Shown: positions 1 through 64,000 of the stretch, piece by piece
Position numbering within the stretch: position 1 is the first letter of the stretch
How the letters are laid out: the number at the start of each line of letters is the position of its first letter
Assembly (NCBI GenBank): GCA_006384855.1
Contig: VCJN01003061.1
Span: 95,594-159,593 of the forward strand
Reading direction: 5' to 3'
Source: Tetraselmis striata
Lineage: Eukaryota > Chlorophyta > Chlorodendrophyceae > Chlorodendrales > Chlorodendraceae
DNA: 64,000 nucleotides
The notes under the pieces: generated by a model
The model's input: the letters and a program-made list of their open reading frames with translations, nothing else
Databases searched by the model: none
What the model was told of the DNA's origin: nothing
Program-made: the position numbers and the translations under genes

Positions 1-67
1 CGGGCTGCGACCGGACCCGGCGACCAGAATCTGCACTTTCCGCGCACCCAACCGACCGGCCGGCAGA

Positions 68-3000
68 GTGCCACTGCTCAGTCAAACGGCGTGGGAGCGG
101 CGGGTACGCGAGCACCAACCTGTGGTGCGCGTGGAGAGAGCGAGCTACTGCCATGGGGTGGAGCTCGGCGATGATGAGATGGGGGAGGAGAGTGGGGGGG
201 GCAGTGACGTGTCTCACAGCCACGCCGCCCACGAACCCTCACGGCGTGACGTGCAAGAGTCCAAGACCTGCGAGCCGGCAGACCTACCGCCTTTGCGGGA
301 GGTGCAGAGCCTGCAGCGTCACGGGCTGGCGAGGCTGAGCACCCGCGAAGAGGGCATCAGCCTGTACGAGCCATGTGGCGGAGGCTACGTTGCCGTGTTG
401 AATGCCATGCTGGCCAACGGTCAGAAGGTGGCCAGATACCGGCATTCGGACATCGACCCGGCAGCCCGCAAGGCCGCTGGGCAGCGTGTTCAAGGAGCTC
501 AGTAGGAGATATCCGGATCTACTACCAGCTAGCGCGATCAAGGGGTGGGACTCGTTTCCACAGGACATCACGGCGATCACAACGGAGGACGTGAGGCGCC
601 TGCCATACATAGACATAGTGGGGTGTGGATGGCCTTGCCCAGGCATGAGCAGAGCCAATCGCAACGCGCTGGGATTGCGCGACCGGAGGTCACGTTTGCT
701 CTTTCACGTGGCCGCGTTCATCGAGAAGCTCGAGGAGAAGCAGCCCACCGGCGTGGGATGGCTGCTGGAGAACGTGGATACGAGCGGAGACGAGAGACTG
801 TACATCAAAGAGTCTGAGAAATACATCACGAAGATCATCGGGAGAGCGCTCGTGATTGATGAGGCGGGCTGTGGAGCGAATCATCACCGAGTGCGACGAT
901 TCTGGACGAACATGGGGGACGTGGAGAGACTGAAGTTGGCGTGGGAGAGGCGGGCGGACATGCAGCCACGACTGCTGCGAGAGGTGCTGCCACCGCACCT
1001 ACGGCCGCATGTCAATCTGCCGACGCCACCCAACGGAGTTCGCGTCAACAAACCGGGGCAGCCACGCGCGTTGCCAACGATCTTGGCGCGATCGGACTCA
1101 GATGCCTACTCCGGCGAGGGGGCCGGCATGTTGTTCAACGTCAACACGGGCGAGTGGGAACGGCCCACTGTCCACCTGAAGGAGGAGCTTTTCGGTTACG
1201 AGCCGAACGTAATTCACGGCATATCGCTGCCGGACCATGAGCGCCTCATAGGCAATGCCATGGGTCTGCACAGCGTAGCGTGGATCGTCGGGCACCTCTT
1301 CGTGGAGCAGCAGCGACTGAGGGACTTGGAGGAGCTGGAGCGCGCAGCTCGGGCTGCCCAGGCAGCTCAGCGCGCGGAACGAGAGAGACGAGAGCAACGC
1401 AGGATGCAGAGATCCTGCGGGAGAGCATGGCAGCAGCTGTGTCAACAGGCGCTATGCTGCTGGCTGCTGCTCATTTGGTTGGGCGGCACGTCAATGCACT
1501 TCGGCGAGGCGAGTCGTCTCGGCAACACCACGGTGTTAGCCATGTTCGTGGCAGTGATGGTGCGCGCGAGCGCGCGCTACCGCCGCGAGGTGACGGCGAC
1601 AAGCAGGGCGGGGCGCCGAGCTTTCGGCGCCAACGCCGTGTCGGACGGCGGCGGGACTGCGGAACGGAGTAGCGCTGCTGCGTGGGCCAATCGTGGCTAC
1701 ACGCAGGCAAGTATGAATGATCACGTGGAGGATGTTCGCAGCCTGAAGGATCCTGAGAAACACTGGCGGTGCGGGCGCGAGTGCGAGGCTTCACAGCAAC
1801 AACAGCTAGTGGAGCTCTGCGACAGCTTTTGGGATGACGTGTGGGTGTGGTCCGTCAGCGACCTACCGGCCGTCAACCACTGGGAGTTCAGGATACCGAC
1901 GACCAACACGCAGCCCATCAAGCGACCCAAGTACCGATTGAGCAAGACTGAGTGGGACTTCGTGGACAGCTGGTGCAAGGAGCTGTTGGCAGCTGGGGCG
2001 ATCCGCGAGAGCCAATCTCCCTACAGCATCCCAGTAGTGTGTCCACCGAAGAAGGACGACGACGGCAACTGGACCGGGATCCGGGTGTGTTTGGACGCTC
2101 GCCCGTTGAACAGTGTCACTGAGTCGTGGGCGTATTGTATGCCCAAGACAGACGAGCTACTCAGCAAGGTCGCAGGCGCGCGCATGTACAGCGGGTTTGA
2201 CGCCAAGTCGGCGTTTCATCAGCTGCCCATCGCAGAGGAGGACCGACACAAGACTGCCTTTTGGGGCAGCGACCGGCAGTATGAGTGGTGCCGGATGGCG
2301 ATGGGCTTCAAGAACGCCAGCCAAGCATGGCAGCGTGTCATGGATGAGGCCCTTGGCGATCTGCCGTTCGTGGCGGTTTACGCCGATGACATCTGTGTCT
2401 TTTCAGGCGCAGCCGAGATGAGCGACGCTGAGGTGTTTCAGCAGCACCTTCAGCATTTGGAGACGGTGTTTCAGAGGCTCGCAAAGGCGGGCATCAGACT
2501 GGCGCCCGGCAAGGGGCGCATGGCCGTGAGGCAGATTGCTTTCTTGGGCCATTGGGTCGACGGCGAAGGCGTATTCCCGCAGCACTCCAAGGTGGAGGCT
2601 GTGGTGAAGATGCCGCCGCCGACTGACGTTGCGGGGCTTCGGCGCTTCCTCGGCATGGTGGGCTACTACGGTAAGTTCATCGAGCAAGTTGCAGTCAAGC
2701 GCAAGCCGCTGACCAAGCTCACTGGCAAGGTGCCGTGGGAGTGGGGATCGGAGCAGCAACGAGCCTTCGAGCAGCTCAAGGCAGACCTGGTTTCAGCTCC
2801 CGTGCTGAGAAATCCGGATTGGAGCCGCCCTTTCATCCTGCACACCGATTTCAGCGGAGCTGGATTGGGCGCGGTGTTGGCGCAGGAGGACGACGAAGGA
2901 CAGGAGTACGTGGTGGAGTTTGCGAGCCGCACCTGCCAAGGCGCGGAGCCCAACTATGCCAGCTATGAGGGTGAGTGTCTTGCCATGTTGTATGGCATGG

Positions 3001-3569
3001 ACAAGTTCAGATACTATCTGTTTGGCAGGCAGTTTGTGGTGGTGACAGATCATCGGCCTTTGGAATGGCTGATGAACACCGCTCAGCTTCGTGGGAAGTT
3101 GGCGCGGTGGGCGATGAGGCTCAGCGAGTAGGACTTCGTGGTACGCTATCGGAAGGGCGCTCACCACGTCAACGCAGATTGTCTGAGTCGGGGGCCCGTG
3201 GAGGGCGACCCAACGGAGCTGGATGGGCGCGGTGAGTTTTCACCGGAGGGCACCGTGCGACATGCGGCAGCCTTTTGGTGCGCAACGGCTCAGAGCAGCC
3301 GGCAGCCGGAGCTGTCAGCATGGGCGCGACGCCGCGTGCTGGACACCGCCCATGAGGGCACGGCCAACGGCGACTTGGTGGCGATTACCGGCGAGCTGAC
3401 GGCGGGACCGCGGAGAGGCGATCCGTGGATGGACGCGGAGGCGATGGCGGAGCTGCAGGCGGGCAACGTCAACATGCCGCAACCTTATGCCCGCTATACA
3501 TGGAGAAACAACATCTTGTGGTATTTACACAAGGACGGCACGCACCGCGAGGGATGGTGGAGGATGTAG
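68..3569 (+). pseudogene. Retrotransposon pol, first part: DNMT3-like methyltransferase, RT and RNase H
   Basis: The methyltransferase starts in one frame (to 505; motif I-like LYEPCGGG near 361-385) and continues in the frame open from 402. Motif IV is GWPCPGMSRAN (about 625-660), motif VI LLENV (760-775), followed by HHRVRRFW (about 880-905), the order seen in DNMT3-type C5 methyltransferases. A hydrophobic, basic linker (1420-1600) leads to the gypsy RT, with DAKSAFHQLPI (about 2200-2230) and catalytic YADD (2378-2390). RNase H has HTDFSGAGLG (about 2841-2870). A single TAG at 3129-3131 splits RNase H from the typical tether sequence VVRYRKGAHHVNADCLSR, which continues in the same frame to 3569. 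The stop could be a mutation or a readthrough site. The remaining RT residues look intact. Confidence 0.85.
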
Positions 3570-5602
3570 CCCGAGTCAAGAAGGCGTGTCCGGACTGCGA
3601 TCGGCTGCAACATCGACCCGGCGGCACCAGCGGTCGCCCAAAGGCAGCCTCACCGCTGGACATGCAGCCGCTGCCGCACTTCGGCATGTTCTACCGCTGG
3701 CACTTGGACTTGGCGGGGCCTTTTGAGGCCACCCGCAGTCGCAATGTCTGGGTGTTGGTGATGGTGGAAGCGGCGAGCAAGTGGGTGGAGTTGGTGCCGC
3801 TGCGCACCAAGGAGGCAGCCAACGTACGACAAGCCTTTCAAGAGAGAGTGCTGGCGCGTTTCGCGGCGCCAGGCGAGGTGTGTACCGACGGCGGTACCGA
3901 GTTCAGCGGCGAGTTCCACGAGCTTCTCGTGGAGCATGACATCGATCATCCGAAGCCGCTGCCCTATCATCCGCAGCCCAATGGGTTGGCGGAAGGAATG
4001 GTGAAAACAGTCAAGGAGGCACTGATGCGCTATGTGGTTCAGCCCGGCAAGCGCGTCGTGTGGGACACTTTTCTGCCTTCCATCGAGCTGGGCTACCGTT
4101 GCAGCAAGCAAGCCAGCACCAGGTACAGCCCATACGAGTTGGTGTACGGCAGGGCGCCCGTGTTTCCCGCGCAGGCGAGAGCGCTCTTTGAGGAGAGCGC
4201 CGTGGACTTCAACAGCCCGGAGGGCATGTGGGAGCTGATGACAGTGCGCGCGGAGCGTTTGGCGCTCATGGTGCCGACGGCAATGCACAACGTGGAAGCG
4301 GCGCAGCATCGTGAAGTGATGCGCTATCGCAGAAGGCGCGCGGGGTTGGTGGCGCCCGGAGTGCAGCGCTTCAGCCCCGGCGACTTCGTCTACGTGCAAC
4401 AACGGCAGCAAGACGCGCTCGATCCACGAGTGCGACCGGCTGTTTACAAGGTTTACGAGGTGAACGACAACGGAGTGGTGGTCATCCAAGGAGCTGACGG
4501 CGACACGGCGCGCGTGCGCGTTGAGGAGCTGGCGCGGTGCGCCGTTCCATACGTGGTGTTGCCGGCAGGATTTGAAGACCCAAATATGGCGTGCGAGGAG
4601 TGCGACGGGCGAGTCAGCACCCAGCGCAACCCGATCATCATCTGCGAAGACTGTGAACGAGGCTGGCACAAGTTGTGTCATCAGCCACCTGTGGCACGTG
4701 TGCCGCGGGGGGCATGGCGGTGTGCGGAGTGCAGCGCTGATGACGCAGCGTTGCCGGCACAGTGGACATCGGTGGCTTTAGCCGCCACAACAATCAGTGA
4801 CAACGACGACAGCGACGAGGAGATTCAAGACCCTGCCCCGCCTTTGCAGCCGACAAGAGCGGCAGTGGCAGCAAGACTGAACTGGGGCATGCCTGGCGCC
4901 TGGCACCCAGCAACTGTGACAAGAACGATGAACAACCTTCAAGCAGCCAATGACTATCTACCGGCAATCAGTAACCAAGTGAGCGAGTACGCTGCGCTAG
5001 CCAACGTGATCAGCTGGCGCGGCCGAGTAATCTTTGATCCGTGGGCGGGACATGGCAGCACCGCTGAGGCCTTGCGGCCGTGCGGTGCGACAGTGATCAA
5101 CAACGACTTCAATCCGGTGTACCAAACTGAGATGTGCGAGGACGCGCTGGAATCCTTTGTGTACCAGTGCGCTCGCGATGTAACCGCAACCGTGGCGATG
5201 ACGACGATGATAACAACGACGATGACGACAACGATGATGACAACACAGCCGCGGTTAGAGGCCCCTTTCATAGTGGTGACCTCCCCGTGGTTCCAACTAC
5301 TTGATCTGGCGCTGCCAATCATGGCGTCATGCGCGGACATCCTTTTCGTGCAAGTACCAATCTTCTACATCGCGCAGGGACCTTCCCCGCGCATGCAGTG
5401 GCTACGGCATCTAGGCGACTGTGGGCGGCTCCACATTATTGCCGGCGACATGCAGCGTAACCGCACTACGCGCCGAACCCTGTGGCTCGCGGTCTTCCGC
5501 GACAACGAGCTGCGAGAGCGAGAACTGCGAGCTGAGTGGCGTCACTCCGTGGCGTCAATTCACTTCCACACCGAGGCGTGCGCTGGCGACCAGCATCACT
5601 GA
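3425..5602 (+). CDS. Retrotransposon pol, second part: integrase, PHD finger, second methyltransferase-like domain
   Basis: The authentic reading begins around 3555, where the frame ending at 3569 hands over to this one; the codons before it are probably shadow. A CPDCD pair near 3594 is the remnant of the integrase zinc finger (the His pair is not clear). The DDE core is HLDLAG (about 3700), CTDGGTEF (about 3881) and NGLAEG (about 3980). After a basic tail a C4HC3 PHD finger spans 4589-4735: CEEC, CEDC, WHKLC, CAEC. An acidic linker precedes a Rossmann-type domain with FDPWAGHGS (5032-5058), NNDFNP (about 5100) and TSPWF (about 5280), resembling motifs I, II and IV of amino-methyltransferases. 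A D/N- or T/M-coding triplet repeat (5196-5250) interrupts that domain, and its alternate frame encodes Asp/Asn, so two compensating shifts are possible. Confidence 0.8.
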   Translation: MDGRGGDGGAAGGQRQHAATLCPLYMEKQHLVVFTQGRHAPRGMVEDVARVKKACPDCDRLQHRPGGTSGRPKAASPLDMQPLPHFGMFYRWHLDLAGPFEATRSRNVWVLVMVEAASKWVELVPLRTKEAANVRQAFQERVLARFAAPGEVCTDGGTEFSGEFHELLVEHDIDHPKPLPYHPQPNGLAEGMVKTVKEALMRYVVQPGKRVVWDTFLPSIELGYRCSKQASTRYSPYELVYGRAPVFPAQARALFEESAVDFNSPEGMWELMTVRAERLALMVPTAMHNVEAAQHREVMRYRRRRAGLVAPGVQRFSPGDFVYVQQRQQDALDPRVRPAVYKVYEVNDNGVVVIQGADGDTARVRVEELARCAVPYVVLPAGFEDPNMACEECDGRVSTQRNPIIICEDCERGWHKLCHQPPVARVPRGAWRCAECSADDAALPAQWTSVALAATTISDNDDSDEEIQDPAPPLQPTRAAVAARLNWGMPGAWHPATVTRTMNNLQAANDYLPAISNQVSEYAALANVISWRGRVIFDPWAGHGSTAEALRPCGATVINNDFNPVYQTEMCEDALESFVYQCARDVTATVAMTTMITTTMTTTMMTTQPRLEAPFIVVTSPWFQLLDLALPIMASCADILFVQVPIFYIAQGPSPRMQWLRHLGDCGRLHIIAGDMQRNRTTRRTLWLAVFRDNELRERELRAEWRHSVASIHFHTEACAGDQHH

Positions 5603-5652
5603 GCGTCGATTGGCGCCCAGCGGCCGTTCACCCTTCTGGCGACCAACCGTCT

Positions 5653-5663
5653 GGGGGGGGGGG
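5653..5663 (+). promoter_or_regulatory. Polypurine tract of the gypsy element
   Basis: Eleven consecutive G lie immediately before ATGGGCC, where the probable 3' LTR begins at TG (5665). Position between the last ORF and the LTR is what is expected of the plus-strand primer site; the assignment is positional inference. Confidence 0.55.
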
Positions 5664-5664
5664 A

Positions 5665-6700
5665 TGGGCCGCCCATTGAGCTGGTAACAGCGCCCCACGC
5701 GGGAATGCGAGCATGCGACGGCAGCTGCCGCAGCATCCGTCATATCCGCGTGCGCGTGAAGAACGGGACAGCCAAGCCCTTCCGGGCCGGCTAGGGTTAA
5801 AGCTAGGGTTCCATACCCGGTTGAGACCACAGGCAGGGCACCTGATTGGTTAGGGTTCCATACCCTGGCCATAGCCCTGAGCGAGGCGCAAGGAGACATA
5901 CATACCGGAGATCAGAGACCCGCCCAAGCACACCTAGGCGGGACTTCTTAGGGAACTCAGATAGCACCTCTAATCGGGACCTCTAACAGGGACCCCTAAG
6001 GTGGACTACCTGCAGAAGACGAAGTACTGTACTGCTGCTGGTACAAGGCGCAAGACTCACTGTAGCCGCAGCCGAGTAGTAGTATAGGACTTGATGAGTA
6101 CAATTAGACAAGGGCAGTGCGTAATGCGTCTGGCGCGCGGTGCGCGCACGGCGCGCGTGCTATTAGCACTTAGCGTGACGTGCGGCTGCCTTGCCATGGC
6201 CGCGATCGCGTGCTTATAGAGGGCCTCCGCCTTCTAGCGGTCCCTCTTCCCCCTTGTCTTGCCTGTGTGTGCCTGTGTGTGCCTGTGTTTGCCTATGACA
6301 GGCATAGGCAAGAGCCTGTGTACGGGACGGAGACGGTGTAAGAGACGGAGATCGGCTTGAGGAACGAGGGCCAAAGGTAATCACGGTAGCCTGCGTGCTT
6401 GTCGTACGGTCGCACGCGTGCTGCCCGCTGCATCGTGCGCGCGCGCTGCTGGTGGTGCTGGGTTGTCACCATTCGACCCGGTACCGACGTAAAGTACTGT
6501 AGGAACGGTTGATAGCCGCGACCAGCACTGCATAAAGTACTGCACGGCGTGGCAGTGACCTGTGGTGAGAGGCTTCATTGCCACTGGCATTCACCCCCCT
6601 GAGTACGGGCAAGACCAGCAACGCTGGTCTGAACTAAAGCCCTATAGGCGTCTGAGAGGTGCCTGTAGTGACTTAGGTTCGCGTTCTGGTGATCCTACCA
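5665..6700 (+). repeat. Probable 3' LTR of the gypsy element
   Basis: The segment starts TGGGCC and ends CTACCA, so it has TG...CA ends with a 3-bp terminal inversion (TGG/CCA). It follows the polypurine tract directly and its start recurs exactly at 6701. It has no coding potential and contains short CTGTGTGTGC-type repeats at 6265-6300. The left LTR lies outside the window, so the boundaries rest on end structure and the recurrence only. Confidence 0.55.
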
Positions 6701-6761
6701 TGGGCCGCCCATTGAGCTGGTAACAGCGCCCCACGCGGGAATGCGAGCATGCGACGGCAGC
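6701..6761 (+). repeat. Second copy of the LTR start (about 61 bp)
   Basis: Bases 6700-6761 repeat 5664-5724 without visible difference, then diverge. This places a truncated second LTR start directly behind the first LTR, as expected of a tandem LTR, a two-LTR circle insertion, or an unequal exchange. Confidence 0.8.
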
Positions 6762-8049
6762 AAGGCAAAAGCCAAGACCTCGACGACCGACAAGGCCGAA
6801 TGATGGGGTGCTCCGCCGTGCCGCCCCCATTCATCAACGTTTCGAGGACACGCCACCGGGCGTGCCTTTGAAGCGACGCTGCACTACTGGAGTCGTCGGC
6901 ATGAGCGGGAGTCCCTCACTACGAACCCGCCTATCCAGGTCGTCGTCCTTTCCCTACCCTTGCATGTGTCAACATCTCCGGCTTTTAAAAGTCTTTTCAC
7001 ATCCCGAGTCTACACCGACCCCCCTTCCTGGCGCGCACATCCAGATATGCCGCGCTAACACTCTTTGCCCGCCGCTCGCAGAATGCCCTCTCGTGCGCGG
7101 CCCGCCCAATGGTGCTCGCGCGACGCCCGCTACGAGATCAGCAGCTACATCAGTTTGCCTTCTTGGCATCATATTCGTGTTACACCTGGCCATGTCGTCA
7201 CCACCCGGCCGGCGCCACCAGCGAACCCCGCGGCGGCGTACGGCGCGTTTCGGCGCCTCCATCGGTCCACGAAGCCGCGCGCCTACATACGACTTCATCG
7301 CATACGCCGAGGGGAAGGCCCCCTGGAGCGAGCTCATGCCAGACAGCATCGAAGCCATGTACCGCACTGGCGTCTGGGGTGCGCCTAGTGCTCAATCTAT
7401 TGACGACATCGCTCACGGCCATCACCTACTCCAAGTACGAGGGCAAGATTCGCTCATTTGCCTCTTCGCCGAGTTCTTCATCGACGAGGAAGGCATATCC
7501 CCTATTGTTTATTTGACCCGGGTAGAGGTCACATGTGACCCGTACCGTACCAAATTCCCACGGCACATCACGACATGCCAACCAGCTCAAAATCAATGGT
7601 GCTTATAATATGTTTAGGTTTTAGGGTAGTTCTGACTATGGTAGGAGGTTGAACATAATTGGGACAGTTTTTGTGGTGTTGCGCACCTTGGTTACCCGGG
7701 GGGGGGGGGGGGTAACAAGGCGCCGGGGCCCACCAACGCGGGTGTCACACCCCATTCCGCCCCATACCCCATATTCACCTTGCTTTTGTGTCTCCGGTAC
7801 ACCACACGGGTTTGCAATGGAGTAAACCCTTTGTCATACAACATAAATCAGCACGGAGCAAAAATAGCTTAGTCTAGTGGTAGTAATGCAAGGCATTGGT
7901 AGAGGTCACGTGTGACATGTATCTACAACTTCAACGGCTATGTGCCACCACACCATATGCCGGAAGAATACCAACACTGGTTGTGACACATTTGCAATGA
8001 CCCAAATGATACTGGAAAATGCGTTGCTACATTTGATGCATGCAAATGT
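6762..8049. other. Gene-poor spacer with weak ORF and 14-base G tract
   Basis: An ORF on the plus strand (6808-7608, 266 codons) has no domain I recognise; its composition is Arg/Pro/Ser rich and it may be chance. A G run sits at about 7699-7713. Nothing else was identified. Confidence 0.3.
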
Positions 8050-8546
8050 GTGAGCAATCAATTACACAATATACATGTTAGTGATGGTTGTGCGCTCAAC
8101 TTCCACCAACCAGCGCGGCTAAGCCGTTATGTCAGGCTCACCCCGCGGGCACCTGAATTGCTCCCAATGCCTTCTAAGGGCGGCACTGCGCTTGTTGATG
8201 GGTTTGTGCCCACCATTGTGCTTGCGGAAGCACTCCTGGTCATGCTTTGGACCGCAGATGAACATGACCATTTCTTGCTTCATTTCCTCTACCCATGGCG
8301 TGCATGCACAGTGGTACCCTGTCTTTTTCTGACTCGCACAAACCTACAAACTCTACGCTGGCACCGCCCCTTGCTATTCTTCGTTACACTCTTGGAGACA
8401 GGGTTCTTGATCAAGTAGTGCTCGTTAAGGGGCTGCATGGAGTGAAGGGCATGTTTCTCACCTATCTCTCGCATCAACATCGGATGGTACCTCAGCTCAT
8501 GTACCAGCCGGCGGTAAAAGAGATCTGAAGCGAAGTAGTCCTCCAC
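8050..8546 (-). pseudogene. PiggyBac-like transposase, Cys-rich C-terminal tail (relic)
   Basis: Read on the minus strand, two frames together give a Cys/His-rich segment: CRRRVC-like residues near 8350-8375, then after a frame shift near 8320 a stretch with YHCACTPW, MFICGPKHDQECFRKHN (about 8225-8320). Spaced Cys/His pairs of this kind end piggyBac-type transposases. No DDE core is present nearby. Assignment to piggyBac is by resemblance of the Cys/His pattern and is uncertain; other transposase zinc tails are possible. Confidence 0.35.
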
Positions 8547-8589
8547 CGACTTCTCGCTCGGTGTGGCCGTGGAGTTTTAAGGCGGCGGC

Positions 8590-9425
8590 ATGCTGATCCG
8601 ATGTGATATGGATTGCACCGAGGCACTGTGCGTCCGCTACCTCGCGTGGATCGCGGAACGCGGCACCATCGGCGCTGGTTCCCTGCAGCCCTACCTATCG
8701 GCCATCGACACCTTCCTGCGTCACACCAGTCGTGATGCCGCCCTGGCCACCGGTACAACCATCATCGACACGAAGCGCGCACTTCAACTCCGCCAACTCG
8801 CAACCATCAAGGGGCTTCGGCGCGCCCCCCTGCCAAGCGACATCATCACCGACCTCCTCGACGACCTTGCTGCCCTTCCCACGACGTCTACCCTAGACCA
8901 CGGCGACATGAATCCTTCGGGACGGCGCGGCCGTGTGTTCGACGTTCATCATGTTTTACTCCCGTGGTGAGTCTAGCGTCTCTTGTCGACTTCACGACAT
9001 GGCCGTGGACGCCGACAGCGTCGCCCTCTTCGTCGCCGGCCGTGGAGCTGCAATATCTCGCGATGCATTCGGTGGCCGCGCCGCAGCCGAACAAAGTGAA
9101 AACATGAGGGACCGCGGAACTCTTCCGGAGCTGGCGAGCCAGCTCCATGCACATGAGATGAGCAGGGGGCCAAGAACACAGCTTACCTCATTTTGCGCAG
9201 CTCCCCCTTCTCGATGCTGTCCCAGTGCTTGCAGCACCTTGCTGCATCCCTTCATGCTAGGCTGCATGCATTCCGCCACCCTCCCCGCGATGTGATGATG
9301 ATGGAGGGACCCGCAATTATGCGGCAATCAACGACTATACATCGACTCGACTACGCTTTCCTACCCGCGCGACCGCGCTCTTGTTCGGCTGGATTCCTCC
9401 CACAATGGCCCTCCGCAGCCCGCTC
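8590..9425 (+). pseudogene. Tyrosine recombinase relic (YR transposon)
   Basis: The first 126 codons (8590-8970) read like the SAM-like N-terminal domain of eukaryotic YR transposons: VRYLAWIAERGTIGAGSL, then a helix-rich part and GLRRAPLPSD. A frame change near 8940 leads to a segment resembling the catalytic domain start (DMAVDADSVALFV). At about 9290-9420 another frame gives GGTRNYAAINDY and LLFGWIPP, resembling the end around the catalytic Tyr. The reading is broken in at least two places, so no active enzyme is expected. Whether it came from a DIRS/PAT-type or Crypton-type element cannot be told. Confidence 0.5.
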
Positions 9426-11793
9426 GGCAGCGCCCCCGCTTCGCCGGCACCGCCCCGCACCTTCCGCATTCATGAAGACCGAGGTGGCTAATCTCCCTTG
9501 CTTACCTCCCTTTGATTAGGTCTGATTTCCTTTTTCTTCCCCTAACCCTAGGGTATGCGGATGTCGGACACCGGCTGCCCGCGTCCTCTGCGCCACGCCA
9601 ATTTTACCTGGCGGACACAAAGCAATTCACGTCTGCCCGGGCAGTCTTGTTGCTTTAGCATTAATGCCGTAGTAGTACGGCACTTAGCGTGCCGCATTGG
9701 GGAGGAAACATCGGTCACCCCGGTACCCGTCGAATCTTATAAAACCATCATCGTCCGCTAGATGGGACCACTCTTATTACAGTTTTGTGCTGGCCTCCCG
9801 CATGCACAACCCACCCTCTCTCCCTTGTTGTAACTCTTTTGCCGCGCGCAAGTTCCCCGCCCTTTCCGTGTAACTAAGCGCGGCTGCTGCGCACTTTTTC
9901 GTTAACCTCCCTTGCCTACCTACCTCCCGTTAAAACATCGTTACCACATACATCAATAGTTACGTAACAATTTCTTCATTATTCGGTAACGGTATCGTGA
10001 TGGAACCAGCGCTGTCCACGCGAATAAATAAAGACCAGCAGCAACATCCACTGATATATACCTCCTCACAAAAGTCTGCAAGGTATATCATCCCTGAACT
10101 GGTATCGTTCCTTCGGCGTGCTGTAAATTCAGTAGCGCTCCCGTCGGCCGCTATCGCCGTCACCCCAGCCCCGCGGTCGGAAACCTCGCCCATATCTGCG
10201 CTAATTACTATAGACGACAGGCACTGCCCTGGTCTCAACTCCACTAATCTTACCCAGTCTCAAGATATACTGTCGATGGCAACGCGGTGAAATAATGCTG
10301 TATTCTTGTATGTCAGACATATTTTGAAAGCAGATGTAGATGTACTAGTCACAAAATATATGCTGGTGCAGACCCACTCCCAATACAAACAACTTCGGGT
10401 GGCGCCCTTAACAATGGTCCATCCCTTCCTACTCGCCAGCCCCTACCTTTTTGTTTATCAGCCAACTACCCATCTCGTCACTTTGCGGTGCTACTGTTTG
10501 TATGTATGGTCGCGCGGTTCAGAAGACCTTCGGGATGTTGTATGGCATCGACTCAAAACGACAGTCAATAGCGGCCAAGCGCGTAGCATGGCATCAGGCG
10601 CCGAAGCACGACAACTTCAGAGGCAAGCCGGAGAAGCGCAGACTGAACCCTGATGAAAACCCAGTTTCTATGTACTGTAGGCCCATCACATGGTACAGGA
10701 ATTCCACCCCCTTCCCCCGCGAATCCGTGTCAGTTTACATGGCCCATCGTCCCTGATCGATTTCTTGATATGACGTGTGTAACGATGCCTGACTGTTTGT
10801 CAATTTGCTGGGCGCACACACCGCCACAAAAAGATGAACTGTGCCCCCGAGTTAATGCGTACGTGTCCTTGTTGCGGCGCCCGTGCGAAAAGTGTAGGGC
10901 AACTGCGTGAACTACTGTGTCTATTGCTGCTCTGTTACAGGCGCATTTGCGGATAGGGCGTGCCTATCTCGCGGCTCCACGGAGGCTATCTCCGGCCTTG
11001 CGGAGTATGGTAAAAGTACGGCGGACTGGCCACGTGGGCTAGCCAAGTAGTTCTTTAGGTATGATAGTACGTATGTGTTGCGTCGGTTGCCGGATGCTGG
11101 CTTCCAGTGACCGTCACTGGCGCCCGCAGTGTCGTGTGCGCAGCTACTCTTCAGCCATATTCGGGGTCAACCTTGTGTTGCCGGTTGGGCTTCACGAGGC
11201 TGCGGGCTGCGGCAGGATGGAGCCGCCAGTCACATCCACGGATGGCAGCCAGCCTGTGGCGGCGACATGCTGGTGAAGTACATGGTGCTCCTAGGATCGT
11301 CCGCCGCAGTATCTTGCAGGAAAAGGAATGGTACCTACAGTGGAGCGAAGCGGTCACTATATCAGAAACGCCAAGTTCCAACGGGTACAAGCCACGACTA
11401 GTGACATGGGTGGCTGCCAAAGGATACATGGCGACATCTGCAATGGCCAACATGTGAGTAACGGATAATGATACCGACAAGCAGCAAATTAGCATCCAAT
11501 GTTGGTGACACACTGCAATTGCCTTTACGATGAGGAGGAAAGGGGGGGGGGGGGGGGGTGTCGCAACACTGGCGCACAGGCACCTCAATATCAGGCAGCG
11601 TCTGGGCATCCATGATCATGGAAGCTGCACTAAATGGCATGAAAGGCAGCTCCTCCTCCATTTGAGTAGGCGGAACTAAACTGTCAGCCGCATCACCCAC
11701 TGGGCCCTGCACGACACGGCAGTGCTCACCGCTTAGTGTCGCCCCAGCACATCACCAACGCCTGTGGGAAGAGAGGCCAACGAAAACACGCGC

Positions 11794-11833
<40 letters not shown>

Positions 11834-12000
11834 TGGGGGGGGGGGGGGGGAGACAGAGCGAGAGGCAGAGCGCAACAGGTGAGAGGGGGAGCGTGTCACT
11901 GAATCTGGCGTGTCATCACATGTGGTCTGGCCTAGCATGTGTGCACAAGCCACTGGATCCGGCATGTCAAAGCATGTGGTGCGTGTCGCGTGAGCATCTG
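9426..12000. other. Gene-poor region
   Basis: No ORF with recognisable domains on either strand. Short ORFs at 9997-10290, 10306-10653 and 11107-11457 have no motif or repeated partner that I can name. A 17-G run (about 11541-11558) and a dinucleotide repeat (next entry) are the only visible structures. Confidence 0.4.
11795..11851 (+). repeat. (GA)n microsatellite followed by G run
   Basis: About 36 bases of alternating GA are followed after a few bases by about 15 G. Similar GA-then-G pairs occur at 37490-37543, so the combination recurs in this genome. Confidence 0.9.
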
Positions 12001-12005
12001 GCATG

Positions 12006-12661
12006 TCATGGCATGGCGAACTGAATCTGGTGAACAAGAGAATGATCAAATGCCATAGTCTGTGGTCTGGAGTCAAGCCAGGGTTGGACCTCAGGGAGCG
12101 ACTCGGCCTGTTCGGCCTTGATCTTCTCCGGCTTTACGCCAGCCGGCGGCGACTCGCTTCCAGCGCACCCCAGTTCATCCTGGTGGCGCCCGGGGGACTG
12201 CTCGTCCACCCCGGCTGACTTCTCGTCGGCGTCTGGAGGGAGCATGGCGACGCGGTCCTCACTCTGAGAGGGGCCCCGCCAGCACACGAGGCCAGATTCA
12301 GGGACCGACTTTCTGCGTCCTTTGTTCATACAGCCCATTGTTGGTTCATTGATGCTTTGGTTCAGTGTTCGGCCTTTTCGGACATTTGGTTCTCACGCGC
12401 ATCAGGGCACGCTCAAAGGCACGCGTTGCACTGGCGAACAAGCACAGCAGCAAGTCGCGTGGCGCGGCGGGCCTTGCCTCCGCCCACTGCAGGCGGCGCT
12501 GCACTGCCCACTCCACTTGACGCTTTGTCAACTGGCGGTGCGTGGCGCACTCCATGCCCACCCCGCATGACTTCGTGTCCGCGTCTGCCAGGCGCTTCGG
12601 GCCGTCGCCCTCGCTCTGGGAGGGGTCGGCCAGAACATGGCGCAGAGCTTAGTTCGCGCAC
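12006..12661 (-). CDS. Possible exons with a diverged tandem module (hypothetical)
   Basis: On the minus strand two segments share a module: PSQSE followed within about ten residues by DADEKS or DADTKS and GV (near 12200-12270 and 12565-12630). Conservation of the peptide, with DNA that differs at many third positions, suggests coding. The frames are open but short (12006-12338, 12346-12561). They lie downstream of the hypothetical gene at 12959-14002 on the same strand and could be its 3' exons. No family recognised. Confidence 0.25.
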
Positions 12662-12958
12662 TGCACTGCTCTTACACTGAGCAAGTCGGGCTCGGCAGCC
12701 GTTTTGGGCGGTGCCACTCTGGGTTGTTCGTTTGTTCTTTTGTTTTCGATTCTCATGGCCGGCGGTGGGATGTCGAGCGGCTTCGAGCGATCATGCACTG
12801 GGCATGTTGTTCCACAGTTGGCGCGCTGCTACAGTACACAGCCCTAGTGTCCCGACCGCGCTGCCTGCCCCCCTTGCCCTGCTACTGTCCCCCCACTAGT
12901 CGCCCCCCATGAGTAGCTATCCCACTAGGCCTGCGAAACCCGCAGATGGAGTGCCTTA

Positions 12959-14002
12959 CTAAACTGATAACGATGATCGCATTAGAAGCTTTTCTGTGAT
13001 ACGCTGAGCCCCGTTGGCGATCCGGCGGCGGATGGTACATTTGTGACAAGTGATATGGGACGAGCGCGAATTGAGGTTAATTGCAAACCGCGATATGGCA
13101 GAGATGTTCGCGACTTGCATGCGGATGCAAGGCAGGCGACCAACCTCTGCCTTGCAGTCGCGGATCTGGCAGTGGCCCTCTCCCTGGGCGCCTTTCTGCA
13201 GCAGCTCCCCCCGGGGCGGCACACCCTTGTCGAACTCGATCCCCCTCGTGACGCTGTTGCGTCGGATGTTGCGACCCAGCACGATGCACTTGCGGCGGTT
13301 CTTCTGCAGCACCGCATCGCCGGGGGAGTACCCGTGCTTGGTCTTGGGAAACATCGCCGCCACATCCTCCTCCTCGACATACTCGCCCCACAACTGCGTG
13401 AGCAGCTGCGCCATCACGGCGTGGCCTCGGTTCCGGCTGGTCTCCTGCTTCTGAAACTCCCAAAACTCCGAGACGTTCAGGTAGCCGCCGAGGATGAGGT
13501 CCAGAATGAGCATGCGGTCGTCCTCTGTCCCTTCTGTCACCACGTCTATCTGCAAGGATATCACGAAGCGGCGGGCGCAAGCAATCACTCCAGATTAACA
13601 ACACCCACCCGAGTCGCCACGCACAGAGGGTAAGCTAGGCCCTCAACGCGCTCTGGGTAACACCGTCTAGGGTGGGGCAGCGACCTTGAGCAATGACCCC
13701 TTCTTTTTGCCCGGCTTGGGAGGTATGGCCTTCAGCTTCTTGGAGCTCTCCTTGACGTACTCCGCGATCAGCTCCCACGCCTCGCTCTGATAGCCGGGGA
13801 TGTCGTCCGTGCCCAGGAGGCCCCGAACCTGCCGGACGAAGGCGGGGAGCGTCTTGCTGTCGGGGGCCTTCGTCACCGGGGGCTTCCCCGCCGGCTTGCC
13901 GCCCGACTTCGCCGTAGCGGCCGCCTTCCGCACGCCGCTATCGCCTTTCTCGGCGCGTGCGGCGGGGGCCGTGGCGCGCTTGGTTGCGCCGGCGTGCCCC
14001 AT
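12959..14002 (-). CDS. Hypothetical protein with basic Ala/Lys-rich N-terminus, two exons
   Basis: Exon 1 runs from ATG at 14002 to 13685 (106 codons; MGHAGATKRATAP start, then a helical segment FVRQVRGLLGTDD and YVKESSKKLKAIPPKPGKKK). A GT donor at 13684 and a CTTGCAG acceptor at 13550 join it in phase 0 to exon 2 (13549-12959). Exon 2 reads IDVVTEGTEDDRM, LILGGYLNVSEFWEFQK and VEEEDVAAMFPKTKHGYSPG. The last 50 or so codons look less coding, so another intron near 13110 is possible. I do not recognise the family. The lysine-rich leader would suit a nuclear protein, but that is only composition. Confidence 0.55.
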
Positions 14003-14556
14003 GGTGCGTGGGTCCGGGCGCGCACGCCCAGCTGGGCGCGCCTTGCGCAAGCGCAGGGCGGTGCGTAAGCGAATGCTCTGCACTGCCACCCGCGCGGGGG
14101 CGGGGAAGCATCTGCTCGGCCGGCGTCCACCCATACGAGCAGCAGCAGCAACTCGTCGCGCGCGCAGGCGAATCAGCGCAGCAGCGCGTGAACCCGCCTT
14201 ATTATGCTGCAGACGAGTGCTGTACTTGGAAGTGGCGTTTGAAGCGTTACAATGGCGTTTATTTTATGCAATTTTGTCGTTTAGACAACGTTATTCTTGA
14301 CAAGGTTTGCTCCGCGCCGATGACGATTGTCGCGCCGCCGCTCACGCGCCGACGTCGCGCTCAGGGAATATAAGAAGTGCTGATTATACTGCCCGACGCG
14401 CTGCCACACCCATAGCCGTCGGTGCCCCACCTGCTCCTCAACCGGCCATTAGAAACCGCCGCCTTGCTGTGCATCGAGGCCTGACCGGCTTGCTGGCTTT
14501 TCTGCCTGCGTCGCACTGCGGAGTGTCGCCACAGCAACTCGCAGCGGCTGTGTAAC

Positions 14557-16172
14557 ATGATGGCGGCGTCGGGCGAGCACGCCGAGAAAGCAGTTCTGGA
14601 ACTATGCCGCGAACACCCAGAGGTGCGGCGCGCCAGCGTGTCCCTCTACCTTCTACGCGCCACTTCTGATGAAGGCCCAACCTCGTTGTCAGAGTGAGCT
14701 TACTAGGAGGCGTAGGTATTCCTGCTTCTCCTGCCGCTCTGCCCGCGATGAGCAACCTCAACCTCGCTTGTGGACATTCGGTCGCAGGGGCTCCCGGAGA
14801 ATGTGTTGGAGAAGGAGCTCGCGGGTTTCTCGATAAGCCAAAAGGCAGCGGCGATCAACTCGCTGCTGCAGCAGCATCGCTTACAGATGCTGCAGGGAGC
14901 TGACACGCTGCTGTACAAGGAGGTGGTGTCCTCCGAGGCTGTCAGGTGAGCGCATGGCCATGCGGGAGGTACAGAGAACGCGGGATGCGGGGACAGCTGA
15001 GTGCCGTCTGAAACTTTGTGCATTTGAAATATCGCTCCAGGTTCAAGGGACTGGGCTCAGAAGATATGCTTGTCTACCAAGTAATCCACCAGGCTGGCAA
15101 CATCGGTACGCGCATGTCCGCCATACTCCTTTACCTGCCCTTCCCCTGATGGTCATCATGACAGACACTGCCTGACAGCGGGCATGGCAAGGGGCGTACG
15201 ACTCAGGCATGGGCGATTTCCGGCCTCATTCCCAGGAATATGGACGAAGGACCTCAAGCACAAGTCGAATCTGCAGCAGCCGCAGGTTGCAAAGATTCTG
15301 AAGACTCTCGAGTCCCGCAAGCTGGTCAAGTCTGTCAAATCCGTCACAAGCGGCAACAAAAAGCTGTACATGTTGTTCGAACTGGAGCCATCCCGAGAAG
15401 TCACGGGCGGCGCCTGGTGCGTGCGCAAACACATGCCAGTGCTATCGATGCCACCTGAAGCTGCGCCTTGATGTGCGACCGGTCTGACAACTGGCATGGT
15501 TGCGACAGGTACACCGAGCAGGAGTTTGACTCGGAGTTCATCGAGGCCCTGCGGGAAGCTTGTTTCCGCTACATCGACCGCCAGGGCGACGCCACGCTGA
15601 CCGACATATCCGCCTTCATCGCCACCAAGGGCTTCTCCAAAGTGGACCTGCGGGACGAGGACGTGCTGTCCATCGTCAACACGCTGGTGTACGACGGCCG
15701 CGTCGACTGCATCGAGGACGAGGAGGAGACGGAGCACTTCCGCCCCGCCATGCTGTCCATCCCCAAGCAGAGCGCCTTCACCGCCCTGCCATGCGGCGTC
15801 TGCCCGGTGGGTCGGCTGAGCATACCGCAAGCTTAATGGGTTTGCACGTTCAGCTATTATTTTTGAGCCATTTTTACCCTCTGAAGACTGGAACGTCGGC
15901 GTAACACATCAGGAAAGAACTATAACACGGGATGGCTGACGGGGTGTTGCGTTGCGGTTTGCATCGTCGGTTACCTATGAAGGCAATCAGGAATCAAATC
16001 ATACGGCTTTGTAGGGAGTGGAATTGCGCGAGTACCTATGCCATGCGCCGGTCCTCGTGAAGGACGCTCACAGATGTTTCCGCCGTGCGCGCAGGTATTC
16101 AACGAGTGCACCATCGGCGGCCCCATCTCCCCGGCAACCTGCGCCTACTTTGATCGCTGGTTGGATTTCTGA
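14557..16172 (+). CDS. RPC6: RNA polymerase III subunit RPC6 (POLR3F, RPC34)
   Basis: Six exons join in frame: 14557-14622, 14788-14945, 15041-15105, 15236-15416, 15509-15806 and 16095-16172 (281 aa; human homologue about 316). RPC6 is a winged-helix subunit of the RPC3-RPC6-RPC7 subcomplex that opens promoters with TFIIIB in tRNA and 5S rRNA transcription. Diagnostic stretches are GLGSEDMLVYQVIHQAGN (exon 3), IWTKDLKHKSNLQQPQVAK, LEPSREVTGGAW (exon 4) and TEQEFDSEFIEALR (exon 5). The C-terminal LPCGVCPVFNEC...CAYF retains the four Cys known to bind an iron-sulphur cluster in the human protein. The first exon is short, with two adjacent ATG codons (14557, 14560). Every donor is GT and every acceptor AG. 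Confidence 0.95.
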
Positions 16173-16204
16173 TGGCTTGCCTCCGTGCACGGATGGCGCA
16201 CCCC

Positions 16205-17534
16205 CTACGCCGCCGGCTGCTGGACGCCGACCCGCTGCAGCAGCGTATACACATCTAGAGGCACACGCTGCGCCCCCTTGTGCGCAGAGCAAGGCCGGTC
16301 GGGAGGGGGGCTCGCTTTCTCCTCTCTCCCTCGCTCGCATTGCTCAGCCACTAACGCTCTCCACTCGCTCCATGCCGACGCGACCAGCAGAGCCTGGCTT
16401 CTCAGCTCCTGCACTTCTGACTCCTCCTGCCTCTTCGACACCGCTGCCCGCCACGCAAGGAAAGAGTGCACCAGCGTCCGGCGCGCGCATGCCGCTCTCG
16501 ACACCCGGCTCAAGGAGGACAGCATCCAGTGCCTGGCCAGCGCCTGGAAGGCAGATGCCATCAGGGCTTGCTCCCGTGCTGCGAGCCACTGCTGCTCCAC
16601 GTGTGCGGCCTCCCGGCAGCAGGTCTGCCATGCGCGGAGGCAGCGCGTCCGGAGGCGCATTGCCCACAGCTGCGACGCGCTCTCCTCCAGCTCCACCACG
16701 CTGGCGTGGGCCCGCCAGGCAGCCATAGTTGTGCGGGACTAGGCGTTGACAGAAGTGGTGCTGTGCGGCCCGGTGTCGCAGCACCTTGTAAGCCCTCCCC
16801 CTGCTGTACGCATGCCAAAGCTGCAACGCTGTGCGGCTCGTCGCGGTCCACCGCCGTTGCACCGCATGCCCCAGCTGCGCCCTCCTCCAAGTACGCCTCT
16901 TGGCCTCAGTGCCCCATGCCTGCAGAAGGTGCCGGCGCCGATGCATAGCCTGCCTGTGGCAGGCCTGCTCGGAGGCTTGGATGCGCTGCTGCGACAGGTG
17001 GTGCCACACCGCCAGAGTTTTGCCTTGCATCCGCCGGCGGCGCGCCTGCAGCGCCTTGGCTGTTATCTGTTGCTGATAGCAGCAGACCGTGACGTACACA
17101 GTCCACCTGCTGAAACTCGTCGCGAGTAGGCGGTCCGATAGGCGGGCTGATGCCACAGCTGTGTGGTGCGATGCGCGCCTGGCGGTGAGGCACAGCTGTC
17201 GCCAGGCGCGGAGGCAGGCGAGCAGCAGGCGCGTGCAGCGCCAGAGGGACACGCCATCTATTCGGTTGCGTTGCTCACCCTGCAGCTGGGAATGGTGAGC
17301 CGAGTGTTCCTCGTCAGCGCGGCGCCACCCCTGACCGCCCTTGCCGCCCGCGCGCGCGCACAGCACCGCCTTGAACCAGGCCGCGAAGGCAAGGACCAGC
17401 GCCTGTCGTCGCTGGACCGCAGAGAGTGCCTGTCTCGAGGCCAGCAAGTCCTCCACACCAGCTCGCCGCGCGTTAATGCCTGCTCGATGCAGGCTGCGTG
17501 GCAGTATGCGCGGGCTCAAGGGCGACGAAAACAT
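16205..17534 (-). CDS. SFI1-like centrin-binding repeat protein
   Basis: The protein is built of helical repeats of about 30 residues with an aromatic/leucine core ending in a Trp plus basic residues: LLLACLRAWRQLCL, LLATSFSRWTVYV, KTLAVWHHLSQQR, RHLLQAWGTEAKRR, RTALQLWHAYSRGR, RCLRAWQTCC, VHSFLAWRAAVSKR, VASAWSEWRALV. This is the pattern of Sfi1 repeats, which bind centrin at basal bodies and spindle poles. The frame from 17534 passes to a second frame ending at 16205. A 46-base intron with donor GTGCTG and acceptor CCTAG before the codons SRTTMAAWR (near 16740-16790) would join them in phase 0, but a frameshift cannot be excluded. The frame is open upstream of the first ATG to a TAG near 17610, so the true start may be on another exon. 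Confidence 0.75.
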
Positions 17535-18284
17535 CCCCTCCGACCGGGCTGAGTCCTCGTCGTTGCTGATTCTTGACGAAGAGTGTTCGTCGGCGACCGA
17601 GATAGAGACTGCCTAGTGTCTGGGCACGGGAACTGGACGCAACAGTTCCGCGTCCCGCCGCCCACGTTCAGCGCGCAGTCGTTTAGCGGCCTGGGCGATG
17701 CGGAAGAAGCGGAACGACGGGCGGTGCGCCTGCCGGGCGGCCGGGTGGGCGGTGCGCCCTGGGGCTCGCGTCTCGTTCCAGATCGATGACGCAAAATGTT
17801 GAGCGTCGGCAGGTCCAGATGCTGCGCTGACCCACTTGCTCTTCCGCTGGTCACATGATGGGTTTGGTTTTCACTACCGCTGTGCGGCTGTGCCCCCTTT
17901 TATTTTCATCGCAGCATGGTGGCGCTACGGTGACACAGTACCCGTACAAAAGTGTTTATGTAGCCTCAGTGTGCTGTAATACCGGTTTCGTATCCGTTTA
18001 TATACAGGCATCCGTTTATTTTGCTGGCAACCTTTCATAGTTGCTGTTAGTTCTGTTGTAGTGCGCTTTTGTGAAAGCCCCGATGTAATATATTATTTAT
18101 ATACAGGAAATGAGAGATGCCAGACGAAACCGCTGCCAGTAGCCACCACGCAATAAACTGTAGACTAATAAGGATTAATGCTTAGTCTTGTTACATAAGC
18201 CAGCTGCAAAAGGCGACAAGGAAGGTCTACTCCAGGCCATCTGTGTTGACAGTAAAACACCACTCGAACCAAACGAGAACTTTT

Positions 18285-18393
18285 TTTTCGCCCCCGGGAC
18301 AGGATTGGCAGCACCAGTGAAACCCTTGCAGCGTCTCTACGACGGCCGTTTGAGCAGAGATCCAGTTACGGAAAACGCCGGGTAGGCGACGAA
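18285..18393 (+). repeat. Dispersed repeat, copy 1 (partner at 38113-38215)
   Basis: The stretch beginning CGCCCCCGGGACAG and ending GGGTAGGCGACG matches 38113-38215 with small indels and substitutions. Shared cores include AGTGAAACCCTTGCAGCGTC and ATCCAGTTACGGAAA. The partner is flanked by a 15-bp direct repeat, suggesting a short retroposon. Confidence 0.8.
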
Positions 18394-19025
18394 TTGTCGA
18401 ACGAGAAATCTCACACATTTAGACCATAGTAGTCGCCAACACATTTAGCACATTTAGCAGTCCAACACGCAGTGCCAATCAAATCCCGTACCACAGCAAG
18501 CATCATCAATTCACCGCAAAATCATCATAAAAGCATAAAAGCATCAAAGACATCATCAAAGCAATGTCGAACCGCAAAATAAAATCCATACCACCCGAGG
18601 GCGGGCGGGCGGGGAATAGTTGTAGACCGGCATTTTCACACCGGTCTTCATCAGCGGTACTCCGCAAGCTGCATACATCTACATCCACGGTATCTGAAAA
18701 CGCTCGGTTTTCACCGTTGTGCCCGCCTTTCAAGGCGGCACTACTGTGACACCGTACACAAATGTACGTAGCTTCACTGTGTACCGAGAGTTAGCAAGAT
18801 CGGCGGAGCCAAGCAACGTCATAGTAACAACAAAAATATATACAACACAGCCAGCATCGGGGCCAAAGAAAAATTCGCTCATCCGGACTAGCATGAAGAA
18901 ACTGAGAAGAACAACCAAACAAGCACTCATCTACATGTTAGCTAGGAATCATGTTCATCATGTGCCATAGCGCGCGAACCACGAACAAAATCATCCGGGC
19001 GACCATCCACGGTTGGGACAGTACG

Positions 19026-19108
19026 CTCATCGGGATCGGGACGAAACGGTCTAACGTCAGTGGGACGAAACGGTATGTCATCAGTGTGACAAAACGGTAT
19101 GTCATCAG
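19026..19108 (+). repeat. Short tandem repeat, about 27 bp x 3
   Basis: Three adjacent units contain GGACGAAACGGT or GACAAAACGGT followed by a GTCA(T)CAGT-type spacer. Units two and three share ACGGTATGTCATCAG. Confidence 0.8.
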
Positions 19109-20004
19109 CGATCAAGTCAATAGATTGGGCTCACATTTCTGTGCCGGAGTGCGTGGAGCACCCTCGACCGAATCTCACGACGTTCGTCGACACTACCTGG
19201 CATGGCAGCCCTAAGCACATAGAGAAGTATGTATGTGTCACTCTTCATAAATGTAAGATATCATAGTCGCTTTGTTACTGGAGCCCAACACATGTTGACC
19301 AAAATCCTCGACTGAAATCCCGGCATTAGAAGTGGCAGTAACGCCGCCACTCCGACAGGAATGAGAGCCATAGGAACCATGGAACTATGTAGCCGTGATG
19401 CTCATAAGAGAGCCCATCCATTGGCTTAAATACCGGGTGTACTGCTGAGCAACTTTAATCACGTTGCTAGAGGGTTTAATACATACGATCCAGAGTTTTC
19501 AGAACCAATCGGACATTTAAGCGTTGGAAAACATACCAAGTCAAAGACTGATGGCCGCCAACATGATGAGTAGTTGCCAGAGGTCGACGCAAAAGCTGCA
19601 CATGACAAACCGGGCTAGCGCTAGTAATCGAAGAAATCATCACTCGGGTACCCCGACGGTATTGATCCTCTTTCCTCTTGGAGAAGGTAATCGTCGCAAA
19701 TTTATCCGCAAGGCCAAAAGTCACATCGAAAGGGAAAGACCATTAGCGCAATCGAATCGGCACATAGCGCCAAAGCACATGACGCAAAGCATCGCAACCA
19801 CCATGTGACAGTACGAAACATATGGGCCCATGCATAGTATAAGCGCTAGCAAAAGAGACGGCATCTAAGAAAAGGTCCCTTTCTGCCTGTCACCTTAATG
19901 CCGATGCTGCGCTTCGCATATTCGCGATTTATAGCAGCCATATGCGAATGGGTTGGTAGATTATTGAACATATTGATTTTCTGATAATACGCAATAGCCG
20001 CAGA

Positions 20005-20111
20005 TTAGTAAGATTCGGTTGTGTCGCCCACCAATTGCAGATACATAGCCACAATGTCCTCAGAAAGCTGGCAGCGGTGAGCCAGGGTTCGGGCGAGCTG
20101 CGCACCATCGG
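20005..20111 (-). pseudogene. 3' end of an ORF cut off by the LTR element
   Basis: With the LTR element and one target copy removed, the minus-strand frame from ATG 26448 continues without interruption from 26170 into 20111 and ends at TAA 20005-20007. The piece encodes GAQLARTLAHRCQ and ends DTTESY. See the main part at 26170-26448. Confidence 0.6.
20107..20111 (+). repeat. Target site duplication ATCGG, left copy
   Basis: ATCGG precedes the left LTR and recurs at 26170-26174 directly after the right LTR. A 5-bp duplication is usual for Ty3/gypsy and Ty1/copia integrases. Confidence 0.85.
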
Positions 20112-20472
20112 TGTTAGGGTTACCACCATAACCCTACCTGCATACCTATATCCGCACACCTATACAATCATTCTCGTACCACTCACTTCCTTATACTAAC
20201 GCAACTACTACATGCAACTAAGCTGCTGATCCGCCCACACACATATGCCGCGTGCTTGCCACACGTCATGCCCTCGTCAGCCATTACGCCCCGATGACTC
20301 CCTGATGACTCCAAGCCTAGATTGCATATCCAAGCCTAAGTAATGCCTGCATGCGAACGGCTGTCAAGCCGATAGTTGTATAAAGCCGTGTACACCTCGG
20401 TACACTGTAACAAGATCCTTTGCTGCAAACCTTTTCCTTGTCTATGCTAAAGTCTCTCACCTAAAGCTTACA
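20112..20472 (+). repeat. Left LTR (361 bp)
   Basis: Begins TGTTAGGGTTACC and ends AAAGCTTACA. It differs from the right LTR mainly by lacking CTAG near its start. A TATA-like GTATAAAGCC lies near 20375, which could be the element's promoter. Confidence 0.92.
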
Positions 20473-20744
20473 TTGGTTTCGCTGAGCTCTGGTTAAGATC
20501 CCCCGCTGCGTTTCCACTGCGCATGCCCGTCCCCCGCCGCGCCTGCCATTGCTGCCGGTCACCCCCCCCCTCCCCGCGCCTGCCATCGTGAACGACCAGC
20601 CTATCACTGCCGCCGCCGCTAACCAACGAAGTACAGATCGACACCGCCCGGTGGCCCGTGTAATCCGGGCCGAGCTGGCCAAACCCACGACCCGCGCCCT
20701 AGCCACGGACATCATCCACGCATCGCCAGTGAACGCCACTTCCT

Positions 20745-20781
20745 CCCCCCCCCCCCCCCCCCCCCCCTCCCTCCCCCCCCC
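20745..20781 (+). repeat. Interrupted poly-C tract
   Basis: Two C runs separated by TCCCT. Located in the 5' part of the LTR element, in an open frame encoding mostly Pro that I regard as low-complexity. Confidence 0.9.
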
Positions 20782-21499
20782 CGGCCGCACGCTCCCCCAC
20801 GCCGCCACGCATCCCACTGCCACTAATTCTCAGAACTGACCGAATATGACTGCATATGCGATGGATGTCGCCGAACGGGCGACTCCGTCAACAAATGCTC
20901 GTCGACGAGCAAGGCACAACAGTGGCACCAGACATTGGCTGCCAGAAGGCAGCTAAGGGGAATACCTAGCTGAACTCGCACCGCCTGCCCGGTTAACGAC
21001 GGTTTGGGGCCAGCCTAGATTTGATTTCGAATTGAAAACCAATCGATAATCTGTCTGACTGGCCGTATTGTTCCCCATTCCCGAGACTATGCCTGTTGGC
21101 TTGCCCCCAGTGAACGAGCTAACTCCTGAGAGCGCGGCCGAGCCCTGCGTGCCGGTGTCTGCGCATGACGGGGCCTCCTCTTCAGGCCCGTTGCCTGTCG
21201 AGTCGACACACTCGTTGCCCTCGCACGAGCTGTGCCGGTTCCTGCTAGCATCTGCCTGCTTTGCCATCCCAGCTGACACAGCTGCTGCCACATGTTATCC
21301 GCAATACCTGTAGCGAAACATGCTGCTACCCGAAAATATTGCCGACGCCCCCCCGGCCCGGCACTGACAAAACCCAAACCTGCCTGGCCATCTGCCTGCC
21401 ACCATGCTTCAGTCATCGTGACGACCCCACTTGCATCCCTACAGTCGCTACTACCCATAGTTATTATTAATTAACGAGTGGCGACTGACCTAACGACTA

Positions 21500-21800
21500 T
21501 ACTGGTGTGAATTACAAAGAGGGCACTGACCTAACGACTACTGGTGTGAATTACAAAAAGGGCAGTTCCCCAGAATTAGAAAAACAACACAGCAAGCCGC
21601 CTAAAAGCGGCCCGCGCATGAACGGCTACTGGTACTGGTGTGAATTACAAAAAGGGCAATTCCCCAGAATTATAGAAAATCAACAATTAGAATTAGAAAA
21701 TCAACGACTACTGGTGTGAATTACAAAAAGGGCAGTTCCCCAGAATTAGAAAATCAACACAGCAAGCCGCCTAAAAGCGGCCCGCATCACGACTACTGGT
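21500..21800 (+). repeat. Tandem copies of a hairpin-bearing repeat unit
   Basis: Units of about 80 bp start CTGGTGTGAATTACAAA, contain GGGCAGTTCCCCAGAATTA and end in a hairpin (stem GCCGC, loop CTAAAA, stem GCGGC) at about 21596-21611 and 21767-21782. Four unit starts are visible (21503, 21541, 21636, 21711) and two complete hairpins. The same unit occurs inverted at 43955-44040 and in part at 31960-32116. Confidence 0.85.
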
Positions 21801-23542
21801 AGCGACTACAGTTCGCTTATCGTTTAATGTTTTTCTTCTGCGTTACCACGGCCTATCCGAGTGTTTCGACGTGCGATAGTCAGTCTACTACATCGGATAT
21901 CGGCCATACTGTGTTTATTCACCTCCCACAGTACGCATTTGCGTCATGTATGATAAATACGGATTTGTGGTATATGCTACTGTTCATGAGTTATTAATGT
22001 AGTATCGACTGCTAAACATACCCAGCATAATTACAATATACTGGGGATTACAGCCACATGCCTGTCACACGCCACACCCATGCCATAATTATCTTCCCCC
22101 GCTAGCTACAGATACAGGTAAGGATTAGCGACAACTAACTGTACCCTGTAGCGAGTAGCGCCTAGCGAGTTAGCGACCTAACTCGGGAAGTCCTAGCGCC
22201 CCATCTAGTTCAAAACCGCCTCATCCCCTATTACCCTGCAGACGCATATTTCGGCCACATCGCCAAATCTGCCACTGACAACCTGCCTATGCCACCGACC
22301 AACTGGGTCGTCGATGCTTACCTTGCGGACAGCACTGTCGATACGCAGGCGACCACCGCGCACAGCCACAGTATGCGGCCTGAACACGTCAAGGCTCTTG
22401 AGCTTGAGCCTGAAGGTAAGACACATGTGCCCAATACTACTGCCATTAGCCCCGCTTTGCAAGCGAAAAACGCTTCCGTAACGACCTCTACGTCGGATAA
22501 TAATTTACTACTGTCAGGCATACTAATTTACTACTGTCAGGTACTGCGAAAACACACATTACCCGACCGCCCACATTGGTTTATAAAATGCTGTTAAACT
22601 CCGGCGGTGCGACACACTATTTTGTAAATAACGCCTAGAGGTCCGCCTGCCCGCAAATATTCAATAATACAAGTATCAGGGATCACCCCTGCTAGTATAC
22701 CGGTACATGTACCGCGCCACTGGGAAATTATCAAATTATCCCGTACAGCCCTACACGTTATTAACTGTACGGATGCCCGCCGCGGCCGTAATACGCCTTT
22801 AGTGTCCGAGTCCTGCACATTTCAGTTGCACATTTATAGCAGAGGTTACAGAATTTGACCAACTTGCAGAATAATTTCATTGTGTTCTCGTGTGTCATTT
22901 CTCATAATCACTACCTAGCCAATAGCTAAACTGCCAACACCCAAATTACGCTTCCCGGCGGCCACACTTTCACCCATATCCGGCCAAACCCCGCTCTATT
23001 GATACCGATGCGATATACATGCCAACAACATGGCTTTACAAGGATCCCTGTGATGTCTTCTCTTACGCCGTAATTCGTGAGTGCGACGCAACGGACGCAT
23101 TGTTGCTCAATCAATTAAATCGCGATTTTTCGTTGTTACCACCGAGTGGTCTGCTCATTATGTACTATAACAAATTGAAATCTTTATACTTAAACATATA
23201 AACAAGTATGCCAGCCGTTAAAATTCCCTTCAAGCGATAGCGCCCCGGCTTCAACTTCGAAATACCATTGCTCTAAGATGCCCACCTACCGCCGGCAAAA
23301 CACATTGCCACTCAGCACCTGCCGAATCAGAAAAAACACACAACGCAATTAAGCGCCCTTTTAGACACATAATTTATTGGGTAATCGCCTCCGCGCCTTA
23401 TGCTGCACTTATCCTATTTGTCCGAACATGCAATGCTGGCATGCGCATTTGCATTGACTCCCGACAAATATATATAACAGCCGAATAAGATTCCCATTAC
23501 CGCACGCCACCATACTCACAGTAGATATGCTGTCCGGCTATA

Positions 23543-23990
23543 TTGTATATATTCCGCCCTCGACAGAGTTTTAGGCTAACACCATCCTGCAATCAAACAT
23601 ATACGGATGTCCACACAGTATCGTTCAAAACTCAGTTCGGCCTTTTCGAATTCCATGTCATGACATTTGGACCGTCCAATAGCCCATCGGCGATTCAACG
23701 CTTGATGCTGGGTAACGTTATTTTGCATCCGCATAACACCGCGTTCATTCCTGTCTGGTTTGACAACGTTTTGGTATTTGGTATCTCCCTCAATGAACAC
23801 TACATACACCTGAAAACCACGCTTGTTTTGCTTGCCAAACATCACATACTGCTGCAACTGCCTTAACCAACAAGAATAGTTGGGCCATTACATAGCCAAC
23901 GGGGCACACGCCCTTCCAAACAGTGTTGCCATTCGCAATTGGCCCCCGCACCACAATTAACGATTTTTTGGAATACGGCAGTTAATATCG
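23543..23990 (+). pseudogene. Gypsy reverse transcriptase relic
   Basis: The frame to 23866 aligns by eye with gypsy RT: SFKTQFGLFEFHVMTFG, SPSAIQRLML, then VWFDNVLVFG where the catalytic Y/F-x-DD should be. The second Asp is changed to Asn, so it would be inactive. After a stop the next frame gives LGHYIANGAHALPNSVAIRN, the segment that follows the active site in this family. Confidence 0.8.
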
Positions 23991-24824
23991 TAAGGATGGA
24001 ATGAATATACATACTATCGCATGACCACACCCCTTTCATAATATTTGCGGCTTACCTTTTACGCACTTACAGAAAATATATTTGCTTATGCATACGCCTT
24101 AACCGCTGTCCTACTTTAGGAAACTGCAAAGGGACACTTCCGACAGCAGTGCGCCTATTATACCAAAGTTTCACGATATACCCATGCCAAATACGGCACC
24201 TATGCCCAGTAAGAACTTTTTCGCATGGATACGCTTTGACAATATGACGCTGCTTTATACAAAATGGTTCTTAGATCACGCTCAGACCACACTATGCATA
24301 CCACTCTCCGTCACCTGCCCGCCCGAGCCACCGTCACTCACTACCATGCCTAGCAAACCACGGACCCCCGCCCGCACCTGGAAGCCCGTGCTCGACATAT
24401 TATATTGCAATAAAAAGCTCTTAGAATATGGCCGATGCCTGGTCTCGTCGTCCGGATTTACGCCAATACTTAACAAAACACGACATTCAACTTCTTGACA
24501 CAAACCTACTAACACGCTGCCCTATTTTCTCTCATATTTACCATGCACTACTTCCACCTTCAAGTTAATCTCGAATTGATAATCGGCCAATTCGCCACAA
24601 CTATACCACCGAAGCAAACTACGAATATTGTATCCGTATTCGCAATCACGTAATAGAATTCCAGCAACGGGTTATGCTGGATAGTATGCCTGCCCGCCTC
24701 GGACAAATTCTGTCTTGATTTGGTCATTCCGGAAGTACTGTACCCGCGCTGCCGGCCACCTTGCTCGATGCCGCACGCACTACTATTTGGAAAACATATG
24801 GTGACCCATTATGCGCAATAGGGC

Positions 24825-25190
24825 TTGCCCACAGACTTGCCTACCTGCCAACCTGCGATAATTTTCATAACAACCTATAGGCTCCGTGTCTCCCGTACAT
24901 CCACACATCTGCCCCTAGGTAATTTTTCCCATAAACTTTGTTTATCACTGGCATGCCGCTCTCTGCGAAATATCTTTGCCGCTACACCCACACTTGTATA
25001 CACATTTACAATACAAGCCCACTTCATCCCTTGTCGTATCCACCTAGACGCTCCTCGGCTTGCCCGTTTTCTTATTTACAATATTTTCCGCCCCCATGAC
25101 CTTTGTCGCATAATAATGGAAGACCGCACTCCCCGCTTCACCTCGGTTATGACAAAACATGTTCCGCTCGTGCTCGTTACGTAATGACGC
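24825..25190 (+). pseudogene. Gypsy integrase relic
   Basis: Near its end the frame reads AHFIPCR, LARFLIYNIFRPHDLCRII and DRTPRFTS, matching the central part of gypsy integrase around its second catalytic Asp. The upstream part is not recognisable and the catalytic Glu region is lost. Confidence 0.7.
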
Positions 25191-25804
25191 CTGGCCATAT
25201 AACTTATCCCTCGTCGGTTTCTACCAATCCGCAACTACATGCACTCCGCTTGACGCCCGCTACGGCACAAATCCGCTCACACCCGCTAACTTCTTATACC
25301 AACACGTGGACTCTGCGGATTACATTGACATCGCCAAAATACCATATGCAGAAATACATGTTTAAAAGTTTGAACTCGCCAATACCTGAGTATTAAGCAT
25401 ACGTAGCATATGCCAACCGTTAAACTCGCCCCAATACAGCCTGGATATCAACGTCACACATATTGCTTCGCAGTCAGCTTGTCGAATTCCGCCTGCCAAC
25501 TCCGCTTGCCTTTTGCTATGGCAACGTCACACATATTGCTTTGCAGCTACCTTGCCAACGTCCGCCTGCCAACTCCTGCCAACTCCGCTTGCCTTTTACT
25601 ATACACTGCCATCGCGTATTCCACGATTCCTGGGGGCCATATGCTAACCTGAAAAGTCGTAGTGATATGCTCCATGGTTATGCCCGACACAATCTTGTCC
25701 ATGTGGTTATGCTTACGCACACTGATCATCGTGCCATGTCCGCCGAATACCCCGCCCTTCCCTTGCGTATCCCATGGGTCTACTTTTTGGGGGCCGGGAT
25801 GGAA

Positions 25805-26169
25805 TGTTAGCTAGGGTTACCACCATAACCCTACCTGCATACCTATATCCGCACACCTATACAATCATTCTCGTACCACTCACTTCCTTATACTAACGCA
25901 ACTACTACATGCAACTAAGCTGCTGATCCGCCCACACACATATGCCGCGTGCTTGCCACACGTCATGCCCTCGTCAGCCATTACGCCCCGATGACTCCCT
26001 GATGACTCCAAGCCTAGATTGCATATCCAAGCCTAAGTAATGCCTGCATGCGAACGGCTGTCAAGCCGATAGTTGTATAAAGCCGTGTACACCTCGGTAC
26101 ACTGTAACAAGATCCTTTGCTGCAAACCTTTTCCTTGTCTATGCTAAAGTCTCTCACCTAAAGCTTACA
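25805..26169 (+). repeat. Right LTR (365 bp)
   Basis: Same sequence as 20112-20472 apart from a 4-base CTAG near the start (25811-25814). Followed by ATCGG. Few differences between the LTRs contrast with the decayed interior. Confidence 0.92.
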
Positions 26170-26448
26170 ATCGGAGAACACGCTTCCAAGCGTAACCATA
26201 GCCGGAGCCAGTGCTCTCAATAACGGTGTTGCGAGCGGAACGCTGAAGGTGAGCCAGTAATTCGCATTCGATAGGTCATCGGGGCGGTTCACATCGAATG
26301 CATCACATGGAGTAGCCGAATGATCATGGCTGGGACCAGTAACATGGGAACCGGCAGCACTCGCGACAGCCACCGTGGACACACCGCTCTCGGAGCGGGA
26401 AGGAGGAAGTGCTCTCGCGTGTGATGAGAAGTCGAGCCGGATGGCCAA
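26170..26448 (-). pseudogene. ORF interrupted by the gypsy element (function unknown)
   Basis: The frame from ATG 26448 reads MAIRLDFSSHARALPPSR, a Ser/Ala-rich middle, DDLSNANYWLTFSVPLA and LGSVFSD before the insertion. The last codons before the present stop derive from the LTR. The continuation lies at 20111-20005. Upstream on the same strand further open frames (26455-26766 and 26643-27104) may be earlier parts, separated by a stop and a frame change. I do not recognise the protein; an old gag-like ORF is possible. Confidence 0.45.
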
Positions 26449-27305
26449 AATACCTCATGTCGGCGGTTTTTGCGGCTTCCCAGTACCACTATTCTGCCCC
26501 CGAATGAAGAGGGCATGATCATTCCTGGGGAACCACAACCAATCGATCGCAGAATCAATAAGGCGCATACCATCACAAGCCATCACTGCCATCAAAATAC
26601 CCGGCACTGACCACGAAAGGTCCGCCCTGCCCGTTTGGCCCATTAGAGTAATGCGAGTTGGGGCAACCCCATCGCGGAGCAAAGTATTTTGGAATGCGAT
26701 ATCTCCTGTGATATGTGGAGATACATGTGCAACAAAAAGGCAATGTGAGGCAGGGCCTGACGCCATAGCTGGAAAATTTTCCCATTCGTCCCACTAAAAT
26801 CCCATTGTACGCCCTTATTAGTCGCTAGTGCTGTGGCCTGGTGTACACTCGCTCGGCGCGAGTGCTGCCGCGCGCTAAGTCTTGTTAAGGAAGACTTATA
26901 CTTCTCCATAAATTCTTCCTTTGATCGCGGTAGTCGCGTGAGCATTATTATGTCCTGACGAATCGATCGGCTCCTACTAATGCTCGCCACGCCGGCGGGG
27001 GCCAAACGAAAATATGCCGCCCGGGGAGCGGCCCCAGCGGGCGGCAGGATGCGCTCTTGATTGTGGAGCACATCAACAGCCTTTGCTAGTTTTTGGGTCG
27101 ACAACGGGGCAAGCGCCGGCAGGTTCCGTTGTCATACTGGTTGCAGTAGCAGCCCTGACTGCTTATTGTCTTGGTGCAGTACCCGAAGTACCTCCGGAAG
27201 GTTGTTTTAGCGAGCGCCAGTCGCCGGCGTTACGGCGCACGGTGCGGTCAAGGCGAGTCATTGGCGTCGTTCGCGGAACGACACTGACGGCCAAAAAACA
27301 TAGCT

Positions 27306-29280
27306 ATGATGGGTGGCGCCGCCAAGGCGACGTTGCGCCCCTGCAGGCTCTCCTGCCGACACGCTCGATCGTGGCCCCGTTCACATGGCTACCGACTGGG
27401 TGCAATTCGCGCCTCTGTGCGTGCAAGTGCTGATGATGACGGCACCGTTCCGCGGATGGTGCCAGGCGGACTCGTCGATAGCGGCAGGCGACGTCTGCTC
27501 GGCGGCGCGCTGGCGATCGGCGGCCACTGCGCCTGCGGCTGTCCCTCCGCGTCCGCGGGCCTAGCGGATGGTCTTGCAGCTGGGATGGCCGCCGAGTCTA
27601 CGCGCCGTTTGCGCGCAGACTCGGCTTGTGGGGAGGCGTTGTCGCGCTGCTTCCCTGGCTCCCTTTCGGCCGGGGAAGCTCTGCGCCGCACGACGACGGC
27701 GTTGGGTGCGTTAGACAGCAACCTGGGCCCCGCCTCCGTGCTTTACGGCCACTCAATCTGCCCGGATGAGATCAACAATGCACAAGACGGCTTGCCGTCG
27801 CGTATGGCGGGGCACTGGGGTGAGGTGTTCCCGTTGGGTGGTCTCGGCGGGGCGCCATTTGCCGGGAAGACAGGCTTCTCCGCCTTCTCTCATCATGTGA
27901 GGCCGCCCGAATTGGCCATCCGAGTGCCCCACCTATCCCCTTCGCAAAGCAGGGATGTGCAACTGCACTAGGGCGATGCCACAGATTGGTTTTGACGTAG
28001 GCCGTTCTGATCCGTATCGCCACACACAGGTACCATACAACGGCAGCATCATCATCTTGTTTGGTCCACACATTGCCATCAGCGCGTCAGGCGAACTAGG
28101 CAAGTACCGCCGCCAGGGGCAGGCCGCCGACTCCGCGGCGTGCGGCGCAGTGCTCGCAGCGTACAACAGCTGCTGCCAAGCGGACGCCGCGGAATGCAAC
28201 ACCACCGCGCCGCTCGACATGCTGGACCTGGAGCAGGCATGGCTGCGGCAGCGAGTGGCGCCGCGCTGCCGTGGGGTTGCTGCTGCCCAGGAGCCGCTGC
28301 AGGAGTTGATTCATGGCGTGTACCAAGATATAGAAGAGAACATGCTGGCACTTGTCAACCACGACTTCGGGCCTGGCCGACTTATCCTGTTGGGTGGCAT
28401 CCAGGTGACCCCCCCCTCCTTACTATTCTGCGACTTGACAACATTTCCATCTTCACATTGTTTTGGGCAATCAACGCTGCAAAGCCATTTAGCTCTTCAT
28501 GCAGCTCGCCTCCGGGCACCTGTCTCAGCCCTCTAGCTAGCTCCTCATCCGGTAGCCGTCTGACTGCCTTCAGATCAACCTGCCCGCGCCCTACGAGGAC
28601 CACTTCCAGCCGCTGCTCTTCCGCGCCTCCTCCCAGGCGGAGCCAAACGGCACAAACCTCTTGCAGCAGCTTGTCGGTGCGCACCCTGACTGCCGCCTGA
28701 GGCGTATGCCATCACCGGCGCGGAATCAGCAGCAGCTGGCGATATCTCCGCCTCCATCACGCCGCCACTCACAGGGATGTGTCGTGTCTCACAGGCAGAA
28801 GCTAGCGGTGCGGCTGCGCTGTATGGCCGTTTCCTCGTCAGATTGGGACAAGGTTGCAGCTTTCTCCACGGCCAACCTGAATCACCATGGGATCCTTTCA
28901 ACCCTTGATGCAAAGTTGCGCCAACTATGCGGCGGGCCTCCCAGTGACCAGAACTGGACCCCTCTCACAGGACTCCTCACCTGTAGCTCGCTGCTCTGGG
29001 CTCCTTTCCCTCGTAGTCGGCACCGCGGGAGTGCTCGTAGACGTGGCGGGGACCAAAGTCAGCAACGCCACACACCCCGGCATCGAAGCGCTCCCGGGCC
29101 GTGGCGGGCAACAGCTCTTGCCATACTTGCGGGTGCAGCGGTCACAGTCACGTAGCGATCGAATAAACACAGCTATAATGGCAAGGCAGCGAAGGTTCTG
29201 CCCCTCACAGCAAAAGCAGACTTGACTTGTGGAACCGCTGGCTTTACATGTATGACCAACAGCTCCATGTATATTCTCTC

Positions 29281-29326
<46 letters not shown>

Positions 29327-29444
29327 GTAGGCGCAGCGCGGCCAGGCTTGCTCCCTCGGCTCTAGCCTCAAGGCTCTTGCGCCGGTTATACTATCGAAGG
29401 ACGTGTTGTGGAACGTGGCCAAAGTGGATCAGAAGCTGACATGA
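27306..29444 (+). CDS. Theta-type carbonic anhydrase (LCIB-like), probably thylakoid lumen
   Basis: Exon 1 (27306-27896) begins with a basic, Ser/Ala-rich transit-peptide-like stretch, then RRRLLGGALAIGG, a twin-arginine-like lumen signal. The mature part has HSICPDEINN, PLGGLGGAPFAGKTGFSAF and SHH. A GTGAGG donor and ACACAG acceptor join SHH to exon 2 (28030-28404), VPYNGSIIILFGPHIAIS, GELGKYRRQGQ and SAACGA. Conserved Cys, His and Cys of these blocks are the zinc site in LCIB/theta-CA enzymes, which interconvert CO2 and bicarbonate in the CO2-concentrating mechanism. Exon 3 starts at 28574 (INLPAPYEDHFQP). Splicing from about 28670 to the last exon (about 29332-29444, ending NVAKVDQKLT) is unresolved. 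Upstream exons are possible. Confidence 0.8.
29286..29324 (+). repeat. (TC)n microsatellite
   Basis: About 38 bases of TC repeat lie in the last intron of the theta-CA gene, just before the AATGTAG acceptor, where they would act as an exaggerated polypyrimidine tract. Confidence 0.9.
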
Positions 29445-29474
29445 CGGCTGCGGCCGAGGGTCTCAACACCCTGC

Positions 29475-29720
29475 ATGAGGGCTGGTTTTAACCCCAAGTG
29501 GCTCGGCTCTGGCATGAGGCCGACCGACCTCGAGGAGACCGTCACTCCGTCCACGTGGCTTGCCGATGACGTCATCGCAGCTGCATCATGGGAGATGGTG
29601 CGCATGGCGGAGGGGCAAGGAGTTGACGCTAGTATTGAGACGGCACTCCCGCTGGCCTTCAGAGGGCGGCACGCTATGCAATTAGTGGACCTTGTGCGGG
29701 GTCGTGCCGCCCGGCCGTAA
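29475..29720 (+). CDS. Small ORF, possible transposon or protease fragment
   Basis: The frame reads PTDLEETVTPSTWLADDVI, which resembles the entry to Ulp1-type cysteine protease domains (a W-L-x-D-x-I block) often carried by transposons. No catalytic His-Asp-Cys follows in the 81 codons. A weak call; it may be chance. Confidence 0.2.
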   Translation: MRAGFNPKWLGSGMRPTDLEETVTPSTWLADDVIAAASWEMVRMAEGQGVDASIETALPLAFRGRHAMQLVDLVRGRAARP

Positions 29721-29744
29721 GACAGCTGGCATGTTTAGCATCAG

Positions 29745-30890
29745 AGACTAAACCGCCATCTCATGTGGTGACGTGGCCTCGATGCCGGGGAGACGTGATG
29801 AAACTGACATTGAAACCGAAATCCACTTGCATCTTGCATCTTGCAACGTGCTGACTTGCTAATGTTGGCGCATTGTCGTGTTCCCGCGTGGGGCGCTGTC
29901 CCCACCTCAATGGGCGGTCCCGTCCATCCTAGCTGACAAGGTAGGTTATGGACCGTCCCGGTCGTCGTGCGCCCGCGGGTATGGTTGATGCTGCGGCACT
30001 ACTCTCCACCGGAAACATGAGTAGCTCCTAGGGCACGTAGCCAGCTGCGCAGAACGAATTTCGTGATGAAGGCAACACCAATAAATTTTCAGCGGGGGAA
30101 TTGGGAATGGGATACATGCGTCAAGCCATGTTGCCACATTGCTCAATTTGCTCGAGTCCGTGATCCCGTTTCACCCCTGAACATCCACCTGCAGATAGCG
30201 ATATGGTTCCTTACTGCTAAGCTCGACACCAGTGAGCAGAGTTTTGGCATCGCGATCCGAACCCACTTGGTGGGCAATCCTATGCCGCGCGCAACCAAGC
30301 AATCGCTCGCCACGCATGGTTTCAGGCAGGAGAAGTGCACCGCGCGAGCCATGTCGTCATCAATGGCAGGATTGGCATGCGGGGCTCCGGAGGTAGGCCA
30401 CGTCCGCATGCCCCAGCACGTTTATGCGACCAGCTTCACACATTCGATGCACCCTTGCACTCCCTCGTGATGGAGCGATAATTTATTTGTGGAAGTCGTA
30501 CAAGTACACATCGCCCGGCATGCGGTAGAGTGCGCTGTACGTTATTGGTACGAATGCGTGCAAGTCACTGCCATAGTGGTGAGTAACGAGACTTAGTTGC
30601 CCCCCAAATCTCCTCCTCCACCCCAAGTGTCCTCCTCTCGCCACCCACGACCGTTGCCGCGTCCATCTTCTCTGGTCGCACAAGCGGCTGCGGCATGCAA
30701 GTTGGATGATCAATTAAAAATAGGATAAATAAGGACTATCCGACCTCCCTAGAGACCTATGGATTTCACCGGGTGGACGAATGTTTGCGTCATGCACTCG
30801 ATTATAGAGGCGGAGCGCACCGAAGAGTCGCAGTCGTGAGGGACGCGATTCGGCGTCTGGGCTGTCGCATTACCCCCCGAGGGGAGGGGA
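29745..30890. other. No gene seen
   Basis: A plus-strand ORF at 30063-30470 (135 codons) and its antisense have no recognisable motif. The 3' end of the minus-strand carboxypeptidase-like gene lies just beyond at 30918. Confidence 0.4.
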
Positions 30891-30917
30891 AGGGGGGGGG
30901 GGGGGGGGGGGGGGGCG

Positions 30918-33900
30918 CTAATCCTCCTTTGGAAACGTGGAGGGCGAGGGAGAGAGCTTAAACTCCATGATGTCATTCTCCCCCGGCGGCCCGGGCGGGC
31001 TTCCCGTCATCTCCCACGGCTTGTACGCCGGCGAGTCGTCGACCCCCGGCGACGGCACGTTGGGAGGCTTCACCCAGCTGTTGGTGCGGGTCTCCAGCTT
31101 GTGCGGCGGGGGCGTGCCGTTCCAGTGCTGCTTGCGCATCAGGTCGCGGTGCTTCTCGAAGGGCGCGGTCGGGGTCGCGGCCTTGGCGGCAGATGTGCTC
31201 GGCGCTGAGGATGAGACGCCCGAGTTCAGAGCTGTCGGCCGCACACCGGAAGCCGAGCGGTCAGTCCCATCCGGGTCAGATTTAAAAGAACGGCGGGGGA
31301 AACGGGCGCTCAGGCGGGAAACAACAAAGGGCGGGGGGGGGGGGGGGGGGGGGTTGTCGATGATGGCGGGGGAGGTCACATTGAAGTTGGTTCCGCTTCA
31401 AGCCAACCGCGCCCATCTTGGGGCCCGTAAGCCCCGCCACAAACACGCTGCCGAGCTCCGCTTCCGCGCGCGCTTGCGGGATGCCCAGTTTCTCCAGATC
31501 GTAGCCCTGTGGGGCGGCAGCACAGCCACGTATGAGCGGCTTGATTATGGAGTGAATGGGGTCACGGGCGCCAAGGCGGCACTCGCTGCTTGTACATGTC
31601 AACAAGAAGTGTGGAAGAGATGGCATCCCAGAATTTGCGAGGATTGCGGAACCGCACTACTAAAATAAGCTTCAAGGTGCGAATTGATATAAATACATAT
31701 ACCTACTGTGTGAAATGTATATTCAGAGAGGGATTTTTACTAAGCGGCGCTTCGCGCCGGGGATTTGTGGAGGTGCCCCTACCTCTTGGGTTGAGCGTGG
31801 TGCGGCCGTGCGGGATACGGGCCGCTTTTAGCCGGCTTGTACAGTAGTGTTGATCCTGTAATACTGTTGTTTCCGGGTAATAATGCTTTTAGCGTTAGAT
31901 AGATTTGTCAGGAATTTATTTTTCAAAAGAGACGTATTAATTTATTTTGTAAAACAGATTAAATCTGCAAGCCGCGTAAAAGCGGGCCGCTGACTACTGG
32001 TGTGCATTACAAAAAGGCCGGTACCCAACCCACCGCTAAAAGTTGTACTACCCAAAAAAAAAAAACAGCACTGCAAGATCAGCAATACAGTACAAGCCGC
32101 CTACAGGCGGCCCGCATCCCGCACGAGGCCGCGCAGGTCGGGCCGGTCGTCAGGTCTACGGGGCGGGCACGCCGCGAATCGCCACGCCCGCCGCCTGTAC
32201 CGGCACCGGACGCCGGACGCCGCCGCTCGACCGTCGCCCGTCCGTCGACGGACGCCGGGCCCCGGGTCGGCGGACTGCCCCCGCACCGCGGCGACCCCTT
32301 TTTACAGCACCATACTTGGACTACCGTGTAGGTAAGGAATAGTCGCTGAATAGCCTCGAATGCTGATTCAGCAATAAAAACGCGCTGCGGTACCGCGTTA
32401 TTTTGGCGTTTTAGACGAATACATGACGTGCCTGAGCTAGAATACACGCGCATCCATTCAGAATCTTGCCGTCTTCGGAGGTGTGCCTAGAAATCAAACG
32501 AGCACAGATCGAACGTATGACGGTTCATACGCGAAGACGCAGCACAGGAGGACGGACGGACGGAGGACGGACGCCTAAAAATCCGTGATAAAACCGTATT
32601 GTTACCGGTATCGATTCTCGCGTATTCCAGGCGATTTCGGACGCGGCTCTCCTTTTCCTCCGCTCAACCCAAGAGGTAGGGGAACCCAAGAGGTAGGGGA
32701 ATTTATTACGCGGGGTGCACGTGGCTGGAGGGCATTACTCATATTTGCAGGACGGTAGTAAGCCTGTTTAATTCATGAACGTACGGAAAGTAAAGGAAAC
32801 TAATCATCGGAATATTAATCATCACAAAATGAAAATGGCGATTGCACATTTATACCTCTACGTGCCGAGGGAGTAGCGCTATACATGGAGATGTCAGCAT
32901 GCCCCACTTTAGACTCTGCTGTTCGTGCTCGAAGCAAATCCGCTGCGGCGAGAGCTTACCTGTTTCGCAATGTGGTAAAACGCGGCCCTGTCCTCAAGGG
33001 TCCACGGCTTGTCCGGCTGCGGGGCCGCTTTCCCCGCAAAGAAGTTGTCTTTGCCGGGGTCCGTCTCTGATGCCCCTGCCGCATGTTGCAGCTCGTCGTC
33101 GAGGTTGGTGACGAGGCCCGGCATTTCGATCACGGCCGAAGGCGGCGGGAACGCCTTGGTGGAGGCAGCCGTGCGGGGCCGCGACGCCGCCACCTGCGCA
33201 CCGAGACAACGGGCAACACCACGAAAAAATTCGGAAACTGCCATCGGCAACGTCAACGATCGCCGTAACCTTTGCTGCCCATCTTCGTAAAATACTCGTG
33301 CATCGAGATATTTGAGCTGTGCCGATACTTGTCGGAGAGGCCGACTTCGTTTATCGCTTTTATAAAGTAGCGACAAAACAAGCGAACCACAACGTGCGGG
33401 CGCGCGTCAGAACCATGCCACGACAACGATGTACCAGAGCGCGGTGCTTCGCTCGGAGATGAACAGGCGCGCTTTAAATGAAACTGTCGCCGGGAGAGAG
33501 GGTTTTGCGGGCGTCGTCACTACCTGCGGCGCGGACTGTCGATGCGAGTTGCCGGCGATGCCGTCCCATATCCTCTGCAGTGCCGACCGCTGCTGCTTGG
33601 GGGTTCCGCTCACGAGGCCCGCCTCCACACTGGTGCTGTCAGCCGACGAGCCCACGCTATGGGTGTCCGCCTCCTCGTGATCCTTCTCCTGTCATCATAA
33701 TCGCAATAGCATCAAGGGCAGGGGATGTCAGCCCGTCGGCTTCGCCAGAAAATGACGGAACAAGGAAATGCGAAATATAATATGTAAATAAATACTATTG
33801 CTCTGTATCTCGGCGGGAGTCATCAGTGTCGCGCAACAGCCAGGAGCGCTTGCCTGCTTGTCGGGACGAGGCGGTGCCGGCGCGCGGCGTCTTGCGCACA

Positions 33901-36467
33901 GGCAGCAGCAGAGAAGAGCGAGCAGCAGTAGGCACGCGACACCGCCACCAATTGTCCCCCACATCCAGAACTCCAGCCCGAGAAATCCCGGCGTTGCGGG
34001 AGGAGGTGCATCCGCATGCTTGGGCGGGGGCTGGATTGGGGTTGGAGGGGTGGAAGAAGGGAGGGGTGCGAGCGTGGTGGGCGGAGATGGTGGGAGTGGT
34101 GCGGGCGAGGGCGGCGGGGGAGGGGCCGATGGGGGCGGGGAGGATGGGGGCGGCGGTGGTGGCGGGGGCGGGGAAGGGAGCGGGGGTGGCGGCGGTGGGG
34201 GGGATGGTGGCGGCGGAGGCGGAGGGGACGGAGGCGGCTGGGACGGCGGCGTTGGTGGCGGCGGAGGCGGAGGGGGCGGCGACATTGGAGGAGGCGACAC
34301 GAAGGGCGGCGGCGGCGGGCCGACCAGCCCCGGGGGGTCTCCGTAAATCTTGGACAGCGTGACGCCGAGCCACGCGATGCAGCCCCCCGGCCCGCAAATC
34401 ACTTCCACTTCATGGGTCTGTGGCAGGTAGCCCGTGCCGGGCAAGGCGGCCCGGAAGCGCAAAGTGTGGACCCCGGTGCTGAGGGGTTTGGTGCGATAGA
34501 CGCCCGTCGCGGCGCCGGTGGTCGCCACAAGCACCTCCTCCCCGTTCGGCATCACCAGGATGACGTCCGCCAGCAGAGGCCGCTCCTCGACGTCGTCCGT
34601 CACCCGCCCGCGCACCCCCTGCTGCGCCTGCTCCGACAGCCACAGCAGCGACTCCTGGTGCGCTGCAAACAGCGACGGAAGCTCCGCCGCCTGTGCTGGG
34701 TTCAGGCCAGAGTGGCTTTCTTGATCCGAAAACGAGACCATGACTGTTGGCACGTTCTCGCTGAAGTAGAGGAAGTCAGCTATGTGCCCGTATCTCGCGC
34801 CTATGGCGGCCGTGCCGCTGCTCGCAACTGCAGACAACAATCCACCCCAACACCGCCGTCAGTGTCGCACACACTGGCGCCTCTTGGCTCGTGCACGGGC
34901 TCGACGGCAGCGGCCCGGACGGGCAGCCGCTGATCAAGCCGCTGACGGCAGCAGGCGATGGGCGTGTCGCGCACTGTATGTCGGTCCGGTGGCTCCGCGC
35001 CGGCTACGATACCCTTCGGCCAGGTAGGACATGTACTCTGCGTCGTACAGCTGCACCCAGCAGGGCAAAGGGGAGGCGCTCAGCGCGCAATCGGCCGATC
35101 AGGGGCGCCGGGGCCGTATTCAGCGAGGGCGAGCACATATTTATGTACGCTCCCAGCACCCCGCCAGACAGAAACCCGGCAGGCGGTCGCAAGTAGCAGC
35201 CACACCTGGTCCGTGCAGCTGCCGGCGACCGGCGTGCTCGTTGAATCGTACGGCCCGCAGGCAAAGGGCGGGTAGGTCACCCTGCCGCCAGCGGCGGCGT
35301 ACACGAGCACCAGCGACAACGGCACGCCGCGCGCCCACTGTTTGAAAAACTCGGCCTCAGGCTCCAGTGTCGGGAGCGCGAACCGCTCGTAGATCGGGGA
35401 GCCGGTGGCGCCGACGGGACCCAGGCTGGCGCAGAGCTGCAACGTGGACATCGGGCACCGCCAGGCGTCAGCGGGGGCGCCGTCGCAAGGATGTCGCCCC
35501 TTCAAGCCTGAAAGAGCTGTTTCTGCGAAATTATTTCACAACGCCGTGTGGGGTGCAGCGAGGGTGGGAGGGCTGCGCTCACCTCTTGCTGGCAGTAGCC
35601 GACCGGGTCGGGGCCGAGTCGGAAGCTGGGCCGCCCGAGAGCATCGGCGCAAATGGATGGCGACTGGCAGGATCGGTACCTCTGCCCGTCAAACATGTTC
35701 TCAAGATAGAAACGGTCCTGCACGCGCACAAACACCTCGACAAGTGAGCGACCGGCGCGCCCGTCAGGACACCTCCAGAGCCGCACCCACATAGTCCGGG
35801 ACAGCCTTACCGTGCTGAGCCCCACAAAGTTGGTGAGCAGGTCGTAGGCCTGGTTGTCCGCCCCGAAATTGTCCGCGGTGCCGAAGCGATGGCCATCGGG
35901 ATTTAGGCTGACGATGAAGTGGAAGTGCGTCTGTGGCGCAGCAGCAGTTGGGTAGGTCAGCCCTCAAGCGGACGAACAGCTGGGGGAAAGGGGGGGGGGT
36001 GGTGAGTTGCACCCGGTAGAGGGCGAGGGGCGTTCTGTTGCGGCCAGCAGGGCAGCGCTCACCGTGTCGAGAAGCTGCCGGATTCGCTGGTCGTTCGATG
36101 TATATCCTTCGCAGAGCAGGTTGATAAAGTACAACAGCACCTCCCGGCCCGACGCCTCCGTCCCCCTGCACAGAGCGCAGAGGAAAGTCAGGCGCCCGCG
36201 CACCTACTGGAAAACACCCCCGGGTCAGGGCGCGTCCCAATGACTGGGAGAGGGGGGGGGGGGGGGGGGGTGGCACCTGATGCCGGCCACCATTGCGACA
36301 TGCGGGCGCGAGGGGGAGTCTGGCGGGGACAGCGCGCTCGGCAGGTCCGACGAGATCACCATCTCATAGAGAGCGCCGCCGTAGATTGAGGTCGCCTGGG
36401 AGGCGAGGCGCCGCCGGTGGGCGATGTCCGGGTAGCGCTCCGCCGTCAGCCGGAGAAACGCCGAGAT
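30918..36467 (-). CDS. M14B carboxypeptidase-like membrane protein, predicted inactive
   Basis: Exons that join in frame: 36467-36277, 36165-36063, 35930-35811, 35717-35583, 35499-35206, 35050-35013, 34817-33854, 33688-33524, 33193-32960; then probably 31506-31400 and a last exon ending at TAG 30918. The fold order fits carboxypeptidase D/E/N: FLRLTAERYPDIA, GREVLLYFINLLCEGY, IVSLNPDGHRFG, then a transthyretin-like domain (VRGRVTDD, GVYRTKPLSTG). Zinc motif HxxE reads RGTE, the HGG block reads AAAGG, DLNRNF reads DLLTNF, and the catalytic Glu position reads Ser. A long Pro-rich stalk (34040-34330), one membrane helix (GGGVACLLLLALLCCCLC) and a cytoplasmic tail follow. The 33854 donor would be GC. 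Upstream exons, including YHNW near 36905-36960, are unresolved. Confidence 0.75.
31773..32690. repeat. Inverted repeat pair with hairpin units between
   Basis: CCCCTACCTCTTGGGTTGAG at 31776-31795 recurs inverted at 32664-32685, where it is followed by a further tandem AACCCAAGAGGTAGGGG. Between the arms lie an inverted (31815-31835) and two direct (31966-32116) hairpin units. The structure looks like a non-autonomous inverted-repeat element inside an intron of the M14-like gene. Terminal limits and target duplication were not found. Confidence 0.5.
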
Positions 36468-37487
36468 CTGCAGGACGCACATGGCATGCCGTCAGAATGC
36501 CTTGCAGCATGGATTCTGTGCTGTCAGGCCGCGACACCAGGGCCTGCCATGCCGGTGCAGGCAAGCATGCCCTGGCGCATCCAGTGCGTGGATTGACGTG
36601 CGCACATTGAGGCCCCTCCCCCCCTGGCGAGCTACCCCGTCCGCTACGAGCTACAGCGCCGACGAGGATGATAATTGAGAGTGCCAATCAGATATCGCTT
36701 GGAATTGTGGACACAGGCAGTGGGCCAAACGTAGCTGTTGGGCAAAGTCAATGGGTGCAAGCTGGTGCAATCTGCGCTGGTTCTCTTGCGGCTAGAGTGG
36801 GCACCGCAGCGGGGAGTCCGCCCGGGAGCGGCCAGTGCAGAGGGTGAGGGGCAGGCTGGAGAGGGCGCGCTCGCCTGATCCTCCCCGCCGTCTGGGGACC
36901 AGTTGTGGTATGTGCCCAGCGCAAAGCTCTCATCCGCGCTCGCGGCATCGCCTTCGCCTGCCTGCCTGAGCCGCCTGCCTTGGCGGTGCAGCAATCTCGG
37001 ATGGTCGCCCACGCTGCAGAGGAGGCAGCACCCAGCAGTGAGGACAGCATCATCACTCGGTGCTGCTCCCTTCCCAGCCTCAGCCTCCGCACTCCACACC
37101 TACCCACAAGCGCTGTGCTGCGGGACCCGGGGGAGGCAGTTGTGGGGGATGGCATGCACCGCGCCTCCCCCACACACAAGTAAACTGATTCACAGGATAG
37201 CACATCCTGGTACCGCCTGAGCATCGGTACGGGCTCTGCTCCCCGCTTTGCACCAGAGAGTGGAAGCCGTCAGGTGGCAGAGCGCACCTCCCCGCGCCTT
37301 GCGAGTGGGAGCGGCTTTCCCACTGCTTGCCTTCACCGGTCATCTTTTCGCTCTGCGGCACACAGCCTGATGGTAAGCCATGGTCCAGATTCTCTACAAA
37401 GTGTTCACCGACTTCGGCAGTATGCGCGCAGAGCGCTCATCAGGGAGAAGAGGGGGTGGGTAGAGGGAAGCGTGCGCGCGCACGTGT

Positions 37488-37545
37488 GTGTGAGAGAGAG
37501 AGAGAGAGAGAAGGAGGGGGGGGGGGGGGGGGGGGGGGGGGAGGG
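37488..37545 (+). repeat. (GA)n followed by long G tract
   Basis: About 22 bases of GA are followed by a G run of about 25 bases. Similar G tracts lie at about 30892-30914, 31326-31354, 35989-35998 and 36252-36270, all C-runs on the strand of the M14-like gene. Confidence 0.9.
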
Positions 37546-38095
37546 GGGTCACTTGCGCTGCCACCAACGCGCAGAGGAGGAGGAGACCCCTGGCGGTGCA
37601 GCCGTGGAAAGCCCACATCGCGGCGTGCGCCTTTCCGCCCGGCATGATCATCCACTGGACCAGTGCTGGAGAATCCCGGAGTGAGATGGGCGTCGTCGCC
37701 CCCGCTTAGGTCGCTGTAATGGGTACTCGTACGTCTGGCTGATGCGCGCGTGTATTTTTCGGCATGCTGCTCGGCGTGCCGCGTGCCAGGTCTCGCCAGA
37801 CTCGCCGGGGTACTCTATACCATAGCAGCGGCACCACGCTCCCTGATTCCTGCCAGGATCTGTAAGCAGCAGAGAAGCAGAACTCAGGACGTCCTTCCAC
37901 TCCGGTTCCGCGTCTGGGGAAGCGTGTCGACGTTGTGGCTGTGGTGGGGCACGCGGTCCGGCGGATGCGTCGTCTTGACGGTCGTGACATCGGCGCGCGA
38001 CGAGGTGTTTCGTGCGCGGCGCTAGTTGCAGTGCGCGATGCGCGCGCTCGCGGTCCTTGCGCAGAAGTCATTCAGTTATCAGTCATTGTTTGCCT

Positions 38096-38248
38096 CGATG
38101 CCATAGGGTTCTTTGTTTTGTTCCGCCCCCGGGACAGTACCAGTGAAACCCTTGCAGCGTCCTACGACGGCCGTTTAGGCAGCAATCCAGTTACGGAAAG
38201 CCCTGGGTAGGCGACGCTCCGTTACAGTCATCACGATGCCATAGGGTT
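38096..38248 (+). mobile_element. Short retroposon-like insertion with 15-bp direct repeats
   Basis: CGATGCCATAGGGTT occurs at 38096-38110 and 38234-38248, flanking a segment whose core (38113-38215) matches 18285-18393. A 15-bp target duplication around a repeated, non-coding 120-bp sequence is what SINE-like insertion leaves. No A/B box promoter was identified. Confidence 0.5.
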
Positions 38249-38263
38249 GTTTATAAATGAAAC

Positions 38264-38459
38264 TGTAGGGTTTCCTTGGGAGGAACGACCTAGGAAACCC
38301 TGGTTTTCGCAGCGCCGTCAGGGTTAAGTGACGACCCTGCCGGCCCGGTACGCCAGTACCAGCCGGCGCCGGTCCGGCGGCGCCCTTTAGCCGAGTATAA
38401 AGGGCGGCCGCGGACCGGGGGCGCCTTCAGTTGTTGGAAGGCACCCGACTATATTGTCT
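38264..38459 (+). repeat. Split repeat A1
   Basis: Starts TGTAGGGTTTCC. It contains an inverted pair (GGGTTTCC / GGAAACCC) around 38272-38312 and a TATA-like GAGTATAAAGGG at 38393-38404, about 60 bases before the gag ORF. Confidence 0.9.
38393..38404 (+). promoter_or_regulatory. TATA-like promoter element in repeat A
   Basis: GAGTATAAAGGG followed by a GC-rich stretch; the same sequence lies in A2 (41358-41369). Its place ahead of gag suggests the element's internal promoter. Inferred from sequence only. Confidence 0.5.
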
Positions 38460-39593
38460 TCTACGACTGGTACATTTGCGTTTCGTCTTCGACTACAAAA
38501 ATTCAATTTCTTCTGCGTTGTGTGTTTGATCCCGGCACTCACCATGGCTCGCTCCGCGAGTACGTCTTGGGCTTGGCTCTTTGTCTCGCTCATGGTGTTG
38601 TCGCCATGCTTTCTCGTCTCTGTTTTAGCAGTAGACAAGTTTGAACTCGTTTGGAATGAGTTACTGGACTCCCGTAAAGCTCTTCGTGAGCAACTCGTTT
38701 CGCGCGAAAATCATCTCACTGTCCTAGGTGCCGACACTCTACCTGCAGACGGGGTAGCTGAATCTCCCTCTCTCGTCGCCGCTAGACAGGCAGTAGCGGA
38801 TACTTCTGCTACCCTACTCCGTATCGAACGAGAGGTTTCTGAGCTTAGGCAGGCAGTCGCGTCGTCGAGCGGTCCGTCCACTTCGGCTTCAGCTTCGAAA
38901 CGCGTTGCGGAGAGGGACGCCGACTACGACCGCAAGGGCAAGAGACCAGCTCAACCTCCGGCTATGGAAGCACCGTCTCGCTCCATCAACGCACCCGAGG
39001 ATGGCTGGCTGGACAAAGAGGGTAAGGTTCACCGCCGCCATACCGCTGATGCTCGTATTCTTCAACGCGACCTAGACGACGTCTTCCAGATCTATGACCT
39101 TTTGGCACCGACGGAGGAGCCTCTGCGTGACTTGGTGGAGGACGGCACCGATCTTCCTGCTTCCTCGCTAGCGTCGTCTGCGGAGCTGTTCAAGACGATC
39201 ACCACGGCACTGGCTTTGTGTACCACTGTGGCTCTTCGGATTAACAAGCGTGGCAAGAAGCTGCATGTGGAGCACGAGTACGGCGCGGAAGTCGCCAAGG
39301 AGTTTGATGCAGTGGACCCTCTCGGCGAGAAGGGCCCAGCGGACTACAAGGAGCTGAAGAAGGCGATTGAGAAGGTCAAGGCCAAGAAACATTCCTCTTC
39401 TTCTTCTCGCGAGAAGCCTTCTTCCTCTTCTCGCGAGCCCGAGTCTTTTCACCGTGGGAGCGACGACCGGAGGGAGGGCGGCCGTCGCGAGGAGAAGTCT
39501 CCTTCTGGTCGGTCTTCTGCTGCGGACATCACCTGTTATCGCTGCCTGAGGAAGGGACACTTCAGTAGGGACTGCCCGAGTGCACGTCGATGA
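38454..39593 (+). CDS. Gag-like protein with zinc knuckle
   Basis: The open frame is 379 codons. The ATG at 38544 (MARSASTSWAW) is a likely alternative start. The N-terminal third is unusually hydrophobic (two segments near 38500-38530 and 38565-38630), then coiled-coil-like (RIEREVSELRQAV), a basic Ser-rich region and a CCHC zinc knuckle CYRCLRKGHFSRDC near the end (39530-39575). The zinc knuckle, position after repeat A1 and RT relics downstream make it the nucleocapsid/gag gene of the YR retroelement. The frame is intact. Confidence 0.75.
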   Translation: MSSTTGTFAFRLRLQKFNFFCVVCLIPALTMARSASTSWAWLFVSLMVLSPCFLVSVLAVDKFELVWNELLDSRKALREQLVSRENHLTVLGADTLPADGVAESPSLVAARQAVADTSATLLRIEREVSELRQAVASSSGPSTSASASKRVAERDADYDRKGKRPAQPPAMEAPSRSINAPEDGWLDKEGKVHRRHTADARILQRDLDDVFQIYDLLAPTEEPLRDLVEDGTDLPASSLASSAELFKTITTALALCTTVALRINKRGKKLHVEHEYGAEVAKEFDAVDPLGEKGPADYKELKKAIEKVKAKKHSSSSSREKPSSSSREPESFHRGSDDRREGGRREEKSPSGRSSAADITCYRCLRKGHFSRDCPSARR

Positions 39594-40249
39594 AGCTGTG
39601 GAGTCTGCAATCCTCCTGGCCTCGCCAGTGATGGTGTTTCATGTAGCTGCAGTTAGGCCTCCGGGCGACTGCCTGTTAGCCCTCCTCCGGGAGCTGAGCT
39701 CATGCTCGTGTCATAGCAGCTCTGATCTCCTCAAGGAGGGTCACCTGTTAGGTAGCGTATCTCCGAGAGATACCTCGTATGTAATACATATGATGTCCCC
39801 TGCGACTCTGTGCTGCCCCTGGCAGTTGTCTCGGCATCTGTCCATAAGTTGGCCGGCGATGCATTCGTGTAAAGGGCGGCACACCATGTGTGACGATTCA
39901 TATCTCCCGTTGTGTCGGAGCGATACTTAATTTGAAAATACTGTTATTTTCAGTTTCAGACGATTTCGAGTTCAAACTCATTGTTTGATTCATGCAGCAG
40001 TCATCCAGGCTGCCTGCTGGCCACTATGATGTTGTCTTTGGTGTTGGCATTTTGTGACGGTTTTAACGTCAGCTAATTTTGAGCTTCCTCATGAGCCGAC
40101 TCTGGACGTCAATTCTCCTGTGGATTCGGCCTGTGATATCCGTAAAGGCTGGCAATTTTTGGGACAGCTTCTCTGAATCAGTCAGAGACAGTCAAGGCAG
40201 AGATTGGGTCAGGCATGGCTACCGTATAAACTGAGCTGATGGTCCCGCA

Positions 40250-40800
40250 CCACCCAGTCATCTGCCAAATCACCCTTCCGCGCTGCAGCACCCCGATTTA
40301 ATTTATTGATGGGCAGATCGCTTTGTTGTTGCCACTGGGCCATATCAGAGAAGAACCTATGCGTCCTGTGGTACTAAACCCTTTGCGTGTGGTTCCCAAA
40401 CCCCATGGTGGACTCAGGCTGATATGCGATCAGCGTCATGTCAACAAGCATTTGGTTTATACTCCCTTCAGGAGGGAGTCGTTATCTAGTTGTCAGACCT
40501 GGTGAATCCCGGCGACAGGCTGACCAGCATAGATCTGACTCAGGGCTATTATCATGTCCGCCGCCATGACTCAGCTGTTCCTTACATACAGCGGGTCTGA
40601 ATGGAGAGGAAAATTCTACACTTGGCGAGTTCTATGCTTTGGGCTGTCTGATGCCCCCCGCTGCGTTTTTACAAGTCATGGGAGTTCTGGTGCGACACTG
40701 GCGCAGTAGGGGCATCAAAATGCTATGCTATTTGGATGACTGGTTGTGCATCTCTGACTCTGTCAGTAAGGCACATAGTAGGTGCTTCCGCCGCCGCTAA
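40250..40800 (+). pseudogene. DIRS-like reverse transcriptase relic
   Basis: Broken frames contain VVLNPLRVVPKPHGGLRLIC, HVNKHLVYTPFRRESL, then in other frames DLTQGYYHV-like and GIKMLCYLDDWLC, the RT active site in the YLDDW form typical of DIRS-group RT. At least three frame changes separate the pieces. RNase H, methyltransferase and YR domains are not recognisable downstream. Confidence 0.7.
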
Positions 40801-41161
40801 CGCAGACATCCCGCTCACTACATGGGACTAGCATGGTGGCTGGAAGTCAATCTCTGCTCAGCTCCGCTATATGGGGCTGGATGAGGAGCACGTTCTGTCC
40901 GTGTCGCGTGCGATCCTGTCACTTGTTGAAGAGGACGAACTGGACGATAGTGACGGTGAGAGTTCACCATCCGACACTGACTCGGATACCTCCCGGGACA
41001 CATCTTAGGTCCCGTTCTAATGGCATTTCTATACCGTGCTGGTGATGCCCGTTCCTGGGTTTATTCGGTTGTTCCTGATTGAATATAATTCCCTGTATAA
41101 TTTGGCTCACATATGTCCGTGTACGAGCCCCGCCAGACCGACCACAATTCTTTCATTTGTT

Positions 41162-41228
41162 GGATCTTTTGGTCCCAGCCGACCCCGTACATTTTGATGC
41201 AAAATCTACGCTGTCTAGCTGCGAAAAC
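41162..41228 (+). repeat. Split repeat B1
   Basis: 67 bp, GGATCTTTTGGTCCCAGCC to GCTGCGAAAAC, identical to B2 at 44044-44110 and abutting A2. Confidence 0.92.
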
Positions 41229-41424
41229 TGTAGGGTTTCCTTGGGAGGAACGACCTAGGAAACCCTGGTTTTCGCAGCGCCGTCAGGGTTAAGTGACAAC
41301 CCTGCCGGCCCGGTACGCCAGTACCGGCCGGCGCCGGTCCGGCGGCGCCCTTTAGCCGAGTATAAAGGGCGGCCGCGGACCGGGGGCGCCTTCAGTTGTT
41401 GGAAGGCACCCGACCATATTGTCT
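41229..41424 (+). repeat. Split repeat A2
   Basis: Second copy of A1. With the GCGAAAAC from B1 and GTTTTCGC at about 41268 it can form a longer hairpin than A1 does at the element's left end. Confidence 0.9.
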
Positions 41425-41633
41425 CCCACCCACCCGCCCGGAGACAATTAGTCGCTTGTGTGCTACGTTTCCGGATGCTGCTCGATTTAGATTAGGGTTA
41501 GTCTGGTTAGTTGTGAAAGCACCTGAGGTGGGGAGTGAATATCATTTTGATATACGTCATCCCACAGGGGTGTTGCGTGTCCGATAAGCCCAGGTGCGGC
41601 AGCAATTAGTCAGGCTTTCCGAGCATCTTAGCC

Positions 41634-43688
41634 GTGATGAGAGGCCGAGAGCAGCATAGCGGAATGTACTGTCCTGATGAGCCACATGATCGCTGGTGGC
41701 ATGTAATTTACAACACCGGCGGGGGCTCGGGACGCGCGGCGCCTTTCCGGACACCATCCGGTCTGGCGGCCCCGTACCAGTCGGGGATCTTTTGGTCCCA
41801 GCCGATTCACCCCGAGGTGCAGCACTGTGATACCACGTTGGAGGTCAATGACGGGGCGGCGCGCTTCAACGCCGACGATGGATTTCTGGTGGGCCTTCCG
41901 GAGCACGTTTGGCCGGCTCTTCACGCCTTCCGCACGTCCATCAAGGCGTCCGTGGGGCTTGAGGTGCGCTTCGACAAGATGCAGGCGTACAGCGCTGACA
42001 TGGAGGCCGCGCGGCGTGAGGCTCCGGCCGACATCGAGTGGCCCGAGCTAGATGGCCATCACGGCATCGCGGTTCTGAACGTGCCGCTCGGATCGCCAGA
42101 GTATGTGCAGGCGTACATGCGCGGCAAGGCGGAGGAGCTACGAGAGGAGGTGGACGCTAGCCTGAGCAAGCTTCTATCTGCCAAGCCCAGCCGTCGGTAC
42201 ACCCACGCCTTGCATCACCACGCATGGGCCCTGCTCAAGCACTGCATGCAACACAAGGCGGGGTATTGGCTCCGCAATTGTCTTCCGTCCGAGGTGGAGG
42301 CCTTTGCGGAGGCGGTGGATGCCACCATCCTCGCGGCGGTCGAACGGGTGCTAGGGGTCTCTTTTGATCCCTCCACGTACGGCACCGACACCAATCCGGT
42401 GGTCACCGATTTCTTGGCGGAGCTTTTGCACGACCCCGACCCCATGGCAGCGGAGGTGGCTACCTTGAGCGAGGATGCAGTGGCCATGGCGCGCAGCAGG
42501 ATTCACCTCCCCACTCGATTGAAGGGAGCTGGCATCCGCCGCATGGCTACCGTTCGTGATGCCGCCTTCATCGGCTGCATGAATGCCATCCTCCCAAGGT
42601 TCCTGACTAGGAACTCCGGCACCAACACCCCCACCCTTGGTTTCTTCGACCCACAGCTCGGGTCCGTACTTGGCCGAGGCAGCTTCAATGCAAATTCTTC
42701 CGCCCGCCAGTATGACCACTTCCTCAACGATGCTCATGGGTCGGACAGCTACGCCGCGGAGATGCGCGAGGCGTGGGGCCGCCTCCAAGTGGCTACTGCT
42801 GGCCATCTCGGCGACGCAGATGCACGCCAGATGGAGCGGGAAGTGGAGGCTGCGTCGGGCTCGCAAAAGGAGCTGACGGCATTTCTAGACCATGCCAACA
42901 ACTCTCGGCTTCGAAATGAGGTGTGCGCTCTCCCCGCCACATGTAGGGAACGGATCTTGTTCAACCAGCTCGACGCGGCGTCAGGCATGTGGACAGTGGC
43001 CATCCCCACCGCGCGGACAGCCATGACTCCGCATGAGCTGCGGGAGGTCGCTGCCGGGTACTTCTTTCTGCCTAGCCCGTGCTTAGCCCCGGTGGTTGGG
43101 TGCCAGATCATTCTGCCCTCGACAGAGCACAACCCTGTCATTGTTGATCTATACGGCGACGCGCTCATGAACCTCCCGGCGCCTGGAGACGCTCACTGGC
43201 GTGTACAGCACGACGCTATCGCAGATGCCTTCCGCGATCACTGTGTTCACGACCTAGGTATCGCAGTACGGCGGGAGGTGGATGACTTGTTCCAGCAGGC
43301 AGTGCCTCTCGGCAACACCGTACCCAGGGATGAGCTCAAGGACCTAGTGCCGGACGCAGAGCTCTCCCTTCCGGCGTTCAACGTCGTGACCGGGAGCTAT
43401 GATCCCCGGAGCTTGAAGTCCACGCTGTTGGAGTTCAAGACTATGCGGTACGGGGTCAAGTACACTTCAGTGCCCCGGGCCACGGCTGTGGATCGGTTTG
43501 AGCGCTCCCTGTTTGGCGACATACAACGGGGGTTGGCTGCGCGGGATGCGGCGTGGCACAACACGGAGCCCGGGCATAAGGGTCCTCTTCGAGACATCCT
43601 GGATATGTCGGAGTACACGGGCATGGTCTTCGGCACAGTGGGTGAGGTGAGCAAGGGGGTGCACCGCACAGTGCGTGGTATCGCGTGA
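41634..43688 (+). CDS. LINE-like protein: C-terminal RT palm/thumb and possible PD-(D/E)xK endonuclease
   Basis: An intact 684-codon frame. NADDGFLVGLPEHVWPAL (about 41865-41920) corresponds to the RT active-site box (x-ADD) and the following motif; a thumb-like helical region, ARSRIHLPTRLKGAG and a long helical part follow. Fingers and most of the palm are missing, so the gene is 5'-truncated or begins on another exon. Near the end GSYDPRSLKSTLLEFKTMRYG (about 43396-43455) has the D...ExK spacing of restriction-like endonucleases used by some non-LTR elements. It lies between repeats A2 and B2. It is not host-like: no introns and a repeated 30-bp motif inside. Confidence 0.6.
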   Translation: MMRGREQHSGMYCPDEPHDRWWHVIYNTGGGSGRAAPFRTPSGLAAPYQSGIFWSQPIHPEVQHCDTTLEVNDGAARFNADDGFLVGLPEHVWPALHAFRTSIKASVGLEVRFDKMQAYSADMEAARREAPADIEWPELDGHHGIAVLNVPLGSPEYVQAYMRGKAEELREEVDASLSKLLSAKPSRRYTHALHHHAWALLKHCMQHKAGYWLRNCLPSEVEAFAEAVDATILAAVERVLGVSFDPSTYGTDTNPVVTDFLAELLHDPDPMAAEVATLSEDAVAMARSRIHLPTRLKGAGIRRMATVRDAAFIGCMNAILPRFLTRNSGTNTPTLGFFDPQLGSVLGRGSFNANSSARQYDHFLNDAHGSDSYAAEMREAWGRLQVATAGHLGDADARQMEREVEAASGSQKELTAFLDHANNSRLRNEVCALPATCRERILFNQLDAASGMWTVAIPTARTAMTPHELREVAAGYFFLPSPCLAPVVGCQIILPSTEHNPVIVDLYGDALMNLPAPGDAHWRVQHDAIADAFRDHCVHDLGIAVRREVDDLFQQAVPLGNTVPRDELKDLVPDAELSLPAFNVVTGSYDPRSLKSTLLEFKTMRYGVKYTSVPRATAVDRFERSLFGDIQRGLAARDAAWHNTEPGHKGPLRDILDMSEYTGMVFGTVGEVSKGVHRTVRGIA
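41776..41805 (+). repeat. 30-bp motif shared with repeat B
   Basis: The 30 bases starting ACCAGTCGGGGATC are identical to 44035-44064, which straddles the start of B2. Here they are in frame inside the RT-like ORF (YQSGIFWSQP). Confidence 0.9.
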
Positions 43689-43954
43689 TTGGCTGCGGAT
43701 GGGGGTGCCCTCTCATCGCGGGGCACTCGGTGCATCACCCGGGCTCACCAGGAGGCCTTGCTCGCAAGAGATTTCCTCGGGGTCATGAGCTTGGTGGCCG
43801 CTCGAGAGCGCGCTCGCTGCCTCATCAGACGGCGCAGATTCGTCTGCCATCCCGTTGCTGAAGCTGCACAGCACGTCCGAGGATCACCCACACACACACG
43901 TGCTCGCGTGGCCCGGACTCTGAACCGTGCGCGTATCACTCATCCATCCCACCT

Positions 43955-44040
43955 CATGCGGGATGCGGGCCGCTTTTAGGCGGCTTGCGGTGTTGATTTT
44001 CTAATTCTGGGGAACTGTCCTTTTTGTAATTCACACCAGT
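43955..44040 (-). repeat. Hairpin repeat unit, inverted copy
   Basis: Reverse complement of the unit at 21711-21785 over about 80 bp, including the hairpin GCCGC-TTTTAG-GCGGC type and ending exactly at ACCAGT before B2. Confidence 0.85.
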
Positions 44041-44043
44041 CGG

Positions 44044-44110
44044 GGATCTTTTGGTCCCAGCCGACCCCGTACATTTTGATGCAAAATCTACGCTGTCTAG
44101 CTGCGAAAAC
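44044..44110 (+). repeat. Split repeat B2 (right end of the composite)
   Basis: Identical to B1; ends GCGAAAAC, after which unrelated DNA (CTCTCGTCG) begins. Confidence 0.92.
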
Positions 44111-44480
44111 CTCTCGTCGATCTCGCCTACCTTCTTCAGCTAGCCCATGTCTTACTTGCTAATTAATTCGCGATTCAAAAAAAATTATAACACGCGGTAT
44201 CCATGTATGATTAAGGATTATATTCGATGATCTGGCGGCGGGTGCACATATGACGTGGCGGCGGCGACCGAGCGCATAGTCGTGGTGAGATTTGATGGTA
44301 TACAGTAGTAGCTCAAGGTACAGGTATCCTACTCCCCAATTAATAGCGACCCCCGAAGTAGGGCTGTGCAGCCGACATATAGGATGCACCGCCACACACA
44401 CTTATCCACCATGATGTAGTCGCAGATGGCCAAGTCTGATGCGTGTGCTCGTGCCCACTCTGCGTCTTCTCATGTTACTA

Positions 44481-44617
44481 ATTACATGAGCTAGCAGCAG
44501 AAGGCGAAATTTCTCATGTTACTGCTTCCACTCCGCAGTCGATGTAGAGGACCTTTCTGGTTGCCTTTTATTTTGGTGATTTCCGATATATCGCCTTCTG
44601 CTGCTAGCTCATGTAAT
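44481..44617. mobile_element. MITE with 27-bp perfect inverted ends and TA target duplication
   Basis: ATTACATGAGCTAGCAGCAG and seven further bases at 44481-44507 are the exact reverse complement of 44591-44617. TA lies on both sides (44479-44480 and 44618-44619), as in Tc1/mariner or related elements. Total length is 137 bp and there is no coding capacity. Confidence 0.85.
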
Positions 44618-44962
44618 TATATATATATATGTAGTCGCTACATATGACATCACATGGTGCATATTTAAAACATGCACGTATCTCTCACGACTGCTGGTAC
44701 CGTAACGGTACTGTACTAATCCTCACTGCGCCGTCGTCGGGAAGCGCTGATGCAGCTGCAGCGCATCAATCGATCGATCGTCGTCATCACCATGTCCGGT
44801 CATCATAACACAGTCACCGTCTATTGGCGGCGCACAATTGTCTTCAGGAGCAGCAGCGCGGCTTGACAATTTTGCCTACGGACGCCGCAGCGGACGTCCC
44901 GAAACTTGACTGCCACGAGGACTGCCGCGTATCCGTGGCGCTCGACTGGATTCGGCAGCAGC

Positions 44963-47609
44963 ATGACCCCGATTATTAGCCGCCCTACCGCCGCGAGGCC
45001 AGCGCCGCTGCCCGCCGCCAGGTCTAAAGGGCGTGCCACAGTTCGCGCAGCTACTGCTCGCAGCAGTAGGCCGGGCCTAGCCCCAGTTGCCCTGTATGGC
45101 TTTCGCTTCTGTATTGCGGTGCGCCCCCCCCCCCCCCCCCACAACACACACACCCCCAAGGTACGCGTTGTATAGCTGCATGCGGGTGCGTATTCAGATG
45201 CATCACACCTCATATCACGAAGTAAGCAGCAAAGCACGACCTGCATTGTAATGTATACACAGCGAAATGGATGCGGGTCGACTGACACAAGCTCCACTTG
45301 TGGCTATGCGCATCATCAAAGAAGGGCCAGGATCGGGCCGCCTGCGCACCGTGTGCCACCCGGCCCACAGCCCGTGAGGAGGAACAAGGCACGGCCAGCC
45401 GCCATTCGTCCCCGGCCCTGCACTTTGGTGGCTGCATGCCCAGTGCGATGACATTTGTTGCACTCGCATTGGCAGGGCGGCTGCTGAGCACGCCGGCCAG
45501 CGTTGGGCAAACTGTGGCCGGTCTGGTCGCTGCGTCTCTAATGTGGATTCAGCCTGTGGATGCCGCGCCGCTTGTCGGGAACGATAACGCTCCCGCACTC
45601 CCAAGGTACCCACATGCTCTCACACCGCTTCCTGGCTGACTGGAGCGCGCATGCCCCTGACCTGCCACAGCATGGGGTGCGGTCAATCGATGCCTGTCGA
45701 CGGCATGCGCAGGGCGGCCAGCGCCGTGGAGCTTGCGTCCAGAGCGGAGGATGGCCTGCTGGAGCTGCTGAAGCAGACGGGGGCGCAGATGGATGCGGCG
45801 GTGCAGGGCGTCACCAGCGCGCTGCAGGTTGTGGACAGCAGCGATCCCGAGGCGGTGCGCCCCCCCCCCCCCCCCCCCCCCCGCGCACACACACACTTTG
45901 CCGTAGCGCAAATGAGCCCAGGGTTGTGTCGGCTCCGAGAGCCTACGAGGCCTGAGACACACACACACACACACACACATGTCTGCGGAACGGCAGATTG
46001 CCGAGGTGGAGCAAGCGCGGGAGCTTGTGAAGGAGGTGTGGGAGGTGGTGGACCAGAACTATCTAGACGCGCGAGGCACTGGCTTCAGCAAGGCGCGGTG
46101 CGGCATGCGGCACAGCTTCTGCCCCCCACACCCCCACCGCCTGGCGTCACATGCAGTGCTCCTCCTCGTCACACAGCACCTTCCTCATTTTGCGCTGTTG
46201 CCCCCTCCCCGCACGCAGGTGGAGCGAGCTCCGGGACGAGGAGCTGGGCAGGGCATCGCTGCGCGACACGGCCTCCGCCTATCGCGCCATAAAGTCCATG
46301 CTGGCGCGCGGCCTGTCCGACCCGTACACCCGGTTCATCACCCCCAAGGTGCGCCGGCAAGCTGTGGCCAGCCAGAGTTCTATGTTGAGGGAGATATGAT
46401 CGCTGCAGGTGTTGTCTCACCGGGGAAATACGATTGGGCAGGGAGGGCAGCATTGAATGTCGTATGGCCGGATACCCCTGCCCAATGCATGCGACACACT
46501 GGCAGCCTGGCGCAGTGGTTCATAGCACGGCAGCGTAGGCACAAGTGTTGGGGAGCCGCTGCTCTCCGGCATGCATCCCATCATCCACATCGCTGGCGCG
46601 TTGCCGCAGCGCCTGCTCGCACTGCCGGCTGCCAATCACGACCCGCCATGATGTGGGCCTGACGCAGGAGTTTGAGGTGATGCGGAAGTACGACCTGTCC
46701 GGCGTCGGGCTCAACCTGGGCACGAGTGAGGAGTATGTGCGCAAGCTGCAGACAGAGTTGCCGCGAGGCGGCGGCGGGGGCGAGCAGCAGGTGTGGGTGC
46801 TCGGGCTGATCAAGGGCTCGGCGGCAGATTTTGCGGGCATGTCGCAGGGCGACGAGATTCTGAGCGTGGACGGGGAGTCGACGAGGGGCAAGTCCCCGTT
46901 CCAGGTGTCCTCCCAGATCCAGGGCGGCCCGGACAGCCCCCGCGCCGTGGACATCGCCGTGGCCAAGGCTGCGAGCGGGAAGGTCGAGCGCGTGACGCTG
47001 CAGAGGCCGGCGAGCCAGGCGCTGCAGAGCCCGGTCAAGTCGGAGCTGCGCAAGGAGGGGCGCCGCAAGGTCGGCTACATCCGCCTGTCGTCCTTCAACG
47101 CGCTCGCGCAGGCGGACGTGGCGCAGGCGGTGCGGTCGCTCACGGCCGCGGGCGCGGACGAGCTGGTGCTGGACCTGCGCGACAACCGCGGCGGGCTGGT
47201 GACGACCGGGGTGGAGGTGGCGCGCCTGTTCCTCGACAGCGGCTCCACCGTTGTCATCACGCAGGGCGCGCAGCGGGACGACCGCGTGCTCGCCCCGGGC
47301 CCGCCGCTCACCTCGGTGCCCCTGACGGTGCTGGTGAACGAGCACACCGCCAGCGCGAGCGAGATCCTCGCCGGCGCTCTGCACGACAACTGCCGCGCCA
47401 CGCTGGTGGGGCGCACCACCTACGGCAAGGGGCTCATCCAGTCCGTGTACGAGCTGTCCGACACGAGCGGGATCGTCATCACGGTGGGCAAGTACCTCAC
47501 CCCCGCAGGCTCCAACATCGACAGCAATGGCATCCCGCCAGACTTTCCGCGCCTTCCCAGCTCGTCCGAGCGCCAGGCGACCCTCAAGGCTTGCATACCG
47601 CCCGCATGA
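44963..47609 (+). CDS. ctpA: Carboxyl-terminal processing protease CtpA (D1 protease), thylakoid lumen
   Basis: Exons: 44963-45118, about 45420-45605 (acceptor unresolved), 45671-45854, 45997-46097, 46219-46348 and 46668-47609, all other joints in frame. CtpA cleaves the C-terminal extension of the D1 protein so the manganese cluster of photosystem II can assemble. An Arg/Ala-rich transit peptide (exon 1) and a hydrophobic lumen signal ending VDAAP (exon 2) give a bipartite leader. Then WSELRDEELGR, LSDPYTRFITPK, a PDZ domain (SGVGLNLG, IKGSAADFAGMSQGD) and the S41 core with RDNRGGL, catalytic Ser in TASASE and Lys in TYGKG. A longer start at 44906 is in frame. Confidence 0.93.
45124..45141 (+). 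repeat. Poly-C tract just after a 5' splice site (ctpA intron 1)
   Basis: The donor GTGCGC runs directly into about 18 C. The third ctpA exon is followed by the same arrangement at 45858-45882 (GTGCGC then about 22 C). Confidence 0.85.
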
Positions 47610-47886
47610 GCGCCGGAGGCATGCTCGCAGGACGCAATCCCGCAGCACCCGCGGCGGTGGCGTCATTGCGTTAAATTCATAATCAGTGATGGAGAGCGCG
47701 TGCCTGGATGATCCCCCTCATCCAGCGGCAACACCACCTGCGGGTAAGAGAGTGTAAGCTGAAAGCGCGGAGAGTCCAGGCTCTGGGGTCTGGGAGGGTT
47801 TCATCTGCAACATGCGGACATCATCGGCTGCGGAATTGGTTAGACAAAGTTGAGCGCACCCCGGGTGGTGGGGCAACATCCACCTT

Positions 47887-47931
47887 CGGGGGGGGGGGGG
47901 GGGGGGGGCGGGGAGGGGGGGGGCGCAAGGA
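47887..47931 (+). repeat. Long G tract, intergenic
   Basis: About 40 bases almost all G, between the convergent 3' ends of ctpA and the dehydrogenase-like gene. Confidence 0.9.
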
Positions 47932-48005
47932 CTCCGCAGAAAGTATTCATTACTTCCTGCTGATGCCTACTACATCAGTACTACAATGGGGAAAACACAG
48001 CTGGG

Positions 48006-50306
48006 CTACTTCTTGGCGGGCGTGTTGCTGCCCTCCTTGCGCTTCGACTCCTCCCAGGACAACATCCAGCCCGGGAGGAGCACGCCCTGCTCGTCCGCCA
48101 CGTCCTCCATGTTCTTCGGGGTCTGGCTGGCCTTGTCCTCCGCCTTCTTCGCGCCGTACGTGGGCTTCACGGAGTCCTCCCACTGCCTGACGTTCTCAAA
48201 GCCCAGGGACTCGAGCTTGCAGACGACCCAGTCCAGGCTGAGGTCCTTCACCCCCTGCTCCGCAAGCTGCTCCAGCTCGGAGGACAGCGCATCCCGCGCC
48301 TCCTCAGCGGTCGAATCCACCATGTACTCGTTGGACTTCTCCCAGTCGATGAAGTCGTCCGCGGCCTTCTTCAGAGTGCGCAGCAGCTTGGAGTACATCT
48401 TGTCCGGCTCCGCCTTCGCCAGGTTGTACTTGGCAGCGTCGGCTGCGGCGATCGGCTCCGCCGCGCGGACCAGGTACTCGCACGCGCTGAGGATGTCGTT
48501 GATGTCGACGCCCGCCGCCTCCATCAGCTTGGTGTACCGGTTGTCCTCGGGCCACTGGTCGAGCATGCCGGCCAGGTTCTGGACCGCTTCATATGCCGGC
48601 AGCAGGCGGCCTTGGTAACGGAGGTCCACGCCGGCGTTCAGGACGCGGGCGGTCGAGTCCTCCACGGCGGCAAAGCTGCCGCAAAAAGAAAGCACAGTCA
48701 GCATGCACGCACACCTCATTGTTGCACGCGCACGGCGGACCGGCAATGCCGGTAGCCCGGCGGCACATGGATCAGCGCAGGAGCGTCGCGCTGCAGCTCA
48801 CCGGTTCAGCTTTTCCTTGGCCCTGTTCAGGAGGTCTTGCACAAATTCGTCATCCGTCGTGCACTTGTGCGACTTCATCATCGTCTTGCGGTCGTGCTCC
48901 GACATGAGCAGCAGGCACTGCGCCACCGCCCAGCACCATATTGTGTTTGTCTTGGGGTTGGTCAGCGAGGCATCCCACTTCACGAGGGGGATGCTGATGC
49001 ACGCGGACTCGCCGCTGACGATGTCCGCCGGCTCCAAGTCATTCTCCGTCATGTACTCCACCAGCGACGTGAACGCGAGGGTCGTGTGCATGTGGTTCAC
49101 CGTCATGATCTTCCGCTCGTACATGTAGTCCGACTCGCGCTCGGTGGTGGGGATGAAGACGGTCTGGCCGCCAAACGGCAGGGGGACCGGCCGGTCCTGC
49201 TCCTCCGGCTGCGGGGTCAGGGGCACCAGCGTGCCCTTCCAGGGCTCGGTCGTCACCTGCAACCGCCGCCCCACAAAACCCTCAGGGCTTAACCCACAAG
49301 GCGTGCCACCGCACACAGCATCCGCCACGCTAAAGGGCGGGAGTACTGCGTACCTTGATCTGGCCCTTCACAATCTCGCGGTCCGAGCAGATGCGGTCCA
49401 CCATGCAGGGCACCACCTCCACGCGCCCCTTCAGCCTGGCGTCCAGCGCCTCCACTGCGTTGTGGTCGTTCTCGCACGCAAAGAGCTGCGGCCGCATCTC
49501 GTACGGGACCTTCTCCTTGTTGCGCTCCAGCACCGGGCCGACGATGTCGTTCACCTTGGGGCCGATGGAGCAGCTGAACGACGTCGCGTTCTTGATGATC
49601 TCGTCCTGGGCGAGCGGGGAGTTGCGAGCATCGGCGTTAGGCTTGGCATCGTGACGGTGAGATCGCGATGTGAAAGGGGGGGCATGCACATCTTAGGGTT
49701 GAAATCGTGGACGTCAGCCCTCTCGACCTACCCATTCCGGGCCTTCGTGAATGAGGACGAGCGAGCGGTCGCCCATCATGTCAGTCTTGAGGTCCTCAAA
49801 GGTGTCCGACTTCACAACCAGCAAGCCCCCGGGCAGCACCTCCTCCCCGTTGCCCAGCACGCTGACGCGCTCGTCGTCCAGAATGGCGTCGCACTCCCCG
49901 GGGAAGGGGGGCTGCATGATCGCGAACGGGACGTTGCTCGCCCTGTGAGCAGACAGGCCATGCGCGGGAGTCTACACTTAGTCCCTTTTCTCATCGTTTG
50001 AGTGGCTGCTGATGTGTTGACAGGTGACCGACAGCAACTCGGGATGAGCACACTGTTACTGGAAACGCACACGAGCGCTGGAAACACCAAGCCCATGCCC
50101 AGTTTGCCGGCGCCGAAATGGACATGATAGCCGGTTTTGTCCAGGGTGGCAGGTTTCTCTTGTGCGGGGGCAGCCGCCGCCGCCGCGACGCCGTTGCCGG
50201 CCAAGCCCTTGGGCGCGCGGTGAAGCGGGCGGACGCTCTTCGCGCGGAAACGCCGCGCCGAGGACGCCGAACGAGCGGCCAACGGGAACGCCCTGCGTGG
50301 GCGCAC
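48006..50306 (-). CDS. Mannitol-1-phosphate 5-dehydrogenase-like protein, probably plastid-targeted
   Basis: Five exons join in frame: 50306-50071, 49942-49732, 49605-49354, 49256-48802 and 48675-48006 (607 aa, much longer than the bacterial MtlD of about 380). After an Arg/Ala-rich leader (MRPRRAFPLAARSASSARR) the Rossmann NAD motif is HVHFGAGKLGMGLVFPAL. Family-like stretches are ACENDHNAVEAL, VVPCMVDRIC, ERKIMTVNHMHTTLAF and the helical C-terminal domain. Long-chain mannitol dehydrogenases oxidise mannitol-1-phosphate or reduce fructose-6-phosphate. The K-x3-N-x2-H active-site pattern is met by KIMTVNHMH. An acidic, helical 200-residue C-terminal part is extra. Substrate is inferred from family only. 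Confidence 0.75.
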
Positions 50307-51350
50307 AGGGACGACGGTTTAGGCCACCTCGCCGGCGGTGGGCTCAAGACACACGGGCTCTGACATACCGGCCAGTAGCGGGAAGGGAAGGGAGCGAGGA
50401 GCTCCTTCCGACACCCTGGGCCACGGGCGAGGAGGTTAGCCCGGTAGCAGGGAGGCAGCAAACGGCCGTAAACGCCATCCTCGTACTGTATGAGAACCCT
50501 AAACTCTATGTCGAGTTTTCCGACACGGACCACCGCGCAGCACCCGAAGGAAGTGTTGCCCGCTGTAGCAGCCGCGAGGCTTCGGGAACAGGGTCTAAGA
50601 TGAGTCCTTGGGATCCGCGTGTTTGGGGTTCTCTTGGTGTAGCTTTTTGCGGCTAAGTTGGGCTCTGTGCTGCCGGCCGCGGTAGCGGTGGCGCGCGTGA
50701 GAGACTCACGTCGCATCATACGCGATCGGACGACAGCAGCCAGAGCGGCGACGAGCGAATTTCGCGAATCGCCGCAGATATATCCCCCCCCCCCCCCCCC
50801 CCCCCCGGGCCCGGTCGGGGACTGCTGGCAGCAACAGCAGTAATAATGTTATCCTAGTGATAATGTTGTTATAATGCGAATAAAGTTATTTATAATGTTC
50901 TAGTAATAATGTTAATAATGTTCTAGTAATTAAAGTAATAATAATGTTATGATTAAGTTGTTTATGGGGTTTCCTCCTTTCCCAATATTAAGGATTAACT
51001 GCCTTTCGCCCATCCGGCTACCGTGCTGCTCAGTGGTACGGGTTGCTATGCACCTGTCGTTGCGCCCTAGCTTTTTGGGGGCAGCACGAGTAGAGATATA
51101 GACATATAAAACGCATTTTTGAGAGCCATGATGTAATAAAAGTACAGCAGACATAACTTTCCGGCTAACGGACGTGAACCCCGGTACACCTATAGTGCAC
51201 CTAGGTGCACTAGATAGATAAATAGAATTTCTGAGCAACGGAGGTCGTCCCAACCGGAACCAACGGTCAGGCCTCGTAGCTGACACCCCAAGGCAGCTGG
51301 GATATAGTTTTCGCGGCGGGGGTTGGCCATATACCCACAATGCGCATGCG
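50307..51350. other. Intergenic region with C tract and AT-rich block
   Basis: A C run of about 20 at 50786-50806 and an AT-rich block with repeated TAATGTT and TAGTAAT units (50840-50960). No gene recognised. Confidence 0.5.
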
Positions 51351-52839
51351 ATGGGCCCAGCAGATCACGGGCTCCGCCGCCGCCACCACCACCACCTGCC
51401 CACCATGCGGCTGCCCCTCGGAACGGCCATTACTGTCCGTTTCGGTGATCTAACCGACGCCGCCAAGAAGGTATGGGTTGCTGCCCACCCAGGGGAGCCC
51501 GTGGCGGGTGTCACGCTGCGCGGCGTCGTCTGTGGCCACTCTGGCGCGTGGCATCGCGTCACTTTCGCCAAAGATCACCCTGAGATAGAGCGTGAGGTCA
51601 GCCTCAATGCTGCCGCCCTCGTCCCCCCCGCCCCAGCAGCGGCCCCCGCGGAGCACAGGCGGGTGGGTCCGACCACCTTTGACTTGGAGGAGGTGCAGGC
51701 GGCCAACCAGCAGCTGCTGGATGCGTTTGCGGACGCCGATGCCGAGCCCGCTGGTGATCCGCCGAACCCGACGAATATCCCGCGGCACCAACCCCTCGCC
51801 CCACCCCCACCGAGCTTCCGCCGCCTGACTGGGAACCCGCCTCTTGCTACCGCTGTCAGCGTGAGCAGGCCAGAGCGTACCCCCCACGTTCCGGCCACTA
51901 CCGCCGCAACCACAGTGAGGCGGCGCAGGCGGGCGTGGCATGGCACTTCTGGCAGTGGTTCCCCCTCGGCGCGATGTCGCGCGCCGTCGATGCCGTGAAC
52001 CAGCGCCGCCACACCGAGAAGGGGGGGGAGCAGTGTCGTCCCCTTCTCCCTGGCGGAGTTCAAGGTCTTCCTGGCGGTTCTACTCGCGATGACGCTTCAC
52101 TCGACGGTGTCGCTGGAGGAGCTGTGGGACAACCATGCAGTGCCCTCCATCAAGGCGCTGCCCACCCGCTATGGCTTCGCTGCGCTGATGACACAGCGCC
52201 GCTTCAACGAGTGGCGCGCGTACTTTCGCTTCTGGGGCGACCCTGGGGACCTGCCTGACAGTCAGTACAGCGAGACATGCCAGGATTGGGTGGAGGCGCT
52301 GAACGACTACTGGTGAGTGCTGCATGGTCTATGCCTCCGCCTGGCAGGATACCCAACCCATGCTCCTTGTGCATACATGCTGCAGTGATGCTATCACACC
52401 GCCTGTGGAGCGACTGAAGTCCAAGTACAAGGACGGCCGCGTACACAAGTACCGCTACGAGGTGGAGCAACGGGAGAGCCACGCCACCTATCGGCAGCAC
52501 TTCAACGCGGTGGACATCAACAACAAGCTGAGTGTGGGCCCCCACTCTGTTGCCACTGGCTGGGGCCCCCATAGTGCTGTGCTCCGGTTCTGGCTGTACA
52601 CCGTTGCAGTGGCCGAATCCAACGCCTACCTGTGCTACACTTCTTTCACCAACAACAAGGACATGACGCGTCATGAGTGGAAGTGCGCCATGGCGGACGC
52701 GCTGGTTGCGGAGGGGAGGGCTGAGATGATGGGCTCTGCATCTGGCCTGCACAGCACCTCGCCTGTCCCCCGCAGCCGTGCAACTACCCGCAGCTCGTCT
52801 AGAACACCTTGCTTGGTCACTGACTGTGCACACGTTTGA
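51351..52839 (+). pseudogene. PiggyBac-like transposase lacking the catalytic core
   Basis: Three frames contribute. 51351-51930 encodes a basic, Pro-rich N-terminus with a tudor/chromo-like small domain (TLRGVVCGHSGAWHRVTF). 51930-52316 encodes WHFWQWFPLGAMSRAVDAVN, FSLAEFKVFLAVLLAM and YGFAALMTQRRFNEWRAYFRFW, the N-terminal DDE_Tnp_1_7 helices. 52390-52720 encodes NAVDINNKLSVGPHS, VLRFWLYTVAVAESNAYL, the C-terminal end of that domain. The roughly 200 residues with the catalytic Asp residues are absent: only about 70 bases, with a GTGAGT donor and CTGCAG acceptor, lie between the halves. The Cys-rich tail is also absent. Confidence 0.65.
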
Positions 52840-53536
52840 CCTCGTTAAGCCTCCGCAGGAAGGCTAAACGAAAGCGAAACGCCTTGTCGATGGCCATGGC
52901 GTGATTCCGAGCGCGCACGAGGTAGGGAGTGAAGTCTTGATTGGCAGCATGGACGTATGGTAGCAGCTCGTCGAGAGCCACGAAGAGTGCGGCCGTATGG
53001 GCTGACTCCGAAACACGAGATCCAAAGATACCCCTCATGGGCCGGCGCCGGTCAGCCTGCTTGAGGTACTCGTTTGTCGGGTCGGTGCTCAAGGGAAAGA
53101 GCCCAGGCACTCGGATGACCGGTCAAACGGCCTCTAATCAAACTCTGCTCGCTGCAGTAGCTCTGGCACCGCGAGGTAGTCGTCCTCGTCACTCACGGAT
53201 TTTGCACCAAGCGACACGGCCGCTATGGGCTAGCTCTAAAAGTAGGTCGGGGCGCTCTGTGGCTCCCCCGCTGCCTGTCGGCTGTCCTGTGACGCGCTGC
53301 CCGGAGCCTCAGCCATGTACTCCGTCCCCCTCAACAACACGGTCACGAGCCGTCAATTGAGCTAATGTTGTTGCAAGCTCGCGCAACAATGTAGATTTGG
53401 CCTTCATGTTTGCCTGTAGAAATTCGAGCGTCCGCTCCACGACGGGTTCTTCTCCATCTAACATGATGACGCACGGACGTACGGATGAGAATTTCACACA
53501 CACGGTTGGTAGTGGGCCGGGTGTGGTCTTGAACAA
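52817..53536 (-). CDS. Hypothetical ORF pair, function unknown
   Basis: Two minus-strand frames, 53536-53309 (KTTPGPLPTVCVKF, EEPVVERTLEFLQANMKAK) and 53110-52817 (FPLSTDPTNEYLKQADRRR, NHAMAIDKAFRFRLAFLRRL), may be one broken gene. They sit next to the piggyBac-like relic and before a repeat at 53583-53645. I do not recognise either, and they could be part of a mobile element. Confidence 0.3.
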
Positions 53537-53582
53537 TCCGGGGTGATCTTGCCCGCAACAGGCGGTTGCGAGACAGTTAATC

Positions 53583-53645
53583 GCTGGGTAACGCAGCGAA
53601 ACTGGAAGATGGCAGGCTGAGCTTCTATATCTGCTTTTATATAAG
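53583..53645 (+). repeat. Dispersed repeat, partner at 61804-61866
   Basis: Both copies contain AACGCAGCGAAA, CTGGAAGATGGCAGGCT and, after a few changes, GCTTTTAT. Surrounding DNA is otherwise different. Confidence 0.75.
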
Positions 53646-53649
53646 GCAT

Positions 53650-54060
53650 GTATACTTAGACGATTCCGCGTGTGGTTATCGTCGACGACTGTATAAAGCG
53701 GGAACCTGAATAAAAACGAAAGTATGTCATCAATTCGTCACCCTTGGGAGTCGTTACAGCAGCATCAACCAGGTTGTGCATAATTACGTCCGAATGATTT
53801 GGAGCGGTGCTTAAGAACTGTCATCATTACATATGTATGCTATATGACTGCTGGACCACGACATTTATGTATGGAACAATAGTTTTCACACTATATATTA
53901 CACCCCGCTTACAAAAGAACTATATTACCTGTATCACGTCAGCCCTTGCCAATTGGTTACAACTCCATGCTCAGCAGCAATCCGGCCTCCTCATCTAAAT
54001 GAACACACGAGAGATGGCTGACAACGCTATACCGGTATTGCTAACTGTGAACAATAATAC
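53650..54060. other. No gene seen
   Basis: AT-rich spacer; one short ORF (53807-53998) without motif. Confidence 0.4.
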
Positions 54061-54064
54061 TCGA

Positions 54065-57000
54065 TCATCTCATCGGTCTGCTGGGCGACAGCAGGGCCGA
54101 CAGACGAGGATCAGCTCTTGAAGGGGCCATGAGCAGCTTCTTGCACGCCTCCACTGCCATCATGGTGCCGTTGCGATGGTGGGTGTGGGGGTAGAGCACG
54201 TAGAGCGCGGCATTGTTGGCGTGGTAGTTGGCGATCCGCACCTTGTGCGCGCTCTTGTTGGCCCTCGTGCCGCTCACCAACGCTGGCTTGGCCTTCGCCT
54301 TCAGCTTGCCGTGGTCGTCTTTTGCCTTCACGCCCGAACCATCCCTGTTCCCATTGGGATTCCCGTGTGCCACGCGGTCAAAGTTTGAGTAGAACAAACC
54401 AACCTGCAAACACAAGCAAAACCGCCATTTCGTAAGAGAGGACCATAGGATTCCAGCGTCCCGAACCAGAACCACGGGGGATCGTCGGCATCAAGCACGG
54501 CAGCTGTCGGAACCCATGCGCCTGGACGATCCTTGGAGTGGCTCAGCTGTGGCAACGCGCATGTGCACGGGAATGACAACGGGAGGCATGAGCCAATGGC
54601 TGCGGGGATGCCGCGCCTGGTGACCTTCCGCCCACATGCGGGCGCTCAGCTCAAAATCGAAGCCGATGCCGGCCTCTCCCGGGCAGGAGAGCTCGCGGTG
54701 GAGGCCGCCGAGCTCCAGAAGCACAGAGCGGCGCACAATCAAAGGCGCCGCGTTGACCTACGGGGGGACACGTTCAGATCAATTGACCAAATTGGCAAAG
54801 GGCGTATAATGCTCGCATTGATGGTAGAGGGAGAGAGAGAGAGAGGAGGAGGAGGGGCTTCGTAAGTTGTTGGAAGTTAATACGCCGGCGTGTGGTTAAG
54901 TGTGGAAACACTACATGCAACTTGCGAGTAAAGGGCGCCCAATGGATATGTCACCCAGGAGATATAGATATGGATAAATAGATGGATATACACACAGAAT
55001 TATATTGATACATCCACATAGATATATATGTAGATATAGACCATAGATGTGGATATCGAGATACAGATTTACAGTGGTATAGACAATGATAGCGATTGCA
55101 GATAAAACGAACGATACAATTATAGATATTGGCGCTTCTCAGCGCGGAGTCTGTGCTGCTGTCGAGTAACGAAGCGCATCGCCGCTCCCTTTAGCGCTCG
55201 GGTGTGCATGGCAATGACGGCAATGGCAACTGCGGCATTATGGGCTAGCAGGGAGGAGGAGGACCGGGGGGCGGGGGGGGGGGGGGGAGGAGCACAGGCG
55301 GGGGGGGGGGGGGGGGGCGGGGGATGGCGGGGGTCGGTGCCTTGTACGCAAACATGAAGGGGATCCTTGTGGTTGGGTCTAGCGTCGGGATGGGCGTGTG
55401 CCCGGGCCCGAACTTCATGCCCTCCGCCATCTTCCGCTTGACGTCCATGGGGACCTCCCCGCCATCCGGCGCGCAGTCCAGGCGGCCGCGGTGGCCGCCC
55501 AGCAGCGCCATCCTGGGGTGCGCCGCCAGCAGGCCGCCCGCCGCGGCGAGCCAGCCGGGGTCGGCCCCCGGGTCGTCGTCGTCCTGCAGCAGCGCCAGGA
55601 ACTCGCCGGCAGCGAGGCGGGCCGCGGCGTTGTAGGCGCGGATCTCGTGGAGGTTGTTGCTGGCGACCAGGAGGGTGCGGGAGACGCCTGCGAGCAGGCC
55701 ACCAAGGGCTCAAATCAGCAGCGGCCAGAGGCGCTATGTAGGGAGCGGATTCATGCAGCCGGGCCGAAAGACAGCTGGCCTGTGTAGTTGGGATACTGGC
55801 AGGAACAAAGCTGTAAAAGATTTCAAATTACAAAGTGGGAGCGCGCGATCGAAGGCGGGAGGAAGCGGAATGCGCTCGCATTGGGAGGTTAACTACATGT
55901 GGCTAGAGCTAGGGGTCTACGGACATGAGGCTGGCTCACTAAACAGTCTATTGGTTGGTTCGGATACTAGGATGGAAGTCCGGCAACTAGAAATAGAATG
56001 GAATGGAATGGAATGGAATGGAATGGAATGGAATGGAATGGAATGGAATGGAATGGAATGAAATGAAATGGAATGGAATGGAATGGAACGGAGAGGAATG
56101 GAATGGAATGGAATGGAATGGAATAGAATAGAATAGAATAGAACAAAAATTGTCTTCATGATTTGGAATTACTTCAAAGAAAACGGACAGATACATCTGA
56201 GCAGTCGTACTGCGAATTGATTTTGGAAAGCGCCAAGTACATTGTTTTAGTTGGTGTTATCCATTATCCAAGGAAAGTATACGTGCGTTGTTTGAAATTA
56301 AAGAGCGATACACAAGTGCGTACCTATGCACAGCGATAAGATTATTATGACAATTACTACGCACTGATATAGGAACCGGTAGTACTTGTCGTTGTGTATG
56401 GATTGGTTCGCGTTCATTATGTGATGCAATTTCCGGTCGGTCGGCCAGCTGCGGATATTTCAAAGCCTGTCATTTGCGGGGTGCTACGGTACCACGACGG
56501 GCAGCAACTAGCAGCTACCTGCGGGGGGCGAGGATGTGGACATGGTATAAGTAAACGGGCATTTGATACGTATCTATACTGGCTAAGATTACGTAGCGCG
56601 CTCTGGTAAGGATATCAGACATGAAGGATATATGGTGGCAATGTTGCAGACATGAAGGATTACGTCATCCTTACTATCGTGTCCAAGTAGTCTATTACGA
56701 TGGAACTTCAGCAGTAATAAGAAGACACTGGTATGACACCAGAACAGAATAGAAACACGAAAAACGGCCGAAGGGTGGCAAAGCACGGGCAGGCACCGCC
56801 GTTGCTTTTCTTGCCACCTACGCGCCAGTAGCCATAGTATGATGTAATACCACCTGCACTCGTCCAGTCAGCCGGAACCGCGCGCCGGCCTGTGTTGGAC
56901 TGATCCCATAGTGATGCGCATGTAAACAACTTTAATGTTGCCATGGCCGCACGGTATAGCGCGGCGATCATTGACACACCACAGCTCACGACGCCAAAGC

Positions 57001-58960
57001 CCATCATCCGGCCCCCAATGTACCCCGTCAGCACCCGGCGCAGAGCTGTGCGTACATGAGACCCTGAGGCGTGTGCCGCGCACGTTTTGGAAGAAGCGCC
57101 GTGCGACTGCGGGCTTGTCTGCACGGACGAAAGGCATCGCCTGCTGCCTTGTGGTCACGGGCTGGACCCCCCTCTCTCTGCCCGTGGCCGCTGCGCACCC
57201 TGGCTGATGGGATGACAGGAGCGGTCTGGCTCCCACCTTTGAGAGCGGCCAGTCCTGCCAGCCACGGCTCCAGCTCCGACGCGCCGTCGTTCATCACGAT
57301 CACCTCGGGCGCTGTGCCGGCCGCGCGCACCACTGCCTGCAGACCTGCGTGCATAGAGGGCGATAAGAAGTCAGAGGCGTTCAGACTGTCAGCAGCAGGC
57401 GGGCACCCCTCTGCCCCCCCCCCCCCCCCCCCCCCCCCCGGGGCACATATCTGGACCACCGCCTCAAGCAGGGAGTTGCTGCTGTGTTTGCAAAGAGGTC
57501 TGAAGTGTGCTGATGCACTTATACTGCTCTGATATCATCGGCGATCATGAGAGGTGTTGCGCTGTTGCGTGGCATTGCTTGGGTCAGGCAGGTAAGAGAC
57601 AGCACGTTTGTGGAGAGGTATAAACTGCCACCGTCAAGGTAGTGGAGGCCGCTGCGGTGGATATACTGGACATTATTGCCATGACAAGCGGGGCAATGTT
57701 AACCTGCAATCACAGGGGCGGAGCTGTGTGTTCATGGAGAAGTGCATACGCTGCAGATTGGAGGCAGCTGCTGACAGAAATCCCTTCGGGGCATATCCCA
57801 TGGCACCTCAAAAGGCAATAAAATCGGCGCCAAATTAACTGCGGCGTTTTCCGGCTTGCCTTGACCTGCTTTCTCATGACCTCCCTCCCCTCCCCATCCT
57901 CTCTCCTTTCCCAATATCACGCTCCCCCTCTGCCCCCCTCCCTCCCCTTCCTCACTCGATGTTGCCACACGACTCATGCGCCCCCCCCCCCCCCCCCGCT
58001 TCCATCGGCGCCACCAAGAGCGCGCCCACACACAGCAAACGGGGCGCACCTGCCAGAAGCCTGGAAATGAAGCCGGCCTGGCGGTAGTACTGAACCACAA
58101 TTGTCCAGCGAGGCGAGGTCCGCCGCCGCCACCGCCAACGGACATCCACCGGCCGCCCTGCCCTCAGCATCGCACGGCGCGGCGCGATCCTGTGGCCGGT
58201 CCCGCCGTGGGCGGGCGGCCTTTGCCAGAGTGCTGCGCTGCCGGAACGCCGCACATGCAGCGGCGGTGCGCGCCGCCGCCCCGCTAGGCAGGGAGGGGCA
58301 GGTGGGGTGCAGAGCCGCGGGGCGGAGGGAGGGAGGGGGTAGGGCCTGGAAGCGCCGGGCCGCCACCGCCCAGCCGGCTGCCCACATGGCCCCGAAGAGA
58401 GCGGCGGCCACTGCGACGCAGCCGTCCATGCAGCCGCAGCGATCCAGCAGCGCCGCCCTCCTCACCGCAAGCTGCCCCTCGCCGGCAGCACGGAACAGCA
58501 GTGGCGGCGAGGCGGGGGCCCCGCCGCAGGCAGCCTCGGCGCCGTCTGCCGGCTCCGCGTGCCGTTCCCCGCGGAGGGACAGCATTCCGAGGGCCGGGTC
58601 GGCGTGGAAGGCCTGCAGCACCGCCTGCGTGGTGGCGGGGCCCAGCCAGCCGGCGTCATCTCCCCACACCAGCAGCACCACCTCCGCCGTCAGCGCCTCC
58701 GCGCCCCGGAGAAGCCGAGGCAGCGGCGGCGCGGCGGCGGCGGCGGTGTAGGGGTCGATGGCGCGCAGGTGGGCGCTGCCCCACAGCACGTCCGCCCACT
58801 GGGCGAGCTCCGCGGCTGTGGTGCCGGGGGGCAGCCAGGCCAGCGCCTCGCGGAAGGGCGCGCCCACCGCCTGCAGTGGCCCCGCCAGTGCCTTGGCGGA
58901 GGTTGGATGCAGGAGGAGCAGGGCAAGGTCCGGCTTGGGGTCTCGCCGGGCACATGTCCT
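54065..58960 (-). CDS. Family-2 glycosyltransferase, multi-exon, with tandem domains
   Basis: Minus-strand exons carry successive parts of GT2 folds. The 5' part (58957 to about 58050) has DLALLLLHP, VVLLVWGDDAGWLGP, DPALGMLSLRG and LAVRRAALLDRCG, the back half of a GT2 domain. Then 57344-57237 (LQAVVRAAG, EVIVMNDGASELEPWL, the nucleotide-binding front), 55687 to about 55330 (NNLHEIRAYNAAARLAAGEF with LLQDDDDPGADPGWL, metal-binding DxD), 54757 to about 54626 (LIVRRSVLLELGG, GFDFELSARMWAEG) and 54404-54065 (GLFYSNFDRVAHGN to the stop). Known GT2 enzymes transfer sugar from nucleotide-sugars; donor and acceptor are unknown here. It could be two neighbouring genes rather than one. The 5' start and some joints are unresolved. 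Confidence 0.65.
54960..55108 (+). repeat. Degenerate GATATA/GATA repeat
   Basis: Irregular repeats of GATATAGATATGGATA type over about 150 bases in the region of the glycosyltransferase gene, probably intronic. Confidence 0.7.
55995..56142 (+). repeat. (GGAAT)n pentanucleotide satellite-like tract
   Basis: About 29 nearly perfect GGAAT units, degenerating to GAATA at the right end. It lies in the large gap between two glycosyltransferase exons. Confidence 0.95.
56200..56930. other. No gene seen (intron or spacer)
   Basis: AT-rich sequence between glycosyltransferase exons; short ORFs only. GACATGAAGGAT occurs twice (56619 and 56648). Confidence 0.4.
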
Positions 58961-58976
58961 GCTCATTGGGAACATG

Positions 58977-58980
58977 CACG

Positions 58981-59045
<65 letters not shown>
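58977..59045 (+). repeat. (CA)n microsatellite
   Basis: About 68 bases of alternating CA next to the first recognisable glycosyltransferase exon. It creates long artificial ORFs of Cys/Val or His/Thr. Confidence 0.95.
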
Positions 59046-59046
<1 letters not shown>

Positions 59047-59099
59047 AGATTATTGAGTTCCAAAGGGGCGACAGGGCGGCAAAGCATACACTTATCAAG

Positions 59100-61800
59100 G
59101 TTATGCTTCATCCCCGACACATACTTCAACTGCTTTTCTCCCTCTCCATCTCTCCCTTGGAGGCTTACTAGAAGTAGAGTAGTAAAGACGGTGTTGCTCC
59201 ATGAACCGAGGCGAGCTCGGAGGGACTGCCGCTCCCCAGATCCCCTCTGCAGTCAAATCATCACCGGTGTAACTCCCCACCCCCTTCTCCCTACTGGAGG
59301 AGCACGCGGCTGGGGTCATTGCCAAGTACGCATACCGAGGCACGGAAGGAGAACGCCTTCAAAATCACCTACAAGCGCTCTCCTAATGCTCTTCGTGCTG
59401 TCCTCCTGAGGGAGGATCATAGGGCCCACAAGGAAAGCCCGCACACCCCAGCTTCGGTGCGGGCACCGCTCGATAATCAAATCCCATCCCCTCCCTCCCC
59501 CCCCCCCCCCCCCCTCCCTCCGCCGCCTCCACTTCTTCCCTGCTGGCTGAGGACGGAAGCTCCGAGAATAGCTAGTCCTCGACGAAGGTGTGCGACGCTC
59601 CGAATCCCTGCCTATTAGTTTCTACCACCCACCCCCCTCCTCTCCACCTTTCTCCCTACTGGGACAGCGGTGGCGATGGAGCACTGGGGGCCAGGGCCAT
59701 CGATACCTTGTGGACCCGATGTGGCGCTAGGGGGCAACGGGCCATGCGCCAGCCCGCTGTCCCGCGCAGCGCCGTGCCGAAGACGCAGCTGGGAGCTGCT
59801 GTCCGGCGTCTGCGACAGCCCACGCCCGGGCGTAGGCCGCGGAAGTCGTCCGCGGCAACGCAGAGCAGCAGCAGGAGCGAGCGGAAGCAGGGAGGCGAAC
59901 GTCCCCGCGTGCCGGCCATGGGATGCCCTCCCACCGCTCAGCCCTCGCTCGACGGTCGCGTACCGGCTACAGTCGTCGCTGACACCGCTGCAGTACTAAC
60001 AGCGACAGCCGGGCGTCTACCCGTACTCAGGGAGCGGCGCTCATATTGTCATACCAAAATAATTGAGGAGAACTTCTTCCTGTCGTTCTCGACAAACCCG
60101 AGCTTTGCCGACACCTTTACTTGCGGCGGTGGACTAATATTTGTGCTGGCGACACCATGGTCCTGATGCAAAAACGCCTGCACTAGTTGTAAGAGCACGA
60201 AGGCAAACGGGGGCAGGCAGCGCTGATTGCGTACCACCGGTGATCACGGCCGCATGGACGGCAGGTGCTTTCACGCCTCCCAGCCGCCCGCTGCGGAACG
60301 CAGCTCATTCCAACGCGCCAGACTCCCGGTGTTGTCAGCATAATTTGCTTGCTCCCTCGTATACTGAAACAGAGCTGCCGGTTCGTCGTGGCAGCGCAAC
60401 TCTGCCGACTGGCGGATAAAGAGTAGCGGGCCAACACATGCGCTATGCGGCGCTACACGGTATTCGTGACGGCGTCATCATGATAACGGACCGGCATGTG
60501 CTGTGAGAAGGACAGCGAGGTCTGCAGCAAGACGCGCCGGCGAGACGCGCTCAGCTAAACACGCGACGGGAGAAAGACCATGCCAGCATACGGTGGGTGG
60601 CGCCGTACCGGGGCCAAAAGCGGTATGTTGCTTTATTTTGGGGGCTTTTAATATACACTGTAATTTGCTATCCTTATTTAAACGGTTTTAATATCGTTTT
60701 GTATCTTTATTACACGGGCATTCCACTAGTAGAAATTACCCTGAGTGTATAGTGCTCCGCGCCCCGCGTCAAGCCATGCCCTTCTGAGGGATATTGCCCT
60801 CCACATCTTGGCATGCTCGCCCACCGCATGCCATGCATGTGGACGCGCATGAATTAATATGTCCACAGAGCGGTGTGGCCATCAAGATCCCCGCTTGTCT
60901 CAATGTTGAGAATGTAGTGTGAAGTTGTTGTATATTTGCTATGTGAATGTGCGCTTGCTTGAGAACTAATACGGAAATGATATCATGGACGACAAGTATT
61001 TGTAGTGTGAATCAGCATGGTTGAGGATGCACTGATTGATGTTGTAGCACATGAGGCTATAACGAATAGCTTGCAGAGCAGGGTTAGGCAAAACCCCAAG
61101 AATAAACCCCTAGCTAGCACCCCGTGTTGATGCGTGCGTAATGATTATTATGGACTGGTGTAGCGAAAAAAAAATGGTGCGCAACATGCACTGTAACAAG
61201 TTTGAGCCCTTTGGCTGTCGTCGCTAATATTTTTGCGAGTCAAATGTTGCTAAAACATGAAGCCCAATAGCGACTAATAGATACTTTATGTTACTTTAAA
61301 CACATGGATATTTTCAAATTACGAGTCTTACCTATGCTTTGTATCGTTTATTGCAATACTGGTACGTATGGTAAAAAAATATAGAAATAACACAAATATA
61401 TTACTGCATATTCCGAGGTTTGATAAATGCGAGCACGAGTTACCTTATCCTTATTATATATATTCGTACCCGTTTTTTTGCGGACCCGGTCCCCGAGGTA
61501 GACAGACTGGCAGTCCGTGCGCTGGCGGTACCATTGCCTGTAAGATAGCGACTAATAGGATTGAAACACAAGTCCATTGTCCTCGGATTGTAACATTTCA
61601 AATTTACCACGGATATTAATCATGACACGTTCTCGATTGCGCGCGCCGTCATTGCGCGAGGATTCGATATACAGTAATTTGGTTTCAAAGTTGAGTCTGG
61701 TTTTGCCAAAAGGTCGCGCAGGCGGTTTTACACGGTCAAGAGCCGAAATTGGCAGTAAGGTAACGTGAAAAGCGTGGAGGGAAAACGGAGTCCAGCGAGG
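59100..61800. other. Gene-poor region
   Basis: No ORF with recognisable domain. A C run lies at 59498-59513. Bases 60600-61500 are AT-rich without structure I could identify. Confidence 0.45.
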
Positions 61801-61884
61801 GCGCTGCGTGGAACGCAGCGAAAACTGGAAGATGGCAGGCTCAGCTGTTATGGCTGCTTTTATGTCTACTCGTGCTGCACCCAA
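61552..61884 (-). CDS. Small ORF of unknown function near YR relic
   Basis: A 110-codon frame reading FHVTLLPISALDRVKPPARP and KTRLNFETKLLYIESS. It overlaps the repeats at 61682-61708 and 61804-61866, so it may be part of a mobile element end rather than a host gene. Confidence 0.2.
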   Translation of the reverse strand: MGAARVDIKAAITAEPAIFQFSLRSTQRPRWTPFSLHAFHVTLLPISALDRVKPPARPFGKTRLNFETKLLYIESSRNDGARNRERVMINIRGKFEMLQSEDNGLVFQSY

Positions 61885-62014
61885 AAAGGGCGCAACATCA
61901 GGTGCCTAGTTCCCGTACCACTGACCAGCACTTGTAGCTGAAAAGCGGATAGGTCAAGGGAGGAACCCCATAAACTAGTTTTAGATCATTTCAAAGTTGA
62001 GTCTGGTTTTGCCA
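61682..62014 (+). repeat. 27-bp direct repeat pair beside the YR relic
   Basis: TTTCAAAGTTGAGTCTGGTT plus TTGCCAA occurs at 61682-61708 and again at 61988-62014, the second copy directly downstream of the recombinase relic on its strand. It could be a terminal or split repeat of that element. Confidence 0.6.
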
Positions 62015-62620
62015 ATCATGAGCGAACGGAGAGAGCGGTGGATTGACGGAGAAGGGGTAGCGGCAGGTCATGAAGGAGTCACCGGGAAGGCCACTGCTGC
62101 GGAGTCCTACCTGTTGGACTTGAAAGTGGCGGAGGGGGGCGATGTGGCCAAAGAAGAACCATGCGCCAGATGAAGGAAGAACGTTGGGGTCGATGTAGTC
62201 CAGCACGGTGTCGGAGTTAGTGGCCCAGCCGCCTTGCTTGGTAGCGAATGTGGGACAATGGAGCTCCAATGGCGTTGGTGCAGACGCTGCTCCCTTGCAA
62301 AAGGCTGTGTGAGGTCCATAAAGTGCCGGCGGGAGGGGCAGCACCGACAAGTCGGACGGTTGTGGTGCCAGTCCGACATTTGTAGCGGGCGGTCCAAGGT
62401 TTGGAATGCTCGCTTGGGGGTGACCGCCCAGAAGTTTGTTTCAGCCAAGGCAACAGTAACATGGGGGACAGACTGTACATTGTCGATGAAGTGGTGCATG
62501 AGACCTGCAACTCTGCGGTGTTACGACACCGGAAGGAGAAGCACGCGTAGGTTCGTCGGGTCCCCCGTCGGCCACGCGCGGCCTTTCTCGCGGTACACAT
62601 GCATGGTAATGTTGGTAATC
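62015..62620 (-). pseudogene. Tyrosine recombinase C-terminal domain (relic)
   Basis: On the minus strand one frame gives CTNAIGAPLSHIRYQ (about 62230-62290) preceded by TSHS, and the next frame gives GGWATNSDTVLDYIDP, VLPSSGAWFFFGHIAP (about 62130-62235). These are the H-x-x-R, H/W and catalytic Tyr blocks of eukaryotic YR transposons. Upstream, VPREKGRAWPTGDPTNLRV (about 62545-62600) fits the segment after the first catalytic Arg. At least two frameshifts break it. Further N-terminal parts toward 63.3 kb are not clearly recognisable. Confidence 0.65.
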
Positions 62621-62639
62621 GTCGACATGCACATCCCGA

Positions 62640-64000
62640 ACTCGGCAAGACACGCCAGTAAGTCCCCTGGCAAAGAACGTGAAGTTGGCAACCGAGAGCC
62701 ACGAGGGCTCGGAAGTCGTGTTGGTACTCTATATTGGGAACAGACACAATCAACTCGGCATGTTCGACGAAGTTGTAAGCTACATTAGCAGGCAGAGGAA
62801 CTCGCAAAGGGCGGCTTCCAGACCTCGCAGCCGCAGCATCGGCCCACGCCTAGCTTGCAGTAGGGTGGAGGCTGTCCTTTGGCGATTGGGTCCGAGATTG
62901 TGGCAGGCTCGAAGAACGTGTTGATTGGCGGGACAGGTAAGGGTTGCGGCCCGAGGTTAGCTCCAATGTGCCCTCGCTCTGTGCCCTCGCTCACCAATCC
63001 AATGCAACGTAACCGGACGCGCAGTAGCACAGTGGTCGGCCTCCACCAAGCGGGCTGATGTTCTCGGATGGAGTCGTGGCAGAACTCTCTCTACCGCGAA
63101 CGTGAGGACAGTCCCTTTGCCGGCGTAGCTCCTTGAGTGTATGGGCGGCGAGCGAGGGAGCCTGGAGAGCAGGATCCGAGCACGTTCCGTTTGTCCTACT
63201 TCCGTACGGAGCCGAAAGCATCATGCAGTCGTGATGGATCGCAGTGAAGAAGCCCAAGGGGCGACAGCTTCGGGCTCGTCAATTACGTAAGTGCGTCGTT
63301 TTACCGACAGAGTACCAGGAGGACGACTAATGTTTGCGCCAAAGTACTCGGCAGCAGCGGTTAGGTTCCCGGCGGTTGGCCGGTAGTTGCTGGACGGGTT
63401 TGCGGGGCTAGGTTCAGGTAAGAGGGCCGCCCCGCGCGTCTCTCGCGCTCGTAGCGCATTTCACGCGTTGCGTTGGAAGCTTGCTCGTTGCGAAGCGGTT
63501 GTAACACGCAGTGTGACAACCGACGGACGCCGTGATGAAATGGTACCGGGTGCGGTTGGTTGAGCCGCCATGTGCAGGTGTGCGGATGGTTGAGCCGCAC
63601 TCGGCTGTAGCTGTAGGAAGCGCCGCACCGAGGAAGGTCTAAATGAAGTCTGTAAGGTGGGGGGGGGGGGTCAGGGCGCTCATCCCGTCGTTGAGCTGAA
63701 AGGGTGCGCTTTGCGGCGGTCACCGAAAGGTGGCGTCGCAAAGCTCCATCAGCTCCGACGAAAGGCGCCCCACACCGTCACTCGTGCTCACCTTCGCGGC
63801 CACGTCTGCGTCCACCACCACGTCCTCGTCCACGCCCGCGCCCTGAAGCTGCCGCCGCTACCCGAGCAGTAGCGGTTGCTTTGGCGCTGCTGGCCACTGT
63901 CGCCTCGAGGACGCGACGCTCGTAGTCCCTCATGAGGTCCCCAAAAATCGCAGAACCCAGATGCTCACAAGCAGGCTCAGAAGTGTTGGCATGCTCAGAA
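62640..64000. other. No intact gene seen
   Basis: Minus-strand frames at 62785-63257 and 63361-63741 may be decayed upstream parts of the YR element, but I cannot name motifs. A short G run lies at about 63658-63670. Confidence 0.35.

Follow-up and report, generated by a model that had tools for sequence, protein, structure and literature searches.

Our findings suggest that a recently active Ty3/Gypsy-type family in Tetraselmis striata has probably gained, within its polyprotein, a DNMT3-like C5 methyltransferase (DNMT), a PHD finger and a phage-type amino-methyltransferase-like domain. The element is 11.5 kb long: it starts some 4.7 kb before the window (the whole stretch of 64,000 nucleotides analysed) and ends at position 6759; window 1-6759 holds its 3' part, and all window features below lie on the forward (+) strand. 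At the sequence level we document the domain order (gag, protease-like region, DNMT, reverse transcriptase (RT), RNase H, DDE integrase, PHD finger and Rossmann domain), its recurrence over copies, a +1 split of the DNMT, a repeat layout A-coding-B-A-filler-B and 4-bp target duplications. Gypsy-type RT and RNase H, recognised by Pfam here and in the relative P0021, lie upstream of the DDE integrase as in Ty3/Gypsy LTR retrotransposons, and the best PDB match of P0021 is Ty3 Gag-Pol (E 8e-75). A short target duplication (4 bp, matching on both sides), as in Ty3/Gypsy elements, flanks 18 of the 19 copies with both ends mapped (the 19 being 18 copies plus C2529), as well as a copy of the form A-coding-B and another truncated at its 5' end; the two plain flanking LTRs of that group are replaced by the split layout. 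Behind the integrase Pfam finds a PHD finger instead of a chromovirus chromodomain. The protease-like region was recognised by eye only (SDGGSS and LLLGG), with no Pfam protease at E up to 10 in P0012, which spans it.

Scored against curated Pfam cut-offs, the window contains RVT_1 (84.6 bits; 2046..2555, with YADD), RT_RNaseH (116.7 bits; 2742..3128) and rve (38.0 bits; 3692..3949). The window copy itself is defective. A TAG at 3129-3131 closes the frame after RNase H and is private to this copy by an exact 27-nt pattern search of the genome; the RNase H tail and connection (3132..3566) end at a deletion with frame change, junction near 3560, that removes the zinc-binding part of the integrase and is found at four genome places. 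An earlier note on this DNA had placed PC, ENV and RRFW blocks in the same reading as the RT, and a PHD finger plus FDPWAGHGS/TSPWF motifs behind the integrase. Both placements agree with the frames: the former share one open frame of 909 codons (402-3128), and integrase core, PHD finger, DPWAGHGS and TSPWF share another of 748 codons (3356-5599).

The common reading with the RT does not extend to the whole DNMT, since motif I (EPCGGG, 368-385) and motif II (HSDID, 443-457) lie in the preceding frame, which stops at 503-505. This ORF1 has 1129 codons in all, starts outside the window at C2467:92709 and ends with a TAG; its 3' end (2..505), which comprises the end of the protease-like region, a linker and the N-terminal part of the DNMT, aligns at E 7e-11 to P0018, a relative that reads in one frame. 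ORF2 opens with an ATG at 402, and its DNMT part (495..1311) carries PC (633-638), ENV (768-776), RRFW (894-905) and a GNAMG-type motif X; further on, a linker with two hydrophobic, membrane-helix-like stretches (1430..1580), seen by eye, is kept in P0021. Following the general numbering of C5 methyltransferase blocks, motifs I, IV, VI, VIII and X are all present, and the DNA_methylase match (23.1 bits, cut-off 22) lies above its threshold. The +1 overlap inside the DNMT (402..505) is conserved and is a candidate programmed frameshift site: the frame of P0021 starts in the same overlap, and a 27-nt core of it occurs at 64 genome places with up to three mismatches, 44 of them exact. An error of the window copy alone is ruled out by the same overlap in other copies. 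Hyper-conservation of the overlapping nucleotides was also considered and is modest only (95% vs 86-93% nearby). The products of ORF1 and ORF2 might instead carry half of the enzyme each and reassemble without frameshifting, in line with the ATG at 402 and the existence of two-subunit C5 enzymes; yet the first ~27 codons of ORF2 do not share the frame of the DNMT homology, and gag-pol elements usually fuse. We regard such reassembly as rather improbable, and retain frameshifting as the preferred reading. The designation DNMT3-like, proposed in the earlier note, holds in so far as the nearest solved structure is DNMT3A, but the match is weak: in a search against PDB, the best chains were DNMT3A/B/C at E 7e-4 to 0.02, followed by HhaI at 0.19. 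Pfam detects no ADD or PWWP domain next to the catalytic domain, the PHD finger lying instead behind the integrase.

The PHD finger (C4HC3, 4592..4732), like the DNMT, exceeds its Pfam cut-off (28.5 bits against 24). For the second methyltransferase-like domain (4901..5570), at the C-terminus, the window's sequence has no match among the models of Pfam, NCBIfam or PHROGs. It presents motif I followed by motif IV, a SAM-binding Rossmann signature, within the series DPWAGHGST (5036 on), NDFNP, EDALE and TSPWF (5279-5293). For L098, a member of the family, PHROGs gives a DNA methyltransferase match (7.1e-7), and a motif-I pattern search returned one viral protein relative; compared with this viral NPPF protein, a target chosen by that pattern, the domain gave 95.7% in hhalign. 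Matches in phages by tblastn were weak, tblastn of viral and GTDB contigs gave no relatives, and the best 50 rows of a fold search contain both methyltransferases and aminotransferases, all at E of 0.01 or higher. Amino-methyltransferases share the catalytic consensus (N/D/S)PP(Y/F/W), from which TSPWF departs in all four aligned family rows. The domain appears related to phage-type DNA methyltransferases, with putative catalysis. Structure prediction for it, as for the part of the DNMT encoded by ORF2, gave models too poor to use (pLDDT 45.7 and 34.3).

The four-part combination is real, recurring across copies. The part from integrase to the end is present at no fewer than 32 genome places (from 74 matches listed, those covering 664 or more of 675 residues with identity of 95% or above), all 32 spanning the PHD finger and C-terminal domain, and 29 of the 32 contigs also have the DNMT among the matches listed; on one, C2415, the two parts lie on opposite strands. 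DNMT copies number at least 43 (from 143 matches listed; at least 254 of 282 residues at ≥95% identity). Ten copies were read, their choice guided in part by frame length; in nine of them ORF2 is open (1753-1771 codons) with all ORF2 motifs sought. The relative P0021 shows the same domain order in a single frame of 1732 residues, approximately 75% identical. Methyltransferase and PHD finger are therefore kept in other copies, where the earlier note had named their absence as grounds for refutation. Against diverged copies, Ka/Ks was 0.14-0.27 for the PHD finger (four copies), 0.14-0.57 for the C-terminal domain (six tests) and 0.20-0.61 for DNMT motifs IV-VIII (six copies), with higher values in motifs IX-X (0.33-0.72) and the C-terminal part of the integrase (0.19-0.72); these are point estimates, several based on few changes. 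The combination thus shows signs of purifying selection which, together with its recurrence, argue against a chance neighbour or host pseudogene. Host methyltransferase pseudogenes adjoining the element by chance have a negligible probability: the same frame and order are found in many copies and in P0021, and nothing was found in their favour.

The DNMT could be a relic, disabled by the +1 break or by a real intron at 419-637, with only RT, integrase, PHD finger and C-terminal domain functional. ORF2 opens at an identical point in each of the ten copies and ORF1 reaches the overlap in nine. This is compatible with such a relic, as are the raised Ka/Ks in motifs IX-X and the distribution of the PC motif, which among the 21 proteins examined occurs in P0021 only and is absent from every gene model of the alga; four T. 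striata gene models splice out 419-637. Nonetheless, PC, ENV, RRFW and GNA are retained in 10/10 copies read and in P0021, identity to P0021 is 70% in the DNMT against 64% in the hydrophobic linker and 52% in the linker between PHD finger and C-terminal domain, and Ka/Ks stays at 0.20-0.28 in four of six tests of motifs IV-VIII. On this balance a relic is unlikely, though of the alternatives it is the one we weigh most, and a functional DNMT is preferred. The span 4652-5094, or one close to it, is skipped by all ten gene models that extend to the C-terminus, which, if real, would delete half of the PHD finger and motif I. CpG methylation leaves no clear footprint by CpG depletion or C-to-T change by context: CpG o/e is 1.00, and C-to-T change amounts to 6.0% in CG, 6.8% in CHG and 4.0% in CHH. 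The element may read chromatin at integration and methylate DNA, as the earlier note supposed. Self-methylation is a possible biochemical role, to which we give appreciably less than an even chance, the remainder being shared by nuclease protection, anti-silencing and host-directed marks.

Insertions read A-coding-B-A-filler-B, with ends TGCCG...CGGCA. In the window, a polypurine-tract-like G11 run (5653..5663) directly precedes repeat B copy 1 (5664..5723), which ends in CGACGGCA and is followed by GC and repeat A, forming a palindromic B/A junction. Repeat A copy 2 (5726..6686, 961 bp) is identical to copy 1 at C2467:90878-91838, outside the window; filler (6687..6699) and repeat B copy 2 (6700..6759), the 3' end of the element, follow, with the target duplication GCAA at 6760-6763. 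Inside repeat A (6214..6259), a TATA-like TTATAGAG at ~6214 is followed by a candidate self-primer, CTCTTCCCCCTTGTCT (6244-6259), fully complementary over 16 nt to the stretch that directly follows A copy 1; the site begins 30 nt after the TATA-like box. Tf1-type Gypsy elements are self-primed, and the candidate pairing of post-5'-repeat sequence with this site would resemble them; the other domains differ.

The filler sits where two cDNA ends would meet, and the A/B filler junction differs in every one of the 17 copies that were mapped at both ends and could be compared; for this reason the integrase seems to use the palindrome inside the B-A repeat, perhaps on circular DNA. Hard-wired split repeats, as in DIRS elements, would make an internal integrase site unneeded: A1-coding-B1-A2-B2 would be copied as such in each cycle, with B1-A2 as splint. 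The layout is indeed identical to that in the published legend of KnitGypsy-Dnmt3 (PMC5890265), the reciprocal A-filler-B-A-coding-B, which a circle model without bias would predict, occurs in 0/19 copies, and, outside the 19, C1944 and C1950 share the filler-free join of C1398, and C1513 and C1213 one junction. However, the variable A2/B2 junctions, with B truncations and G-runs, and inverted repeat pieces at other loci, imply that the junction is mostly not inherited, so that the likeness to DIRS concerns layout only; and an rve (DDE) integrase with 4-bp duplications takes the place of a tyrosine recombinase without target duplication. We consider hard-wiring improbable, marginally more so than a relic DNMT. 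A bolder reading, to which we give somewhat less than an even chance, is that the DDE integrase bypasses the cDNA ends, uses the CGGCA-GC-TGCCG palindrome inside the repeat and inserts cDNA, circular or joined at its ends, as a permuted copy, while a programmed frameshift confines the whole DNMT to Gag-Pol, where the enzyme is coupled with a PHD reader and another methyltransferase. In the explanation that we favour overall, the RNA would start in repeat A and prime itself, and RT would produce B-A-coding-B-A. The cell would join the cDNA ends, leaving variable filler, and the integrase would cut the palindromic B/A site in the first repeat and join both halves to the target, kept on histone H3 tails by the PHD finger. 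Some Gag-Pol, produced by +1 frameshifting, would carry a complete DNMT able to methylate the new DNA copy, and the C-terminal domain may modify DNA in a second way.

The earlier suggestion of an undescribed system stands in part. A DNMT inside a Gypsy Pol was already published in KnitGypsy-Dnmt3 from the charophyte Klebsormidium nitens, so that this component is not undescribed; the PHD finger, second methyltransferase-like domain, frame split, per-copy junctions and Copia carriers were not found in searches of open-licence papers. Copia elements in the T. striata genome likewise carry a DNMT. A core chlorophyte and Copia elements are thereby added to the known range of DNMT capture by retrotransposons. 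A histone reader and second methyltransferase-like domain are joined to the same polyprotein, so that self-marking of new insertions can be tested in an alga whose copies are nearly identical. P0018, from an ENA contig, shares RT, RNase H, a DNMT-like domain, integrase and PHD finger, with 26% identity in the DNMT and a common FWTNMGD; yet in its single frame the DNMT follows RNase H and precedes the integrase, has PEC as motif IV and gives no DNA_methylase match (Pfam, E up to 10), and the protein ends soon after the PHD finger, without a second methyltransferase-like domain. In SymbioDIRS-Dnmt3 and SymbioLINE-Dnmt (PMC5890265) DNMTs were also captured, but by tyrosine recombinase or endonuclease elements. 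Permuted integration would liken the insertion of circular cDNA to that of bacterial transposon circles. Palindromes of 2-LTR circles (PMC1180852, PMC1905944) offer another parallel, a DDE integrase cleaving the internal palindrome of joined ends; there, however, the palindrome is the LTR-LTR junction and cleavage yields linear DNA, whereas in T. striata it lies inside the repeat and would be the site of insertion. The closest counterpart is KnitGypsy-Dnmt3, described as having a Dnmt3-type DNMT built into a Gypsy-type Pol and repeats structured as in a DIRS element. The T. striata element is set apart from that description by its chlorophyte host, PHD finger, C-terminal methyltransferase-like domain and two-frame DNMT; the terms "PHD" and "frameshift" are absent from the main text of PMC5890265. 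Overall, the per-copy junctions constitute a natural record of an insertion route unpredicted by the two-LTR textbook scheme, a route which may also explain the DIRS-like repeats reported in Klebsormidium.

The window occupies C2467:95594-159593. The methyltransferase-bearing Gypsy element, carried by a genome of 224 Mb, extends over about 11.5 kb (C2467:90878-102352), with its first 4.7 kb left of the window and its 3' end at window position 6759. The domains listed in the earlier note are all there, borne by two long open frames (402-3128, 909 codons; 3356-5599, 748 codons), and the profile check it had proposed places the C5 methyltransferase (DNMT), reverse transcriptase (RT), RNase H, integrase and PHD finger each over the Pfam cut-off. 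Among solved structures, DNMT3 chains are nearest to the DNMT part (best E 7e-4) and the DPF3 and ATXR5 fingers to the PHD; the Tetstr1 gene model P0006 covers 86% of the DNMT query, at 100% identity to the element. Between DNMT and RT lie two hydrophobic stretches (about 1430-1580), kept, by eye, in the relative P0021 and possibly serving to anchor Pol in a membrane. Although broken, the copy in the window is recent: its two 961-bp A repeats are identical, a nonsense codon at 3129-3131 is unique in the genome as an exact pattern, and the zinc-binding segment of the integrase, present in proteins P0007 and P0021, is missing. The junction of this deletion is present at four places with different target duplications (GCAA in the window, GTAT in C539, GATC in C1398, GCAG in C2531); thus, the deleted sub-lineage was probably moved by intact copies.

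Such copies are numerous. A 675-residue query from integrase to C-terminus gives at least 74 genomic matches, at least 32 of them with 664 or more residues at 95% identity or higher; 15 of these 32 lie in open frames of 1753-1799 codons, internal stops being absent. The DNMT-part query gives at least 143 matches (at least 43 reach 95% identity across 254 or more of the 282 residues), and 29 of the 32 contigs with an integrase-to-end match are also among the 43 with DNMT, including C2415, where the two parts occupy opposite strands; in C539, C2014 and C2605 the DNMT is partial or in pieces. Ten copies, selected partly for their long frames, were read. The second frame (ORF2) is open in nine (1753-1771 codons), all with the PC, ENV, RRFW, GNA and YADD motifs, the zinc motif, the PHD, DPWAG and TSPWF; the tenth, the window's own, has the same motifs minus the zinc motif. 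ORF1 has 1129 codons in four, the window's copy included, and 1118 in a fifth, and DNMT motif I falls inside an open frame in nine. Full-length copies devoid of methyltransferase or PHD, which the earlier note had set against its reading, did not turn up among the copies read: both are present in all ten. The same domain order recurs in the 1732-residue frame of P0021, about 75% identical across three aligned pieces. Identity by part is 90% for RT, 93% for RNase H, 87% for the integrase core, 70% for the DNMT and 71% for the PHD; the C-terminal domain has 65% in one half and 74% in the other, and the linkers have 64% and 52%. Measured against diverged genomic copies that are mostly dead, which inflates the ratios, and with some values from few changes, Ka/Ks is 0.14-0.27 for the PHD (4 copies), and six tests on the C-terminal domain, taken as two halves, give 0.14-0.57. 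For the integrase, four copies each give 0.05-0.31 in the core and 0.19-0.72 in the C-terminal part; for the DNMT, six copies each give 0.20-0.61 in motifs IV-VIII and 0.33-0.72 in motifs IX-X. The PHD and C-terminal domain look like retained protein sequence; the DNMT is, by these ratios, constrained less strictly.

The window's C-terminal domain has no match among Pfam, NCBIfam and PHROGs models, and its profile finds nothing significant in PDB (the best match, 2zie, is a putative modification methylase with E of 0.06 and 0.13). A four-sequence profile aligns from motif I to IV with a viral NPPF protein; the probability of 95.7% is weaker than it appears, since this target was chosen via its motif-I pattern and has no Pfam match itself. 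D-P, D, DAL and TSPWF are invariant in all four aligned domains; TSPWF departs from the classical tetrapeptide. Most likely, the domain is a putative SAM-dependent amino-methyltransferase or a derivative. It also occurs outside the element, in families of shorter frames of about 190-450 codons (L097, L098 and others among the genomic matches listed, at 36-43% identity). L098 matches PHROGs family 799, DNA methyltransferase (7.1e-7), L097 has no PHROGs match, and neither passes a Pfam cut-off. Among the matches listed for the element's C-terminal domain, six form a tandem array on one strand, 4.0 kb apart (C2237:9763-30517).

T. striata gene models begin downstream of the PC motif or splice it out; among 21 proteins compared, P0021 alone has it. 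Four models (P0011, P0012, P0015, P0017) remove 419-637. Of the ten models extending to the C-terminus, nine leave out 4652-5094 and the tenth, P0003, a similar span; loss of 4652-5094 takes away half of the PHD together with motif I in the C-terminal domain. Splicing of both spans may be genuine. Both are retained at the protein level within the one P0021 frame, and for 4652-5094 a cruder run gives a Ka/Ks of 0.17 with the two most diverged copies but 0.37 and 0.73 with the two closer ones; we read both predicted introns as coding sequence. ORF1 stops inside the DNMT, past motif II, and ORF2 starts one base on, with motif IV onward. Given that the residues split here run in a single frame in P0018, a more distant relative, the split is probably derived. 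Within the overlap, a 27-nt core is found at 64 genomic places (three mismatches or fewer), 44 of them exact. Of ten diverged copies, eight align over 402-505 without a gap; the remaining two have 2 and 8 gap positions there. The ORF1 stop codon is altered in C1448 and C2384, and the P0021 frame begins within the overlap. Programmed +1 frameshifting is the most economical interpretation; alternatively, the DNMT may work as two chains or be a relic.

Copies mapped at both ends, the interior of some inferred from pattern positions alone, read A (961 bp)-coding-G-run-B (about 60 bp)-GC-A-filler-B. The 4-bp target duplications match in 18 of these 19 (exception C238), as they do in C1431 (A-coding-B alone), the 5'-truncated C2631 and six of seven short A-filler-B forms (two of the six have common flanks and stand for one). 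One short form, L049 (C1469), has no matching duplication; its left 12-nt flank is that of C981, and on the right it has the flank of C238. Among the 17 comparable copies, each has a different filler, C2011 (A end missing) and C2529 (inverted A piece) being left out. Beyond the 19, the filler-free join of C1398 is common to C1944 and C1950, and C1513 and C1213 share one. Insertions in C311, C1687, C2529 and C1442 contain inverted A or B pieces, as would be expected of several cDNA fragments joined before insertion. Fillers run from the end of A, CGTTC(AG), to ATGGGCC, with which B begins right behind the G-run, and the first 16 nt past the first A are a perfect complement of a site in A that lies 30 nt downstream of a TATA-like box. 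On these grounds, B-A looks like the real LTR, produced when reverse transcription primes itself; TGCCG and CGGCA, the outer ends of an insertion, look like halves of the palindrome at the B/A junction inside this LTR. Retroviral integrases are described as cutting such palindromes at 2-LTR junctions (PMC1180852, PMC1905944). Relative to B-A-coding-B-A, the insertions are circularly permuted; the integrase would act on circles or, alternatively, on linear cDNA near one end, followed by end joining. The reciprocal layout, using the second B/A site, occurs in none of the 19, and exclusive use of the first favours an end-proximal preference.

PF00145 passes its cut-off in 123 genomic stretches. 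Six diverged DNMT carriers (L069, L070, L071, L094, L095, L096) look Copia-type by domain order, with the DNMT, by eye, between gag and protease; RVT_2 was found in all three scanned (L069, L094, L095). DNA_methylase is over the cut-off in L094 (45.8 bits; nearest chains HaeIII and DNMT2) and L095 (36.9) and below it in L069 (18.5). L096 (C428:15200-23700) has LTR-like repeats identical across 470 bp, and its RT, missing by eye, was apparently removed by in-frame loss. Stand-alone 325-codon frames (C1993, C776, C1647, C2337, C355, C1455), repeated in the genome, score 144-151 bits for DNA_methylase. Within the window, perfect direct repeats of 358 bp (20115-20472 and 25812-26169), 5.3 kb apart and with no frame of 200 codons or more between or over them, look like a non-autonomous LTR element.

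CpG observed/expected (element 1.00, rest of the window 0.96, four Copia loci 0.78-0.90) and C-to-T change by context (6.0% CG, 6.8% CHG, 4.0% CHH) give no clear sign of a CpG-methylation footprint in the element. Its PHD is similar to H3-tail-binding fingers and, by analogy with chromodomains, might guide integration. A self-methylation role has already been proposed for DNMT retrotransposons; de novo CG methylation is reported for SymbioDIRS-Dnmt3 enzymes, and the result for the KnitGypsy enzyme is termed inconclusive (PMC5890265). Methylase-encoding Gypsy and DIRS elements are mentioned for green algae too (PMC6338049). A word search of the open-licence literature found neither a PHD with a second methyltransferase-like domain in a DNMT-Gypsy element, nor the DNMT frame split, per-copy junctions or DNMT-bearing Copia elements. 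A Gypsy element that joins a DNMT to DIRS-like repeats has, however, already been published: KnitGypsy-Dnmt3 of Klebsormidium shares both with the T. striata element (PMC5890265).
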